Shown in pieces: positions 1 to 60,525 of a stretch of DNA of 60,525 nt. The stretch is from Bacteroidia bacterium (lineage in GTDB: Bacteria; Bacteroidota; Bacteroidia; UKL13-3): contig JALONK010000015.1 in the NCBI GenBank assembly GCA_025454975.1, forward strand, positions 1 through 60,525, in the 5' to 3' direction. The position numbers were made by a program, and so were the translations under genes. The notes beneath the pieces are model-generated. The model was not told the origin of the DNA and made no database searches. It saw only the letters and a list, made by a program, of their open reading frames with translations. Position 1 is the first letter of the stretch, and each line of letters starts with the position of its first letter.

Positions 1-776
1 CGTTGCTTCAAACTTTTTTGGATTTTTTCTAACAAACTGGTTCTTATTTCTTCACCGTCTTCGTCAATAATAAATTCAGCATCACGGGTTAGTTTTATGG
101 TGTATGCTTCAAATGTATCAAAATCAAAAATACCAAATATTTGAGGTAAGGATGTACGGATAACATCATCCAAAAACATAATATGTGTTTGAGATGCACC
201 TGTAGGTAAAATAAAGAAACGGTTAAGCGGACTTTGAGGAACTTCTATAATAGCGTGTTGAGTTTTATGCTCTTCCTTTGAATCACTCATGCGAATAGCC
301 AAATAAATGCTGCGATCACGTAAATGCGGAATAGTTTTTAAATTATCTAACAAAACAGGAAATAAATAAGGCATTACTTCACGTTTTGCATAATCAATAA
401 CAGCCTTGGTTTGTTCTTCATTAAGCTCGTTTTCCTTTACAATTCTAATACCTGAATCGGCAAGTTGGGTAAGAATTGATTCATATGTTCGATTAAACCT
501 TTCAGCTTGTAACAAGGCTACACGTTGAATTTCACTCAAAATAACAGCAGGAGGGAAGGAAATTAGATTTTTTTTACCGGCACGTTGACTCCTCATTAAA
601 CTAGCTACACGGACCCTGAAGAACTCGTCGTTGTTGGAAGAAAAGATAGCAAGAAATTTCAACTTCTCGAGCAAAGGGGTATCGGCACATTCCGCTTCCT
701 GCAAAACTCGTTCGTTAAACGACATCCAACTGATTTCTCTGTCTTTGAATAAATATCCTCTTACATCTTTAATCAT
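1..776 (-). CDS. ppk1: Polyphosphate kinase 1, N-terminal part (cut by window edge)
   Basis: Reading the minus strand from an ATG at 774-776 gives about 258 codons without a stop, running off the left edge. The protein begins MIKDVRGYLFKDREISWMSF and continues with NERVLQEAE, PLLEKLKFLAIFSSNNDEFFRVRV, which is the characteristic N-terminal domain of PPK1, the membrane-associated enzyme that builds polyphosphate from ATP. Only the N and first part of the head domain are inside the window; the phosphohistidine and the two phospholipase-D-like catalytic domains lie outside. It is divergent from the TPR gene at 969, with about 190 bases between them. Identification is from family motifs I recognise; completeness cannot be judged. 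Confidence 0.93.
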   Translation of the reverse strand, partial: MIKDVRGYLFKDREISWMSFNERVLQEAECADTPLLEKLKFLAIFSSNNDEFFRVRVASLMRSQRAGKKNLISFPPAVILSEIQRVALLQAERFNRTYESILTQLADSGIRIVKENELNEEQTKAVIDYAKREVMPYLFPVLLDNLKTIPHLRDRSIYLAIRMSDSKEEHKTQHAIIEVPQSPLNRFFILPTGASQTHIMFLDDVIRTSLPQIFGIFDFDTFEAYTIKLTRDAEFIIDEDGEEIRTSLLEKIQKSLKQ

Positions 777-968
777 AACGCTGCAAGTTATAGTGATGGT
801 TAGTTTATTTCAAATCGGAATTACACGTATTTTTTATGGGTAACCAAGTTTTTTGTACAACCTAAATAAATTTAACATTGACTTCATATTGGCATATGTT
901 TTGAAATAAAGCCAAATTAATAGTAGTTTGCATCCGTTTTTATTAACAACATTTTATAAATAATTACC

Positions 969-2363
969 ATGAAAAGACTGTTTTTAGCAGCAATCACTTG
1001 TGTCGCATGTATTACGGCAAATGCGCAACGAATGAATGTGGAAAGTGCCATTATCGCTTTAAGAGAAAGCGATTTAAAAGCCGCAAAAGAATTTATTGAT
1101 AAGGCCGCCGTACATGAAGAGTCGAAAAACACCACCAAAATGTGGGCGACACGTGCAGCTATTTATGATACAATTTTACATGGTCCCGACTATGTTTCAT
1201 TAAGGGATACCAATACTGTTGAACAATTTGTAATTGCTGCTCGTCAATGTGTTGAAACTGATGTAAAGAAAAAAGAAACTTATTGTTCAGGATTAGCGAT
1301 AATTCAATCGTCGTTCGATGCTTACAATAGGGCATACGATTATTTACAGCTTAAAGATTATACTAACGCTGTTAAGTTTTTCAATTATGTAATTAAGAAT
1401 ATTCCTCTTGATAAAGATGAACAATTGAAGAAAAACAACCTAACAGAGAATAGAATTTATGAAGCCATTTATCGTTCGGCTTATTACGACCAAGACTTTA
1501 AAACTGTGTTAGAATATAGTCAAAAGTTAATAAATGTTGGAATTAATGATCCGGGAGTATATTACTTTAATGGCGATAGTTATTTGAGTTTGGGAGATAC
1601 CGCAAAAGCATTAGAAGTACTTGGACAAGGAAGAAAGTTATTTCCGGATGACAAATACTTATTAAACGCCGAATTAAATGTTTACCTGAAACTGAATAAA
1701 ACAGATATTTTATTAAATAAATTAAACGAGGCCATTGAAATATCTCCCGACAACCACCTAATTGTGTATGTAAGAGGAAATATTTATGATAAAATGGCCG
1801 CTGATCGTTTTAAAAAAGAAAGAGATTACACCATTGAAGCTGATAAAATAGCCAAGAAAGCCAAAAACGAAAAAGTTCCGGCAACCAAAGCCAAGCTCGA
1901 TAAAGAGGTGAAAAACCTAAGAATGATGGCAGATAGTATGAACCGTGAAATCAAACGTTTTGCAAAGTTAGCAGAAGCTGATTATTCGAAATCAATTGAA
2001 TTAAATCCTGAAAGTATGGATGGATATTATGCCATGGGTGCTATTTTAAATAATTATGCAAATGCAGAACTTGCCGATAAGATCAATAATATTCAAGCCA
2101 CAACTCAAACCGAATACGATAAAAAGTATGCACCATTAAAAAAGCAACAAGATGAACTATTGGCCAGGGCTTTAAAATATTTTGAAGATGCATTAGCCAT
2201 AGTTGAAAATATGAGTGAAAGTGATGCCGACAAAAGACGTGAAAAGAAATCGAACAAATTGGCCATTTTAGAATCTATAAAATCAGTGTACGGCAATAAA
2301 GGCGATGAAGTAAAATTCATGGAATATAAAAACCTTATCGAAAGCATTGAAAACGAAGAGTAG
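969..2363 (+). CDS. Exported tetratricopeptide-repeat protein
   Basis: A 464-residue protein with a clear Sec signal peptide (MKRLFLAAITCVACITANAQ, cleavage after ANA/Q) followed by helical TPR-like repeats; the clearest are around residues 120-245 (DYTNAVKFFNYVI, DFKTVLEYSQKLI, DTAKALEVLGQG) and 330-400 (AEADYSKSIELNPESMDGYYAMGAI). A Lys/Glu-rich probable coiled-coil segment lies around residues 275-330. It is expected in the periplasm as a scaffold; no catalytic motif is seen. A strong terminator follows directly, so it is probably monocistronic. A possible promoter (TTTG near 900-903, TAGTAGTTTG at 921-930) precedes it. Partner and precise role are unknown. Confidence 0.85.
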   Translation: MKRLFLAAITCVACITANAQRMNVESAIIALRESDLKAAKEFIDKAAVHEESKNTTKMWATRAAIYDTILHGPDYVSLRDTNTVEQFVIAARQCVETDVKKKETYCSGLAIIQSSFDAYNRAYDYLQLKDYTNAVKFFNYVIKNIPLDKDEQLKKNNLTENRIYEAIYRSAYYDQDFKTVLEYSQKLINVGINDPGVYYFNGDSYLSLGDTAKALEVLGQGRKLFPDDKYLLNAELNVYLKLNKTDILLNKLNEAIEISPDNHLIVYVRGNIYDKMAADRFKKERDYTIEADKIAKKAKNEKVPATKAKLDKEVKNLRMMADSMNREIKRFAKLAEADYSKSIELNPESMDGYYAMGAILNNYANAELADKINNIQATTQTEYDKKYAPLKKQQDELLARALKYFEDALAIVENMSESDADKRREKKSNKLAILESIKSVYGNKGDEVKFMEYKNLIESIENEE

Positions 2364-2385
2364 GGCACTCCAGTATTAAGATCGC

Positions 2386-2418
2386 AAAAACCACATCCAT
2401 AACAGATGTGGTTTTTTT
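2386..2418 (+). terminator. Rho-independent terminator after the TPR gene
   Basis: A 12-bp perfect stem (2386-2397 with 2405-2416, core CCACATC/GATGTGG) with a 7-base loop is followed by a T-run to 2418. It lies 20 bases after the TPR stop codon and points in the plus direction; the A-run on the left side would also allow some function for transcription coming from the right. Confidence 0.85.
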
Positions 2419-2690
2419 GTGCAACTTTATAAACGTTAAACCATTAGATTAGAGTATGTTGTGAATTTATCTATTTAACATAATGTTAATTATAGGGAAT
2501 TAATGAATTGGAAATTAAAGAGCCTAAGTTTCAGGTATCGTTATTGTAAACAGTCAATTGTTCATATTACCTCAAATCAAATTAAGTGTAAAATTATCCT
2601 TCCATTCAGTGAAATTACCATCCCCAAATGGTTCAGGTTATTTTATGTTAGTGTCTGTTCAACCTTTTTATAATATATCCTTAGGGATTT
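2419..2690. other. Non-coding gap, no feature recognised
   Basis: These AT-rich 272 bases separate the TPR terminator from the convergent HTH gene. I see no tRNA-like fold, no strong hairpin and no convincing reading frame. A weak ATCC/GGAT stem next to a T-rich stretch just after the HTH stop codon (about 2668-2700 on the minus strand) could be a poor terminator, but this is not supportable. Confidence 0.5.
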
Positions 2691-3071
2691 TTATTTTTTT
2701 CTTTTGCCAGGCGTTTGTTTACCGGTAATATACTTTACTTCTTTTTCTGCTACCGCCCATAAGTGCGGTTCATCAATCTTGATATTGTCCGGTTTGGGTA
2801 ATTGAATATGCACAGATTTAGTTACCTCAATAATATCCTCCTCAAGCGCCAATTCAATGTTTTCAATGGTCTTAATCTCAAAATTATGCAAACCGGTTAA
2901 CCATTTGCATATTTCGGATGGCTGTTTTCCCATTTTTTGGGCTAAATCTTTTTGCGACATGCCCTTGTGTTGCAATAGTTGATGAATACGCTCCGCTATC
3001 GCTAAGTTACGCTGTACTCGCCTTTTGGTTTTTACCGGCGTTCTTTTGATTATTTTTTCTAAAGTGTTCAT
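2691..3071 (-). CDS. XRE-family helix-turn-helix protein (antitoxin-like)
   Basis: A 126-residue basic protein. Residues about 25-80 form a lambda-repressor-type HTH (AERIHQLLQHKGMSQKDLAQKMG, then SEICKWLTGLHNFEIKTIENIE), the XRE/HTH_3 fold that binds DNA. A Lys/Arg-rich N-terminal arm (TPVKTKRRVQRN) and a basic tail (GKQTPGKRKK) flank it. It lies 4 bases downstream of the 158-residue gene at 3076, so the two are surely co-transcribed with the partner first. Order, size and spacing are those of HigBA-like toxin-antitoxin modules, where the antitoxin comes second and autorepresses the operon. The HTH assignment is secure; the antitoxin role is inference. Confidence 0.8.
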   Translation of the reverse strand: MNTLEKIIKRTPVKTKRRVQRNLAIAERIHQLLQHKGMSQKDLAQKMGKQPSEICKWLTGLHNFEIKTIENIELALEEDIIEVTKSVHIQLPKPDNIKIDEPHLWAVAEKEVKYITGKQTPGKRKK

Positions 3072-3075
3072 AGTT

Positions 3076-3552
3076 TTAAATGTTTAATACAATTTCTTCA
3101 TGGTTTATTATTTCTTTTCCTTTAATTTTTATTTCACCCCTTCCCATCATTATCCTAAGCTGCTTTGCCATCTTGTTAGCAAACCCGAAATGTGGCATTA
3201 ACTCCTCACAATCTTGAACCCTTAACCCGTTTTTTATACCTCCATTCGCCAATACAACAACCCCCTCACTTAACCTGCATACATACAGCCTAAGGTTATT
3301 TTTTTCAATATAAGGCGGTAATGCTTCTGCTTCATTCTCAAATCTGAAATAACGAGGCATCGCACCATATTCATCACCGATTACCTGTATCCATGTGGCT
3401 AATTCATTTAAATCTTCCTCCATTTGTTTCATTCCTTCAAACTTGTTAAAGAACTTCTCCGCCTCTGTCTTATCATGGGCTTCTATTAAAAAGGTGTAAT
3501 AGTTTACTCTTCTAAACCTTTTATACAACTGCAATATTACAACACAATTCAC
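3076..3552 (-). CDS. Possible HigB/RelE-like toxin partner of the HTH gene
   Basis: A 158-residue cytosolic protein without signal peptide or membrane segment. The start is uncertain: GTG at 3552 is the first usable codon and no ATG occurs before residue 40. I do not recognise the family firmly. The central part (residues about 75-110: NNLRLYVCRLSEGVVVLANGG, then KNG) resembles the core beta strands of Gp49/HigB-type mRNA interferases, which read RLF-x-V-VLxHGFxKK, and the C-terminal part (KMAKQLRIMMGRGE) has the helical Arg/Lys segment common there. The linkage to an XRE gene with a 4-base gap supports a toxin-antitoxin reading. Alternatively it is an unrelated regulator subunit. Confidence 0.6.
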   Translation of the reverse strand: MNCVVILQLYKRFRRVNYYTFLIEAHDKTEAEKFFNKFEGMKQMEEDLNELATWIQVIGDEYGAMPRYFRFENEAEALPPYIEKNNLRLYVCRLSEGVVVLANGGIKNGLRVQDCEELMPHFGFANKMAKQLRIMMGRGEIKIKGKEIINHEEIVLNI

Positions 3553-3798
3553 TTTTAAGTTAATTTTATTCGTTTATTACTTTTATTTCGTCTGTCTTTA
3601 TCCCTGCCTACTATTTAATTTTAAAAGTATTTATAAACTGCACATGTAATTGTATTAACCGGAAACTTAACCATGATAATTGATACTAAACGTTTGCCTT
3701 GGATTTCGCAAACATTTTTAGCATCATAATTTTTGAGTAAGCGATAATTACTTACCATTTCTCTCTTATATTTAAACCCTACTTTTATCACCCAACTT

Positions 3799-4173
3799 AT
3801 GCATGTGTATAATTTACTTTTTGGTTATGGCGCTTTCTTAATGGCTTGCGGAATTATGGCTGTTGTTTTAATAGGATTAAAAGCCAAAACAGCGCTGGCC
3901 TCAGGCGGAATATCAGGAATAATTGCGCTAACAATTGGATTCTATTTACGCGAACCTAATCCTTCCATACAAATCATAAGCATTATTTTTCCTTTATTAT
4001 TGTTCGGAGTATTCGCTTGGAGAAGTTATAAATCATTCCTTAATGTTTTATCATTATCTGTTGCTCAGCACCCTGATGTTGCCGGTAAAACAATCGCATT
4101 TTTAATTATAAGTTTAATGGCAGTGGTTTCAATAATGGTCGCTTTAATTCAACTGCTATTTTTAGCAGGTTAA
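3799..4173 (+). CDS. Small four-helix membrane protein, TMEM14-like
   Basis: A 124-residue very hydrophobic protein with four predicted transmembrane helices at about residues 5-27, 32-50, 56-74 and 97-122. The Ala/Gly-rich stretch ALASGGISGIIALTIGFYL in helix 2 resembles the TMEM14/UPF0136 family of small membrane proteins, but the similarity is judged by eye and is modest. No catalytic residue can be named. It precedes the DUF2306 membrane protein by 63 bases in the same direction, so the two may be co-expressed. Function unknown. Confidence 0.65.
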   Translation: MHVYNLLFGYGAFLMACGIMAVVLIGLKAKTALASGGISGIIALTIGFYLREPNPSIQIISIIFPLLLFGVFAWRSYKSFLNVLSLSVAQHPDVAGKTIAFLIISLMAVVSIMVALIQLLFLAG

Positions 4174-4236
4174 CCTACAATAAGCAAACCTTGTTTATTT
4201 TTAATAACGATTAATGTAATTATTATCCGGCGTGTT

Positions 4237-4860
4237 ATGATAAAAAAAGTTTTATACTACTTGCTCCTTTTGCTTATGTTTTTAGGAACTGTGGCCATGT
4301 TGTATATTTCCTACGTTTATTATAACCCTCATGTAAATACTGCTTATTTAAAAACTAAGTATGCAGTAATGCATAACCGCATGTGGTACTTGGCCTTGTA
4401 TACGCATATCCTGTCGAGCGTAGTTTGCGTCAGTTGCGGATTTGTTCAATTTATAACCTCTGTTCGACAATCCTATCCAAAGGTGCATCGTATCTTAGGC
4501 ATTATTTATTGGATCGCTGTTCTTCTTTTTGCCGCCCCTTCCGGTTTTATTTTAGGTGTATTTGCCAACGGTGGTGCTGGGGCAAAATTATCCTTCATTT
4601 CAACTTCCATCTGTTGGTTTATTTTTACTTATTTGGCTATTCGAGCCATTTATGCTAAACAAATCACTACACACCAACAGCACATGATAAGAAGTTATGC
4701 ACTTACCTTGTCGGCAGTAAGTTTACGTTTTTTCGCATTGATTCTTCCATTTATCATCCACCTATCAGCTAAACAAAGTTATACGTTAATAGCGTGGTTA
4801 AGCTGGATTCCGAATCTATTCATTGCTGAAATAATCATTCGAGTTGATAAAAAATTATAA
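4237..4860 (+). CDS. DUF2306 family integral membrane protein
   Basis: A 207-residue protein with about six membrane helices (roughly residues 5-28, 52-75, 84-105, 120-140, 150-175, 180-200). The conserved features of DUF2306 are present: HRILGIIYWIAVLL-x-APSGF-I-LGVFANGG, with a His-led loop and a Gly-Gly after helix 3, and the later HQQHMIRSYALTLSAVSLR. Family function is unknown; the repeated His residues at membrane edges (H49, H56, H83, H147, H150) are compatible with metal or haem binding, which is inference. Its last codons overlap the 3' end of the convergent lipoprotein gene by six bases. Confidence 0.75.
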   Translation: MIKKVLYYLLLLLMFLGTVAMLYISYVYYNPHVNTAYLKTKYAVMHNRMWYLALYTHILSSVVCVSCGFVQFITSVRQSYPKVHRILGIIYWIAVLLFAAPSGFILGVFANGGAGAKLSFISTSICWFIFTYLAIRAIYAKQITTHQQHMIRSYALTLSAVSLRFFALILPFIIHLSAKQSYTLIAWLSWIPNLFIAEIIIRVDKKL

Positions 4861-6015
4861 CGGAACAAAAGTTGCCTTTTCACTTATTTGATATCGCTTA
4901 TTTTCTAATGGATAAATTTTTTCCACTTCATTATCATTCCTAAGGTAATCATTTCCATACTTCCAAACCCTTTTATAAGTTTCGGTTGTGATCATTAATT
5001 CTTTACAAGTAAAAGTTGCTAATTCTTCAGGCGATTGTTTACCTACTATCAAATAATCTATAGGTTTGCCAAGTTTATTAAACGTTGCAAAAACATGGTA
5101 TAACTGTCGTTTTTCTATCGGTACACCCAACATTGAAGTGTCAACCACATAGTGTAGTAAATAATTACTATCAGCTAAAAGTATAGATGATTTGGTTTGT
5201 ATCCTGCACCAAAAATCGGGCGCCGCCCGCTGTTTCAATAAATAATAGCTGTTATACTCCATGATATTTTCTTCATATTCCAACTCCATTACTGAGGTGT
5301 ATTCAAAATACGGAATGCTATACCGGGTTTCAGAAATTTCATTAACCGGCTTAAACCTGCACAATAAATTTTGAAAAACTTCCGGCCCTTTATTCATTTC
5401 CTTTATTTCTTCTTCAGTGTATAAGCCCGACTTAAACGATTTGAATTCAGGGGTGTTTATATATGGTTGTAATGGCTTAAATGTGGCTAAAGCTTCTCTT
5501 ACTTCGGTATAACTAAATCCATTTGCATCAATAATTTGTGTAATATCATAAGGATAAACCCCATAACCTTGAAAATAATATACTACATAATTTAATAACT
5601 CCTCTTTATTTAATGACTTAAATCCATGCCCCCTCCCTATTTCATCTTCACTCATTTTTTGTATAAATCTAACCACATCTGCCAATTGCATATAATTTTG
5701 TCGGTTTTTTAAAATAGATACTAACGCTGTGTAATTGTTACCACAAGGATATAATGTAATAGCCCGTTTAATGTTCCATATAGCTTTAGTTGGATTTTCT
5801 TCTTTCATCATCAAACCTTGCTTAACATACCAATCCGCTTGATTTTCGTATTTATTTCCATGTTTATTTAAAAAATCTAAAACATGATGTTGAACAAAAA
5901 TTTCCATAACAGGAATAGCTTTCACCTCTATATATTCAACTTTAGGGCTTCGATTACAACCGAAAAACCAACTACTGAAAATAAACAATTGAAATATTCT
6001 AATTATCGTTTTCAT
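4855..6015 (-). CDS. Exported lipoprotein with TPR-like helices (paralogue of its upstream neighbour)
   Basis: A 386-residue protein with a lipoprotein signal (hydrophobic stretch to FSSWFFGC, lipidation at about Cys20). A TPR-like unit lies near residues 60-105 (DWYVKQGLMMKEENPTKAIW, then IKRAITLYP). The C-terminal third is beta-rich and contains QLYHVFATFNKLGKPIDYLI followed by an ETYKRVWKYGND motif. The same order of elements occurs in the 400-residue lipoprotein 12 bases upstream, so the two look like diverged duplicates. They sit behind a T9SS subtilase gene. No family name is recognised. It is likely anchored in a cell envelope membrane; function unknown. Confidence 0.75.
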   Translation of the reverse strand: MKTIIRIFQLFIFSSWFFGCNRSPKVEYIEVKAIPVMEIFVQHHVLDFLNKHGNKYENQADWYVKQGLMMKEENPTKAIWNIKRAITLYPCGNNYTALVSILKNRQNYMQLADVVRFIQKMSEDEIGRGHGFKSLNKEELLNYVVYYFQGYGVYPYDITQIIDANGFSYTEVREALATFKPLQPYINTPEFKSFKSGLYTEEEIKEMNKGPEVFQNLLCRFKPVNEISETRYSIPYFEYTSVMELEYEENIMEYNSYYLLKQRAAPDFWCRIQTKSSILLADSNYLLHYVVDTSMLGVPIEKRQLYHVFATFNKLGKPIDYLIVGKQSPEELATFTCKELMITTETYKRVWKYGNDYLRNDNEVEKIYPLENKRYQISEKATFVPL

Positions 6016-6027
6016 TGTTCTTCATCG

Positions 6028-7230
6028 TTAATTATTGGCCATTAATAGCGAATCAGAGAAACCACTCGACTTTTGGGTTAATTCGATTTCTCCACCCTCG
6101 GTAATCATATATGTTGCACTACCATTTAGTTTATATTCACTTATTTTATTATCAAGAAACGATACTGTATTAATAGGCTTCTCCCAAATTCTGTTCATGT
6201 CTTCCACTTCAATTTTATCTTCATATAGTTTAGCAACTCTTATACTTTCAGGTGAACAATTACATGCCACCGTTTTTGATGATAATATCTTTCCACTTTT
6301 GTTTTCATAAACCACCAACTGTGTGAAAACAGGTTGCATAATTTCCTCAGCAAAAGTTACCGAAGTATATACTATTGCAGTGTACATTGTTGTTTCTTTT
6401 AACTTCCCCACATAAAAAAAATCTGCACCTACATCTCTGCCAAAACTTGAAGATTCCATTTCAGGAATAAACTTGGCAAAATCATAACTAATGGATTGAT
6501 TGTATTTTTTCATTTCTACCTCTTCCGGTGTTATCAAGATTCCGTTAGGCTGATCTGGAAATAACTTTTTAAAGATGGTAAACATATTATTAATGCCTTC
6601 TGATTGATGTTGTATGGATGAAGTTGATAGCAATACATATTTATATCCAATCAACTGTTCAATACCTGTTAATTGTGGGTCTTTAGCTATTGCGACACTA
6701 TCGGTATAACCACTTAAGATGGCCAATTTTAATTTGTGTAAAGCTTCTGCTTCATGGAATTTTTGATATTCATTTCCGGGTATTTTCGACAAGCGATAAA
6801 TTAATACTGCCAATTTGTAATCAAGCATTCCCTGTGGTTGAAAATCTAAAACCCTAGCCACTTCATAAGCATTTATGGCTTCTACGATTGAAACCTTTCC
6901 ATTGAACTTGGCTAAAGCGTTGCCCAATTCGTAGTATAATTTTGCCTCCGGAAAAATTAAAATGGCCTTTTTAAAATGTATTATGGCCCCTCTAATGTTA
7001 TTCTTATTTTTTAAGTCATCTACCCCTTTTAAAAATTCGTTTTTACTGGCACGTTTTAACGCATCTATATCTAATTCTTCAGCATCAAATAATGCATTCT
7101 TTACATAATCAGCTTTATAAATATCTTCTACTTTTAACTTGGTAAGTTTTGCTTTATAACGGTAGGTAACCTCAGGTTCACAACCAACAATTATAATAAC
7201 TAAGACGAATAACCCTACTATTTTATTCAT
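6028..7230 (-). CDS. Exported lipoprotein with TPR-like helices, coupled to the subtilase gene
   Basis: A 400-residue protein with a textbook lipoprotein signal (MNKIVGLFVLVIIIVGC, lipidated Cys17 followed by EPE). A TPR region covers about residues 66-140 (FLKGVDDLKNKNNIRGAIIH, FKKAILIFPEAKLYYELGNA). The C-terminal half holds a beta-rich segment with FTQLVVYENKSGKILSSKTV and an EDMNRIWEKP motif, matching in order the VFATFNKLGKP and TYKRVWKYG elements of the next lipoprotein. Its ATG lies inside the end of the subtilase gene (8-base overlap), so translational coupling is likely. Family not recognised; the operon suggests a role connected to the secreted protease. Confidence 0.78.
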   Translation of the reverse strand: MNKIVGLFVLVIIIVGCEPEVTYRYKAKLTKLKVEDIYKADYVKNALFDAEELDIDALKRASKNEFLKGVDDLKNKNNIRGAIIHFKKAILIFPEAKLYYELGNALAKFNGKVSIVEAINAYEVARVLDFQPQGMLDYKLAVLIYRLSKIPGNEYQKFHEAEALHKLKLAILSGYTDSVAIAKDPQLTGIEQLIGYKYVLLSTSSIQHQSEGINNMFTIFKKLFPDQPNGILITPEEVEMKKYNQSISYDFAKFIPEMESSSFGRDVGADFFYVGKLKETTMYTAIVYTSVTFAEEIMQPVFTQLVVYENKSGKILSSKTVACNCSPESIRVAKLYEDKIEVEDMNRIWEKPINTVSFLDNKISEYKLNGSATYMITEGGEIELTQKSSGFSDSLLMANN

Positions 7231-9445
7231 TCACTAAAGTATTAATAACTAATTTTTGTGACACTTTAAATTGTTCCGATGCTACATAAATCATGTATAA
7301 ACCTTCACGTAATCCGGTTAACTCAAGCATGTATTCTTGTTTGGGAGCCGAATCGCTCAAGCTTTTTTGATACACTAATCTTCCACTCATATCAAACACT
7401 TGTACTTTAATTTCTTTGGTTGATGCAGGTAAGGCTAAGTTGCATTTTCCTTGGCTAGGATTTGGATAAATATTCAAATGTAACTCCGGATTTGTAACTA
7501 TTGTTGTTTTACCTGTTGATAATAAAGCACGTTTGATGGCACCATAAGCATTTATTTTTCCATAACCCCACCTGCTTGAATCAGGATTGGCAGTGGTTCT
7601 ATTATCTTTAATGGCTGTTTCAAACAGTATTTGTTTTATTCTATCGGGACCTAACATCGGATTTACTTGAAGCATTAACGCTACTATACCTGATGCCATA
7701 GGTGCCGACATACTGGTGCCACTTGCTTCGGCATAATAATAGGTTCGATTGTTCCAATTTGTTTCTTGTACACTCATTTGATAATTACCTCCACCCTGTG
7801 CATAAGAAACATCAAAAGAGTTAACGGATGAAGCGATAGTCATGCCCGGCGCTGCAATATCAGGTTTAATTCTTCCATCAACCGTTGGACCTCTGCTGCT
7901 GAATGGTGCTAAAAATCCAACTCCGGCATAACCTGTATAACTAACCGTTCCTCCTGCTAAATTTCTGAACTGATTTTTAGAAACCCACGCGGCAACTGTT
8001 AATGCCGAGCGCGTGCACGACATTTCGCCTAAGGTATATTTGTTATCACCATCAATGGTAAAGCTTAAACTACCTTTGTCAAAAGAGCCATAATGCCCAT
8101 TATACTCATGCACATATCCCATCCAACTATGTACCAAACCTTTATTTGCTTTAATTCCAAATAAGATTGAGTTAGTAGATTTATTATACACATCCAATAA
8201 AATATGAGGTTTATTATTAAAATCTGATGCATTTCCTGATGCTTTAATAAACAAAGTATCGCCATCACTTCCTATCAAAAAGGTATCTAACACCGATTGA
8301 TTAAGTGTAATACGTAAAGGTTGTGCAACTGCATTAGTAAGTTGATATAATTGCAAACTTATCTCAAATGTTTCTCCGGGCATCCCCCATGTATCAATCC
8401 AACTGCGTTTTTCACCCAATACCGTTGGTATAGTTGCATAAGTAAATAATGTGGTATCTGTTGAGGTGAAGGATTTCATCAAATGTATTTTTTCATCTCC
8501 ATTATTTCCCGCCGAATTCACAAATATTTTGCCCGGTCCGGTTAAATTATCAATAGCTTCACTTACTAAAGATGAACCATCGTTTGGTCCGATTGAACAG
8601 CCCCAACTTAAATTTACAACGGCGGGTTTACCTACCGATTCAGCGTACTTGAAAATATAATTTATCGCATCAACTATACTTGCCATTCCCATGGTTTTCC
8701 ATTCACTTTTTTCAGGTTTAATACCAACAAATACCAAATCACTTTCGTAAGCCACTCCCCTATGCTGGCTATTATTTGCGCTTCCATAACCCGACCCAGC
8801 AGCAATACCTCCCACATGTGCACCATGCGAAAAAGTATTTACATCATACATGGCTTGCATCATGCCAGCACTGTCTTTTAATTCATTACCATAACTATAC
8901 CCTTGTGGAGGAGTTCCTGGTTTGTGTTGTTCCCAAACACGTTTAACTCGTAACTTGCTGCCTGTTGTATCATAAAATGCAGGATGGGTATAATCAAACC
9001 CCGCATCTATTATTCCAACTACTACATTTTTTCCACTATATGGCATAGCTAATTGTATGCCCTGATGCACTGAATCAACCCTGGCTGCTCTCCTGGCCAA
9101 ATCCATATTAAATGTTATAGGTTCATCTAATTGAATGTATGTTATGCCCCTAAGTTTGGCAAGTTGTTGAATATTTTTCTCGTGACATTGAACCGTGAAA
9201 ATATTGCCTGCTTTAGTACCCGGTATTGCGCCTACTTTTCTGATATCACCGGCATTTATAGTACCATCTGTTTTTATTAATAAACTTAAAATGTTTCCAT
9301 CACCTGTTTTTGAATACACCATTGGTGTATGATTTGCATCCTTTTTCAGAAGATATAATTTTAAATTTGGAGATAAAACCACCTGTTGTGAGTTAGCCAA
9401 ATTGATTAACACACAAAAAAGAAAAACAACAATTAGTTTATGCAT
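7223..9445 (-). CDS. Subtilisin-like serine protease (S8) with T9SS type A sorting domain
   Basis: A 740-residue exported peptidase. Order: signal peptide (to about residue 19, NLANSQQ), short prodomain, S8 catalytic domain, and a C-terminal Por sorting domain. The catalytic triad is visible: Asp in VVVGIIDAGFDYTHPAF (about 143-159), His in SHGAHVGGIAAGSGYG (about 206-221), Ser in ASGTSMSAPMASGIVALM (about 573-590). A large insert separates His and Ser, as in many Bacteroidota subtilases. The last ~75 residues (YPNPSQGKCNLALP, VQVFDMSGRLVYQ, LREGLYMIYV) are a T9SS type A signal, so the enzyme should be secreted or displayed on the surface. It leads a three-gene set with two lipoproteins. Confidence 0.93.
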   Translation of the reverse strand: MHKLIVVFLFCVLINLANSQQVVLSPNLKLYLLKKDANHTPMVYSKTGDGNILSLLIKTDGTINAGDIRKVGAIPGTKAGNIFTVQCHEKNIQQLAKLRGITYIQLDEPITFNMDLARRAARVDSVHQGIQLAMPYSGKNVVVGIIDAGFDYTHPAFYDTTGSKLRVKRVWEQHKPGTPPQGYSYGNELKDSAGMMQAMYDVNTFSHGAHVGGIAAGSGYGSANNSQHRGVAYESDLVFVGIKPEKSEWKTMGMASIVDAINYIFKYAESVGKPAVVNLSWGCSIGPNDGSSLVSEAIDNLTGPGKIFVNSAGNNGDEKIHLMKSFTSTDTTLFTYATIPTVLGEKRSWIDTWGMPGETFEISLQLYQLTNAVAQPLRITLNQSVLDTFLIGSDGDTLFIKASGNASDFNNKPHILLDVYNKSTNSILFGIKANKGLVHSWMGYVHEYNGHYGSFDKGSLSFTIDGDNKYTLGEMSCTRSALTVAAWVSKNQFRNLAGGTVSYTGYAGVGFLAPFSSRGPTVDGRIKPDIAAPGMTIASSVNSFDVSYAQGGGNYQMSVQETNWNNRTYYYAEASGTSMSAPMASGIVALMLQVNPMLGPDRIKQILFETAIKDNRTTANPDSSRWGYGKINAYGAIKRALLSTGKTTIVTNPELHLNIYPNPSQGKCNLALPASTKEIKVQVFDMSGRLVYQKSLSDSAPKQEYMLELTGLREGLYMIYVASEQFKVSQKLVINTLVNE

Positions 9446-9549
9446 GTTGCAATTTAACTGATGTATATGAATAACACAATAATGAAAAGATTAAACCTGT
9501 GTTCGTCTGCTTAAGGTCGGATATTATAGTATTATTGCAGTGCAAAAAA

Positions 9550-12042
9550 ATGATGAATAGTTTAAACCTAAGTGCCTTTGATTTACCAATTATTGAAGTT
9601 ATTGATGAGGTAAAAAATCAATTACATCAACAATCAACCTTAATTGTAAATGCGCCTCCGGGTGCAGGAAAAAGCACTTTACTTCCGCTGACTTTATTAC
9701 ATGAAAATTGGCTTCAAGGCAAAAAAATTATCATGCTTGAGCCAAGGCGACTTGCAGCAAAAACAATTGCCATGCGCATGGCTGACCTACTTAATGAAGA
9801 GGTTGGAGCAACCATTGGTTATCGCATTAGGTTTGAACAAAAGGTGAGTGCGACTACTAAACTTGAGGTTGTAACAGAGGGGATTTTAACACGAATGTTG
9901 CAACACGACAATGCACTTGAAGAGGTAGGACTAGTTATTTTTGATGAATTTCATGAACGCAGTTTGCATGCCGATTTGGCACTCGCATTATGCCGAGAAG
10001 CGCAACAAATATTACGTCCGGATTTACGGATTATGGTGATGTCGGCCACCTTAAATATGCCTCAGCTTACTGCATTATTGCAAGCTCCTGTTGTGGTTAG
10101 CGAAGGCAAACAATATCCTGTTGAAATAATTTATAATGGTGAAACTGATTTGCATTTATTACCCGAACTCATGGCCAAAACCATTGCCGATGCGTTAAAT
10201 AAATACGAAGGAGATGTACTTGCATTTCTTCCAGGTGAAGGTGAAATACAAAGAACAGCAACTGTTTTACAAGAAAAAGTAAAGGGAGTACTCATACATC
10301 CATTATATGGACAATTGCCACATCAAGCGCAATTAGCGGCTATACTACCTGATAAAAATGGCAGGCGAAAAATTGTATTGGCCACTTCTATTGCCGAAAC
10401 AAGTTTAACCATTGAAGGCATAAAAATAGTGGTTGACTCCGGTTACAGTCGTGTCTCTGTTTTCGATCCTAAAAGTGGCTTATCACGATTAGAAACTCTG
10501 TCTATTACAAAAGATTCGGCCAACCAACGTGCAGGAAGAGCAGGTCGTTTGAGTAGTGGTGTTTGTTTAAGAATGTGGACCAAAGCAACACATGAACGAT
10601 TACGCGAACATAAAAAACCGGAAATTGAGGAAGCCGATTTAACCTCATTAATGTTAACTTTATTTGATTGGGGGATTGATGCAGTTCAAAAATTAGCTTG
10701 GGTATCCCCTCCACCATCCGGCGCTGTGAAAAGTGCAATTGAAACCCTTACTCAATTAAACGCCATATCATCAAATAAAATTACTGAACATGGCAAAGCT
10801 TTAAATCAACTTCCTTGCCACCCTCGAATTGCACACATGCTATTGAAGGCAAAAGAAGATGATTGTGTGGCTTTAGCTGCTGATATTGCTGCCATTATTG
10901 AAGAAAGAGATCCCTTACCTAAAGACAGCGGCATTGATATAAACCTGCGCATTGAGCTATTAAGAAGAAGCAGAAAAGCAGGTAAGTTAACAGGAAGATT
11001 AAAACGCATCGAACAAGTTGCCTCTCAATACCGCAGCATGCTGCAAGCTGAAATTGATAACGACACTTATGATATCAATGAAGCAGGATTGTTGTTGGCT
11101 TATGCTTATCCTGAGCGGATTGCTTGTGCACGTACAGGCAACAATGCCCAGTTTCAATTGGCCAATGGAAAAATAGCTGTGGCAGGTCACCGCGACGATT
11201 TAGCTAATGAACCTTGGCTTGCCGTTGCACACATGGATGCCCGCGATGGTTTAGGAAAAATATTTTTAGCCGCTCCATTACATCCAAAAGATTTACGACC
11301 AATGGTTGTTGAAAAAGAAATGATTACTTGGGATTTACATAAAGGCGGCCTAATCGCTACTAAAGATTTGCGTTTAGGTAATATTATTCTTCAAAGTAAA
11401 CCCATGCATAATGCCGACGAATCTTTAATAAGGCAAGCTATTGCCGAGGTAATAAAAAAAGAAGGTGAACATATCCTGGATTGGAACGAACACGTTTTAC
11501 AGTTATGTTATCGCATCATGAGTTTGTTGGCATGGAATAACCCTAACGAAAAACTTCCGGTTGCAGATATTCAAACCTTACTTGAAAACAACATGGAATG
11601 GTTAGCCCCATATTATGATGGAATAAAACGAAATGAAGATTTTAAAAAAATACCGTTATATGAAGCCTTATGGAATTCGTTAAGTTACGAACAACAACTA
11701 CTCGTTAACAATTTAGCTCCAAGTACATATAAAGTACCCAGCGGGTCGCATATAAAAATTCAATATTTCTCCAATGGTGAAAGTCCCGTACTAGCGGTAA
11801 GGTTGCAAGAAATATTTGGAGTAACCGAAACACCCAAAATTAATAATGGTAAAACCTCTTTATTGATTCATCTCTTGTCGCCGGGATTTAAACCTGTGCA
11901 AGTAACCAGCGATTTAAAAAGTTTTTGGCAGCATACTTATTTTGAAGTTCGTAAAGAATTAAAAAGAAGATACCCTAAACATGCATGGCCAGAAAATCCA
12001 TTAGAAGCAACGCCTGTAGCTAAAGGTGGAGTGAGAAGGTAA
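9550..12042 (+). CDS. hrpB: ATP-dependent helicase HrpB
   Basis: An 830-residue DExH helicase. The reading frame is open further upstream, but the adjacent ATGs at 9550 and 9553 (MMNSLNLSAFDLPI) give the usual HrpB N-terminus. Motifs: Walker A APPGAGKST (about residues 36-44), DEFHERSLHADLAL (DExH), SAT, and QRAGRAGRLSSGVCLRMW (motif VI). After the helicase core come the HA2-like region and the HrpB-specific C-terminal domain (HIKIQYFSNGESPVLAVRLQ, then HAWPENP). Length matches the family. HrpB is an RNA-helicase homologue of unclear substrate; loss is usually tolerated. It is divergent from the subtilase operon and monocistronic. Confidence 0.95.
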   Translation: MMNSLNLSAFDLPIIEVIDEVKNQLHQQSTLIVNAPPGAGKSTLLPLTLLHENWLQGKKIIMLEPRRLAAKTIAMRMADLLNEEVGATIGYRIRFEQKVSATTKLEVVTEGILTRMLQHDNALEEVGLVIFDEFHERSLHADLALALCREAQQILRPDLRIMVMSATLNMPQLTALLQAPVVVSEGKQYPVEIIYNGETDLHLLPELMAKTIADALNKYEGDVLAFLPGEGEIQRTATVLQEKVKGVLIHPLYGQLPHQAQLAAILPDKNGRRKIVLATSIAETSLTIEGIKIVVDSGYSRVSVFDPKSGLSRLETLSITKDSANQRAGRAGRLSSGVCLRMWTKATHERLREHKKPEIEEADLTSLMLTLFDWGIDAVQKLAWVSPPPSGAVKSAIETLTQLNAISSNKITEHGKALNQLPCHPRIAHMLLKAKEDDCVALAADIAAIIEERDPLPKDSGIDINLRIELLRRSRKAGKLTGRLKRIEQVASQYRSMLQAEIDNDTYDINEAGLLLAYAYPERIACARTGNNAQFQLANGKIAVAGHRDDLANEPWLAVAHMDARDGLGKIFLAAPLHPKDLRPMVVEKEMITWDLHKGGLIATKDLRLGNIILQSKPMHNADESLIRQAIAEVIKKEGEHILDWNEHVLQLCYRIMSLLAWNNPNEKLPVADIQTLLENNMEWLAPYYDGIKRNEDFKKIPLYEALWNSLSYEQQLLVNNLAPSTYKVPSGSHIKIQYFSNGESPVLAVRLQEIFGVTETPKINNGKTSLLIHLLSPGFKPVQVTSDLKSFWQHTYFEVRKELKRRYPKHAWPENPLEATPVAKGGVRR

Positions 12043-12051
12043 GAGAATTTT

Positions 12052-12107
12052 GTTTGTATAAAATATATTCAAACCATATTTTTTAGTGTGAATTGAATTA
12101 TACAAAC
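12052..12107. repeat. Inverted repeat between convergent genes
   Basis: GTTTGTATAA at 12052-12061 is perfectly complementary to TTATACAAAC at 12098-12107, separated by 36 AT-rich bases. It sits between the 3' ends of hrpB and the LysE exporter gene, where a two-way terminator would be expected, but the long loop and absence of a T-run make this only a possibility. Confidence 0.4.
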
Positions 12108-12125
12108 TTAAATAAATCTGAACTT

Positions 12126-12746
12126 TCACCATATCATACCACCCGCCTCCAACAACCCAAGCATCAACAATACAACACCAATTATTTTATTAGTGTACGC
12201 AGTTAAAAACTTATTGATGTTAGTGTGGCTGTATTTTTTTATTAATAACAATAAACTTACATGCACACCAAATGCTCCAAATGCTGCACCAATGGCAAAC
12301 ATTGTTTGAGTAAATATCGAGTAACTATATACAGGAATTTGATGTTGGGTTAACCATATAAAAATAAACGTCCAGAATAAAATTAACTGGGGATTTACAC
12401 CGGCTAATAACAATCCTAAAAAAAAGCCAAATTGACTCGAACGTGAAAAATTTAGCTGCTTTTGTTTTGCATATAATAAATAAAATCCGGTGATGATACA
12501 TCCTATACTAAATACAATTTTTATGTAAGAAAAATATTCAATGAACCCATGTAGACTTGATGAAAAAAGTAATGCGACATAACAATAAAACACCTCCGGA
12601 ATTGAACCACCAACTGCTAGGTATAAGGCTTGTTTGTACTTATGTTTACTTGCCGCAAATAACACTGCCAAGTTAACAGGTCCGGGTTGCAACGAACCTA
12701 TAAAACTAATCAAAAATGCGAGCAGAAATAACAATATGCCATCCAT
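12126..12746 (-). CDS. LysE/RhtB-family amino acid exporter
   Basis: A 206-residue inner-membrane protein with about six helices. The N-terminus MDGILLFLLAFLISFIGSLQ followed by PGPVNLAVL carries the family signature PGP near residues 22-24, and GVNPQLILFW (about residues 108-117) matches the second conserved loop of LysE translocators. The family exports amino acids or related metabolites; the substrate here cannot be read. It is the last gene of a packed minus-strand operon, 4 bases after the ATP-grasp gene, which could mean it exports something made or protected by that enzyme (inference). Confidence 0.85.
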   Translation of the reverse strand: MDGILLFLLAFLISFIGSLQPGPVNLAVLFAASKHKYKQALYLAVGGSIPEVFYCYVALLFSSSLHGFIEYFSYIKIVFSIGCIITGFYLLYAKQKQLNFSRSSQFGFFLGLLLAGVNPQLILFWTFIFIWLTQHQIPVYSYSIFTQTMFAIGAAFGAFGVHVSLLLLIKKYSHTNINKFLTAYTNKIIGVVLLMLGLLEAGGMIW

Positions 12747-12750
12747 GATT

Positions 12751-13797
12751 TTATCTTTTTAATGCCATAAACAATTGCCGGAATGAAGCATCAACATATC
12801 CACGTTTTCGATTTTGTTTGGCAATTTTATATACCAATTTCCAGTGGTGTAATAAGGCTTTGTATGCCTGATAAAGGGATGTATCAGGGTCGTAAATATG
12901 CGCCGGTTCAGAAGCTACACCATTGAGTTCCATAATTTGTATGTGCTTGCCTAAATATAAATCAGGAATTGAAGTTACCTTTAAATCAAACCTGCCAATA
13001 TAAAATCCTTTCATATCTTTTGTAAGGTTATCAAACACCTTTACCAACTGATTATTTATTAAATGATTGGCATTATGAAAAGTTGTTCCCCTGCAGTGGT
13101 TACCTATAGGTTCTAACATAATGGTTTCTCCATCTGATATAATTTCTCCTAAGCGGGTCGAAAATTTTTGTAAAAGATAATCTAGTTGCAAATTAGCTCT
13201 CATTGACGCTCTAATCAACGTGTCTAAATCATCTTTCCCATTACCGGTAACAGTTAAAAATGTTTTAGCAACCACAGAGGTAATGCCTGATTGGGTGCCA
13301 TCCGGAAATCTATAATACAAAATACCTAACTCAATAGGAAATTCAATAAAGGATTGCAATATTAATTTGGTTTGGTTTTGCTTCAAATAACTTTCCAATT
13401 CAGGTGCTGAGTGTATTTTAGCCACACCTCTCCCACGTTCACCAATATCAGGTTTTATGATAATTGGGAATTGAAGTTGATGAGCTTCCATCAACCGTAA
13501 GATGTTGTTTAACGGCAATATCTCATCAATAAAAATAGTTGTAGGTAAATATTCCTCAGGTATGGTTTTTAAGATTGACGATTTTGATTCACCTACCAAT
13601 CCACCTAATTCCATTAAAGGGTTGGCTGATGTAAAAAAGGTGAATGAACGCGACTTTATTATCAACCATAAACCATAAATAAACACCGGCCAATACAAAG
13701 CCCAAGTTGGCCAAAACTCAAACCTTATTAATTTTATTATGCTGAATGAAAGCTTGTTCATCGGTGGCTTACCGGTATTTAAAATCATCCCTAACAT
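12751..13797 (-). CDS. ATP-grasp enzyme, D-Ala-D-Ala ligase-like
   Basis: About 348 residues from the first ATG (13797); ATGs at 13788 and 13761 are alternatives, the last giving MNKLSFSIIKLIRFEFWP. A hydrophobic segment (WALYWPVFIYGLWLII, about residues 33-48) suggests membrane contact. The rest is ATP-grasp: LQFPIIIKPDIGERGRGVAKI (nucleotide-binding strand and glycine loop, about 108-128), then TKLILQSFIEFPIELGILYY, FYIGRFDLKVTSI and IQIMELNGVASEPAHIYDPD with Asp, Glu and Asn metal ligands. ATP-grasp enzymes join a carboxylate to an amine or thiol; substrate unknown. Seven bases separate it from the NRDE gene upstream. Confidence 0.8.
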   Translation of the reverse strand: MLGMILNTGKPPMNKLSFSIIKLIRFEFWPTWALYWPVFIYGLWLIIKSRSFTFFTSANPLMELGGLVGESKSSILKTIPEEYLPTTIFIDEILPLNNILRLMEAHQLQFPIIIKPDIGERGRGVAKIHSAPELESYLKQNQTKLILQSFIEFPIELGILYYRFPDGTQSGITSVVAKTFLTVTGNGKDDLDTLIRASMRANLQLDYLLQKFSTRLGEIISDGETIMLEPIGNHCRGTTFHNANHLINNQLVKVFDNLTKDMKGFYIGRFDLKVTSIPDLYLGKHIQIMELNGVASEPAHIYDPDTSLYQAYKALLHHWKLVYKIAKQNRKRGYVDASFRQLFMALKR

Positions 13798-13804
13798 TTA
13801 AAAA

Positions 13805-14518
13805 TTACCTTAATGTTAGCACTGATCGTTCATTATTTAATAAATCATAATGATGCACATCTGTTGCTGCTGTTGTTTTATTTATCCCGGTGATACTAAC
13901 GGTTTTTAATTTATTGTTTCTGTTCATCAACAAACGATTGGCTTCATCATCATTCCCGCCAAAATGATGAAAATGCAGCATCTTCTGAATGTTTATTTGA
14001 GCATGTTGTTTTAAAATTTCATAAAACCAATGTTCTCTTTGCTCAATAATATCGGGTTCATATAAAGTTACCGACGACCATATATGGGGTTGGTTCCAAT
14101 TTTTTAAAGTTACATGTGGATGCTGTTCATCCCATCTGATTTCATGAATGGTTGAATGAATGGCATCTATCACAACCAAAGTAAAGGGTTCAATTCCTGC
14201 AAAATCATAGTTGTGTAAGAAATCATCAACCTGCATAAACTTAAAAAAATCAAGTACTACCAAACCCCGGCTATGTTTGTAAGGCAACCTTCTTTTGTGT
14301 TTGGTAAAAGCTCCGTTTAACAAACATAAGGTTAAGCCATTATCAGCAGTAGTTAGCCATGTGCCTCCTGCCTGCATGTCTTTGGGATAAACCAATTTAA
14401 TTTGATTGAACTCATATTCGGCAGGAGCTAATGCCAACATACGAGAAACTGATTCATCTCGGTTAGACGTTAACAAAAATGTTTGTGCTGATGTTGGAAC
14501 AAAACTAAGGGTGCACAT
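13805..14518 (-). CDS. NRDE (TANGO2-like) family protein
   Basis: A 237-residue protein starting MCTLSFVP, with LLTSNRDESVSR at about residues 14-26, the motif that names the NRDE family, and GGTWLTTADNGLTLCLLNGA (about 51-70). The invariant Cys2 after the initiator Met suggests an Ntn-hydrolase-like fold with an N-terminal nucleophile; this is established for related folds and inferred here. The eukaryotic homologue TANGO2 is linked to haem and lipid handling, but bacterial function is unsettled. Its ATG lies 14 bases inside the DinB gene upstream, so the two are translationally coupled. Confidence 0.88.
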   Translation of the reverse strand: MCTLSFVPTSAQTFLLTSNRDESVSRMLALAPAEYEFNQIKLVYPKDMQAGGTWLTTADNGLTLCLLNGAFTKHKRRLPYKHSRGLVVLDFFKFMQVDDFLHNYDFAGIEPFTLVVIDAIHSTIHEIRWDEQHPHVTLKNWNQPHIWSSVTLYEPDIIEQREHWFYEILKQHAQINIQKMLHFHHFGGNDDEANRLLMNRNNKLKTVSITGINKTTAATDVHHYDLLNNERSVLTLR

Positions 14519-15014
14519 ATTGGTTTAAATAGGCTTGGGTTGAAAAAGCTACACCAAATTGTGTTGGTAGCTGTATATGCGGATAATATTGCAAAATACA
14601 CATTTTTATGATGGCCATGTGATGTATGGCATGTTCAATATTATAAGCCATTTCACGAAAAACACTGCTTTGTAATTTGCAATCTACCTTATCAAAAACT
14701 GCATAAACAACTAACGTTTTATCCTGATTAACTTCACTTAATTTAGATGATAAATCATATATAAACTGTAAGGTATACGTTCGGTTTTGTTCTAATAACA
14801 CATTGCGTTTTCGTGCATCGTAATTGATTACACCATTGGTATAACCGTTAACCAATTCTTCATATAATTCAAGTACATGTCGGATGTGTTTTGCAAGCGT
14901 ATTGCCCGATAATAATGGTAATGGCTTGCAATAAGATTCATCGGTTAGTTCATTGATGATTGGTTTTAGTTGACTTAATAATTGTGTAGATAATTGTGGG
15001 AATGTATCATTCAT
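14505..15014 (-). CDS. DinB-like four-helix-bundle protein
   Basis: A 169-residue soluble protein. The DinB superfamily places metal-binding histidines on helices; here SGNTLAKHIRHVLELYEELV (about residues 36-55) and NIEHAIHHMAIIKMCI (about residues 127-142) supply them. DinB/YfiT-type proteins act as metal-dependent transferases, often thiol-S-transferases, or are stress-induced proteins of unknown activity; no substrate can be assigned. Start and stop overlap the neighbouring genes (ATGA with the YceI gene upstream, 14 bases with NRDE downstream), showing strict operon structure. Confidence 0.82.
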   Translation of the reverse strand: MNDTFPQLSTQLLSQLKPIINELTDESYCKPLPLLSGNTLAKHIRHVLELYEELVNGYTNGVINYDARKRNVLLEQNRTYTLQFIYDLSSKLSEVNQDKTLVVYAVFDKVDCKLQSSVFREMAYNIEHAIHHMAIIKMCILQYYPHIQLPTQFGVAFSTQAYLNQYVHP

Positions 15015-15541
15015 ATTTTTTGTAAAGAAAATTGCAGATTAACTTTAACTTCATCATCTAGAATCATACTTGATTTACCAATTCCATAATCTAAACGATT
15101 GAGTGTGAAAGAGCCTTTCATGTTTATGATGCCTCCTTCTTCTGTAAAAGTAAAAGGTATAACCACATCTTTGGTTACTCCTTTTAAGGTAAGTTTAAAA
15201 TATCCCCTAAATCCTTGTTCTGCTTTTCCAAAAAAAGAAGAAACCAATTCAATTTTGGGAAACTTAGCCTGGTTAAAATATTCTTCTTTTTGAAGGTGCT
15301 TATCACGTGAAGTAAAACCTGTTTTAATGGTACTAACCTGCACACTACCTTTAATGGTTGAGCGAGCAATAGCCTGGGGATCGAATTGTATATCGCCTTC
15401 AAATCCACTTAACGAACCTTCAACTGTAAGTCCTGCATTTTTTATGGTGAATTTTACCAAGGCCTGATTAACCTTAAGAGTGGTGAAGGTTGTGGAACTG
15501 TGTAGCATTAATACACACACAATGGCTAAGGCTTTTATCAT
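15011..15541 (-). CDS. YceI-family periplasmic lipid-binding protein
   Basis: A 176-residue exported protein with an N-terminal signal (MIKALAIVCVLMLHSSTTF). The YceI lipocalin-like pattern is clear: VKFTIKNAGLTVEGSLSGFE (residues about 29-48), TIKTGFTSRDKHLQKEEYFN (about 72-91) and FPKIELVSSFF. YceI proteins bind polyprenoid or other lipidic molecules in a long beta-barrel cavity. It lies 4 bases downstream of the beta-barrel gene and overlaps the DinB start by 4 bases, inside a six-gene operon. Ligand unknown. Confidence 0.9.
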   Translation of the reverse strand: MIKALAIVCVLMLHSSTTFTTLKVNQALVKFTIKNAGLTVEGSLSGFEGDIQFDPQAIARSTIKGSVQVSTIKTGFTSRDKHLQKEEYFNQAKFPKIELVSSFFGKAEQGFRGYFKLTLKGVTKDVVIPFTFTEEGGIINMKGSFTLNRLDYGIGKSSMILDDEVKVNLQFSLQKI

Positions 15542-15545
15542 TTAT

Positions 15546-16280
15546 TTATGGTTTTTTAACGGTATAAACTAAACCAATCATTGGTACAAAAAACTTATTT
15601 CTAAACCTGTCGTTATTCAAAAAAAGTTTATTGTTTGTAGTATATTCTGTAAACAAATAACTTCCCCCGGCCTTAAGTCCCCAATTCGGTTTAAACCAAT
15701 ATTTGATAAGTATTTCTGAGTTTAACGAACCAATATCATTATCACTAGTTAATAATAAATTAAATGCAGTGGGTTTAGCCCTTTGTTGAGTAAGTGTATT
15801 TGGTGAGCTTAATCGCTTTGATGAATTATAATCGGCTGTTCGTTCGGCCCCAAAAGTAAATCCAATGGCATCAATATTAAATTCAATTTCTAATTTTGAT
15901 GTTATCGCATAGTTTAAATAAATAGAAGCATTAATCGCATTAATTTGATAACTTCCAAACGAAAGGGTATCAAAATTGGCTAAGATATTATCGCTAAACA
16001 ATACACCCAGACCTGTTTTTCCGCTGGTAAGTTTTGCATCTGCGGTAATAAAATCTGTTTTCCCCCCAAAGGCAGAGGTAAATCGAAGTCCATAACCAAT
16101 GCTAAACTTTTTCTTTTTCCCTAATTTATGTAAATGATGCCAAGATAGTGCACCAATATGTTGACTCCCACTACTTGATAACGAAAGGTCGTAAAAACTA
16201 TTTGTTGTAAAATAATTTGATTGGGCAAAGGATTGAAATATGATGGTTAAACTGATGATTAACAAGAATATTTTTTTCAT
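15546..16280 (-). CDS. Outer-membrane beta-barrel-like exported protein
   Basis: A 244-residue protein with a Sec signal (MKKIFLLIISLTIIFQSFAQ) and alternating hydrophobic/polar strands throughout (SIGYGLRFTSAFGG, FSDNILANFDTLSFGSY, KPNWGLKAGGSYLFTEYTT), ending in the membrane-strand-like FFVPMIGLVYTVKKP. This is the look of a small outer-membrane barrel. No family is recognised. It is probably the first gene of the packed operon that continues with YceI, DinB, NRDE, ATP-grasp and LysE genes; a 79-base gap separates it from the T9SS protein upstream. Confidence 0.72.
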   Translation of the reverse strand: MKKIFLLIISLTIIFQSFAQSNYFTTNSFYDLSLSSSGSQHIGALSWHHLHKLGKKKKFSIGYGLRFTSAFGGKTDFITADAKLTSGKTGLGVLFSDNILANFDTLSFGSYQINAINASIYLNYAITSKLEIEFNIDAIGFTFGAERTADYNSSKRLSSPNTLTQQRAKPTAFNLLLTSDNDIGSLNSEILIKYWFKPNWGLKAGGSYLFTEYTTNNKLFLNNDRFRNKFFVPMIGLVYTVKKP

Positions 16281-16359
16281 GTTTTTTATATTGTTTATAG
16301 GATAAAAATATTTACATACAGTAGGTTGAATTTATTAAGTACTAAACTTAGGTTATTCA

Positions 16360-17364
16360 CTAATGAAGGATATTAATTTTAGATGAGGTGATTCCGCTCT
16401 TAGTTGCAATGATGATATGGTAAATTCCGCTTGGAAAATTAGTTGTAGTAATTGCCTGTTCACTTGTAAAAGTATCTTCAAATATTAATTTTCCGCTGTT
16501 GTCAAACATCCTTACCTGGGTTAATTCATTATCGTTTATATTAATGGTTAATGTATTATTTGCCGGGTTGGGATAAATAGTTGGAGAAACACCAGGTGAT
16601 TTAGTAACCGATCCTATTCCTGTTGAGCCTGTTAATTTTAATGATTGTGCGGCTTGAACACTTTGTTTGGAAGGTTGTTGAACTGTGATAATGGCATAGA
16701 TTTGATTAAGTACCCATGTACTATTTTTATTAATCGTTTTTTCAAAAACAATTGAATCACCATTAGCCGGTGCTGCAAAAGTTTCACCAGTCATGGCAAA
16801 AATCCCCTTTCTAAATACATCATGATGTTGTTGCTCGCGATTTGGTGCTGCATAATTCACCAACTCTTCAACTAAAAAACCACTGATGAGCAAATTGGTA
16901 AACGTATGCGCAGCTACAGCCTTAACAACTACTTTTGCCGTAATATCATTCCCTGTTTCAGTAAGGTTTACAGAAATACTAATTGGTGATGTTTTATTTA
17001 AATAAGCATTGAATAAATTACTATTTGAATAATCACTCGAGGCCGGAATGGTATTGCCATCAATAACAAGGCGTGGTGTACTTCCATACACCCCATAAAA
17101 TTGAGTACGTGCATCATTTTCGGCAGTGTTATGTTGATTTAATAAACAATTACTGTAAGGCGCACTTGGATGAATAGCCACATGCAACACATTGGATTGT
17201 GCATTAAGGTTATTATAAAATCCGGGATTACGGCTGGCACATACACTGCACCGTGTATTTGTAAAGTGTTCAACCAAAACAGTTTGTGTAACTTGTGCAA
17301 AAGCCGACCAAGTGCTTATGAAGCCGGCCAAGAAGATAAATGTTTGTTTTAAGTGTGTGTTCAT
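16360..17364 (-). CDS. Omp28-like exported thiol protein with T9SS type A sorting domain
   Basis: A 334-residue protein with signal peptide (to FAQ, about residue 23). Residues about 30-130 resemble the Omp28/thioredoxin-like fold: VLVEHFTNTRCSVCASRNPG carries a CxxC motif, and YGSTPRLVIDG follows like a cis-Pro loop. After an immunoglobulin-like central part (ITAKVVVKAVAAHTFTNLLI) comes a Por sorting domain: YPNPANNTLTINI, VRMFDNSGKLIFED, FPSGIYHIII. It should be exported through T9SS. The CxxC suggests redox or disulfide function on the surface, which is inference. The gene starts directly at the edge of an inverted repeat (17365-17403). Confidence 0.88.
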   Translation of the reverse strand: MNTHLKQTFIFLAGFISTWSAFAQVTQTVLVEHFTNTRCSVCASRNPGFYNNLNAQSNVLHVAIHPSAPYSNCLLNQHNTAENDARTQFYGVYGSTPRLVIDGNTIPASSDYSNSNLFNAYLNKTSPISISVNLTETGNDITAKVVVKAVAAHTFTNLLISGFLVEELVNYAAPNREQQHHDVFRKGIFAMTGETFAAPANGDSIVFEKTINKNSTWVLNQIYAIITVQQPSKQSVQAAQSLKLTGSTGIGSVTKSPGVSPTIYPNPANNTLTININDNELTQVRMFDNSGKLIFEDTFTSEQAITTTNFPSGIYHIIIATKSGITSSKINILH

Positions 17365-17403
17365 CGGGTTGAAATAAAAGTGTTTGTTAGTTTGTGCAAC
17401 CCG
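17365..17403. repeat. Inverted repeat at the Omp28-like start codon
   Basis: CGGGTTG at 17365-17371 pairs with CAACCCG at 17397-17403, a 25-base AT-rich loop between them. On the minus strand the right arm of this hairpin ends at the base before the ATG of the Omp28-like gene, so in the mRNA it would be a leader hairpin touching the start codon; as DNA it could be an operator. Regulation is not proven. Confidence 0.4.
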
Positions 17404-17542
17404 GTATCAACATTTATCACATCAACTACAGTAGCGTTGGCTGCATGTTTGTTTATGATGTAAACAATGAAACAATTTAACAATAGTGGGTGCTTACTAT
17501 TCATTAATGAATTAGACGCTACTAAAAGTTAAACCTGACAAA

Positions 17543-17809
17543 TTATTCAGAAAATATTTTCTTAATTACCTTTTCTTCTAATTCTTTAGTTGAGTCATAG
17601 GGCTTTACTAATTCATCATCTACCATCTTTTGCAACACTGCATCGGCTTTTTTACTAAATGAGGCATACATTTTACATGCCTTACAAATGCTTAAATGTT
17701 TTCGTAAACGAATTTTATCTACTAAACTCAATCCAACCACCTCCTGCTTCTCAACAGCCTCGGTGGCTTTGATACATGATAAAAACAAAAAACGATTTAA
17801 TATATTCAT
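17543..17809 (-). CDS. Small soluble zinc-finger protein, anti-sigma factor candidate
   Basis: An 88-residue protein with LRKHLSICKACKMYASFSKK (about residues 36-55), an HxxxCxxC zinc motif typical of the zf-HC2/ZAS domain of anti-sigma factors. An upstream Cys (FLSCIKATEAVEKQEVVGLS) may supply the fourth ligand. There is no membrane helix, so if it is an anti-sigma factor it is a cytoplasmic, minimal one. It begins two bases after the ECF sigma gene stops, and such pairs are almost always sigma/anti-sigma. The acidic, helical tail (STKELEEKVIKKIFSE) may contact sigma. Confidence 0.75.
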   Translation of the reverse strand: MNILNRFLFLSCIKATEAVEKQEVVGLSLVDKIRLRKHLSICKACKMYASFSKKADAVLQKMVDDELVKPYDSTKELEEKVIKKIFSE

Positions 17810-17810
17810 C

Positions 17811-18407
17811 TTATACTTTATACCATTGATGTTCCAGGCATTGTTTCAATAATAACTTTGCCCGATGAAGTATTTGCCAGTAATTAGACGGAGTTATGCC
17901 CAACTCCTGACAAACATCTTTGGATTTTTTTTCTAAAATAAATTTCGATTTAATGCTTGATTGCCATTGAACGGGCAATTTGCTCATGCACTTTTTAAAT
18001 GCTTTGATGAATTCCGGATTATCTAAATCATTTGTTTGATTGCTTTCCCAATCGGCAGTTTTAAAAGATTTTAAACTACCATTATCTTCAAAAAATTGTT
18101 GTTCTATATCATGTAAACTAAAGCTGTTTGTTTGGTTATTATTAACAATAGATTTCGCTTGAGTACGATAATAATCTATGATTTTTCTATTAAGAATGGC
18201 TATTAACCATGTTTTAGGCGCACTTTCATTATTAAATTGTGATAATGATTTATAAGCTGACAAAAAAGTTTCCTGAACCAGGTCTTCGGCCGTTTGTTTA
18301 TCTTGTGTTTTATGAAAAGCACGGGCAAACATATCATACGTATATAAATTTACCCATTGTGTAAATTCGGTATCAGTAATGAAGTTAAAGTTATTGTTAT
18401 TTTCCAT
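17811..18407 (-). CDS. ECF-type RNA polymerase sigma factor
   Basis: A 198-residue sigma-70 family protein. Region 2 is seen at about residues 28-85 (KTQDKQTAEDLVQETFLSAY, KTWLIAILNRKIIDYYR), with the aromatic/basic melting and -10 contacts, and region 4 at about 140-195 (KLPVQWQSSIKSKFILEKKS, CQELGITPSNYWQILHRAKL) as a -35 binding HTH. A roughly 35-residue acidic linker lies between. It is paired with the zinc-finger gene immediately downstream. Targets unknown; the adjacent T9SS thiol protein is an obvious candidate. Confidence 0.92.
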   Translation of the reverse strand: MENNNNFNFITDTEFTQWVNLYTYDMFARAFHKTQDKQTAEDLVQETFLSAYKSLSQFNNESAPKTWLIAILNRKIIDYYRTQAKSIVNNNQTNSFSLHDIEQQFFEDNGSLKSFKTADWESNQTNDLDNPEFIKAFKKCMSKLPVQWQSSIKSKFILEKKSKDVCQELGITPSNYWQILHRAKLLLKQCLEHQWYKV

Positions 18408-18449
18408 TTCGAATCATTATATATGTAAAGCTATAGATTATAAAACATT

Positions 18450-18917
18450 CTACAATGTTTGAGAGGCAAATTTTACATAAGTTAAGAATGGCAACTGTTC
18501 GATTTTACCTTTTAATTGTGAAATGATTTGACCTTTGTGATAATAAGCATGCGTAATGGCATGTGTAAATATATCGGCCATGTTCATTTTACGAAATGTT
18601 CCATCTAAAGGAAAGTTAAAGGTAAATTCAGTTTGTAAAGTTTCTTCGTCTATTTGGTGCAAATAATTAATCATTTTTTCAAGAACATGATTGATAAGGC
18701 TTAATGATTCATCTATGGTGTGTTCTTCAAAAGATGCTATAAAATTTTGTTCCCCTAAAATTCTATTCAACCAATTGTGGTAAGCTGCTCCAATATGATA
18801 AAACAATAAAGAGGTGCGTTGCTCGGTATTGGTGGCCTGTTGTATGGCAGTGGCTAATTCTTTTGCTGCAATTTGTTCGGTTTGCAACAGTGTTATCAAA
18901 TGATTTTTAAGTGACAT
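18450..18917 (-). CDS. DinB-like protein (second copy)
   Basis: A 155-residue soluble protein: LLFYHIGAAYHNWLNRILGE (residues about 38-57) and the C-terminal DIFTHAITHAYYHKGQIISQ (about 114-133) with three spaced histidines, the metal site of the DinB superfamily. The best match is to the DinB subgroup with HAxxHxxYHxGQ near the end. It is only distantly similar to the DinB gene at 14505. It stands 42 bases upstream of the sigma factor gene in the same direction, so co-transcription is possible but not shown. Confidence 0.88.
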   Translation of the reverse strand: MSLKNHLITLLQTEQIAAKELATAIQQATNTEQRTSLLFYHIGAAYHNWLNRILGEQNFIASFEEHTIDESLSLINHVLEKMINYLHQIDEETLQTEFTFNFPLDGTFRKMNMADIFTHAITHAYYHKGQIISQLKGKIEQLPFLTYVKFASQTL

Positions 18918-18965
18918 TGGAATGAGTAAATGAGTAAGTGAAATTAATTGTTAGTGGTTAAAGTA

Positions 18966-20183
18966 CTACTTTTTAGGAGGTGGTTTACGAAAGAATTTTT
19001 TACCTCCATGTTTTTTTGATGACTTCGGTTTTTGATGATAAACAGGCGCCTCGCCCAGCCCATCCGGTAGTGGGAGTTTAATAATTTCATAACCGATAAG
19101 AGCCTCTATGTTGGCAAATTTTCTGATGTCTTTAGGATTGATAAAGGTAATGGCTGTGCCTGTGGTATCAGCCCTTGCAGTTCTTCCGATTCTATGTACA
19201 TAATCTTCGGCATCAGGTGGTACATCATAATTTATAACCAAACTTATACCATCCACATCAATACCCCTGGAAAGTATATCGGTGCCAATAAGCATTCGTA
19301 ATTCCCTGTTTCTAAAATCCCGCATAATTTCTTCTCGCATGGCTTGATCTAAATCGCTATGGAAAGCCTTTACCGAAATCTTCTTCCTGCGTAATTCACG
19401 TTCTACTTCCTTTACTTTTTCCTTTGTACCGGCAAATAAAATAATACTTCCTTCGGTTTGATTGGCTAAGAGTTGAGTCAACAATTCATTCTTCTGTTGG
19501 TCGTACACCATATATGCCTGCTGTAAAATTCCTTCTGCAGGTTTTGATATAGCAATATTTATTTGTTCAGGTTGATTCAAAATTTTAGTGGCTAACATCC
19601 GAATTTTACCGGGCATGGTTGCTGAAAACATAAGGGTTTGACGTTCTTTGGGTAAATAATTTATGATACGAACAATATCATCATAAAAACCCATATCCAA
19701 CATGCGATCAGCTTCATCTAAAATTAGATGACGAATAGTACTCATGTCAACCGAACCACTTGAAGTAAGCATGGCTAATAATCGGCCGGGAGTTGCAACA
19801 ATAATATCTGCACCTTCACGCATAGCTTTTTGTTGTTGGGCAAAAGCATTCCCATCATTACCTCCATATACACAAATTGAACTTAATCCGGTAAAATATG
19901 ACAAACCTTCTACTTGTTTATCTATTTGTTGAGCAAGTTCCCTGGTTGGTGCAATAATTAATGTATTTACGGTTGATGATCCTGCTTCAATTATTTTATT
20001 CATCACAGGAAGTAAATAGGCAGCGGTTTTACCTGTTCCGGTTTGGGCGCAAGCAATTAAATCTTTACCTGATAATATTAAAGGAATTGCTTCTTGTTGT
20101 ATAGGAGTTGGGGTTTCAAAACCCATGGCGTCTAAACCATCCTGTAATGAGGTTGTGAAATTAAAATTAGAAAATGTAAACAT
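18966..20183 (-). CDS. DEAD-box ATP-dependent RNA helicase
   Basis: A 405-residue helicase. I take the ATG at 20183 (MFTFSNFNFTTSLQDGLDAM), which gives the standard N-terminus; the frame is open 16 codons further. Motifs in order: Q motif GFETPTPIQQEAIPLIL, Walker A AQTGTGKTAAYLLP, PTRELAQQ, ATPGRL, DEADRMLDMGF, SAT, HSDLDQAMREEIMRDFR, RGIDVDGISLVINYD, HRIGRTAR. The short basic tail (HQKPKSSKKHGGKKFFRKPP) is typical of RhlE-like members and probably binds RNA. Roles in RNA turnover, ribosome assembly or cold adaptation are usual for the family. Confidence 0.95.
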   Translation of the reverse strand: MFTFSNFNFTTSLQDGLDAMGFETPTPIQQEAIPLILSGKDLIACAQTGTGKTAAYLLPVMNKIIEAGSSTVNTLIIAPTRELAQQIDKQVEGLSYFTGLSSICVYGGNDGNAFAQQQKAMREGADIIVATPGRLLAMLTSSGSVDMSTIRHLILDEADRMLDMGFYDDIVRIINYLPKERQTLMFSATMPGKIRMLATKILNQPEQINIAISKPAEGILQQAYMVYDQQKNELLTQLLANQTEGSIILFAGTKEKVKEVERELRRKKISVKAFHSDLDQAMREEIMRDFRNRELRMLIGTDILSRGIDVDGISLVINYDVPPDAEDYVHRIGRTARADTTGTAITFINPKDIRKFANIEALIGYEIIKLPLPDGLGEAPVYHQKPKSSKKHGGKKFFRKPPPKK

Positions 20184-20287
20184 ATATATGGAAGCAATGT
20201 ACAATAAAATCAGCTTATTTGAACATTCCAATGCCTTTATCCATTTGTAATTTACTTGTTTTAGTAATTCATTGCTTAAGTAGCTGC

Positions 20288-22654
20288 TTATACTTCAACT
20301 TGATTAATGGCTGTTAATTCCTTTATTAATTGCAATAATTCGTCGTGATTAAATGGTTTACTTAAATAGGCATTCATACCTATTTCTTTGGTTCTGCTTT
20401 TTGTCCCTTCCATTACATCAGCAGTAATGGCAATAATCGGAATCTGTTGATAATCGTTACCTGCCTTTCCTTCTCGTATGGCCAAAGTACATTCGTAACC
20501 ATCCATCACAGGCATTTGTAAATCCATTAATACAATATCAAATTGTTGTTGTTGCATTAACGTTAAGGCTTCTGCTCCATGATTGGCTACCCTAAAAGAA
20601 AATTTTACTTCTTTACTTAATACCTTTTTCATGATCAGTTGATTTAATGCATTATCTTCAACAATTAGTATGTTAATATTATCATCAGTTGCAGTAATTG
20701 CTGAGTCTGATAATAAAGTGACAGATGAAAACGCATTTATCTCAAACGGTAATTGAACCATACAAGTGGTGCCAACCCCCGGAGTACTATTGATATTGAT
20801 TTTTCCATTATATAAATCAACCAACTTTTTCACGATGGTTAATCCTAATCCTAACCCTCCGAATTTGCGTTTATGGGTCATACTTTCTTGCGTAAAAGCC
20901 TCATAAATGGTATCCATCTTTTCCTTTGGAATTCCTATGCCCGAATCCTTTACCTCTATGCATAAAACCACCTGTTTATCAGTTTCACGGTTAACAGTTA
21001 TAGTTACTTCAACTCTTCCGTGTGAAGTAAATTTAATGGCATTACTAATTACATTATTTAATATCTGAATTAACCTATTGGCATCTCCAATTAGTTCAAC
21101 AGGCAATGGCGATGCAACATTCCATGTAAACAACAAACCTTTATCTATGGCTTGTTTTTGCATGTAAAACTTAATCTGATCAAAAGCTTTTTGAGTTTCA
21201 AAAGCAGTTTTTTCTAAAGTAAGCTCTCCCCTTTCAATTTTACTAAAATCTAATACATCATTTACCGAGCTTAACAAATTATGAGATGAATATTTAATTA
21301 CAGATAGATTTTCTTTAACTTCAGCATTGGTGGTTGATTGCAATAACATATCGGAAATACCCATGATTGCATTAAGAGGAGTGCGTAATTCATGACTCAT
21401 GTTGTTCATAAAATACGATTTTAGTTCATTCATGTCTTCCGACTTTTTGAGTGCAATGGTTTGGGCAATTTCTTTCTCACTTTTTAATTTCCTTATTAAG
21501 TTGCTCATGGATAATGAAAGGAAAATAACTTCTATGCCTGTACCAAATTTAGAACTGTAATGCGTAAAAAATGAATTAGGTATAATTCCGAAATTGTTTA
21601 AAATAAATATAGTGAGCGCCGATACCAAACAGATAAATCCTGCTGTGAAATAATAATCAACATGAATGCCTTTGTATTGAAGTCTGAAAATGGTGTAGAT
21701 GGTTAAGAATAATGACAACAATCCAAGGATATTCATTAATGGATAAGATATAGGCAATATTTGAGGATACATGATAAATCCTGCAAGAAACAAAGCATTT
21801 GCCAAAAGCATCAGGTTATAAATATTATTTAACCGGGGTAGATGATTGTTTACCCGTAAAAAGTTTTGGCTGTATTTTAAGAGTAAGCTTGCACCTATTC
21901 CGGCAAAAATCAATACACTTTTTGCCGACCAAATACCGGCCATTGGTGCAAAAATTTCATAATATAACCCGTCAATAGAAAACTGCATCAACCCTGCCGA
22001 CCACACATAAAAACTATAATACAAAAAACTGATTTCCTTTAAAGCAAAATAAAAAAACAAATAAGCAATGCCCGCTAATAATATCAATCCATAAAACAAT
22101 CCATAAATAAGTTGTTCGGTTGAACTTTCTTCTACGAACTCGTCAACAGTGTATAAAGTGGTAGCCATATTGATAACTTCGCCATCACTTTTTAGTTGTA
22201 ATACATAACGCTTTTGTGTGTTGGGTTGAATTGTGATTTTAAAAACTGACCTCCTGCTTGGAAATGCGCGTTGATTAAATGGTATCAAATCACCTGTTTG
22301 TTGAAGGTGCAACTTACTATTGCCGTTAAGTTCATAAAGATTTACCTCATCTGTTATCGGCCTGCCTGTTTCTAAAAAATAGGTTAAGGTTTGATTGGTC
22401 GTATTATTAACCGCAAATTGTATGGTATAATAATGATTGGTAAACCCCGTATTTAATTGCAGGATTCTAGAAGGTTGTTTTTGCGTAGAATCAATCCATA
22501 ACCTATTTTCATCAGGTGCAACTTCACCCCTGTCATAAATTGATGCATAAGGATTAATGAATATTCCTTTGTTTATATTTTGCTCATCAATAATAATTTG
22601 GGCCTTAACTGAAAAAACTACCAAAAAGGCATAAGTAAATATCCAGTACTTCAT
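20288..22654 (-). CDS. 7TMR-DISM hybrid sensor histidine kinase
   Basis: A 788-residue sensor. Order: signal peptide (MKYWIFTYAFLVVFSVKAQ); periplasmic 7TMR-DISMED2 beta-sandwich (about residues 30-165, often carbohydrate-binding); seven membrane helices (about 180-385); HisKA dimerisation domain with the phosphorylated His in MNNMSHELRTPLNAIMG (about 417-433); HATPase with NVISNAIKFTSHG, DSGIGIPKEKMD and GGLGLGLTIVKKLV; receiver domain (about 665-785) with acidic pair IVEDNALNQ, phosphorylated Asp in DIVLMDLQMPVMDG and Lys in LSKPFN. No output DNA-binding domain and no separate regulator gene is adjacent, so phosphate must go on to a remote protein. Confidence 0.95.
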   Translation of the reverse strand: MKYWIFTYAFLVVFSVKAQIIIDEQNINKGIFINPYASIYDRGEVAPDENRLWIDSTQKQPSRILQLNTGFTNHYYTIQFAVNNTTNQTLTYFLETGRPITDEVNLYELNGNSKLHLQQTGDLIPFNQRAFPSRRSVFKITIQPNTQKRYVLQLKSDGEVINMATTLYTVDEFVEESSTEQLIYGLFYGLILLAGIAYLFFYFALKEISFLYYSFYVWSAGLMQFSIDGLYYEIFAPMAGIWSAKSVLIFAGIGASLLLKYSQNFLRVNNHLPRLNNIYNLMLLANALFLAGFIMYPQILPISYPLMNILGLLSLFLTIYTIFRLQYKGIHVDYYFTAGFICLVSALTIFILNNFGIIPNSFFTHYSSKFGTGIEVIFLSLSMSNLIRKLKSEKEIAQTIALKKSEDMNELKSYFMNNMSHELRTPLNAIMGISDMLLQSTTNAEVKENLSVIKYSSHNLLSSVNDVLDFSKIERGELTLEKTAFETQKAFDQIKFYMQKQAIDKGLLFTWNVASPLPVELIGDANRLIQILNNVISNAIKFTSHGRVEVTITVNRETDKQVVLCIEVKDSGIGIPKEKMDTIYEAFTQESMTHKRKFGGLGLGLTIVKKLVDLYNGKININSTPGVGTTCMVQLPFEINAFSSVTLLSDSAITATDDNINILIVEDNALNQLIMKKVLSKEVKFSFRVANHGAEALTLMQQQQFDIVLMDLQMPVMDGYECTLAIREGKAGNDYQQIPIIAITADVMEGTKSRTKEIGMNAYLSKPFNHDELLQLIKELTAINQVEV

Positions 22655-22738
22655 ATTAGATTAGGTTAACTAATATACGATTGGAGGTTGAATTGGTTTT
22701 ATACTTGTGTAATATTTTATACAAAAGGCTTTATTCAG

Positions 22739-23773
22739 ATGATTACATTTGTTTTATCAGATTCTAAAAGCATGGAGCAAAAGTCAACATCAATTGCTAA
22801 GTTAACTGCACTATGGGCGTTGAGCGAAAGTGGTTTAGGTGGTTTTATGCACGCCTTTAAAATTCCATTCACAGGGTTTTTCCTGGGTGGATTTGCCATT
22901 GTAATAATTACACTAATTGCAGGATTGGCTAAAAATAAAATGGCTGCAATCTTAAAAGCAACCTTATTGGTTGTTTTAGTGAAGGCTGCTGCTAGTCCGC
23001 ACTCCCCGCCTATGGCATATATAGCTGTTGCATTTCAAGGATCAATTGGAGCGATATGCTATGGTGTTCTGCCATCTATAAAAATTGCAGGTCCGTTATT
23101 TGGTGGAGTGGCTCTGTTAGAAAGTGCCATTCAAAAGTTTTTAGTTATGACTTTAATCTTCGGTAAGTCGTTATGGGAAGCCATTGACTTATTTGTTTTA
23201 GGGATATTAAAAGACTTGCACTTGCATACAAACTTTTCATTCAGTTATTGGCTGATATGCACCTACACATTAATTTATGTGATTTGGGGATTGGTTTTGG
23301 GTTGGTGGTCATCGGCATTATGGAGTCGTATTTTGCTCAACAAAAGCAACATCATTCATACATTCGAAACACTGCAACAACCGAAATTAGCTGATATGTC
23401 AAATAAAAAACAAACTTCAAAATGGAAAAAACTACTTGGCTTCGCAGGGATATTAAGCTTTATCATCACTATATTTTTATTTAATGATTTAGGTGGCAAA
23501 GCCGGATATGCCATTTTGCGAACTATTGCTGCGCTATTAATGATTTGGTTTGTTATCAACCCTATTTTTAAATGGCTGCTGCAACAATGGATAAAACGAA
23601 AAAGTAGTGAACAACAACAAGGATTAACTGAAGTGTTAAGTTTATTACCGGAATTAAAAATGTATGTTCAGCCGGCTTTTAATATGGCGAAACAACAACA
23701 TAATGGAGTTAAGCGATATAGCACATTTGTGTTAAATTTAATTACCTTAGCCTTGTTTAGGCATGAAGCGTAA
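22739..23773 (+). CDS. Multi-pass membrane protein heading the Mo-cofactor locus (ECF S-component-like)
   Basis: About 344 residues from ATG 22739 (alternative 22772, MEQKSTSIAKL); the frame is open to 22688, but a promoter-like TATACTTG at 22700-22707 favours a downstream start. About eight hydrophobic segments are seen, the first six in the N-terminal 190 residues (SGLGGFMHAFKIPFTGFFLG, YIAVAFQGSIGAI, IAGPLFGGVALLESA), which by eye recall substrate-binding S components of ECF transporters; the two others lie after a Lys-rich loop. No family is firmly recognised. It overlaps the NTPase-MobA gene by 11 bases, so it is tied to molybdenum cofactor or formate metabolism. Transport of molybdate or a cofactor-related compound is inference. 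Confidence 0.65.
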   Translation: MITFVLSDSKSMEQKSTSIAKLTALWALSESGLGGFMHAFKIPFTGFFLGGFAIVIITLIAGLAKNKMAAILKATLLVVLVKAAASPHSPPMAYIAVAFQGSIGAICYGVLPSIKIAGPLFGGVALLESAIQKFLVMTLIFGKSLWEAIDLFVLGILKDLHLHTNFSFSYWLICTYTLIYVIWGLVLGWWSSALWSRILLNKSNIIHTFETLQQPKLADMSNKKQTSKWKKLLGFAGILSFIITIFLFNDLGGKAGYAILRTIAALLMIWFVINPIFKWLLQQWIKRKSSEQQQGLTEVLSLLPELKMYVQPAFNMAKQQHNGVKRYSTFVLNLITLALFRHEA

Positions 23774-24815
23774 GTCGAACATTTATATTTTAAGTGAACC
23801 CATCCAAAGTGGCAAAACAACCCTATTAATGGATTGGTGTACTAAGCAAACCTCCATTGCAGGAATTTTAACACCTGATGTAAATGGTGCAAGAATGTTG
23901 TATGACATTCATTCAAAAAGGTATTTTCCTTTTCAATTATCAGCTAACGAAACAGGCATTAATATTGGAAGATTTATTTTTAGCGAGCAGTCGTTTAATC
24001 ATGCTAGAATAATAATTGAAGAAGCCATTACACAAGAAAACAATTGGATTGTACTTGATGAAATCGGCCGACTTGAAATAGACCAATTTTCAGGCTTCGA
24101 ACCTCAGGTAACTCAAACGATTAAACAGTTTCAAAAGCATTCTGGTTCAACGCAATTATTACTAGTTATCAGAGATTATTTATTACTACAGGCCATACAA
24201 CATTATCAATTGCACGATGCAATTGTTATTGATAAATTATTCTTGCAAACTACACTTGCTCCGCTATCAGGTTTAGTATTATGTGGAGGTCAAAGTGTCA
24301 GAATGGGTAAAGATAAAGCATGGATTGTATATCATCAGCTACCACAATTTGCGCATGTATATGCAATGATGCAAAGTTGCTGTCCTAAAGTTTTTGTATC
24401 ATGCAACTCAGCACAAATTATTGAAATAAGTAAGACTCATTCATGCATTGAAGACAATGCGACTTTTATTAATAATGGTCCGTTCACCGGTTTATTAAGT
24501 GCATTTACAGCACATCCCAACCAAGCATTTTTAGTATTAGGTTGCGATTATCCAAATTTTAATATGGCTGACATGAAGGCATTAATATCAGCAAGAAGTA
24601 TTGAATATGATGCCGTGTGTTACATCAATTCACAGTCGGGATTTACCGAACCTTTATTGGCTGTTTATGAACCTTCGTGTTCCGAAGCATTATTTAAATT
24701 TTGGGAATCAGGCGGCAGTTCATTAAATCAGTTTTTAACAACCATTCGCACAAAAGTGATTCATGCACAACATGAACAAAATCTTAAAAGTTACGACACC
24801 CCATCAACCATATAA
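23763..24815 (+). CDS. mobA: Fusion of a THEP1-like NTPase and molybdenum cofactor guanylyltransferase MobA
   Basis: A 350-residue two-domain protein. Residues 1 to about 160: P-loop NTPase with Walker A SEPIQSGKTTLL (11-22) and Walker B WIVLDEIGRLEI (about 95-106), the DEIG-x-E pattern of THEP1/COG1618 NTPases. Residues about 168-340: MobA nucleotidyltransferase with LSGLVLCGGQSVRMGKDKAW (GTP loop), NGPFTGLLSAF and LGCDYPNFN (metal site). MobA adds GMP to molybdopterin to form MGD cofactors; the NTPase partner is not the usual MobB and its role is unknown. It overlaps the membrane protein upstream and ends two bases before fdhD, so all three are one transcription unit. Confidence 0.88.
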   Translation: MKRKSNIYILSEPIQSGKTTLLMDWCTKQTSIAGILTPDVNGARMLYDIHSKRYFPFQLSANETGINIGRFIFSEQSFNHARIIIEEAITQENNWIVLDEIGRLEIDQFSGFEPQVTQTIKQFQKHSGSTQLLLVIRDYLLLQAIQHYQLHDAIVIDKLFLQTTLAPLSGLVLCGGQSVRMGKDKAWIVYHQLPQFAHVYAMMQSCCPKVFVSCNSAQIIEISKTHSCIEDNATFINNGPFTGLLSAFTAHPNQAFLVLGCDYPNFNMADMKALISARSIEYDAVCYINSQSGFTEPLLAVYEPSCSEALFKFWESGGSSLNQFLTTIRTKVIHAQHEQNLKSYDTPSTI

Positions 24816-24817
24816 TT

Positions 24818-25672
24818 ATGATTAAACCAACTGTTGCCACGGTATCAACCTTAAAAATAAATAACAATGAAGCCATTGAAACTTCTGATTTATTAGCTGT
24901 GGAAGAACCAATGGAAATTAGAATAGGATACGGTGAGTTATCTAATCGGATGCAAAAAAGTATAGCTGTAACCATGCGAACTCCCGGTCACGATTTTGAA
25001 CTTGCTTTAGGTTTTTTATTAAGTGAAGGTATTATCAATAATTATGATTCGGTGCACAGCATAAAGTATTGTAACGAACTACAAACCTTGAGCGATCAAC
25101 AAAATATAGTGCGAGTAGAGTTGCATACTTGGGTAAAAATTGATGTAAGTAAATTACAACGAAACTTTTACAGCACTAGCAGTTGCGGCATTTGTGGTAA
25201 GGAAAGTATTGAACAGGTGATGTTGCAATGTGCTCCTATTAAACATTCAAAAAATATAAAATTGTCGTATTCCATGCTAACCCTATTGCCACATACGTTA
25301 AGAAACCAACAAACGGTATTTACATATACCGGTGGTATACATGCATGCGGATTGTTTACTGAATCGGGCGAATTAATATTGTTGCGCGAGGATGTGGGTA
25401 GACATAATGCATTAGACAAATTAATAGGAGCCGCGCTTGGATTATCTGTTAATGCATTACCGAACGGTATCTTGGTATTAAGTGGCCGTGCAAGTTTCGA
25501 GTTATTGCAAAAAGCTGCCATGTGCAGCATCCCTATTGTATGTGCAGTTGGTGCACCAAGCAGCTTAGCTGTTGAAACTGCTAAAATGTTCGACATCACA
25601 TTAATTGGTTTTTTAAGAGAACAACGATTTAATGTTTACCATGCCTCGGCACATGTTCAAATAAGTAACTAA
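24818..25672 (+). CDS. fdhD: Sulfur carrier protein FdhD
   Basis: A 284-residue protein. FdhD receives sulfur from an IscS-type desulfurase and passes it to the bis-MGD cofactor of formate dehydrogenase. Seen: TPGHDFELALGFLLSEGII (about residues 50-68), the mobile-loop cysteines in STSSCGICGKESIEQV (CxxC, about 120-135), FTYTGGIHACGLF, REDVGRHNALDKLIGAAL (about 190-207), SGRASFELLQKAA and VGAPSSLAVETA. Length is normal. Its presence predicts an FdhF-type enzyme, which is found 3.6 kb downstream. It begins two bases after the NTPase-MobA fusion. Confidence 0.95.
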   Translation: MIKPTVATVSTLKINNNEAIETSDLLAVEEPMEIRIGYGELSNRMQKSIAVTMRTPGHDFELALGFLLSEGIINNYDSVHSIKYCNELQTLSDQQNIVRVELHTWVKIDVSKLQRNFYSTSSCGICGKESIEQVMLQCAPIKHSKNIKLSYSMLTLLPHTLRNQQTVFTYTGGIHACGLFTESGELILLREDVGRHNALDKLIGAALGLSVNALPNGILVLSGRASFELLQKAAMCSIPIVCAVGAPSSLAVETAKMFDITLIGFLREQRFNVYHASAHVQISN

Positions 25673-25758
25673 AGGTTATTATTTTTTTCGTAAATAAACG
25701 AATGTAGTTTGTGTTCCATGTATAATCTGTTAATTTGGTAGGCTTTAAAATTTGTATA

Positions 25759-27891
25759 ATGCACACAACCAATACCAGGTTTAAACTGGCTTACGACTTT
25801 GCAGATAAAACAGGTGTTTCTTTATTTTTAACGGGAAAAGCAGGAACCGGAAAAACAACTTTATTACAACAATTAAAAGTTAATTCCCGAAAAAAAATTG
25901 CCATAACTGCACCAACCGGAATTGCGGCTATGCATGCAGGCGGTACCACATTACATTCGTTTTTACAATTACCCATCCAACCATATTTATCCAACTATGA
26001 GCATCCCAACGGGTTACAGGTAGGTATTACAAAGGCACAATTTTTATCCAACTTAAGGATGAATAAAGATAAGATAACCTTAATAAGAGAACTTGAGTTG
26101 TTGGTGATTGATGAAGTGAGTATGGTTAGGTGCGATTTATTTGAAGCCGCATCAGATGCATTAAAGTTTATACGAAAAAACAATCAGCCTTTTGGTGGTT
26201 TACCTGTATTACTTCTTGGTGATTTATTTCAATTGCCGCCTGTGGTTATTGAGCATGAGATGGCTATTATTGAAGAAGTTTACAAAGGAAAATATTTTTT
26301 TGATGCTCCTGTTTATAAAGAGTTAAATCCTATTTATATTGAACTTAATCATATATACAGGCAGGAAGACGATAAATTTAAAGATTTATTAAATGCCATT
26401 AGGGTGAATACATTACTGCCCGAACATAAAACAATACTAGGCTCGTTATTAAGGCAAAAAAATCAAGAGGCGATTACCCTAACAACGCACAATAGGGTTG
26501 CAGATGAATTAAACCGTGCAGCTTTAAATCAGTTATCAGAAAAATTATTCCATTTTCATGCCGAAGTTCAAGGAGATTTTTCAGAGAAATCATTTCCAAC
26601 CGAAGCTACTCTTAGTTTGAAAAAAGGGGCAAAAGTGATGTTTGTTAAAAATGATACTAGTGGCGAAAAACGTTATTACAATGGAATGTTAGCAACTATA
26701 GATGATATAAATGAGGATTTGATCATTGTAAGAACGACCGACAAGCAAATAAAAATTGAGTTAGAAAAAGAGAAGTGGAAGAATATTCGTTATTCATTAA
26801 ATAAAGAAACAAGTGAAATTGATGAAGAAGAAACAGGTAGTTTCACTCAATTTCCAATACGATTGGCTTGGGCCATTACCATACATAAAAGTCAGGGATT
26901 AACTTTTGAAAATATAAATATTGATGCCGGTTCATCGTTTGCCAGCGGTCAGGTGTATGTTGCACTCAGCCGTTGTCGTTCACTTGATGGCATATCATTA
27001 CTTACGCCTATTCAAGGTGAACAAATATTAGTTGATGAACGTGTAGTTGATTTTCATCAAAAACAGGTTGATGAAGATTTACTTGAAGCGATGCTGGAAG
27101 AAGCTGCTTATAACTACTCCGTAACCAAGCTGTTAAGTGCAATTAAATTTCATCAGGTTGACTTATGGATACAACAGTTTACTTATGCTTGGCATGAAAC
27201 ATTGATCGAAAAATATGAAGCAGCCAATGCTCTATTTCTTCAATTAAAAAATGCATCATCACACCTGCATCTCACGGGTGAAAAATTTTTAATACAACTT
27301 AATCAATTGTTATCATCTAAAGAAAATGATTTGATAACAGAGAGAATTTTAAAGGCTAAACAATATTTTTCGTATTATTTATTCGATGAACTGATAAAAC
27401 CTATACAATCATTTCAGGATTCAATCGCAAAGGCTAAAAGGGTGAAATTGTTAAATGCCGACCTAAATAAGTTGATTAATGATTTATGGAAAAAATTAAA
27501 TGCTATTCAATACCTGACTTTTGGTAATGAAGAACTTCCTATAACCTACATCAATCGTAATCAACCAATCAATAAGGAACGCAAAAAAGTGGAGAAAGGT
27601 GCAACTTATAAAGAGTCATTAAACCTTTATTTACAAGGCAAAAATATACAAATGATTGCGGCTGAACGGGGACTATCAACCACCACTATTGAAGGACATT
27701 TAAGCCGATATATTGCAACAGGTGAAATCAATATTCATGATTTTTTAACGGAGGAAGCACTTACAGAAATTGCAAGTCACATAAAAGAGGATGAAGCAGC
27801 TTTACAACCTTTATATGCTGCACTTAACGGTAAATTCTCCTTTGGTCAATTGCGAATGGCCATGGCACATTTAAAACCTCATCTTCAATAA
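25759..27891 (+). CDS. PIF1-like helicase with C-terminal helix-turn-helix
   Basis: About 710 residues from ATG 25759 (MHTTNTRFKLAYDFADKTG; the frame is open eight codons upstream). Order: Walker A FLTGKAGTGKTTLL (about 24-37), TAPTGIAAMHAGGTTLHSF (motif Ia), ELLVIDEVSMVRCDLFE (DExx), GDLFQLPPVV, then a SH3-like insertion and TIHKSQGLTFENI (motif V) plus ASGQVYVALSRCRSL (motif VI): superfamily 1B, PIF1/RecD type. The C-terminal third is helical, ending in a HTH_40-like segment (YKESLNLYLQGKNIQMIAAE, TTTIEGHLSRYIATGEI) also found at the end of RecQ proteins. It probably unwinds DNA or G-quadruplexes. It interrupts the Mo locus. Confidence 0.9.
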   Translation: MHTTNTRFKLAYDFADKTGVSLFLTGKAGTGKTTLLQQLKVNSRKKIAITAPTGIAAMHAGGTTLHSFLQLPIQPYLSNYEHPNGLQVGITKAQFLSNLRMNKDKITLIRELELLVIDEVSMVRCDLFEAASDALKFIRKNNQPFGGLPVLLLGDLFQLPPVVIEHEMAIIEEVYKGKYFFDAPVYKELNPIYIELNHIYRQEDDKFKDLLNAIRVNTLLPEHKTILGSLLRQKNQEAITLTTHNRVADELNRAALNQLSEKLFHFHAEVQGDFSEKSFPTEATLSLKKGAKVMFVKNDTSGEKRYYNGMLATIDDINEDLIIVRTTDKQIKIELEKEKWKNIRYSLNKETSEIDEEETGSFTQFPIRLAWAITIHKSQGLTFENINIDAGSSFASGQVYVALSRCRSLDGISLLTPIQGEQILVDERVVDFHQKQVDEDLLEAMLEEAAYNYSVTKLLSAIKFHQVDLWIQQFTYAWHETLIEKYEAANALFLQLKNASSHLHLTGEKFLIQLNQLLSSKENDLITERILKAKQYFSYYLFDELIKPIQSFQDSIAKAKRVKLLNADLNKLINDLWKKLNAIQYLTFGNEELPITYINRNQPINKERKKVEKGATYKESLNLYLQGKNIQMIAAERGLSTTTIEGHLSRYIATGEINIHDFLTEEALTEIASHIKEDEAALQPLYAALNGKFSFGQLRMAMAHLKPHLQ

Positions 27892-27953
27892 TCTATTATA
27901 AATGTTGTATTGCTCATAAATGCCGTTCATATTTGTATGTAAAGTAAAACTTC

Positions 27954-28322
27954 ATGAAATTACGTATAAAAGGAAACAGCATCAGAATCAGGTTAACCAA
28001 AACCGAAGTGAGTAACTTTGAACAAAATGGATTTTACCAAGAAGAAACCAACTTTGGAAATGCCAAATTGGTATATGCCATCAAACGAAGTTCAACACAC
28101 CAACAATTAAGTACCGATATGCTTGAGTCGTGCATTACCTTATATATCCCGGAAACTATTGCTAACGAATGGACAAGTACTGATTTAGTCGGCTTTCAAA
28201 ATAAATATCAACTACCGAATGGGAGCGAAATGTTTTTGTTGGTAGAAAAAGATTTTGTGTGTTTAGATAATACATTTGAAGACCAAAGTGATAATTACCC
28301 GAACCCTAATGCACATTGTTAA
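27954..28322 (+). CDS. Small DUF7009-like protein
   Basis: A 122-residue soluble protein beginning MKLRIKGNSIRIRLTKTEVS, a start I associate with the DUF7009 family of Bacteroidota; the assignment is from memory and moderate. It is beta-rich, with SCITLYIPETIANEWTSTDL near the middle and an acidic tail that contains no cysteine pair. A promoter-like CATATTTG at 27926-27933 with GTTG about 20 bases upstream may start a transcript here. It overlaps the next gene by 14 bases and stands two genes before fdhF, suggesting a helper role for that enzyme. Function unknown. Confidence 0.7.
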   Translation: MKLRIKGNSIRIRLTKTEVSNFEQNGFYQEETNFGNAKLVYAIKRSSTHQQLSTDMLESCITLYIPETIANEWTSTDLVGFQNKYQLPNGSEMFLLVEKDFVCLDNTFEDQSDNYPNPNAHC

Positions 28323-29250
28323 AGGGTATATTTGGATTCTGTTTATCTGTGTTTTTGGAAGCATAAGTTGTAATCCTTTTAACCCTACACGTAAAGTAAA
28401 GGCGTTGATTTTTAACAACGAAACCAAACTTTATTTCCAAAATAAAATAATAGATGATGATACTTTGATATATAATGTTGGTGAACTCATGCAGGATTAT
28501 TCGCTAGGTGACGAACAACTTAACATAGCACTTCCTCTACTTTCAGCAGATAATGATTCACTCCAACAATATAAATACACTTTTTATCGCCAGGTAAACT
28601 TAAAGGTTGAAGGAAGAAACGATATTTATTTTTTAGTGGATTTAAACATACAAACCGGACTTCCTGTTGTGGTTAGTGTGCAACTGGGTGAAGGTATTAC
28701 CATGTTATATAAATTTCGACCTGATGGTTCGCCCGACCAATATTTTTATCAAACATTTACCATAAAACAAGATGGCGAATTTGTTAGTTATGATGTATTG
28801 TCAACCGAAAAAGTCAATTTAATTGACACTGTTGAACAATCAACCAACGGTGAATATTTAACCAACGCCTTAAGATTAAGAACACTTGTTCAACAACTTT
28901 TTAAAAAGCAACTTGCACGAAAAGGTATACAAGCCCCGGTTATTAATTATGATAAGGTGAGTTTAACTGCTTTAATAAATTCGGTTCTACAACAACAAAA
29001 AGAACTTCGTTCATTATCGTTGGTAGAAATGAAAATTAAATTATTAAATAGAAGCGGAACAAAGTATTATCATATAGATTGGATGGATAAGGTTACGGGA
29101 ACACCATTATCATACCCAAAGCTGAACACTTTTATAAATACGATAATGTACAAAGAAATGAAAGTAAGCGAGGCGCAAGTAGCCGGATTAACTATTGATT
29201 TTGAAAAAAGTATTATCTTCCAAGTAAAATTCGGTTCCATACAAAACTAA
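28309..29250 (+). CDS. Exported hypothetical protein, probable lipoprotein
   Basis: About 313 residues from ATG 28309 (MHIVKGYIWILFICVFGSIS followed by Cys), which gives a proper signal ending at a Cys near residue 21; the frame is open 11 more codons upstream without improving the signal. The lipobox (SIS-C) is imperfect, so lipidation is likely but not certain. The mature part is mixed alpha/beta with no known motif (QVNLKVEGRNDIYFLVDLNI, GEGITMLYKFRPDGSPDQYF). Its start overlaps the DUF7009-like gene and its stop lies 12 bases before fdhF. Family not recognised; linkage suggests a function with the Mo enzyme or a neighbouring regulator. Confidence 0.7.
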   Translation: MHIVKGYIWILFICVFGSISCNPFNPTRKVKALIFNNETKLYFQNKIIDDDTLIYNVGELMQDYSLGDEQLNIALPLLSADNDSLQQYKYTFYRQVNLKVEGRNDIYFLVDLNIQTGLPVVVSVQLGEGITMLYKFRPDGSPDQYFYQTFTIKQDGEFVSYDVLSTEKVNLIDTVEQSTNGEYLTNALRLRTLVQQLFKKQLARKGIQAPVINYDKVSLTALINSVLQQQKELRSLSLVEMKIKLLNRSGTKYYHIDWMDKVTGTPLSYPKLNTFINTIMYKEMKVSEAQVAGLTIDFEKSIIFQVKFGSIQN

Positions 29251-29262
29251 TTCAGCAAACAA

Positions 29263-31572
29263 ATGACATCAGATGCGGAAAAGCCTAATCCGGAAAACCC
29301 GGAAGTGTTATTACAGTTAAAGCTTACTGATCCTAAGAAAACAGCAGCAGGCATTCCGGCAGTTGTATCGGCAGTTAAGCATGTGTTTAGTGAAATGGAT
29401 GTACTTAGAGGTACGAAGGCGTTGTTAAAAGTGAATCAAAAAGATGGCTTTGACTGTCCGGGATGTGCTTGGCCCGACCCTGATGATGATCGGTCAACTG
29501 TTGCCGAATATTGCGAAAATGGTGCTAAGGCAATTGCTGAAGAAGCGACAACCAAAGCACTACGCTCTGAGTTTTTTAGTAAAAATAGTTTAGCTTCATT
29601 AGCCAATTTGAGTGATTATGAAATTGGGAAAAAAGGACGTGTAGCCCAGCCGGTTTATTTGCCCGAGGGAGGAACACATTACAAAGAAGTTAGTTGGGAA
29701 TTTGCTTTTGAGAAAATTGCCGAAAAGTTACAGGCGCTGTCCTCTCCTAATGATGCTATTTTTTATACATCGGGAAGAACCAGCAACGAAGCTGCATTTT
29801 TATATCAATTATTTGTACGTGAATTTGGCACCAATAATTTGCCTGATTGTTCAAACATGTGTCATGAAAGTAGTGGTGTCGCATTAGGCGAAAGCGTAGG
29901 TATAGGAAAAGGTTCGGTTAAGCTGGAAGATTTTTATGAGGCCGAAGTGATTTTAATCTTGGGACAAAATCCGGGCACTAATCATCCACGAATGTTAAGT
30001 GCTTTACAACAAGCAAAAGCAAATGGCTGTATCATTATTTCAGTTAATCCATTATTAGAAACCGGATTAATAGGGTTTAATAATCCACAAAAAATTAATG
30101 GGGTTCTTGGTATAAAATCAAAACTCACTGATGAATATTTACAGGTAAAAATAAATGGTGATTTAGCTCTTTTAAAAGCAATTGAAATGGTATGGTGGGA
30201 AGAAGAACAAAAAAATCCGGGTACTGTATTTAATCATGAGTTTATTAATAAACATACCTCAGGATATGATGCGTTTATTGATACGCTAAAAAATTATTCA
30301 CTTGACGAACTCAGCACCATTTGCGGTATTTCGGTTGAACAAATCAAACAAACTGCTAACTTAATTAAGCATAAAAATAAAATTATTGCTTGTTGGGCTA
30401 TGGGATTAACCCAACATAAAAATGCAGTAAGTACCATTAAGGAAGTAGTAAATTTATTGTTATTAAAAGGAAGTATAGGAAAACCCGGCGCAGGCACTTG
30501 TCCGGTGCGAGGCCACAGCAATGTGCAAGGCGATCGTACCATGGGTATTTATGAAAAACCTTCCAAACAATTTATAGAACGATTAAACCAATATTTTAAC
30601 ATTAATGCTCCGTATGAACATGGATATGATGTGGTAGAAGCCATAAAAGTAATGCATGATCAACCGGGAAAAGTATTTATTGCCATGGGTGGTAATTTTT
30701 TGTCGGCAACACCTGATACAAAATATACTGCTGAGGCTTTACAAAATTGTGCATTAACGGTTCATATTAGTACTAAACTTAATCGAAGTCATTTAATTAC
30801 CGGTAAGGAAGCATTAATACTTCCTACTTTTGGAAGAAGTGATATGGATGTAAACAATGCCGGAGAATTGCAATTGGTGAGTTGCGAAAATTCGATGGGA
30901 GTTGTACAACTTAGTAAAGGAAGTTTAAAACCGGTGAGTAAACAACTGTTAAGTGAAAGTGTTATTGTTTGTCGGCTGGCTCAGGCTGTCTTTAAATCAA
31001 ATACAAAAATTGACTGGAGTAAATATATCGCCCATTACGATAACATCAGAAATGATATTGAGCAGGTGATTCCGGGATTTGAATCCTACAACGAACGATT
31101 GCGCAAACCCGGTGGATTTTATCTGCCCAACGCATCAAGGGAAGGAAAGTTTAATACCCTTACAGGTAAAGCTAACTTTAATGTTGCTGAAATTACACAT
31201 CAACCCTTACAAGAAAATGAATTGGTTATGATGACCATCAGAACTCACGACCAATTTAATACAACCATTTATGGATTGGATGATCGTTATAGAGGTATTT
31301 ATAAAGAAAGAAGAGTAATCATGATGAATGAGCAGGATATAGTTAAACAAGGTTTTAAACCGGGAGAACTTGTTGACTTATATAATTATGATGGAGGAAT
31401 AGAAAGGGTAGCTAAAAAATTTATCATTGTGCCTTATGCAATTCCTCAACAAAACTGCGCAACTTACTTTCCTGAAACAAATGTTTTGGTTCCTATAACG
31501 TCGGTAGCTGAAAAAAGCAATACGCCAACCAGTAAATTTGTGGTTGTAAAATTAAAAAGGCATCTAACTTAA
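29263..31572 (+). CDS. FdhF/YdeP-family molybdopterin oxidoreductase alpha subunit
   Basis: A 769-residue cytoplasmic enzyme without Tat signal. The N-terminus holds DGFDCPGCAWPDPDDDRSTV (about residues 62-81), the conserved CPGCAWP of the YdeP/TIGR01701 branch. Also seen: NMCHESSGVALGESVGIGKG (cofactor/active-site region), VILILGQNPGTNHPRMLSAL (MGD binding), GTCPVRGHSNVQGDRTMGI, and the C-terminal molydopterin dinucleotide domain (NTLTGKANFNV, MTIRTHDQFNTTIYGLDDRY). The enzyme is related to formate dehydrogenases; true substrate in this branch is unsettled (YdeP affects acid resistance in E. coli). FdhD and MobA are encoded in the same locus, so it should carry a sulfurated bis-MGD cofactor. 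Confidence 0.93.
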   Translation: MTSDAEKPNPENPEVLLQLKLTDPKKTAAGIPAVVSAVKHVFSEMDVLRGTKALLKVNQKDGFDCPGCAWPDPDDDRSTVAEYCENGAKAIAEEATTKALRSEFFSKNSLASLANLSDYEIGKKGRVAQPVYLPEGGTHYKEVSWEFAFEKIAEKLQALSSPNDAIFYTSGRTSNEAAFLYQLFVREFGTNNLPDCSNMCHESSGVALGESVGIGKGSVKLEDFYEAEVILILGQNPGTNHPRMLSALQQAKANGCIIISVNPLLETGLIGFNNPQKINGVLGIKSKLTDEYLQVKINGDLALLKAIEMVWWEEEQKNPGTVFNHEFINKHTSGYDAFIDTLKNYSLDELSTICGISVEQIKQTANLIKHKNKIIACWAMGLTQHKNAVSTIKEVVNLLLLKGSIGKPGAGTCPVRGHSNVQGDRTMGIYEKPSKQFIERLNQYFNINAPYEHGYDVVEAIKVMHDQPGKVFIAMGGNFLSATPDTKYTAEALQNCALTVHISTKLNRSHLITGKEALILPTFGRSDMDVNNAGELQLVSCENSMGVVQLSKGSLKPVSKQLLSESVIVCRLAQAVFKSNTKIDWSKYIAHYDNIRNDIEQVIPGFESYNERLRKPGGFYLPNASREGKFNTLTGKANFNVAEITHQPLQENELVMMTIRTHDQFNTTIYGLDDRYRGIYKERRVIMMNEQDIVKQGFKPGELVDLYNYDGGIERVAKKFIIVPYAIPQQNCATYFPETNVLVPITSVAEKSNTPTSKFVVVKLKRHLT

Positions 31573-31675
31573 ATTAACCTTTAGTTATACTAACAACTGA
31601 CAGGATGGTAAAGAAATGACAAAAGTTTTTTTGTTTTAAGCCAAACCTCATTATTTCCCAAGTCATTTATCATTG

Positions 31676-31703
31676 TTGATAAATATAGGCAAAGCTAATT
31701 TTA
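31676..31703 (+). promoter_or_regulatory. Possible promoter of the hmgA-hpd pair
   Basis: TTG at 31676-31678 and TAATTTTA at 31696-31703, 17 bases apart, approach the Bacteroidota consensus TTTG-N19-TAnnTTTG (one mismatch in the second box). Transcription would begin near 31710, which lies downstream of the first possible start codon and so supports translation from ATG 31730. Confidence 0.4.
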
Positions 31704-31729
31704 CATCAATAATTAAAACCAATTTAGCT

Positions 31730-32902
31730 ATGCCCATTTATCAAAAAGCAGGAAAAATTCCGTCGAAGCGCCATGTGGTATTTCGTAAGCCCAATGGAGA
31801 ACTTTATCATGAGGAACTTTTTGGAACAGAAGGTTTCTCAGGCATTTCATCACTTGTTTATCATTTGTATCCGCCAACTATGGTAAAAAAAATGGGGCAA
31901 CCGTATTCGGTTCGTCCTAACATTGCGGTTGAAGATAATTTACAAGCAAGAAGTTTTCATTCTAATCATGTTGCGGTTGATGATGATTATTTAAGCAGCA
32001 GAACAACACTTTTTATGAATGATGACATGACTATTGGTGTGGCCAAACCATCATCAAGTATGCTTGATTATTATTTTAAAAATGCTGATGCCGATGAATT
32101 ATTGTTCGTTCATAAAGGTTCAGGCACCTTGCGTACAATGTATGGTAGTATTCAATTTGAATACGGCGATTATTTAATCATACCACGAGGTACTATTTAT
32201 CAATTATTATTTGAAACGTATGATAATCATCTGCTCATGGTTGAATCATTCGGACCAATTGAGACTCCATTACGTTATCGTAACCAATATGGGCAATTTA
32301 TGGAGCATTCCCCTTTTTGTGAAAGGGATTTTAAACTCCCAACTCAATTGGAAACCATTGATGAAGAAGGCGAGTTTATGGTTAAAATCAAAAAAAGAGG
32401 ATTGATTTATCCTTATGTATACCAAACACATCCTTTTGATGTGGTTGGTTGGGATGGATGCAGCTATCCTTATGGATTTTCTATATTTAACTTCGAACCG
32501 ATTACCGGAAGAATACACATGCCACCTCCGGTTCACCAAACCTTTCAAGGTAAAAACTTTGTGATTTGTTCGTTTGTGCCTCGTTTATACGACTATCATC
32601 CTGATGCTATTCCTGCACCCTATCACCATAGTAATGTTGACAGCGACGAATTATTGTATTACGTAGATGGAGATTTTATGAGCAGAAATAATATCTCTGC
32701 CGGACAGTTTACCTTACATCCCGGGGGGTTGCCACATGGACCTCATCCGGGTGCTATTGAAAGGAGTATTGGTAAAAAAGAAACACATGAATTAGCCGTA
32801 ATGATTGACCCATTTAATCCGGTAAAATTAACTGATTCAGCTCTCCAAGTTGAAGATGCAAACTATTATCAATCATGGATAACCAAACCACAATTAATGT
32901 AA
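31730..32902 (+). CDS. hmgA: Homogentisate 1,2-dioxygenase
   Basis: A 390-residue enzyme from ATG 31730 (MPIYQKAGKIPSKRHVVFRK); the frame is open 19 codons upstream but the family starts at MPxYxxxGxxPxKRH. Seen: ARSFHSNHVAVDDDYLSSRT, DELLFVHKGSGTLRTMYGSI, YPYGFSIFNFEPITGRIHMP, PVHQTFQ and TLHPGGLPHGPHPGAIE; the last supplies iron-binding His residues with a Glu. It opens the ring of homogentisate to maleylacetoacetate, the step after the 4-hydroxyphenylpyruvate dioxygenase encoded 21 bases downstream. Length is that of the short bacterial form. The remaining genes of tyrosine breakdown (isomerase, fumarylacetoacetase) are not in the window. Confidence 0.95.
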   Translation: MPIYQKAGKIPSKRHVVFRKPNGELYHEELFGTEGFSGISSLVYHLYPPTMVKKMGQPYSVRPNIAVEDNLQARSFHSNHVAVDDDYLSSRTTLFMNDDMTIGVAKPSSSMLDYYFKNADADELLFVHKGSGTLRTMYGSIQFEYGDYLIIPRGTIYQLLFETYDNHLLMVESFGPIETPLRYRNQYGQFMEHSPFCERDFKLPTQLETIDEEGEFMVKIKKRGLIYPYVYQTHPFDVVGWDGCSYPYGFSIFNFEPITGRIHMPPPVHQTFQGKNFVICSFVPRLYDYHPDAIPAPYHHSNVDSDELLYYVDGDFMSRNNISAGQFTLHPGGLPHGPHPGAIERSIGKKETHELAVMIDPFNPVKLTDSALQVEDANYYQSWITKPQLM

Positions 32903-32923
32903 TTAACTTAAATAAATAAACAG

Positions 32924-34075
32924 ATGAATGATTTAACTCAAATAAAAAACTTCGCATACAGCGAACAAAAAATTTTTAATCAGGCTAAAGATTTTCTGCC
33001 CATTTTCGGGACAGATTATGTTGAATTAATTGTAGGTAATGCCAAACAAGCTGCACATTATTATAAAACAGCATTTGGCTTTCAAGATTTAGCCTATGCC
33101 GGGCTTGAAACCGGTCGTAAAGATGCGACTTCTTATGTTTTGCAACAAGGAAAAATAAGGTTAGTGCTTACCACGCCTTTTCAACCTGAAAGTGAAATTG
33201 CCAATCATTTACACATGCACGGAGATGGAGTTAAAACCATAGCCCTGTGGGTAGACAACGCTTATGATGCCTTCGAGCAAACTACTTCTCGTGGGGCTGT
33301 TCCTTACCTTCAACCCACAACTATAGCCGATGATTTTGGTGAAGTTCGCATGAGTGGTATTCATACTTATGGAGATACTGTGCATGTATTCGTGGAACGG
33401 AAAAACTACAACGGAGTTTTCTTGCCCGGATATATACCTTATACTTCTGCTTATCAACCGGGCTCAACAGGTTTAAAATATATTGACCATATGGTTGGAA
33501 ATGTGCCTTTAGGCGAAATGAATACATGGTCAACTTTTTATGAACAGGTTATGGGTTTTGCTAATTTAGTAACATTTGATGATAAGGATATCAGCACAGC
33601 ATATACGGCATTGATGAGTAAGGTTATGACTAATGGCAATGGCTATATAAAATTTCCAATTAATGAACCTGCTGTTGGATTAAAAAAATCGCAGGTTGAA
33701 GAATATTTAGATTTTTATAAAGGAGCTGGTTGTCAACATATAGCCGTAGCAACTGATGATATTGTATTTACGGTTTCTGAAATGCAACGAAGGGGTGTTG
33801 AGTTTTTACATGTTCCAGGAACTTATTATGACACTGTACAAAACAGGGTTGGTAAAATTGCTGAGGATTTAGCTGAACTTAAAAAATGGGGTATTATGGT
33901 TGACAGAGATGAGGAAGGTTATTTACTTCAAATATTTACCAAACCGGTTGAAGATCGTCCTACTTTATTCTTTGAAATTATTCAAAGAAAAGGTGCTAAA
34001 TCATTTGGCAAAGGAAACTTTCAGGCCTTGTTCGAATCAATTGAAGCAGAACAAGCTAAACGAGGAACCTTATAA
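32924..34075 (+). CDS. hpd: 4-hydroxyphenylpyruvate dioxygenase
   Basis: A 383-residue enzyme with two vicinal-oxygen-chelate domains: N-terminal ADYVELIVGN-type start (FGTDYVELIVGNAKQAAHYY) and the catalytic C-terminal half. The iron-binding triad is visible: His in LKYIDHMVGNVPLGEM (about residue 188), His in GCQHIAVATDDI (about 271), Glu in LFFEIIQRKG (about 351). It turns 4-hydroxyphenylpyruvate into homogentisate. It follows hmgA by 21 bases on the same strand and is closed by a strong palindrome, so the pair forms a bicistronic operon for tyrosine/phenylalanine catabolism. Confidence 0.96.
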   Translation: MNDLTQIKNFAYSEQKIFNQAKDFLPIFGTDYVELIVGNAKQAAHYYKTAFGFQDLAYAGLETGRKDATSYVLQQGKIRLVLTTPFQPESEIANHLHMHGDGVKTIALWVDNAYDAFEQTTSRGAVPYLQPTTIADDFGEVRMSGIHTYGDTVHVFVERKNYNGVFLPGYIPYTSAYQPGSTGLKYIDHMVGNVPLGEMNTWSTFYEQVMGFANLVTFDDKDISTAYTALMSKVMTNGNGYIKFPINEPAVGLKKSQVEEYLDFYKGAGCQHIAVATDDIVFTVSEMQRRGVEFLHVPGTYYDTVQNRVGKIAEDLAELKKWGIMVDRDEEGYLLQIFTKPVEDRPTLFFEIIQRKGAKSFGKGNFQALFESIEAEQAKRGTL

Positions 34076-34080
34076 ATAAA

Positions 34081-34117
34081 AGAGGCTGCTTAAATTTAAG
34101 CAGCCTCTCTCTTTTTA
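34081..34117. terminator. Bidirectional terminator between hpd and gyrA
   Basis: AGAGGCTGCTTAAA and its exact complement TTTAAGCAGCCTCT form a 28-base perfect palindrome at 34081-34108. On the plus strand it is followed by CTCTTTTTATTT, on the minus strand by TTTTATTTATAA. It lies 5 bases after the hpd stop and 22 bases from the gyrA stop, so it should end both convergent transcripts. Confidence 0.88.
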
Positions 34118-34130
34118 TTTGGTGATAATT

Positions 34131-36734
34131 TTATTCTTTGTTATCATCATCATTTTCCTCTTTCGCCTCGTTTGCTTGATCCTCTGCATCTTTCATGGCA
34201 CGATCAACAATATTTGAGATATCAGATGGTTGCTGTTCAATAGGTGTTTGTGTTCCATCTTCAGCTATAACAACTGTTTCAGTTGTTTCCTCTTCCTCTA
34301 CAAAATCTATTTTAGCTACAGAAGCGATATCGTCATTATCATCCAGGTTAATTAATCGAACACCTTGAGTAACCCTACCCAGCACCCTTAAATCTTTTAC
34401 ACTTAAGCGAATGGTTATACCTTTTTTAGTCATAATCATGATGTCTTTGGTATCATCAACCTCTTTGATGGCTACCAGTTTTCCCGTTTTATCGGTAACA
34501 TTCATAGCCATTACACCTTTACCACCGCGGTTTGTAATACGATAATCTTCCACTTCACTTCGTTTGCCCATTCCCTTTTCAGATACAACTAATGCATTGG
34601 TTACTTTAGGGTCATCAATGGCAATCATTCCAATAACAGTATCGCCTTCATCAAGCCTAATGGCTCTAACACCGGTAGCTGTTCTACCCATTGGTCTAAC
34701 CGTACTTTCATTAAAACGAATGGCTTTACCTTCGCGGCTGGCAATAATCATTTCACAATTTCCATTGGTTAAACGTGCTTCAACAAGAAGGTCACCTTCC
34801 CTCACATTTATAGCATTAACACCATTAGCTCTAGGGCGTGAATAAGCTTCTAATGTTGTCTTTTTAATCGTTCCTTGTTCAGTACACATCATTACAAATG
34901 TGTTTTGAATATATTGTTCATCGGTAAGATTCTTCACATTTAAGAAGGCCATAATTTTTTCTTCCGACGAAATATTAATTAAGTTTTGGATGGCACGACC
35001 TTTAGATGTTTTGTCACCTTCAGGTATTTCCCAAACCTTCAACCAATAACATTTACCCAAATTGGTAAAGAACAATAAATAGTTATGATTGGTAGCACTA
35101 AATACATGCTCTACAAAATCTTCATCACGTTTTGAAACACCTTTGGAACCTCGACCTCCCCTATTTTGTGTGCGATATTCCGATAACAACGTACGTTTTA
35201 CATAACCCATGTGAGAAATGGTAATTACCACTTCATCATCCGGAATTAAATCTTCCATACTCATTTCATTGCCTGCATGGATAATTTCCGTTCTGCGGTT
35301 ATCACCATATTTCTCGCGCATTTCAGTGAGTTCATCTTTTATTATTTTCATGCGCAATCCTTCATCGGCCAATACACTGTTTAAGTATTCAATGAGTTTC
35401 ATTAACTCAGCATACTCCTCTTTTAACTTATCGCGTTCTAAACCTGTTAAAGCTCTTAAACGCATATCTAAAATGGCCTTAGCCTGAATTTCACTTAAGT
35501 TAAAGTTAGCAATTAATTGAACCCTTGCTTCATCAGGAGTTGGAGCCTCTCTAATAATTCTGATCACAGCATCTAGGTTATCAATAGCAATTAATAAACC
35601 TTCTAAGATATGGGCACGTTTTTGTGCTTCTTCTAATTCAAACTTGGTTCTTCTTACTACTACTTCGTGGCGATGACTAACGTAATGTTTGATTAAATCT
35701 TTAAGATTTAACATTTCGGGGCGACCTTTAACTAAGGCTACGTTGTTAATGTTAAATGAAGATTGTAATGCAGTGTATTTATACAACTGGTTTAACACTA
35801 CATTTGGAACAGCATCGCGCTTAAGATCGAATACCATGCGCATACCATCTCTGTCCGACTCATCACGAATATCGCTGATGCCCTCGATAACCTTTTCATT
35901 AACTAATTCCGCTGCACGCTCAATCAGCATAGCTTTATTCACTTGGTAAGGAATTTCATTAACAATAATTTGTTCTTTACCGGTTTTGCTGGTTTCAAAT
36001 ATTGCCTTGGCCCTTATAACTACTCGTCCCCTGCCTGTTTCATACGCCTCTTTTACTCCTTGATAGCCATAAATGATACCTCCCGTTGGAAAATCAGGCG
36101 CCTTCACAAAACGCATCAATTCACTGATTTCAATGTCTCTATTGTCAATATATGCAATGATACCATCAATGGTTTCAGTAAGGTTATGCGGGGCCATATT
36201 GGTGGCCATACCTACAGCTATACCCGATGCTCCATTAACAATTAAATTTGGAATTTTAGCCGGTAATACCGTAGGTTCTGATAAACTATCGTCGAAGTTT
36301 GGACGGAAATCAACAGTGTTTTTATCAATATCAACCAATAATTCCTCTGCTAATTTTCTAAGTCTGGCTTCTGTATAACGCATGGCAGCAGGCGGATCTC
36401 CATCCACCGAACCAAAGTTACCTTGACCATCAACCAACATATAACGCATACTCCAATCTTGAGCTAAACGAACCATAGCGTCATAAACCGAACTATCACC
36501 ATGCGGATGATATTTACCTAAAACTTCTCCAACAATACGAGCAGATTTTTTATACGGACGGTTTGATGCAAGTCCTAACTCCGTCATCCCAAACAATACC
36601 CTGCGATGAACCGGTTTTAATCCGTCTCTTACATCAGGCAAAGCCCTGGAAACAATAACCGACATTGAATAATCAATGTAGGCTGTCTTCATTTCGTCTT
36701 CAATGTTAATCTGAATAATTCTGTCTTCAGCCAT
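34131..36734 (-). CDS. gyrA: DNA gyrase subunit A
   Basis: An 867-residue protein. The breakage-reunion domain shows [20 protein letters not shown], the quinolone region [19 protein letters not shown] with Ser and Asp at the positions of E. coli S83 and D87 (the susceptible form), and the catalytic Tyr in [10 protein letters not shown]. The C-terminal beta-pinwheel wraps DNA; its GyrA box reads QNRGGRG (E. coli QRRGGKG), and a related TNRGGKG occurs in a later blade. A roughly 60-residue acidic, low-complexity tail rich in Glu, Asp and Asn ends the protein. It introduces negative supercoils with GyrB, which is not in this window. Confidence 0.97.
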
Positions 36735-36941
36735 GCTTTTATCTCAATTTTTTATTTCGTGTAATATGTGGCAAAATAGCTATAAATACTGCATTTGACG
36801 AATGAAAATACCCACATAAATTTTAACTTTTGTGGATAAGAAAGCATTCCATATTATCTTCTTCTTTTAGCCGAATTAATACTTTGAAAATCAGTTATAA
36901 ATTCCTTTTAAAAAATACTAAAATGATATTAAGTATAAATG

Positions 36942-36971
36942 CTTGCCGCTTGTGCTAATCTGCTATATTTG
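36942..36971 (+). promoter_or_regulatory. Promoter of the flavin amine oxidase gene
   Basis: TATATTTG at 36964-36971 is a perfect match to the Bacteroidota -7 box TAnnTTTG, and CTTG at 36942-36945 lies 18 bases upstream as -33 box. Transcription would begin near 36978, shortly before ATG 36999 and after the first in-frame ATG at 36939, which therefore is not the start. Confidence 0.6.
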
Positions 36972-36998
36972 TTATCGTTTACTTCAGTATCACTTAAC

Positions 36999-38348
36999 AT
37001 GAAACGACGAACCTTTATTAAGCGAACTTCTTTATTTTCTTTGGGTGGATTATTATTTCCTTCTTCAATTTTAGCCTCATGTAAGGATGATGAACTTAAA
37101 ATTGAAGATTTATCCAACCTGACTTACTCGGGGAAGGTTGTTATTATTGGTGCCGGTGCCGCAGGTTTATATGCTGCTAATGAACTTAAAAAACGTAAGG
37201 TAGCATTTGAAGTGTTGGAAGCGAGTGATACAGTGGGTGGCCGACTGGCTGTTAAGGAAGGTTTTGCTGCTTATCCTATCGACTTGGGTGCGCAGTGGCT
37301 ACATGGTAATAACAACCTAGCCGCATCAATTGCCCGTACTAATAAAAACGTTTTTGTGGAGGATGATACCGAAGCCGTTTATTGGTTCAACGGAAAATTA
37401 GTGAATCAATTGCCTAAAAATACAAGCATTTTTGAGGGCGAAAATTTGCCTGATGTTTCCTTTTTAACCTATGCTAATCAACAAGGATTAGGTAATGAAT
37501 ACAAGTATGTAATCGAACAAATAGCCGGTGATTATGGTGCTGCTGCTAACTTGCTATCAGTGTATTACACCAATGTGGAAGAAGAAAACTGGTCGTCGGG
37601 TGATAAAAATTACAAATTCGCTCAAACCTATTTTGAGGTTATCAATGAAGCATTATATCCTTCAATCGCTAATCATGTTAGACTTAAGGCCGCTGTCAAG
37701 GAAATTGATTATTCATCAACAGCCATCAAAATCACCACAACATCGAATCAGGTTTTTATGGCTGATAAAGTTATTATAACCGTTCCCATTTCTATTCTTA
37801 AGTTAAATGAAATTAAATTTACACCCGAATTGCCTAAACAAAAACAAGATGCAGTTGCCAAAATAGGAATGGGTTTCGGCATGAAGGTATTCCTTAAGTT
37901 TAACCAAAAGTTTTATCATGATAATATATACGGTGGAAGCACCTGTGCTGCTTATGTTAATGATATCATAGGTAAAACAACATCCGAGCATGTTTTAATG
38001 GCCTTTATCATGGGTGAGCAAGCCGAAAAATTAAGTGCTTTAACATCAAACCAAGCAATTATTAATGCCTTACTTGAAGAATTAGATTTGATGTATAATG
38101 GAAAAGCTACGTTGAATTACGTTGATGGATTAGTGAAAGATTGGAGTAAAGAACCTTACATTAAGGGCGCATATTCATACAGTACTGTTGGTATTGGAAA
38201 TGCTAGAAGTTTAGCTGCACAATCAATAAACAATCAGTTATATTTTGCAGGCGAAGCCATGAATTTGAATGGACATCATCAAACTGTTCAAGGGGCTTTA
38301 GAAACAGGTTATCAGCAGGTCATTCAATTATTAAAAGATGTAAATTAA
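36999..38348 (+). CDS. Flavin-containing amine oxidase, Tat-exported lipoprotein
   Basis: A 449-residue FAD enzyme starting MKRRTFIKRTSLFSLGGLLF: a twin-arginine signal (RRTFIK) followed by a lipobox-like LASC near residue 28, so it is probably exported folded by Tat and lipid-anchored. The FAD site is KVVIIGAGAAGLYAANEL (about residues 45-62), then GGRLAV, DLGAQWLHGNN and the C-terminal YFAGEAMNLNGHHQTVQGAL. The family oxidises mono- or polyamines to aldehydes, ammonia and peroxide; the substrate is not readable. Export makes periplasmic polyamine use or peroxide production possible (inference). It appears monocistronic. Confidence 0.88.
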   Translation: MKRRTFIKRTSLFSLGGLLFPSSILASCKDDELKIEDLSNLTYSGKVVIIGAGAAGLYAANELKKRKVAFEVLEASDTVGGRLAVKEGFAAYPIDLGAQWLHGNNNLAASIARTNKNVFVEDDTEAVYWFNGKLVNQLPKNTSIFEGENLPDVSFLTYANQQGLGNEYKYVIEQIAGDYGAAANLLSVYYTNVEEENWSSGDKNYKFAQTYFEVINEALYPSIANHVRLKAAVKEIDYSSTAIKITTTSNQVFMADKVIITVPISILKLNEIKFTPELPKQKQDAVAKIGMGFGMKVFLKFNQKFYHDNIYGGSTCAAYVNDIIGKTTSEHVLMAFIMGEQAEKLSALTSNQAIINALLEELDLMYNGKATLNYVDGLVKDWSKEPYIKGAYSYSTVGIGNARSLAAQSINNQLYFAGEAMNLNGHHQTVQGALETGYQQVIQLLKDVN

Positions 38349-38487
38349 ACGTATCAATGGCAAAACTATAACTGTAAATTATTTCATTATCTTTAATTCG
38401 TATAAACCATTCGTACAGTTTACTTGTTGTTAGGGTAATTGATAATTTATTAGACTTTATTTTAATTTTATTTATTTTTGCTATGCT

Positions 38488-38676
38488 ATGATACATCAAA
38501 CTGACCAAGCAAACCCTGCACATGATAAACCACTTGAATGTCCGGTTCCGCATAAAGAACGTAAAACATTTATGAACTGGATAAAAAAATTAGGTTGGGT
38601 TGGTTTTTTCTTCTTTTTGATTAAAGGTTTACTTTGGCTTATACTACCCTATTTAATTGGGAAAAGTTTGTTTTGA
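38488..38676 (+). CDS. Small single-pass membrane protein
   Basis: A 62-residue protein. The N-terminal half is hydrophilic and has two Cys/His/Pro-containing stretches (PAHDKPLECPVPHKERK), the C-terminal half is a hydrophobic segment (WVGFFFFLIKGLLWLILPYL). A second ATG gives a 35-residue form starting MNWIKKLGW. The gene stands 85 bases before nth on the same strand. I believe similar WIKKLG...FFLIKGLxWL proteins occur in other Bacteroidota, but this is from memory. No function known. Confidence 0.65.
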   Translation: MIHQTDQANPAHDKPLECPVPHKERKTFMNWIKKLGWVGFFFFLIKGLLWLILPYLIGKSLF

Positions 38677-38760
38677 TTTATAATTATTTCTGCTCTAAAC
38701 GTTTTTATGTAAGCCATTGTATGCTTATCAAGTTAGGCTTATGAAGTTACTCCCAACATT

Positions 38761-39399
38761 ATGCTGAAAAAAGAACGCTTCAAACATTTTATTGAATATT
38801 TTAGTACACATCAGCCTATTGCTGAAACTGAGTTGATGTATGAAAATCCCTTTCAATTATTAGTTGCAGTGATACTATCGGCACAATGCACTGATAAGCG
38901 AGTGAACATGGTAACCCCTGCTTTATTTAAAAAATTTCCAGATGCTAAAAAACTTGCTAAAGCTGAGGTTGAAGATGTTTTTGACTTGATAAGAAGTATA
39001 AGCTACCCAAATAATAAGTCGAAACACCTAATTGGTATGGCTCAAATGCTGATAAATGATTTTAAAGGTGTGGTACCGGCGGAGGTAGAAGCCTTAGTAA
39101 AATTACCCGGAGTTGGAAGAAAAACAGCAAATGTTATCGCTTCTGTAATTTACAACCAACCTACCATGGCAGTTGATACACATGTGTTTAGGGTAAGTGC
39201 TCGAATTGGTTTAACCACTCGTGCCAAAACTCCTTTGCAAGCCGAAAAACAATTAATAGAACATATCCCTGAAGAGTTTGTTGCAAGGGCACACCATTGG
39301 CTAATATTACATGGACGTTATACGTGCACAGCCAGAAGTCCTCAATGTAATTCTTGTAAAATCAGTTTCTTTTGTAAAAGTTTTAAGCCAATAAAATAA
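38761..39399 (+). CDS. nth: Endonuclease III (DNA glycosylase/AP lyase)
   Basis: A 212-residue base-excision repair enzyme that removes oxidised pyrimidines. Seen: LLVAVILSAQCTDKRVN (about residues 36-52), the helix-hairpin-helix LPGVGRKTANVIAS (about 116-129) containing the catalytic Lys, the catalytic Asp in MAVDTHVFRVSARIGL, and the 4Fe-4S cluster CxxxxxxCxxCxxxxxC (CTARSPQCNSCKISFFC) at the C-terminus. All key residues are present. It converges with the MFS gene, with 14 bases between stops. Confidence 0.96.
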   Translation: MLKKERFKHFIEYFSTHQPIAETELMYENPFQLLVAVILSAQCTDKRVNMVTPALFKKFPDAKKLAKAEVEDVFDLIRSISYPNNKSKHLIGMAQMLINDFKGVVPAEVEALVKLPGVGRKTANVIASVIYNQPTMAVDTHVFRVSARIGLTTRAKTPLQAEKQLIEHIPEEFVARAHHWLILHGRYTCTARSPQCNSCKISFFCKSFKPIK

Positions 39400-39413
39400 G
39401 TTGAATCAAAAAC

Positions 39414-40658
39414 TTAAGGCTTATTATCGTAGCTAAATCGTTTCAGTTGGTTGGCCTTTAGTGCAGTGATACCAACAACCAATAAAGTCATACATCCCCC
39501 GAACACCACTGATGGTACTGTGCCTAACAATCTTGCTGCAAGGCCGCTTTCAAAGGCTCCGATTTCGTTTGATGATCCAATAAACATGGTATTAACAGCC
39601 GATACTCTTCCACGCATTTCATCAGGTGTTTGCAATTGTAAAATATTTCCTCTGATAACTACACTCACACTATCAAATGCTCCGCTTAACAACAATAAAA
39701 ATGCCGATAGCCAGAAAAATGTACTCCACGCAAAACCAATCATACAAATACCGAAGGCAGCTACACACCACAACAATACAACACCGGGCTTTTTAAAGGG
39801 CTTTTTCACCGATAACCAAATCATGGTAATACTTGCTCCAATTGACGGTGCAGCTCTTAATATTCCTAATCCTTGCGGTCCGGCGTTTAATATTTCATTA
39901 GCAAATACCGGTAATAAGGCTACCGCTCCACCAAACAAAACTGCAAAAAGGTCAAGCGTAATTGCACTTAAAATTACTTTATTACTGAATACGTATTTAA
40001 TGCCAACTTCCAACCTGCTGATGATAGCTTCATTTTTATTTACGCTGCTAATGGGTTTAGAGGAAATAAAGTACATAGCCGTTGCAGCCAATGCAATAAA
40101 GGCGATGATGATAAAAAATGTTGGAGTGATATCTAACCAAGCATAACATAAACCGCCTGCTGCAGGCCCTGCAATAGCGGCCATTTGCCAAGCACTACTA
40201 TTTAAGGTTGATGCAGTTACCAGTTGTTCCTTAGCTACCAGTTGTGCTATAAAACTAAATCCTGCCGGTGCATAAAATCCCCTCGCAAATCCACTTAAAA
40301 ATATAAAAAAATACATCCCGTTTACGCTCCATTCCGGACTAAAGCCAATCACAAACTCATCGGAAGAAACCAATGAAAGTCCAACAGAACATCCCAATAA
40401 CACCAATATACTCTTTAATAGTATTTTCTTTTTGCTTGAAACATCAGCTATATGTCCGGCATACAAGGCAATACTAATGGCCGGAATGGCTTCTGCAAGT
40501 CCGATTAACCCTAACGAAAACGGATCTTCTGTTAATTTATAAATGTGCCAACCTGTTATAACTGCCTGCATTTGTAAGGCTATAGTTAAACAAATACGGG
40601 TGGTTAAAAACAACCTGAATTCTTTATTGGCTAATGGTGGTAATTTTTTAAACACCAT
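39414..40658 (-). CDS. MFS transporter, MFS_3/EntS-like
   Basis: A 414-residue inner-membrane transporter with about 12 helices. The start FKKLPPLANKEFRLFLTTRI and the loop YAGHIADVSSKKKILLKSIL (GxxaDxxxrrk, between helices 2 and 3) are typical of the MFS_3 group that includes the enterobactin exporter EntS; DEMRGRVSAVNTMFIGSSNE lies in the second half, as in that group. The substrate cannot be read. It is the last gene of a five-gene minus-strand run, 4 bases after the LTA-synthase-like gene. Confidence 0.88.
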   Translation of the reverse strand: MVFKKLPPLANKEFRLFLTTRICLTIALQMQAVITGWHIYKLTEDPFSLGLIGLAEAIPAISIALYAGHIADVSSKKKILLKSILVLLGCSVGLSLVSSDEFVIGFSPEWSVNGMYFFIFLSGFARGFYAPAGFSFIAQLVAKEQLVTASTLNSSAWQMAAIAGPAAGGLCYAWLDITPTFFIIIAFIALAATAMYFISSKPISSVNKNEAIISRLEVGIKYVFSNKVILSAITLDLFAVLFGGAVALLPVFANEILNAGPQGLGILRAAPSIGASITMIWLSVKKPFKKPGVVLLWCVAAFGICMIGFAWSTFFWLSAFLLLLSGAFDSVSVVIRGNILQLQTPDEMRGRVSAVNTMFIGSSNEIGAFESGLAARLLGTVPSVVFGGCMTLLVVGITALKANQLKRFSYDNKP

Positions 40659-40662
40659 ATAT

Positions 40663-42516
40663 TTACCTTTCCAGGTAGTGCGAATAATATAATTGCTGTT
40701 TTGCTCTGGCCAATTGGGTTAAAGCAGCCGAATCAAGAGAATTTGTAAGGATTATTTTTTTCGATATCTGATCGAATGAAACAAAACCTGACCTATCAAC
40801 AATACCTACTCCATCGTCGAAAGTATATGTAGCAAAAGAATAGTTAAGGGTATCAAACATGTTATTACTCCATGTAAAAGAACGGCTATCGAATTGAAAT
40901 GTTTCAGCGAGTGATTTACTAATATCTGTTTGTTGGAAAACCTGATTGATTTTCACACCCTTTAAATTAGGATTGAGTGCACCACCGGTAATAACACATG
41001 GAATATGAAATTTTTTAGGTAGATATGGTTTTGTTTGGTTAGGTTGTTCATGGCCATGGTCTGACAAAATAAATATCAACGTATTTTTATACCAAGGCTG
41101 TGTTGTAGCTTGTACAAGAAAATTTCCTAAACATTCATCTGAATAGTGTACTGCATTTTTATATTTAGCAGCTTCATCATTGCCGGTAAAGCTGCTGTTA
41201 TGAGGTACATTAAAGGGCTCGTGACTACTTAAAGTGAGTGCAGCAGCAAAAAATGGAGGTTTTGCAACCGATAAACTATTGATGAGTTTAGCATATAATT
41301 CATTGTCGTGTACACCCCAATTTTCAGGTATAATTGCTTGGTCAAAACTATGTACATCGGTAATTTTTTTAAACCCGGTACTTAGCCAAAATGCTTTCAT
41401 ATTTGCAAATTCTGATTCACCCCCGTATACAAACTCGGTATGATATTGCTTCGATAAAAACATTTGTGGTATGGCAGCAATATTGGTAAACTTATGCAGG
41501 TTATTGATTATGCTTGATTTGGCGGAAGCCGGTTCACCGCAAAAAATTGCAGCAAGTCCTTTATCTGTTCGATTTCCATTTGCATAAAATTGCGAAAAGC
41601 TTAATCCGTTTTTTGCTATTGACGTAAATGAAGGGGTTATTGATGCATCGCCCCCGGTTAACTCAGTTGTGGCTGCACTCCATCCTTCTAATACTATAAA
41701 TAAAATATTGGGATATTGAACAGCAGTTAATGCCAGCGGCTGTGTTTGTAGTTTTGGTGTAACGGCTTCCATGTAAATTTTAGAAGCCGCTTCATCACTT
41801 ATAAATGAATATGGATTGTGTTTGTTATCGCTATTTTGCTGTAACAAACTTGACAAAAAATTCCATGTTGTGTTTAAAGCAGCATGATTACAAAAGGGAA
41901 TATTTGAATAATAAACAAAACTTTGATTCATGGCTGCCATGCCCAAACTGCCCCTGATCATTAAGAACAAAACGGCTGCCAGCCCAACAAAACCTCCCAA
42001 CCTACCGGCAATTCCCCACATGGTTTGAACGGCACTTAGCTTAACCATGATATTGTCGTATGCCATTTTAACTAAGAAGCTGAATAAGGTGACAAAAAAG
42101 ATAAGCTTACCCCATGAGATTCCCGAAGAAAAACTCATCATTTCTTTTGGAAACTTCGAAAATGATAAGGCATAAGCATCTACCTTATGCTGCCAATATT
42201 GATACAGTTCAGCATCAATCAGGCATAAAGTTAAAATGAATATAATAATTAGGATGTGATAAAATTTGATGAAGACATCGGCCCATTTACCACCTGTAAA
42301 TCCATGAATTAACCAAACAACCAACGGTATAATGGTTAAATAACCTGCCATGGATAAATCAAGACGAAGTCCATATAAAAACGACTTTAATAATTCCTGA
42401 TAAGGCAACTCTGATGCGATTTTACCATTAAAAAGAATAAACATGATTCTCATAATCATGAACAGGACTACCCAAAAGCCGGTATACCTGGCAAAAAATT
42501 CAAAAAATCTTTTCAT
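40663..42516 (-). CDS. LTA-synthase-like sulfatase (membrane phosphoglycerol/phosphoethanolamine transferase type)
   Basis: A 617-residue protein with about five membrane helices in the first 215 residues and a sulfatase-fold domain on the outside (about 265-560). Visible: LFIVLEGWSAATTELTGGDA (metal-binding Glu and nucleophile region), ANGNRTDKGLAAIFCGEPAS with the likely catalytic Thr, LSSHEPFNVP and IFILSDHGHEQPN (Asp-His metal site). The family moves phosphoglycerol or phosphoethanolamine onto lipids or glycans; in Bacteroidota, which lack lipoteichoic acid, the acceptor is unknown. It lies 15 bases behind mltG and 4 bases before the MFS gene. Confidence 0.9.
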   Translation of the reverse strand: MKRFFEFFARYTGFWVVLFMIMRIMFILFNGKIASELPYQELLKSFLYGLRLDLSMAGYLTIIPLVVWLIHGFTGGKWADVFIKFYHILIIIFILTLCLIDAELYQYWQHKVDAYALSFSKFPKEMMSFSSGISWGKLIFFVTLFSFLVKMAYDNIMVKLSAVQTMWGIAGRLGGFVGLAAVLFLMIRGSLGMAAMNQSFVYYSNIPFCNHAALNTTWNFLSSLLQQNSDNKHNPYSFISDEAASKIYMEAVTPKLQTQPLALTAVQYPNILFIVLEGWSAATTELTGGDASITPSFTSIAKNGLSFSQFYANGNRTDKGLAAIFCGEPASAKSSIINNLHKFTNIAAIPQMFLSKQYHTEFVYGGESEFANMKAFWLSTGFKKITDVHSFDQAIIPENWGVHDNELYAKLINSLSVAKPPFFAAALTLSSHEPFNVPHNSSFTGNDEAAKYKNAVHYSDECLGNFLVQATTQPWYKNTLIFILSDHGHEQPNQTKPYLPKKFHIPCVITGGALNPNLKGVKINQVFQQTDISKSLAETFQFDSRSFTWSNNMFDTLNYSFATYTFDDGVGIVDRSGFVSFDQISKKIILTNSLDSAALTQLARAKQQLYYSHYLER

Positions 42517-42531
42517 AAAAGTTAGAAGGAA

Positions 42532-43578
42532 CTATTTGATTCCTTTTATATTGAGTTCTCTTTGGTACTTAGCTGCATTTCTTAAATGTTCATTAAATGA
42601 TGAAGCAAAGTTGTGGTATCCACTAAAGTCCTCTCTTGCGCAAAAGTATATATATTTATGGTTGTTTGCACTTAATACCGCATCAATGGTAAAAATATCC
42701 GGTGTACAGATGGGTCCCGGAGGTAAACCTCTAACAATATAGGTGTTAAATGGTGAATTGATGTTAAGCATTGAACCTGAAACTCTTTTAATGCTTGGAT
42801 CATTTAACACAAACAATATGGTTGGGTCAGCTTGTAAAGGCATATTCAACCTGATGCGGTTAAGATATACGCCCGCAACGGTTGACATTTCAGATTTTCT
42901 ATAAGTTTCCTTCTGAACTATTGAAGCTAAGGTGATGATTTGTGTTCGGGTCATATTCTTAGCCCTTGCAAGAGAGTCGCGGGTGCCAAACCAAAATGTT
43001 TCATATTCTTTTACCAATCGTTTAATCAATTGCCTTGCCGATGTATTCCATTTGTATTCATAGGTATTAGGAATAAACATAGAAATAACATTTTGCGTAG
43101 TAAATCCCAAACTGTCGCAATAAGCCGAATCGCTTAATAAATAAAGCAATTCAAAGGAATCTACTTCTAATTTATTTGCATAAACACGAACAGCGTCGGC
43201 TACCCTTGAAGCGTATTTAAACGTGAGTTTAACAGGTTCCTGACGGCCACTTACCAGTAACCTCATGATGGTTAAATTGCTGTTTCCCTTTTTTAATTTG
43301 TATTTCCCCGGCTTAATTTCATCTGCGTATCCGGTAACTTGAAGTAGTTGTTTAAGTGCGTTGGTATTTCTTAAAACGCCTGTTGATGCAACAGCTTCCA
43401 TTCTTAAGGTAAAGTTATTTTCTGAAAGTATATAAATATAACCTGAATCTAATTCTGTGTTAATATTATCAGCAAATACATCTTCATAAACTTTAAAGCC
43501 GGCAGTAGCAAAAATAAACGCTACTATTAAAAGGATATAAACTAATGTTTTGCGCTTTGATGATTTAAGTTTACCCAT
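42532..43578 (-). CDS. mltG: Endolytic murein transglycosylase MltG
   Basis: A 348-residue protein with one N-terminal membrane anchor (LVYILLIVAFIFATAGFKVY) and a YceG/MltG domain. The catalytic Glu sits in LASIVQKETYRKSEMSTVAGVYLNRI (about residue 225), and the later motifs PLQADPTILFVL, SPFNTYIVRGLPPGPICTPD and YIYFCAREDFSGYHNFA are characteristic. The enzyme cuts nascent glycan strands in the periplasm to end their growth. Length is normal. It follows the cytochrome gene by 8 bases. Confidence 0.96.
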   Translation of the reverse strand: MGKLKSSKRKTLVYILLIVAFIFATAGFKVYEDVFADNINTELDSGYIYILSENNFTLRMEAVASTGVLRNTNALKQLLQVTGYADEIKPGKYKLKKGNSNLTIMRLLVSGRQEPVKLTFKYASRVADAVRVYANKLEVDSFELLYLLSDSAYCDSLGFTTQNVISMFIPNTYEYKWNTSARQLIKRLVKEYETFWFGTRDSLARAKNMTRTQIITLASIVQKETYRKSEMSTVAGVYLNRIRLNMPLQADPTILFVLNDPSIKRVSGSMLNINSPFNTYIVRGLPPGPICTPDIFTIDAVLSANNHKYIYFCAREDFSGYHNFASSFNEHLRNAAKYQRELNIKGIK

Positions 43579-43586
43579 AGGTGGAG

Positions 43587-45548
43587 TTAGAATGAAACAC
43601 TATTAAGTAAGGTTTTAACTACTTCATTTTTTGGATTTTTTTTCAATAGTTGCTGTAAAATCAACTTCGCTTCTTTCTTTTTATTCAATTGAAAATATGC
43701 TGCAGCTTTGTTGAATAATGCCTGTTCATAATCAGGATCCAACGCCAAGGCTTTGTTATACCAAACTATAGCTTCTTCAAATTTATATCGTTCGGCCAAT
43801 AAAAATCCAAGTCCTACATAAGGCTCTGCTTGCTTTGGATTGTATTTTAATGAAGTTTCATATGCTTGCTTTGCTTCTGTGGTATATTCCATTTCAATGC
43901 ACAAAGTACCAAAACTATTCAGAAAGTCTAAATGCCTTGGTGCTAAAGTAATGGCTCTTTGATACCAGCGGTAGGCCATTGATCTGTTTTTTAACAAGGA
44001 TGCCGCGCGACCAATGCGGTAACATAACCAAGCCTGTTGTTGTTCTTCCGGTTTAAGTTTAGCAGCTAATTGCACAATTTTCTGATAGTTTTGTTTAACA
44101 AACCAAACATGAACCAACGCTTCTGTATTTTGGGTTCCTGCAGCAGAAAGCAATACTTCTGCACTATCTAAACCAGATATCTCCCCTTTAAACTTTTCTA
44201 CATAATTAGTAAATGCAATACCTTTTATCTCTTCATCGGTAGTTTTATTGTTGATGCAATAGATACCCGCAAACTCTTTGATTTCGTTTACCTTACGTTT
44301 AGTTAAAGGTTTACGTATCCAATGATCGGTAACAGTTACATGCGGAATATCAATGGTGCCCGACTTAGGCATGTGACAGCCAACACAATTTTGATTTGCC
44401 TTAGTGATTGCAGCAGTTGTAGTTGTGCAATAGTTTTTCTTTTGTATTGAATGACAGCCATTGCAACTGTTATTAAAAATTTGAGTTCCGGTTACTTTTA
44501 CACTCACATGTGGGTTATGACAACTTATGCAGGTTAACGATTTACTTGCGGTTACATTTCCTTTGTTAGTTGAGGCCGTTTTAATAAAACAGTTACTCAT
44601 TTGTAAACGCTGTGCATGCGATGCCATAATAAACTCATCATCCCTATTCTTATATTTAGGCATGAATATGTCGATATAATCACTTAACCTTTGGCCTGGC
44701 CTAAAATCAGTAAACTTTTTATTAGGTTTTAGCACTGCATTTCCTTGCAGGTGGCACCTTTGGCAAACATCTATTTGCAAATCCCAGGATAAGTTGGCCG
44801 GATTCACAATTGAATAATCAATCCCGGTTGCTGTATCCACTATTATACCTGATGCTTTTTCTTGAACATGTAATTCACCGGGCCCATGACATCTTTCGCA
44901 ATCAATCCCTAACGGAATATTTTCAAATCGGTTAAATGAATTTTCATCATGCTTTGGCATGGCATTATGACAACTCATACACTCAACTCCAATTGCCCTG
45001 CTAAATCTTACGTTTTCGCCATTTTCAAAACCTGGAGGTAAATCCCATTTTTGCTTTTGAGCATACCAAGTTAATGGCATCTGATAAACATACCCGTTAA
45101 TGTTCATGAGATGCGAATTGGTATGTTGACCGCTACCTATGATATAATCTACTTTTTCAACGCGCTTATAAATGGTGTCACGATTTAATAGTCGGTATTC
45201 CATGATGTACATTGAATCTGATTTCCAAAATGGATAATAGTACATGTTATTACTTTTGTCGTATACCGGCTTATGATTACCGAATTTTGCAGCAGATTTT
45301 TGCATATCAGCTTCACCAAACGACATCCCCATACCTGTTTGTATAAATGAATTGTAAATGTCGCCATGACAAGCTCTGCAAGTTTGAATACCAACATACT
45401 TTACAGTATCGTGATGATTTTTATAAACAAGCTCATCTGTTTTTGAGGAGGGATTATTACAATAAACAAAAGTACTAGCCAATAAGTAAAGGCAAGCCAA
45501 AACACTGATTCCGGTATAAATTTGTTTCTTGATTTTTCCCATTAACAT
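43587..45548 (-). CDS. Seven-haem c-type cytochrome with C-terminal TPR domain
   Basis: A 653-residue protein (ATG 45548, alternative ATG 45542). An N-terminal anchor or signal (IYTGISVLACLYLLASTFVY) precedes seven CxxCH haem sites: CRACH (residue 57), CMSCH, CERCH, CQRCH, CISCH, CNGCH and CVGCH (about 387). Residues about 485-645 form TPRs (RAASLLKNRSMAYRWYQRAI, AEPYVGLGFLLAERYKFEEA, NKALALDPDYEQALFNKAAA). The haem part resembles cytochrome c554-type multihaem proteins; there is no CxxCK as in NrfA. It probably passes electrons in the periplasm while the TPRs dock a partner. Its start overlaps the deacetylase stop by one base. Donor and acceptor unknown. Confidence 0.9.
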   Translation of the reverse strand: MLMGKIKKQIYTGISVLACLYLLASTFVYCNNPSSKTDELVYKNHHDTVKYVGIQTCRACHGDIYNSFIQTGMGMSFGEADMQKSAAKFGNHKPVYDKSNNMYYYPFWKSDSMYIMEYRLLNRDTIYKRVEKVDYIIGSGQHTNSHLMNINGYVYQMPLTWYAQKQKWDLPPGFENGENVRFSRAIGVECMSCHNAMPKHDENSFNRFENIPLGIDCERCHGPGELHVQEKASGIIVDTATGIDYSIVNPANLSWDLQIDVCQRCHLQGNAVLKPNKKFTDFRPGQRLSDYIDIFMPKYKNRDDEFIMASHAQRLQMSNCFIKTASTNKGNVTASKSLTCISCHNPHVSVKVTGTQIFNNSCNGCHSIQKKNYCTTTTAAITKANQNCVGCHMPKSGTIDIPHVTVTDHWIRKPLTKRKVNEIKEFAGIYCINNKTTDEEIKGIAFTNYVEKFKGEISGLDSAEVLLSAAGTQNTEALVHVWFVKQNYQKIVQLAAKLKPEEQQQAWLCYRIGRAASLLKNRSMAYRWYQRAITLAPRHLDFLNSFGTLCIEMEYTTEAKQAYETSLKYNPKQAEPYVGLGFLLAERYKFEEAIVWYNKALALDPDYEQALFNKAAAYFQLNKKKEAKLILQQLLKKNPKNEVVKTLLNSVSF

Positions 45549-46480
45549 TATAAACCTAAACTATCCATTTTGTGTTTTTCATACATGTCGCCCTCGGCAG
45601 GATAACGCATAAAAGGAGCTAATCTACCAGAGGCTTTAGCCATTGACCATGTTAAACTTTCGCCGGCCGGAATAGTTTGTGTAACAGTTTCATATATCGG
45701 ATCTTTTAATGCTTTATCAGCATCAATTACCTTCCATCCTTTTTGCTTAAAATGCATTAATAAATCATCTAAGAATAATGCAGCGGCTAAGTTGTGATGA
45801 AGTAATAAGGTATGCTTAATTTTTCTTCCGGTTAATAAAGATGATAAAGAATCATAATAAACTGCACGATCATAAATATGACTTAAATAAAATTGTTTAA
45901 ATGCTTCTATATCAGCGCTTGGATTTTCAGTTAGTCGTTTTCTTAAACGAGAGTCAATATACCAGTCTGAATTATCAATTGTGACATAGCCATTCTTATA
46001 ACCTTGCGATTTCATAAAGCTTCTAAAGCCTTCTATTTTTTCGGGTGAATTACCTTCTTTTAAATAAGGGAATCTAAAATATTTAATAAAGTTTGTGTAA
46101 GGTTTAATCACCGCTTCATTTTTCAGCAACTCGTCGCAATAAATAGCAAGTGTTGTTTTGTCGTCATTAAAGTTAGGATGATTTAAAGTATGATTGGCGA
46201 GAAAATGACCGGCATTATTCCAGGTTGAGAGTACATACTTACCATTTTTGGTTAATTTATTATGACCGGCAACATACATAATTGAATGTATATTGTGCTT
46301 TTGCAGTGAGAATAAAATACGTTGATGCCAATCTTCAAGTTTATAGCCGGCCAAATCAGAGGTTTTACCATCATCAAAGGTGATGCTGATTTCAGGAACC
46401 ACATTTTTTTGTTCAACTGAAAACCCATAAATGATTAGAACTGCAATAAAAGTAAACAATATGACCGGGTATTTTCGCAT
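45548..46480 (-). CDS. Exported NodB-family polysaccharide deacetylase
   Basis: About 310 residues from ATG 46480 (MRKYPVILFTFIAVLIIYGF), the start of a signal anchor; the open frame extends 24 codons upstream without a better start. NodB motifs: motif 1 EISITFDDGKTSD (catalytic base and metal Asp), motif 2 HTLNHPNF (HxxxH metal ligands), motif 3 FRFPYLKEGNSPEK (RxPY), late HTLLLHHN. The enzyme should remove acetyl groups from peptidoglycan or another glycan in the periplasm. It heads the run deacetylase, cytochrome, MltG, LTA-synthase-like protein, MFS. Confidence 0.92.
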   Translation of the reverse strand: MRKYPVILFTFIAVLIIYGFSVEQKNVVPEISITFDDGKTSDLAGYKLEDWHQRILFSLQKHNIHSIMYVAGHNKLTKNGKYVLSTWNNAGHFLANHTLNHPNFNDDKTTLAIYCDELLKNEAVIKPYTNFIKYFRFPYLKEGNSPEKIEGFRSFMKSQGYKNGYVTIDNSDWYIDSRLRKRLTENPSADIEAFKQFYLSHIYDRAVYYDSLSSLLTGRKIKHTLLLHHNLAAALFLDDLLMHFKQKGWKVIDADKALKDPIYETVTQTIPAGESLTWSMAKASGRLAPFMRYPAEGDMYEKHKMDSLGL

Positions 46481-46584
46481 AATACAAATATGCAACAATG
46501 CTTTAAAATACCCTACACCATGCGGCTTTGAACGATATATTTTACACGGCAAAAAAGATTAATTAAAAGATAATGAAATAATTT

Positions 46585-46615
46585 TTTGTTTATCAAGCAA
46601 TTACAATTACCTTGC
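46585..46615 (+). promoter_or_regulatory. Possible promoter of the cold-shock gene
   Basis: TTTG at 46585-46588 and TACCTTGC at 46608-46615 with 19 bases between them fit the Bacteroidota spacing but the second box has two mismatches. Transcription would start near 46622, leaving a short leader of about 20 bases instead of the long structured leader of E. coli cspA. Confidence 0.35.
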
Positions 46616-46641
46616 GAACTCATTTAATATAATACAACACA

Positions 46642-46836
46642 ATGCAACAAGGAACAGTGAAGTTTTTCAACGAAACGAAAGGCTTCGGATTTATTACTCC
46701 TGCTGAAGGAGGCGCTGACATTTTCGTACACTCAACAGGATTAGTTGATCGCATTCGCGAAAATGACAAAGTTCAATTTGAAACTGAAAGAGGCAAAAAA
46801 GGTATTAATGCTGTTAAAGTACAAAGAATAGGTTAA
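46642..46836 (+). CDS. Cold-shock domain protein (CspA family)
   Basis: A 64-residue single-domain protein. The RNA-binding motifs are present: RNP1 KGFGFITP and RNP2 DIFVHST, with GTVKFFNETKGFGFI at the start and FETERGKKGINAVKVQ at the end. Cold-shock proteins bind single-stranded RNA and DNA and melt secondary structure. It is monocistronic between divergent and convergent neighbours and has its own terminator 20 bases after the stop. Confidence 0.96.
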   Translation: MQQGTVKFFNETKGFGFITPAEGGADIFVHSTGLVDRIRENDKVQFETERGKKGINAVKVQRIG

Positions 46837-46855
46837 TTAATTTTTTCAATTCACT

Positions 46856-46888
46856 AAAGGCTGTCGCTTAACTCGACAGCCTTTTTTT
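46856..46888 (+). terminator. Terminator of the cold-shock gene
   Basis: An 11-bp perfect stem (AAAGGCTGTCG at 46856-46866 with 46874-46884) with a 7-base loop is followed by T-run to 46888. It points in the plus direction and separates the cold-shock gene from the convergent DUF1207-like gene. Confidence 0.88.
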
Positions 46889-46899
46889 ATGCATTAAAA

Positions 46900-47751
46900 T
46901 CAAAAATCGAAATACAATCCAACACTTTGTAAATCCTTGGTTTTGTTGTAAAACTGTCCCCTTTCTTCCATGCCTGAAGTTAAATGATAGGCAATTGACA
47001 TGGTTCGTAATTGATGATTAATTACCCTAATACCTGTTTGAAAATTAAAGGTGTTACGCCATGATAATTCTTGCCTGAATTTAATATCAGATGCTGTGAA
47101 GACAAAGGAACTTTTTCCTATTTTAAATACATCATAAACGAAACCTGTTTGAAGCATAACATAATTAATATGGTTAACAAAAGTATTTGCTGTTGCAATT
47201 TTAAAACCATGATACCATTGTAATCCTCCATAAGCTGTTAGTCGTTTTGATGTGTTTTTGTAAACCAAATACCAGTTTGTATAATCTTTAATGTAATTTA
47301 TTGGTGTGAGTTGTTGCAAATTAATGGCATCATCGGTAAGGTGTTGACTAGTATGGCCGGCCCCCCACCTTATGAATAAATTTTTATAGAATGGAATATC
47401 AAAAAATAAATCTACATAATAATCGGCATTTATGGTTTCGCCTCTATTGCTATAACGTTGCAAACTGCTATAAATACTACCTGCAAAACTCATCTGTATC
47501 TGCTTCCTGAAAAGCCAAATATCGGCAACAGGTAATTGTGCACCACAACTAAAATAATAACCACTATTGCTAACATCCTTTTTCAGTTGTGTGCGATGAG
47601 CTGTTCCATCGGCCGAAAACACAGGAATTATACGGTTTGGTAGGGGTTGAATTCGAATAATGGAATCCGGTTGAAATGCATGAACAGGCAAGGCTGTATT
47701 TATGAGCACAGCCAAACTGATAACGCTAAAAAAACGAAAGAGGATATTCAT
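46900..47751 (-). CDS. DUF1207-like outer-membrane protein
   Basis: A 283-residue exported protein (signal to about residue 25, PVHAF). Many alternating strands and a C-terminal GLYFDF, ending in Phe, indicate an outer-membrane beta-barrel. IRWGAGHTSQHLTDDAI (about residues 133-149) and WYLVYKNTSKRLTAYGGLQW recall the DUF1207 family, whose His-Ser-His-Leu motif it shares; the assignment is by eye. The ATG at 47751 directly touches the U-tract of the terminator belonging to the M16 peptidase gene, leaving no room for its own promoter in the intergenic space. Function unknown. Confidence 0.7.
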   Translation of the reverse strand: MNILFRFFSVISLAVLINTALPVHAFQPDSIIRIQPLPNRIIPVFSADGTAHRTQLKKDVSNSGYYFSCGAQLPVADIWLFRKQIQMSFAGSIYSSLQRYSNRGETINADYYVDLFFDIPFYKNLFIRWGAGHTSQHLTDDAINLQQLTPINYIKDYTNWYLVYKNTSKRLTAYGGLQWYHGFKIATANTFVNHINYVMLQTGFVYDVFKIGKSSFVFTASDIKFRQELSWRNTFNFQTGIRVINHQLRTMSIAYHLTSGMEERGQFYNKTKDLQSVGLYFDF

Positions 47752-47784
47752 AAAAAAAGCCGCAATAACAAGTTATTGCGGCTT
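47752..47784 (-). terminator. Terminator after the M16 peptidase gene, abutting the next start codon
   Basis: On the minus strand a 13-bp perfect stem (47784-47772 with 47769-47757, core AAGCCGCAATAAC) with a 2-base nominal loop ends in seven T (47758-47752). The very next bases are the ATG of the DUF1207-like gene (47751-47749). Terminator quality is high, so expression of that gene depends on read-through or a promoter within the preceding 50 bases or inside the peptidase gene. Confidence 0.85.
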
Positions 47785-47803
47785 AAATTAAATCATTCCA
47801 AAA

Positions 47804-50740
47804 TTAATAACCAAAAATATCTTCTAAGGTTAACTCGGTAAACTCTCCGTATTTTTTTAATTCTTCCATGTTCAACTTTTCTTTATTACCCATAATCATG
47901 TAATGGTATTTTACATTTTTATAATTCGTATTAAAAAACTGTTGTATTTGCTCAAATTGAATATTGTCAATTTTCTCATATACATCACGATTTAAATCAT
48001 GATGAACCCCCATTTTTTTCATAGCCATAAAACTAAAAAATATGTTTTCTTTATTTACCCTTGAGGTTTCAATTTGTTGTTTGATGGCTTCTTTTGCTGC
48101 TGCAAATGCTGCATCACTTTTAATTAAGTCGGTTAATAATTCTTGCATGGCCGGTACAGCATCAACCAGTTTATCAGCTTGTGTTCCAATAAAGGCTGTA
48201 ATATAGTTAGGGTCGCCAACTTTTGATGGTGTTGAATATCTTGAAAAAGTAGAATAAGCCAAAGCCTTACTTTCGCGTATGGTTTGAAACACAATAGATG
48301 ACATACCGCCTCCGAAATATTCATTAAACATGGTAATCACAGGAACCATATTGGTATCATAAGGGGCTGTTTGACGATTCATCCAGTATAATTCAGTTTG
48401 TACCATTTTATAATTTACAAAATATACTTTGTTTGAATTTGTTTCATTACGAGTGAAAGTAACTGCCTTAGGATAGTTTTTTAATTTTTTAGGTGTAACA
48501 TGTGCTTTAGCCATGTAACTGTTAAAATTACTTAATTCACGCGGCCCATAATAATAAATATCGTGTTTGTAGGATGTAAGTTGTTTAACTTTTGCAACCA
48601 ATTCTTCTGCTTGAACCGCTTTTAATTCATCAGCGGTTAACCCATAGATAAAAGGATTATTTTTCCCGTAAACTACATAACTCCTAAGTGCCGACCAGAA
48701 AATTGCCTGCTTATTTAATTTAGCATCATTTCGCTGTTTTAATATACGTTGAACCAACGATTCTAATGCGGCTTTGTCCGGTTTTGCATTTGCCAGCAAG
48801 TGTTCGAATAATTCAACTGCTTTTTCAAAGTTTTCATCTAAACCGGATAACGAAACATAAACCTGTTCTTCACCTGCGCTAACATTAAAATTACAAGCCA
48901 GGTTAAAAAACGCTTTACTGATTTGTTCACTCGAATATTTATCGGTACCTAAAAATTGTAATAACTGAACAGCTAATGGTAATTTTTTATCATTAAACTC
49001 ACCCATATCCAATACATAATACATACTGAATAATCCATTATCTTTATTTCTGATGTAATACACAGGAATATTTTTCCCTAAGGTTGATTGGGTAAAATCT
49101 TTATTAAAATCAATAAAACGCGGTGTGATGCGCGGTGGTTTGCTACTCATAATTTGGGCAACAAACGGACTCATATCATCGCGGTTTACTTCTACAGGTG
49201 TAATTTGCGGTTTTTCAATTTTACGAGTAGTTTTATCTTCTCCAATTCGCTTATATACGATAACATAATCATTAGTATAATAACGTTTAGTAAATTCTAC
49301 AATATCATTTTTTGTAATTAAGGAGAGTTGATCAATCATCGCTGTTTGATCTGTCCATGGCATATCAACTATAAAGGCATCGAGCATAGTGCTGGCACGG
49401 CCATCATTACTCTCGTTTCTTCTGATAATATCTACTTTAAAATTATTGATGATAGCTTTTAAATCATCTTCACTAAAATCTGCCGCTTTGATTTTTTCAA
49501 TTTGAGAAAGCAATAAATCTCTAAGTTCTTCTAGTGTTTGTCCAGCTTTTGGTCTGCCGGTTAAAAAGTGAATACTGTAATCTTTATTAGGCCAGGTAGA
49601 TGACCCGGCTCCTAGTACTTTTTGTTGTTTTACTAAATTTAAATCTATTAATCCGGCTTTTGAATTGGCTAACAAATAATCTAACAACAACATTAATTGT
49701 GCTTCCTTTGTAGTAGCACCCGGCAACCTAAATCCCATCATTAAGTTTTCTGCATCGGGGCCATATACATTAAATACGGTAGGTGCATTACGTTTTGGTT
49801 CGTTTTCAAATTGATAAGCAGGTACCGGCTTAGGCTGCATATACCCAAACTTTTCTGCTATCATATTAATGGCTTGGTCAGGATCAATATCACCCGCTAA
49901 AACTATGGCCATATTATTTGGCACGTAGTGGGTATTGTAATAATTACGAATTTTAACCAGTGAAGGATTTTTTAAATGTTCAACTGTACCAATTGTAGTT
50001 TGAGTACCATAAGCATGTTTGGTAAACAATCCTGATAACAAAGCTTCAAACACTTTTCTACCATCGTTATCAAGGGCTATATTTTTCTCTTCATACACTG
50101 CTTCTAATTCAGTATGAAATAACCGCATTACCGGAGCTCTAAACCTTTCAGCTTCTATGGTTAACCAATTTTCTAATTGGTTTTGAGGAATGTCGTTTAC
50201 ATAAACCGTTTGTTCTAATGAGGTAAAGGCATTAGTACCCGTTGCCCCAATACTGCTTAACATTTTATCATACTCGTTGGCAATGGCAAATTGACTGGCT
50301 AATCCACTTACCGAATCTATTTGTTTGTAAATTTCCTTGCGTTTCTTTTCATCGGTAGTTTTGTTGTATAATTCGTAAAGTGCGTCAATTTTATCTAATT
50401 GCTCTTTCTCTTTTTCCCAATTTTTTGTGCCATACTTATCTGTTCCTTTAAAAAGCATGTGCTCTAAATAATGCGCTAACCCTGTATTGTCTGATGGGTC
50501 ATTTTTACTTCCGGCTTTAACTGCGATGTAGGTTTGAATTCTTGGTTCGGCTTTATTAACCGATATCATTACAGTTAAGCCATTAGGTAACGTATAAATA
50601 CGTACACCCATTGGGTCGTTGGTTACTGTTTTATAAACAAACTTGCCATCAGGCGATTTTTTCTCCTCCCAAGTGTAATTGGTTTGTGCTTGGGCAAAAA
50701 TTGCTGTTAAAAATAATAGATTAAATAATCCTTTTTTCAT
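47804..50740 (-). CDS. M16-family zinc metallopeptidase (pitrilysin-like), exported
   Basis: A 978-residue protein with signal peptide (MKKGLFNLLFLTAIFAQAQ) and two M16 halves. The first carries the inverted zinc motif HYLEHMLFKGT (HxxEH, about residues 86-90) and the distal Glu in HTELEAVYEEKNIAL (about 205-219); NNMAIVLAGDIDPD follows. The second half, typical of inactive partners, has FGGGMSSIVFQTIRESKALAYS. It should degrade peptides in the periplasm. It is a single-gene unit with a strong terminator; the prmC gene is upstream on the same strand. Confidence 0.95.
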   Translation of the reverse strand: MKKGLFNLLFLTAIFAQAQTNYTWEEKKSPDGKFVYKTVTNDPMGVRIYTLPNGLTVMISVNKAEPRIQTYIAVKAGSKNDPSDNTGLAHYLEHMLFKGTDKYGTKNWEKEKEQLDKIDALYELYNKTTDEKKRKEIYKQIDSVSGLASQFAIANEYDKMLSSIGATGTNAFTSLEQTVYVNDIPQNQLENWLTIEAERFRAPVMRLFHTELEAVYEEKNIALDNDGRKVFEALLSGLFTKHAYGTQTTIGTVEHLKNPSLVKIRNYYNTHYVPNNMAIVLAGDIDPDQAINMIAEKFGYMQPKPVPAYQFENEPKRNAPTVFNVYGPDAENLMMGFRLPGATTKEAQLMLLLDYLLANSKAGLIDLNLVKQQKVLGAGSSTWPNKDYSIHFLTGRPKAGQTLEELRDLLLSQIEKIKAADFSEDDLKAIINNFKVDIIRRNESNDGRASTMLDAFIVDMPWTDQTAMIDQLSLITKNDIVEFTKRYYTNDYVIVYKRIGEDKTTRKIEKPQITPVEVNRDDMSPFVAQIMSSKPPRITPRFIDFNKDFTQSTLGKNIPVYYIRNKDNGLFSMYYVLDMGEFNDKKLPLAVQLLQFLGTDKYSSEQISKAFFNLACNFNVSAGEEQVYVSLSGLDENFEKAVELFEHLLANAKPDKAALESLVQRILKQRNDAKLNKQAIFWSALRSYVVYGKNNPFIYGLTADELKAVQAEELVAKVKQLTSYKHDIYYYGPRELSNFNSYMAKAHVTPKKLKNYPKAVTFTRNETNSNKVYFVNYKMVQTELYWMNRQTAPYDTNMVPVITMFNEYFGGGMSSIVFQTIRESKALAYSTFSRYSTPSKVGDPNYITAFIGTQADKLVDAVPAMQELLTDLIKSDAAFAAAKEAIKQQIETSRVNKENIFFSFMAMKKMGVHHDLNRDVYEKIDNIQFEQIQQFFNTNYKNVKYHYMIMGNKEKLNMEELKKYGEFTELTLEDIFGY

Positions 50741-50807
50741 ATAATAAATGGAATAGATAGCAAATGAACGAAATTTATTTTGATATGAAAAGAAGCTAAT
50801 GGATATT

Positions 50808-51689
50808 TTAAAACTTGTTGTTTATCATTACAAACCTTGGCTTGCCTTGCATATCATTCACAATAACCTTATTGTTTAACCTCAGATGGTTAAAACACTC
50901 GAGTGTAGTATTGGCCAATAAAGGATTAATTTCACAATATACCCCTTCTAATCGGTCACCTGCAAACGTAGCAATTTTAGCTAACTGTTTATAAAACAAC
51001 AATGGGTCGCCCGGTGAAAATAAAGCAAGATGTGGCTCATATTTTAATACATTAGGTGACATTTCATTAGCTTCTTGTGTAGCAATATAAGGCGGGTTGC
51101 TCACGAATATCATTTGTCCGCTTTGTTCCAACGCATCTGTTATTAAGCGTTGCATCATTCCATCATCTAATATATCTGAAGTACTAAATTGAATGTTGGT
51201 ATGATTAACTAATGCATTTTTTTGGGCTAGTACTATGGCATTTTCACTAATATCAATAGCTCTTACTGATACTTGTGGTAAATGTTTTTTAAGTGTTATT
51301 GGTATGCAACCACTACCGGTTCCAAAATCTATTATTTGCACTTGAAGTTTATCAGGTATATTCTTGCGCACTAAATCAACCAACTCTTCTGTTTCCGGCC
51401 TAGGAATTAATACCGATTCGTTCACTTCAATTTTTATCCCATAAAACCAAGTATAACCTATAATGTATTGAAATGGCTCACCGGTTTGTAATCGCTTCAA
51501 CCATTGATTAAACATATCATGTTGTTGGTTATCAATCGCTTTATCAATTAGGGCTAATTGATGATACTTGATGAATAAAAAATCTCTACATATCCAATCA
51601 ACCATGGCTGTTATTTCGCCTTGGTCGTAATTAGTTGCCAATTCAGTAAACCATGACTTAAAATAATGTGCTGCCGAAATTTCACTCAT
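50808..51689 (-). CDS. prmC: Release factor glutamine methyltransferase PrmC
   Basis: About 293 residues from ATG 51689 (MSEISAAHYFKSWFTELATN); an upstream ATG at 51710 would add seven residues. It methylates the Gln of the GGQ motif in RF1/RF2. Motifs: EPFQYIIGYTWFYGIKIEVN and LIPRPETEELVDLV (N-terminal family signature), IIDFGTGSGCIPITLKKHLP (SAM binding), and MIFVSNPPYIATQEANEM, with NPPY binding the Gln substrate. All hallmarks are present. It is divergent from ribD, with 36 bases between the starts. Confidence 0.95.
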   Translation of the reverse strand: MSEISAAHYFKSWFTELATNYDQGEITAMVDWICRDFLFIKYHQLALIDKAIDNQQHDMFNQWLKRLQTGEPFQYIIGYTWFYGIKIEVNESVLIPRPETEELVDLVRKNIPDKLQVQIIDFGTGSGCIPITLKKHLPQVSVRAIDISENAIVLAQKNALVNHTNIQFSTSDILDDGMMQRLITDALEQSGQMIFVSNPPYIATQEANEMSPNVLKYEPHLALFSPGDPLLFYKQLAKIATFAGDRLEGVYCEINPLLANTTLECFNHLRLNNKVIVNDMQGKPRFVMINNKF

Positions 51690-51725
51690 GGCTGCAAGGT
51701 ACAAAAACATTACATTCGCAGGCCA

Positions 51726-52781
51726 ATGGTAGAAAATAAATACATGTTACGCGCTATTGAACTTGCTAAGAAAAGTGCAGGATATAACCTGCCTAATCCT
51801 TATGTAGGTTGTGTAATTGTGTATCGCAACATGATTATCGGAGAGGGTTATCATCAGCAATTCGGGCAAGCCCATGCAGAGGTTAATGCCATTAAATCTG
51901 TTATGAATAAATCATTACTAACAGAAGCAACACTTTATGTAACCCTTGAACCATGCAGTCATTTTGGCAAAACTCCTCCTTGTGCCGATTTAATTTTAAC
52001 TCATAAAATACCAACTGTTGTGGTAGGTTCTGTCGACCCCAACACACAAGTTGCAGGTAAGGGAATTCAATTATTAAAAGATCATGGAGTAACCGTAATT
52101 ACAGGAGTTGAAGAAGAGGCATGTAAACAACTGAATCCTCAATTTTTCTCTTATCATATAAATAAGCGTCCGTATATTACCTTAAAGTGGGCACAAACTT
52201 TAGATGGTTTTATTGGCCCTGTTTATAGCGGTAATCCGATTGTTCATCAAAAAGAAAATAAAATAACCCCTCCTATATTTTTATTACATAGTCACCAACT
52301 ACGGGCATCACATCAGGCCATTTTGGTTGGCACAAATACCATAATTCATGATAATGCAAGTTTAACTAACAGGCATGCGGTAGGTGCACATCCCTTGCGA
52401 ATTATTCCCGATTTTAATCATTCCATTCCGCTTGATGCTAATATTTTTTTAAATGATGCCCCTACCCTTATGCTGTCGGAAAAAATAAGACCTGAATGGG
52501 AAAATTTTCCACATGTTGAAGTTGTACTTACCAACAAAACTGAAATGCTTCCTACACTCATACAAACACTGTTTACTAAAGGCATAACAGGTTTATTAGT
52601 TGAAGGCGGAACAACCATGCATCAGTTGTTTATAAATGAAAATCTATGGGATGAAGCCATTATGTATACGGCAAATCATGAATTAAAACAAGGAACTCCG
52701 TCCCCCGTTTTAACTAATGGCATATTAACAAAAGAAAAAAACATCAATCAAACCTTAATCAGTTATTTCCGTCGCTTATGA
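51726..52781 (+). CDS. ribD: Riboflavin biosynthesis protein RibD (bifunctional deaminase/reductase)
   Basis: About 351 residues from ATG 51726 (MVENKYMLRAIELAKKSAGY); the open frame begins earlier but overlaps prmC. N-terminal deaminase: GQAHAEVNAIKSV (zinc His, catalytic Glu) and LEPCSHFGKTPPC (zinc Cys pair). C-terminal reductase: PYITLKWAQTLDGFIGPVYS, SHQLRASHQAILVGTNTIIH, GITGLLVEGGTTMHQLFINE. It performs two steps from the GTP-derived pyrimidine to the riboflavin precursor. Its stop overlaps the next start (ATGA), so the DMT transporter is translationally coupled. No FMN riboswitch fits in the 36-base leader. Confidence 0.95.
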   Translation: MVENKYMLRAIELAKKSAGYNLPNPYVGCVIVYRNMIIGEGYHQQFGQAHAEVNAIKSVMNKSLLTEATLYVTLEPCSHFGKTPPCADLILTHKIPTVVVGSVDPNTQVAGKGIQLLKDHGVTVITGVEEEACKQLNPQFFSYHINKRPYITLKWAQTLDGFIGPVYSGNPIVHQKENKITPPIFLLHSHQLRASHQAILVGTNTIIHDNASLTNRHAVGAHPLRIIPDFNHSIPLDANIFLNDAPTLMLSEKIRPEWENFPHVEVVLTNKTEMLPTLIQTLFTKGITGLLVEGGTTMHQLFINENLWDEAIMYTANHELKQGTPSPVLTNGILTKEKNINQTLISYFRRL

Positions 52782-53635
52782 TTTATTTAATATGCAGTAT
52801 ACTTACCTCTGTATTGGTGGTGAGCTATTTTAAATTGTTCGACCGTTACCGAGTAAATACTTTTCAAGCCATTGTGGTAAATTATTTAACATGTGCCATA
52901 ATGGGTAATGCTATGTCGCACAAACCGGTTGTAACCACAGCATTTTGGCTCGAACAATGGTTTCCATACACATTAATATTGGGCTGTTTATTTATATCGG
53001 TATTCTACGCAATCAGTCAAACCGCACAAAAAATAGGCGTCTCGGTAAGTATGGTGGCTGCTAAATTATCGGTTGCTATTCCTGTTTGTGTTGCCCTTTT
53101 TGCTTTTAATGAATCAATTACCCTACTAAAAATTTTAGGCATAATATTATCAATGGTGGCTGTATATTTTATTAGTAAAACCAACTCTAATCAACAAAAA
53201 GGAAGCCTACAGCTTATTTTACCTGTATTAGTTTTTGCAGGAAGCGGTTGTATTGATACTTTATTAAATTTTATCTCTCAACATTTTATTCCACCCTTTG
53301 AAACCAATGATATTTTAAGTATGGTTTTTTTAACCGCATTTATGATTGGCAGTTTAGCATTATCCTATGCGTTGTTCACAGGTAAAACAAGCTTCTCTTC
53401 AAAAAGTATTCTTTGGGGAGTTGCTTTAGGCATTCCGAATTACTTATGCATGTACTTTTTACTAAAAACCTTAGATTCATTTAAAGAGGCAAGTGTGGTA
53501 TTGCCTATTAACAACATAGGCATAGTAATGTGTACTACCTTAGTTGGTATGTTTTTTTTCAAAGAGCAATTAATTAAAATAAATTATTGGGGATTGTTAA
53601 TTGCCATCTGCTCAATAATTTTGTTATCCTTATAA
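52778..53635 (+). CDS. EamA/DMT-family transporter
   Basis: A 285-residue protein with about ten membrane helices in two repeated halves (first IYLICSILTSVLVVSYFKLF, second QLILPVLVFAGSGCIDTLLN), matching the EamA drug/metabolite transporter architecture. The end of the first half, AIPVCVALFAFNESITLLKI, and of the second, IVMCTTLVGMFFFKEQLIKI, show the family's FxE motif. The substrate is unknown; the ATGA overlap with ribD suggests export or uptake of a flavin-related compound, which is only a guess. Confidence 0.87.
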   Translation: MIYLICSILTSVLVVSYFKLFDRYRVNTFQAIVVNYLTCAIMGNAMSHKPVVTTAFWLEQWFPYTLILGCLFISVFYAISQTAQKIGVSVSMVAAKLSVAIPVCVALFAFNESITLLKILGIILSMVAVYFISKTNSNQQKGSLQLILPVLVFAGSGCIDTLLNFISQHFIPPFETNDILSMVFLTAFMIGSLALSYALFTGKTSFSSKSILWGVALGIPNYLCMYFLLKTLDSFKEASVVLPINNIGIVMCTTLVGMFFFKEQLIKINYWGLLIAICSIILLSL

Positions 53636-53643
53636 ATAAATAT

Positions 53644-54258
53644 TTGCATATTTTAAATTCATATCAAACCATAAGCAGTATTTACCGAGCTGAGCTAAAG
53701 GAGAAAGGCAGTAGTTTTATAGGTATTATTTTTCCTGTAACAGATGAATCAAACTTTAAAGTTAAACTGGTTGAGATAAAAAAAGAATACCCTGATGCCG
53801 CCCACCATTGTTGGGCTTTTATTGCCGGGCAACAAATGGAACTACAAAAATCAAGCGACGATCGCGAACCTTCGAATAGTGCCGGAAAACCAATTTTAAG
53901 ACAACTGCTATCGTCAAAAATTACAAATTGTGCCATAGTTGTTGTGAGATATTTTGGTGGCAAATTGCTTGGGGTTCCGGGATTAATCCAAGCATACGGA
54001 AATGCAGCGGCATTAGTAATTAAAAGTGCCGAAATTGTTACCATAGAAGTATATAAAAGGTTTACAGTAACGGGCAACTTTCCTGATGATAATGATTTAC
54101 ACAAATGGTATAAGCAATTTGCTTGTAAATTAATTAGTCACCATTACAACCAAAATGTATTTATAAGTATCTTTGAAGTGAAGGCATCAAATGCCGAACG
54201 CTTACGCACATTAATCTTAGATAAAAGATGTTTCGAATTGGAAGAATCAATAAATTAA
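53644..54258 (+). CDS. IMPACT/YigZ-family protein, non-ATG start likely
   Basis: About 204 residues if read from TTG 53644 (MHILNSYQTISSIYRAELKE); the only in-frame ATG (53587) lies within the upstream gene and would add a 19-residue leader unlike the family. Core: EKGSSFIGIIFPVTDESNFK, DAAHHCWAFIAGQQ, DDREPSNSAGKPILRQLLSS, CAIVVVRYFGGKLLGVPGLI, AYGNAAALVI: the UPF0029/YigZ N-terminal domain, related to eukaryotic IMPACT, a translational regulator. The bacterial function is not known. The metalloprotease gene starts inside its last 31 bases. Confidence 0.88.
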   Translation: MHILNSYQTISSIYRAELKEKGSSFIGIIFPVTDESNFKVKLVEIKKEYPDAAHHCWAFIAGQQMELQKSSDDREPSNSAGKPILRQLLSSKITNCAIVVVRYFGGKLLGVPGLIQAYGNAAALVIKSAEIVTIEVYKRFTVTGNFPDDNDLHKWYKQFACKLISHHYNQNVFISIFEVKASNAERLRTLILDKRCFELEESIN

Positions 54259-55946
54259 TAAGCTGTGCCATATTTATTTTAACAGGCACAGGGGCTCATG
54301 CTCAAACACCAAAATATTTACCCGATGGTATACTTAATCAAACCCATCAAGTAAGTATTCCTGCTCAACAAAACATAAACGGACTTCAGATTCCTTGCCT
54401 TATTTTAGATTGCAATCAATATTCGTTTGCTTATAAAGGAATGGTTCAAAATAAAATTGGTAAACACTATCAATTTGTTCAAACTTATCAACAAAAGCCA
54501 ATCTATGCAACATGGCTTCACGTTTCCATTTCAAACTCAGGTATAATATACAGGGTAAGTCAACAATTGGTTGATTTAACAACAATACAGGTTCAGGATA
54601 ATTATAAAGAATCAACTTGTTGGCTATTGAATCAAAACACATTAGTTCCGGTAAAGGAAGTTATTAAGGGTTTTGAGAAGCAATACATCACTCAAACAAA
54701 TGAAATATTAATAAATAACGACACGCGATTATTTTTTACAGATACCACCATTAAAGCCCGGGTATTTAATCCGGATCCACTAACAACTGCGGGAGTGGTT
54801 TATGGTGCAAATGGTACTTACCGCCATTTTAATGATAGTGATTATGCCTTGTTAAATAACCAAAGGGTTTGGGTAGATATTCCGGCTACTTATCAAAATG
54901 GCAAATTTGAATTAAGCAATAAATATGCAACAATAACTAATATTCGCGGGCCTTCAGTTGATCCTGCAAGTGCTGAAACCGACACCTTTGATTTTACCAG
55001 AAAACAAGATGGTTTTAAAGATGTAATGGCATTATATCATATTTATGCTTTACGTCAATATCTTCAACAGCTTGGTTACACCAATATTGTACCATACAGT
55101 ATATTGGTTGATGCACATGCTTTAACAGCCGACCAAAGTTATTTTACATTTAGTAGCGACACTTCGTTAAACTTCGGTTTAGGAGGAGTACCTGATGCTG
55201 AAGATGCGGATGTAATCGTGCATGAATATACCCATGCAATTATGCATAGTTTAAACATAGCCGGAATAATAAGCACCGAACGCAGGGCATTAGAAGAAGG
55301 GTTATGTGATGTGATGTGTTGCGCCTATTCCAAAAGATTAAATCCTTTTCGTTGGAAAAGAATTTTCAGTTGGGATGGTAATAACGAATTTTGGGGTGGA
55401 AGAAATGGTGAGTCAACCAAAACCTATGCAAATAAAGTTGGAGATTTTTACAGTGATAGTGAAATAATTTCCAGTGCATTAAATAATATAATTGAAATCA
55501 TTGGCGAGGACGAATTGATTGATTTAATGATGACAATCATGCCTCAATTAACTCCATCTTCTACTTTGCCTCAAGCGGCAAGATTAATATACGAAGCCGA
55601 CTCTATAAAGAATAACGGGTTATACCGAGCTGTTTTAGCCATTGAATTTAACCAAAGGCAATTGGGGACTTTTGCGGTTGGTGAAAAGGAGTTGAACATT
55701 GCAGATAACTTTTCCATTATAAACACGGCCGGATTTGCCGGTGGTAGCGCTGATGCCATCATTAAAGCAAAAAACGGAAGCATTTTCCAACAAGTTATTA
55801 TTTTCACTATTGATGGTAAACAACTGAAAAATTTTACCTCAACAGAAGAAATAAGTTTATCACCTCAACATTTTGAACCGGGTATTTATTACGTGAAAGT
55901 TTTAACCAACGAAGGTACGGCTACAATAAAATTACAGAGGTATTAA
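54228..55946 (+). CDS. Exported gluzincin metalloprotease with T9SS type A sorting domain
   Basis: A 572-residue protein with N-terminal signal (ISCAIFILTGTGAHAQ). After a beta-rich propeptide-like part comes the zinc site DVIVHEYTHAIMHSL (HExxH, about residues 335-345), then the third ligand Glu in RRALEEGLCDVMCCAYS (about 365), as in thermolysin/fungalysin-type (M4/M36-like) peptidases. The C-terminus is a Por sorting domain: VIIFTIDGKQLKNF, FEPGIYYVKVLTNEGTATIK. It should be secreted by T9SS. Its start overlaps the YigZ gene by 31 bases and it converges with the ABC permease gene, 3 bases apart. Confidence 0.88.
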   Translation: MFRIGRINKLISCAIFILTGTGAHAQTPKYLPDGILNQTHQVSIPAQQNINGLQIPCLILDCNQYSFAYKGMVQNKIGKHYQFVQTYQQKPIYATWLHVSISNSGIIYRVSQQLVDLTTIQVQDNYKESTCWLLNQNTLVPVKEVIKGFEKQYITQTNEILINNDTRLFFTDTTIKARVFNPDPLTTAGVVYGANGTYRHFNDSDYALLNNQRVWVDIPATYQNGKFELSNKYATITNIRGPSVDPASAETDTFDFTRKQDGFKDVMALYHIYALRQYLQQLGYTNIVPYSILVDAHALTADQSYFTFSSDTSLNFGLGGVPDAEDADVIVHEYTHAIMHSLNIAGIISTERRALEEGLCDVMCCAYSKRLNPFRWKRIFSWDGNNEFWGGRNGESTKTYANKVGDFYSDSEIISSALNNIIEIIGEDELIDLMMTIMPQLTPSSTLPQAARLIYEADSIKNNGLYRAVLAIEFNQRQLGTFAVGEKELNIADNFSIINTAGFAGGSADAIIKAKNGSIFQQVIIFTIDGKQLKNFTSTEEISLSPQHFEPGIYYVKVLTNEGTATIKLQRY

Positions 55947-55949
55947 TGC

Positions 55950-57176
55950 CTATTGAAAGCGGATTGATTTGGCTGGAGTGATATTACTAACCATGCGAGC
56001 GGGTAATAATAAAATAAATAAGCATAAGATAAATGCACCTGCATTAACGGCAAGTATATCAATAAAGTTGAGTTCAATAGGTACAGATGATAAAAAATAA
56101 GCTTCCTGATTAAGTTTTATCCAACCAAAATAATATTGAGTGAAACAAACACTTAACCCGATTAAATTACCCCAAAACAAGCCTTTTAAAATAAGGTTAC
56201 CGGCCATAACCAAAAATATTTGTTGAATAAAACGGTTATTGCCGCCCATGGCTTTTAAAACACCAATCATATTACTCCTTTCAACTATCAAAATAAGTAA
56301 AGCGGTACTCATATTAATTGCTGCTACAATAACCATTAAGATAATAATTACAACCACATTTAAGTCTAACAAATTTAACCAATCAAACAATTGAGGATAT
56401 TGATCATAAACTGTTTTTACTTGAAGATGATAAGGAATAAGCGGCAACAAATCATGAACCTTAAGTTCAATGTTATCGCCACTTTTAAGTTGCACTTCAT
56501 AGCCTGATATTTGAAGTGAATCCCACTTATTCAATTTTTGAATATGCCTCAAATCAATAATTCCATACAGTGCATCAAGGTCATCAAACCCGCTGCTATA
56601 TATACCGGCAATATTAAACTTACGTGCACGCGGTAAACTTCCATCATCCTGAATAAAATAAATTACCAATGGTTGATTAACATCTAAATTCAAACGTTTT
56701 GCAAGGGTTTCAGAAATTACAATTCCGTTATTTAAAGAATCAGTGCTTATTTGAAAAACAGATCCTTTTACCAAATGAGAAGAAATAAATTTCCAATCAA
56801 ATTGTTTATTTATTCCTTTTAACACCACACCTTCAATTTCATCCTTTGTTTTTATTATGCCTGCTTTGGTTATTATTGGTTGAAGGTTGGCGACTGCTTC
56901 ATTGGCAAGTATATTTTTTTCTAAAACATTATCTCTATAAAATGGATTGGCTTCGAATGAGTTATTAAAATCAAGCCTGCTTATTTGAATATGATTACTG
57001 AATCCGGTAATTTTATTCGTTATTTGCAATTGGTAGCCTTTAACTACCGCAATAGATATCAGCATCACTGCAAGGCTAATCGCCACGGCTGCTTTGGCAA
57101 TACCAACTATTAAGCCGCTATTTGATGTACCTTTGCTTTTGATGAGTCGAGTTGCTGTAAAAAAGGCAGTTTTCAA
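55950..57176 (-). CDS. LolC/E-FtsX-type ABC transporter permease
   Basis: About 408 residues if translation begins at TTG 57174-57176 (read MKTAFFTATRLIKSKGTSNS), which leaves 16 bases to the divergent NamZ start; ATG 57260 would give 436 residues but overlap that gene. Four membrane helices: near residues 25-45 and three in the last 130 residues, framing a periplasmic MacB_PCD domain (NKITGFSNHIQISRLDF, NGIVISETLAKRLNLDVNQP). ILIVERSNMIGVLKAMGGNN is the FtsX/LolE permease signature. It probably moves lipoproteins from the inner membrane with an ATPase (LolD) encoded elsewhere. Confidence 0.88.
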   Translation of the reverse strand: MKTAFFTATRLIKSKGTSNSGLIVGIAKAAVAISLAVMLISIAVVKGYQLQITNKITGFSNHIQISRLDFNNSFEANPFYRDNVLEKNILANEAVANLQPIITKAGIIKTKDEIEGVVLKGINKQFDWKFISSHLVKGSVFQISTDSLNNGIVISETLAKRLNLDVNQPLVIYFIQDDGSLPRARKFNIAGIYSSGFDDLDALYGIIDLRHIQKLNKWDSLQISGYEVQLKSGDNIELKVHDLLPLIPYHLQVKTVYDQYPQLFDWLNLLDLNVVVIIILMVIVAAINMSTALLILIVERSNMIGVLKAMGGNNRFIQQIFLVMAGNLILKGLFWGNLIGLSVCFTQYYFGWIKLNQEAYFLSSVPIELNFIDILAVNAGAFILCLFILLLPARMVSNITPAKSIRFQ

Positions 57177-57192
57177 ATCAATTAATTTAAAA

Positions 57193-58401
57193 ATGAAGAG
57201 CTTCGAATATACTAAGTTGTATGTATTTGCCACACTTCTGCTATGTTTTAGCTTAAACATTGCTCAAGCACAAGTTATTACAGGGGCACAACAATTAAAT
57301 AAATACCTGCCCGAATTAAAAAATAAACGTGTTGGACTTGTCGTAAATCAAACCAGTGTTATCAATGAAACCCATTTAGTTGACACATTAAAAAAATTAA
57401 AAGTAAAAATAGTGATGATTTTTGCACCTGAACATGGATTTAGGGGAAACCACAGCGCCGGAGCAAAAGTAAGTTCAGGGATTGATGCACAAACAGGAAT
57501 AAAAGTGGTTTCGTTATACGGTAAAAGTTATAAACCATCCAAGGCTGATATGCAACAATTGGATGTAGTGTTATATGATATACAAGATGTAGGTGTGAGG
57601 TTTTACACCTATATTTCAACTCTACATTACGTAATGGAAGCTTGTGCAGAAAATAAAAAACCATTAATAGTGTTGGATAGACCAAATCCGAACGGCTATT
57701 ATGTGGATGGACCGGTACTGGATATGAAATACAAATCGTTTGTTGGTATGCATCCGGTGCCTGTTGTACATGGCTTAACTATTGGAGAATATGCGCGTAT
57801 GATTAATGGTGAAAAATGGCTTTCTGACTCACTTACGTGTAAACTAACCGTTGTAAAATTAATTGGCTATGACCATTCAATGAAATACGAATTAAAAATT
57901 AAACCTTCACCTAATTTACCTACGCCTGAAAGTATTATTTTGTATTCGTCGCTATGCTTTTTCGAAGGTACTAATTATAGTTTAGGTAGGGGTACGAACA
58001 AACCATTTGAATGTGTTGGCAAACCCGGTAATTTAGTTGGCGACTATACTTTTACTCCCAAAAGTATAAAAGGAGTAGCTGAGAATCCGCCACACCTGAA
58101 CAAACAATGCCGCGGATTTTTATTAACTAATTTTGCTAAAAATATTTTCCCTAATAATCCTGGAATTAATTTGGGGTGGATGATTGAATTGTATCAAAAA
58201 GACACTGCTAAATCAACCTTCTTTAACTCTTTTTTCATAAAACTTGCCGGCACCGAAAAACTTCAACAACAAATTGAAGCCGGTAAAACTGAAGATGAAA
58301 TAAAAGCCGGTTGGCAAACCGACCTTGATAATTATTTCAGTATGCGAAGAAAATATTTGCTATATACTGATTTTACTAGGATTAGGTATAAAAGTAAATG
58401 A
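57193..58401 (+). CDS. DUF1343/NamZ-like exo-N-acetylmuramidase
   Basis: About 402 residues from ATG 57193 (MKSFEYTKLYVFATLLLCFS, signal cut after AQA/Q). The core shows KRVGLVVNQTSVINETHLVD, IFAPEHGFRGNHSAGAKVSS, VVLYDIQDVGVRFYTYISTL, LDRPNPNGYYVDGPVLD and PTPESIILYSSLCFFEGTNY, SLGRGTNKPFECVG: the DUF1343 family that includes NamZ, which releases terminal MurNAc from glycan chains. It is expected in the periplasm for peptidoglycan recycling. Its ATGA overlap with ccmB suggests coupling of unrelated functions. Confidence 0.92.
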   Translation: MKSFEYTKLYVFATLLLCFSLNIAQAQVITGAQQLNKYLPELKNKRVGLVVNQTSVINETHLVDTLKKLKVKIVMIFAPEHGFRGNHSAGAKVSSGIDAQTGIKVVSLYGKSYKPSKADMQQLDVVLYDIQDVGVRFYTYISTLHYVMEACAENKKPLIVLDRPNPNGYYVDGPVLDMKYKSFVGMHPVPVVHGLTIGEYARMINGEKWLSDSLTCKLTVVKLIGYDHSMKYELKIKPSPNLPTPESIILYSSLCFFEGTNYSLGRGTNKPFECVGKPGNLVGDYTFTPKSIKGVAENPPHLNKQCRGFLLTNFAKNIFPNNPGINLGWMIELYQKDTAKSTFFNSFFIKLAGTEKLQQQIEAGKTEDEIKAGWQTDLDNYFSMRRKYLLYTDFTRIRYKSK

Positions 58402-59048
58402 GGCAAATAATTGCATTAATTAAAAAAGACCTAATACTTGAATGGCGCCAACGGTACGCCATTAATGGAATATTACTACATGCGGTATCCAGTACGTTTG
58501 TGGTTTACCTAAGTGTTAAAATGTTAAATGCTGCTTCGTGGAATGCTGTGTATTGGCTTGTATTACTTTTTGCATCGGTAAGCGCCGTTGGCAAAAGTTT
58601 TATTGCAGAAAGCAGTGGACGACAATTGTATTATTACACTATAGTTGATGCCAAATCAATTATAATCTCCAAATTAATTTATAATGCATGGTTAACAGCT
58701 TTAATTAGTTTGTTATGTTTACTTACCTATAGTATTTTCTTAGGATTTCCGGTACAACATATCGGAATTTATCTGTTAATAGTTGCGCTTGGAGCCATTG
58801 GTTTTTCATCAACATTTACTTTACTTGCAGCCATCGCAGGAAAATCAGCTAACGGAGGATTATTGATGCCGGTATTAAGCTTTCCTATTATTATACCTTT
58901 ATTATTGGTAGCCATAAAAGCATCAAAAAAAGCAGTGGATGGAATTGATGTTTCTTTGATTGCAAAAGATTTATTGGTGTTGGGGGCTTTAAATATATTA
59001 ATTGTGGTGATGGCCTACGTTTTATTCCCGTTTTTATGGAAAGATTAA
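58398..59048 (+). CDS. ccmB: Haem exporter protein CcmB
   Basis: A 216-residue membrane protein with six helices. The start MRQIIALIKKDLILEWRQRY (KDLxxExRxR) is the CcmB hallmark, followed by LVLLFASVSAVGKSFIAESS (about residues 53-72) and a Gly-rich GGLLMPVLSFPIIIPLLLVA helix. CcmB is a permease subunit of the system I cytochrome c biogenesis complex (CcmABCD), which helps move haem-CcmE out of the membrane. CcmA and CcmC are not in the window. It is consistent with the seven-haem cytochrome at 43587. Confidence 0.92.
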   Translation: MRQIIALIKKDLILEWRQRYAINGILLHAVSSTFVVYLSVKMLNAASWNAVYWLVLLFASVSAVGKSFIAESSGRQLYYYTIVDAKSIIISKLIYNAWLTALISLLCLLTYSIFLGFPVQHIGIYLLIVALGAIGFSSTFTLLAAIAGKSANGGLLMPVLSFPIIIPLLLVAIKASKKAVDGIDVSLIAKDLLVLGALNILIVVMAYVLFPFLWKD

Positions 59049-59051
59049 TGC

Positions 59052-59984
59052 ATGGATAAAAAAGATTTACGAATAATTTTTTTAGGAACACCTGATTTTG
59101 CAGTTGCATCATTAGCAGCGATGCTTCAACATGGATTTAATATAGTAGCAGTTGTAACTGCACCTGACAAACCCGCCGGCAGAGGAATGCAATTAAAAGC
59201 ATCACCGGTTAAACAATTTGCTATTGAACACCATATACCGGTGTTGCAACCGGTTAAATTAAAATCTCAAGAGTTTATTGAAGAATTGCGCAGCTACCGG
59301 GCCGACCTTCAAGTGGTAATTGCATTTAGAATGTTGCCGGAAGTGGTATGGAATATGCCTTCCATGGGTACCGTAAACTTACATGCTTCATTATTGCCGG
59401 ATTATCGAGGTGCCGCACCAATAAACTGGGCCATTATCAATGGTGAAAAACAATCAGGGGTTACTACTTTTTTATTAAAACATGAAATAGATACCGGAGA
59501 TATGATTTTGCAGGAATCATGTCAGATTCCCGATGGTTGCAACGCAGGTCAACTCCACGATTTATTAATGCATTTAGGTGCAAATGTTATTGTAAAAACA
59601 GTAAATCAACTGGCTGAAGGAACCGTAAAATTTATCCCGCAAGCAAATAACTCTGAAAAAATCGCCCCGAAAATTTTCACCAATCATTGCGAAATCAATT
59701 GGAATAAGCCTGGAGAAGAGGTGCTTAATCAAATCAGAGGACTATCGCCTTACCCCGGGGCTTTCACTTTACTTGGCAAACAAGTCTTAAAAGTGTACAA
59801 TGCACATTTTATAGGTGATAACAATCAGCATCAGCCTGCAAATTGGCAGATAGAATATGGAAAAAAGCCTTACCTTTGTTATGAAGTACTTAATGGAAAA
59901 GTTTATTTAGACGAGGTGCAGTTGGAAGGAAAACGTAAAATGACTATATCAAATTTTTTAAATGGATGGAAATCTGATACGTAA
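59052..59984 (+). CDS. fmt: Methionyl-tRNA formyltransferase
   Basis: A 310-residue protein starting MDKKDLRIIFLGTPDFAVAS. It transfers a formyl group from 10-formyl-THF to initiator Met-tRNA. Seen: VTAPDKPAGRGMQLKASPVK, NLHASLLPDYRGAAPINWAI (catalytic Asn/His region, about residues 105-124), FLLKHEIDTGDMILQE with catalytic Asp, and the C-terminal tRNA-binding domain (INWNKPGEEVLNQIRGLSPY). Length is normal. It follows ccmB by three bases and ends the plus-strand run. Confidence 0.96.
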   Translation: MDKKDLRIIFLGTPDFAVASLAAMLQHGFNIVAVVTAPDKPAGRGMQLKASPVKQFAIEHHIPVLQPVKLKSQEFIEELRSYRADLQVVIAFRMLPEVVWNMPSMGTVNLHASLLPDYRGAAPINWAIINGEKQSGVTTFLLKHEIDTGDMILQESCQIPDGCNAGQLHDLLMHLGANVIVKTVNQLAEGTVKFIPQANNSEKIAPKIFTNHCEINWNKPGEEVLNQIRGLSPYPGAFTLLGKQVLKVYNAHFIGDNNQHQPANWQIEYGKKPYLCYEVLNGKVYLDEVQLEGKRKMTISNFLNGWKSDT

Positions 59985-60084
59985 ATAGTTCAACTCAGTG
60001 TCTGAAAACAACCATTAATAGAAAATTTTATAGATTTGAGTTATTTTAACTATTTTGCAAGACAAAATGAACCTAATACCGGAA

Positions 60085-60285
60085 ATGAAAATATTTAAGC
60101 AATTGATTATTGTAGCCTTAATGTTATGTCCTTTTATTCTAATGGCACAACCGAACTCTACAAGCCCTTCTTCTGCTGCCGTGTTCGAAGAAATTAATGA
60201 TGTGCCCATAGATGGAGCTATCGCTCTTTTAGGTTTAGCCGGTGCCGGTTTTGGTATTCGTGCTTTGTACAGACAAAAAAGGTAA
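60085..60285 (+). CDS. Short PID-CTERM-type exported protein
   Basis: About 66 residues from ATG 60085 (MKIFKQLIIVALMLCPFILM); ATGs at 60055 and 60067 are also open but give a poorer signal. Signal peptide cut near AQPNS, short low-complexity stretch, then the sorting signal: DVPIDGAIALLGLAGAGFGI followed by RALYRQKR, i.e. a Pro-Ile-Asp motif, a hydrophobic helix and a basic tail. This is the shape of PID-CTERM proteins in Bacteroidota, which are thought to be processed by an exosortase; the gene following is one. The protein is almost all sorting sequence, so its mature product is tiny. Confidence 0.8.
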   Translation: MKIFKQLIIVALMLCPFILMAQPNSTSPSSAAVFEEINDVPIDGAIALLGLAGAGFGIRALYRQKR

Positions 60286-60306
60286 TGTTTCGCCTTTGAA
60301 ATAGGC

Positions 60307-60504
60307 ATGAATAACATCATTAAATCACCCGTTACAAAGTTTCTACTCTTAACTTTTTCCTTATATGGTGTTTGGTTAGTACTATTTGAAATGCTAATTA
60401 AACCATGGGGAATGCTAGACAAAATTATCACAGAAAATATTTCCTATTTTATTTGTACCTCTGAACAAAATTTGCTCACTGCATTGATTTTAGGCACTAT
60501 GTGA
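60307..60504 (+). CDS. Exosortase family protein, N-terminal fragment (apparent frameshift)
   Basis: A 65-residue frame with one clear membrane helix (FLLLTFSLYGVWLVLFEMLI) followed by KPWGMLDKIITENISYFICT, which I recognise as the usual N-terminus of Bacteroidota exosortase/archaeosortase family proteins (typically about 170-190 residues). It stops at 60502-60504. Shifting the frame by one base after about 60492 restores an open frame to the window end (HYVNNRAQTL), which fits the family better. So this is either a frameshifted pseudogene, a sequencing error or a programmed event. The catalytic Cys/Arg/His region is outside the window. Confidence 0.7.
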   Translation: MNNIIKSPVTKFLLLTFSLYGVWLVLFEMLIKPWGMLDKIITENISYFICTSEQNLLTALILGTM

Positions 60505-60525
60505 ATAATCGAGCTCAAACTCTAT

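Follow-up and report, generated by a model that had tools for sequence, protein, structure and literature searches.

A THEP1-type NTPase fused to MobA is linked to a putative ECF-like membrane protein and may take part in the import of ready-made molybdopterin cofactor in Bacteroidota

In the 60,525-nucleotide stretch of Bacteroidia DNA analysed here (the window; contig JALONK010000015.1 of assembly GCA_025454975.1), one gene joins a THEP1-type NTPase to MobA directly behind the gene of an undescribed membrane protein, c1, and we judge it somewhat probable that these genes form an operon for scavenging molybdopterin cofactor (Moco), in which c1 and THEP1 would import the preformed cofactor and the fused MobA would make MGD from it. 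The proposal builds on the identities of the domains, the linkage of c1 to THEP1, the existence of further fusions, the association with molybdoenzymes and the absence of MoaC, MoaE and MoeA, each of which was established by computation.

The fusion gene (23763-24815, + strand) is a single ORF of 350 amino acids. Within its first half (residues 1-162; 23763..24248, +), residues 9-122 matched the Pfam NTPase_1/THEP1 family (PF03266) at 32.0 bits against a cut-off of 23.9, stand-alone THEP1 relatives scored 42.6 and 91 bits with the same family, and when the fusion profile was compared with solved structures this half found Aquifex THEP1 (1ye8) at E 9.3e-4. It carries a P-loop, SEPIQSGKT (residues 11-19; 23793..23819, +), and a Walker B motif, WIVLDEIGRLE (residues 95-105; 24045..24077, +), of which G17 and K18 in the former and D99 and E100 in the latter were invariant across 27 aligned fusions; the protein is predicted to hydrolyse NTP. 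MobB (PF03205) was ruled out as the identity of this half because no MobB profile matched it: the family was absent from the Pfam matches of the fusion gene at E<=1, and the fusion gene was absent from the MobB matches of its own genome (E<=1). In its P-loop, its DE Walker B, its Pfam match and its profile match to 1ye8 the half resembles the THEP1/NTPCR/COG1618 NTPases, a family to whose members the Aquifex THEP1 paper assigns no known role (PMC1079890). It is unlike the known members, which are stand-alone proteins according to the same source (PMC1079890), in being constantly paired in an operon with the gene of a membrane protein and in its frequent fusion to MobA.

The second half (residues 166-350; 24258..24815, +) matched the MobA-like family NTP_transf_3 (PF12804) over residues 170-317 at 88.5 bits (cut-off 27), and the matches of NCBIfam MobA models were confined to it; the MobA equivalog TIGR02665 scored the fusion at 86.9 bits, below its cut-off of 151.85. 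Against solved structures the profile of this half found E. coli MobA at E about 1e-22, and in an AlphaFold model of the fusion (pLDDT 91.5) it superposed on E. coli MobA (1e5k and its siblings) with Z 22.9 and an rmsd of 2.5 over 180 residues. The MobA half dominated the comparisons of the model with structures by Foldseek and VIA, and none of the 50 matches listed lay over the THEP1 half. The sequence-only reading, which had named a THEP1-type half in place of MobB and a complete MobA domain, is confirmed in that the gene product combines a P-loop NTPase of the THEP1 family with a MobA that looks intact. In linking a P-loop protein to MobA it is like the bifunctional MobA/MobB MGD proteins (PRK14490 etc.), but its P-loop half is THEP1, and the PRK14490-type model matches the MobA half only, at 151 bits against a cut-off of 354.

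The fusion is not unique to the window sequence, a possibility ruled out by its occurrence in 24 of the 64 genomes of the window's family, where the THEP1 half was found in 28 genomes and the whole one-frame fusion in 24 of these, and in 28/80 named c1 loci (the best 80 of 166). Together with its presence on CP012155.1, a complete chromosome from Bacteroidetes bacterium UKL13-3, these counts show that it is not an assembly artefact. The genome of the window itself (3.44 Mb in 83 contigs, 98% complete) contains no second THEP1 and no MobB over cut-off.

What accompanies the NTPase most regularly is c1 (22772..23773, + strand), which is given an ATG start at 22772, the mechanical ORF beginning earlier at a TTG (22688). 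In the window the ATG of THEP1 overlaps the stop of c1 by 11 bases. Among the first 17 fusion loci, the window included, c1 lay upstream in 17/17; it also precedes a MobA-less THEP1 (L062), and three MobA genes without THEP1 (L064-L066) had no c1 ahead of them. Scanning named genomes with a c1 alignment gave 166 relatives, and in the best 80 of these 166 THEP1 was the next same-strand gene after c1 at all 77 testable loci, the remaining 3 being untestable since their contigs end within 127 bases past c1. The two genes touch or overlap in 68 of the 77, one of which (L225) has its THEP1 broken over two frames. At 28 of these loci THEP1 carried a fused MobA, a separate MobA came next in 20, no MobA came next in 27, and 2 were cut by the contig end. 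In a tree of c1 plus THEP1, made by a quick method and subject to a long-branch warning, the fused state appeared in several clades, the starred branches requiring at least four changes, and one fused clade enclosed a THEP1 that lacks MobA (G051/L217). MobA, therefore, comes and goes and c1 stays: the main partner of the NTPase is c1, and the link to MobA is secondary. A sample of 395 genomes across the phylum contained c1 in 31, THEP1 (A3) in 29 and both in 22; counting against the import proposal are the 9 of 31 c1-bearing genomes without a THEP1 match and the 7 of 29 THEP1-bearing genomes without a c1 match, although two of these 7 have one-chain forms and one a split form. THEP1 of the same subfamily was seen in G219, G385, G396 and G239, genomes without a c1 match (L145 6762-7295; L158 6119-6589; L159 6422-6913; L160 6817-7320).

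These arrangements bear on the role that the sequence-only reading had derived from the fusion, namely that THEP1, standing in for MobB, may supply MobA with nucleotide or metal, or may regulate how MGD is formed. The part of it that stands is the functional link itself, since the fusion is recurrent, and a MobB stand-in would agree with the fusion in 28/77 loci, with the adjacent MobA in 20 more and with a genome lacking MobB over cut-off. The constant partner, however, which adjoins in 77/77, is c1 and not MobA, so that the NTPase half is not always beside mobA (at 27/77 testable loci no MobA comes next); c1 and THEP1 can form a single chain; and MobA without THEP1 is common among MoaE-bearing relatives. 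XdhAB enzymes, moreover, lie beside c1-THEP1 in loci with no MobA next, which argues against an MGD-specific role. Regulation of MGD formation thus fails to explain a distribution that includes MobA-less loci, one-chain forms and XdhAB loci without MobA and that uptake of the cofactor does explain, and we hold this reading to be highly improbable.

Pfam and NCBIfam yielded no name for c1, and a known identity in either was rejected because none matched; searches of c1 or its halves by sequence against solved structures gave nothing credible. Residues about 1-180 appear to make up a six-helix, ECF S-component-like half, and residues about 181-333 a half that appears T-component-like by weak matches. 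The AlphaFold model of c1 (mean pLDDT 89.4) returned nothing at E<=0.001 with Foldseek. With VIA the top five matches, which lay over residues about 1-190, were all ECF S subunits, with Z from 11.5 to 9.3, among them TmRibU (Z 11.5, rmsd 3.9 over 159), 4huq_S (Z 10.4) and a folate ECF subunit (Z 9.3), with unrelated folds at 8 or less; the best Z falls short of about 13, the value up to which the tool urges caution with bundles of helices, as these can score so high through a common arrangement. At loci where the halves are separate genes, the lone S half (c16) gave weak matches to PF09819 (ABC_cobalt) in 6/8 (best E 5e-4) and to PF09605 (Trep_Strep) in 5/8 (best E 2e-4), which we take to be ECF S-type families, and the lone T half (c22) gave weak CbiQ/EcfT matches in 5/8, the best at E 0.038. 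The model suggests, although it does not prove, that the front half of c1 resembles the vitamin-binding (S) subunits of ECF transporters, and the rear half may be T-like, to judge by its weak matches. While the RibU- and folate-ECF-like model of its front half and the weak matches of the lone halves recall the ECF vitamin importers, c1 differs from them in having its S- and T-like parts fused, in its molybdenum-enzyme setting and in the RecA-type NTPase that takes the place of an ABC ATPase gene beside it. The neighbourhood of c1 was searched for the motif pair of an ABC ATPase (P-loop plus signature), and none was found within two genes at the 80 loci or within three genes at 58 whole-genome loci.

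Two rarer gene arrangements suggest how the parts may be ordered. In L140, L141, L142, L143 and L161, c1 is split into an S (c16) protein of about 200 residues and a T (c22) protein of about 185, behind which come a TonB-dependent receptor and then THEP1; the first protein matches the c1 profile and the second occupies the place of c1's second half. At L144 and L162 a single chain, without MobA, contains the membrane part and THEP1, and in it THEP1 continues from the C-terminal end of the T-like half. It is at that end of the T component that ECF ATPases dock. The split and one-chain forms suggest the order outer-membrane receptor, inner-membrane S- and T-like parts, NTPase; no TonB receptor adjoins the genes of the window.

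The fusion of THEP1 at this docking place, and its position beside c1 in 27/77 loci with no MobA next, speak against a rather unlikely reading in which the importer is as we propose, but THEP1 modifies or traps the cofactor before MobA, for instance by phosphorylating or nucleotidylating it, much as cobalamin adenosyltransferase acts on imported B12. It is nevertheless a serious rival, because the closest fold to Aquifex THEP1 is reported to be cob(I)alamin adenosyltransferase, at Z 9.9 (PMC1079890); THEP1 is, besides, fused to MobA, the next enzyme, and the lack of a nearby ABC ATPase gene could mean that ATPases are shared from elsewhere. Against it, the Aquifex THEP1 paper argues against kinase or adenosyltransferase activity (PMC1079890).

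Directly after the fusion, as had been noted before, lies fdhD (24818-25672, + strand), the gene of a sulfurtransferase for formate dehydrogenase, and further downstream are the genes of a DUF7009 protein (27954..28322, +) and of an FdhF/YdeP-type molybdopterin oxidoreductase (29263..31572, +; TIGR01701 at 897 bits, cut-off 582), which keeps the catalytic CH motif (residue 200) and is the presumed client of the window's module. The molybdopterin Fe4S4 domain (PF04879) was not found in the window's own genome at E<=0.001. Relatives of the window's FdhD, DUF7009 protein and FdhF/YdeP-like enzyme occur in 34/80, 24/80 and 25/80 of the named loci (the best 80 of 166), respectively, and the DUF7009 protein, which recurs with fdhD and the FdhF-like enzyme, is likely an accessory of the latter. 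Between fdhD and the DUF7009 gene sits a Pif1-like helicase with a C-terminal HTH_40 (25735-27891), relatives of which were near c1 in only 3/80 loci. Taken together, c1 loci adjoin every molybdoenzyme class (FdhF/YdeP, Psr/Nap-like, XdhAB, IorAB-like and MOSC protein), and a named Mo gene lies within six genes of c1 in 51/80 loci. Psr/Phs-like and Nap-like enzymes stand beside the c1 loci of other families, and the named loci include XdhAB with XdhC and a guanine-deaminase-like protein as well as IorAB-like pairs, the XdhAB and IorAB-like clusters being named from one Pfam-identified representative each. The preservation of MobA, FdhD, XdhC and the enzymes as neighbours with open reading frames across distant families and the intact CH motif of the window enzyme both run counter to the idea that the molybdoproteins here are relics or Mo-free forms and that c1-THEP1 serves something else. 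Mo-independent forms were raised for orphan molybdoproteins by Peng et al. (PMC6147048); here we consider such an explanation very improbable.

The pathway that makes the cofactor was followed through the markers MoaC, MoaE and MoeA, with MoaE sought at E<=1e-10. In the family of 64 genomes MoaE was present in 0/28 with THEP1 versus 27/36 without it (Fisher p 1.1e-10, kinship ignored), and the genera g2, g9 and g10 contain both types. MoaC and MoeA were likewise found in 0/28 THEP1-bearing family genomes, the window's included, versus 10/10 of the MoaE-bearing controls searched. With none of the three, molybdopterin synthesis and Mo insertion would not proceed by the known route. Across the phylum sample MoaE occurred in 1/31 c1-bearing genomes versus 146/364 others (kinship ignored), the single exception being G139, which has no THEP1 match. 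The molybdate transporter component ModB was over cut-off in 0/64 family genomes, and the window's own genome had none at E<=1e-5; in the phylum sample it was over cut-off in 0/31 c1-bearing genomes versus 132/364 others (kinship ignored), with ModB-like matches under cut-off, at E 1e-42 to 1e-45, in the c1-bearing G082, G098, G110 and G456.

This lack of ModB over cut-off in 31 c1-bearing and 64 family genomes would fit c1-THEP1 being itself an importer of molybdate or tungstate, with the pterin made by an unrecognised route. ECF systems that carry metals exist. We think such a function quite improbable, as MoaC, MoaE and MoeA are all missing in 28/28 family genomes, so that import of Mo alone would not help, and the best structural matches of c1 are vitamin-binding S subunits. 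Unknown transporters or biosynthetic parts had been proposed for such bacteria by Peng et al. in 2018 (PMC6147048). ModABC, WtpABC and TupABC would likewise feed molybdoenzymes, yet they share no component with c1-THEP1.

Where MobA, FdhD and a molybdoenzyme are kept in one operon while the pathway is gone, the simplest reading is that the cofactor enters via c1 with THEP1 as the motor. We infer Mo-molybdopterin as the cargo, import as the direction and hydrolysis by THEP1 as the drive. The S half of c1 would bind the substrate, and c1 together with THEP1 would bring the preformed molybdopterin cofactor, most likely already loaded with Mo, in through the inner membrane; in some lineages the TonB-dependent receptor of the same operon would move it across the outer membrane. 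THEP1 would do the work that ABC ATPases usually do, powering or gating the import step. On leaving c1 the cofactor would be handed at once to the fused MobA for conversion to MGD, and this would be supplied, with FdhD, to the formate-dehydrogenase-like FdhF/YdeP-type enzyme downstream. The S-T-THEP1 chain of L144/L162 and the THEP1-MobA fusion put membrane, NTPase and MobA in line. Against import counts the chemical instability of free Moco (PMC9793310). Uptake of ready-made cofactor has a precedent in dietary Moco of C. elegans, which is, however, an animal whose transport route that source gives as unknown (PMC9793310). Tentatively, and with the odds a little against it, c1-THEP1 could be the first dedicated importer of ready-made Moco and a new class of energised transporter, an ECF-like S-T protein driven by a RecA-type NTPase (THEP1), in some lineages fed by its own TonB receptor and here wired to MobA.

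In the literature searched, which held few subscription journals, we found neither a bacterial Moco importer nor a link between THEP1 and molybdenum. A possible role in taking up molybdopterin has been put forward, as speculation only, for some outer-membrane proteins of the T11SS in a 2025 paper (PMC12282271). Peng et al. (2018) listed 292 + 13 bacteria that have Moco-dependent enzymes and no complete Moco pathway, most of them without a known Mo transporter, and suggested unknown biosynthetic parts or Mo-free forms (PMC6147048). The c1-THEP1 module occurs in genomes that lack the pathway, and import by it would be a testable solution to this puzzle. If it is true, Moco would join B12, thiamine and folate among the goods that microbial communities share, many Bacteroidota would be Moco auxotrophs whose molybdoenzyme activity depends on their neighbours, and the THEP1 family, an orphan from bacteria to man, would gain its first cellular function.

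In genomes of the window's family the module would replace the pathway as a whole, and in other families it can accompany part of it. Among the 30 other c1-bearing genomes of the phylum sample, 18 lack MoaC, MoeA and MoaE, 9 have MoaC and MoeA without MoaE, MoeA alone was found in 2, and all three in G139; the genomes that retain MoaC or MoeA indicate that replacing the pathway is not all that the module does, and in the families f18/f36 the complementarity between c1 and pathway genes is only partial. In G139, with its MoaC, MoaE and MoeA, a c1 without THEP1 overlaps the gene of a MOSC-domain protein (L137 6301-8042), where the fold perhaps has another use. Genes for moaA, moaC, a MOSC protein and moeA are clustered in L255, L256, L257, L259 and L260 (G137, G299, G098, G125 and G211), genomes with no MoaE at E<=1e-10 anywhere, which may mean that molybdopterin is made there without MoaE or that their MoaE has diverged strongly. 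Several c1-bearing genomes have a one-domain permease of the chromate-transporter family and a CMD-family protein ahead of moaA-moaC-MOSC-moeA-mobA (L255 6786-7693, L256 11570-12453, L259 7485-8316, L260 7322-8160; in L255 and L256 the permease passes the PF02417 cut-off), and this permease is a candidate carrier of molybdate/tungstate; members of the same CMD family also adjoin c1 at other loci. A further lookalike of the S-like half, recognised by eye and without a Pfam match, lies in G211 (L260 17582-18274) beside cytochrome bc-like genes.
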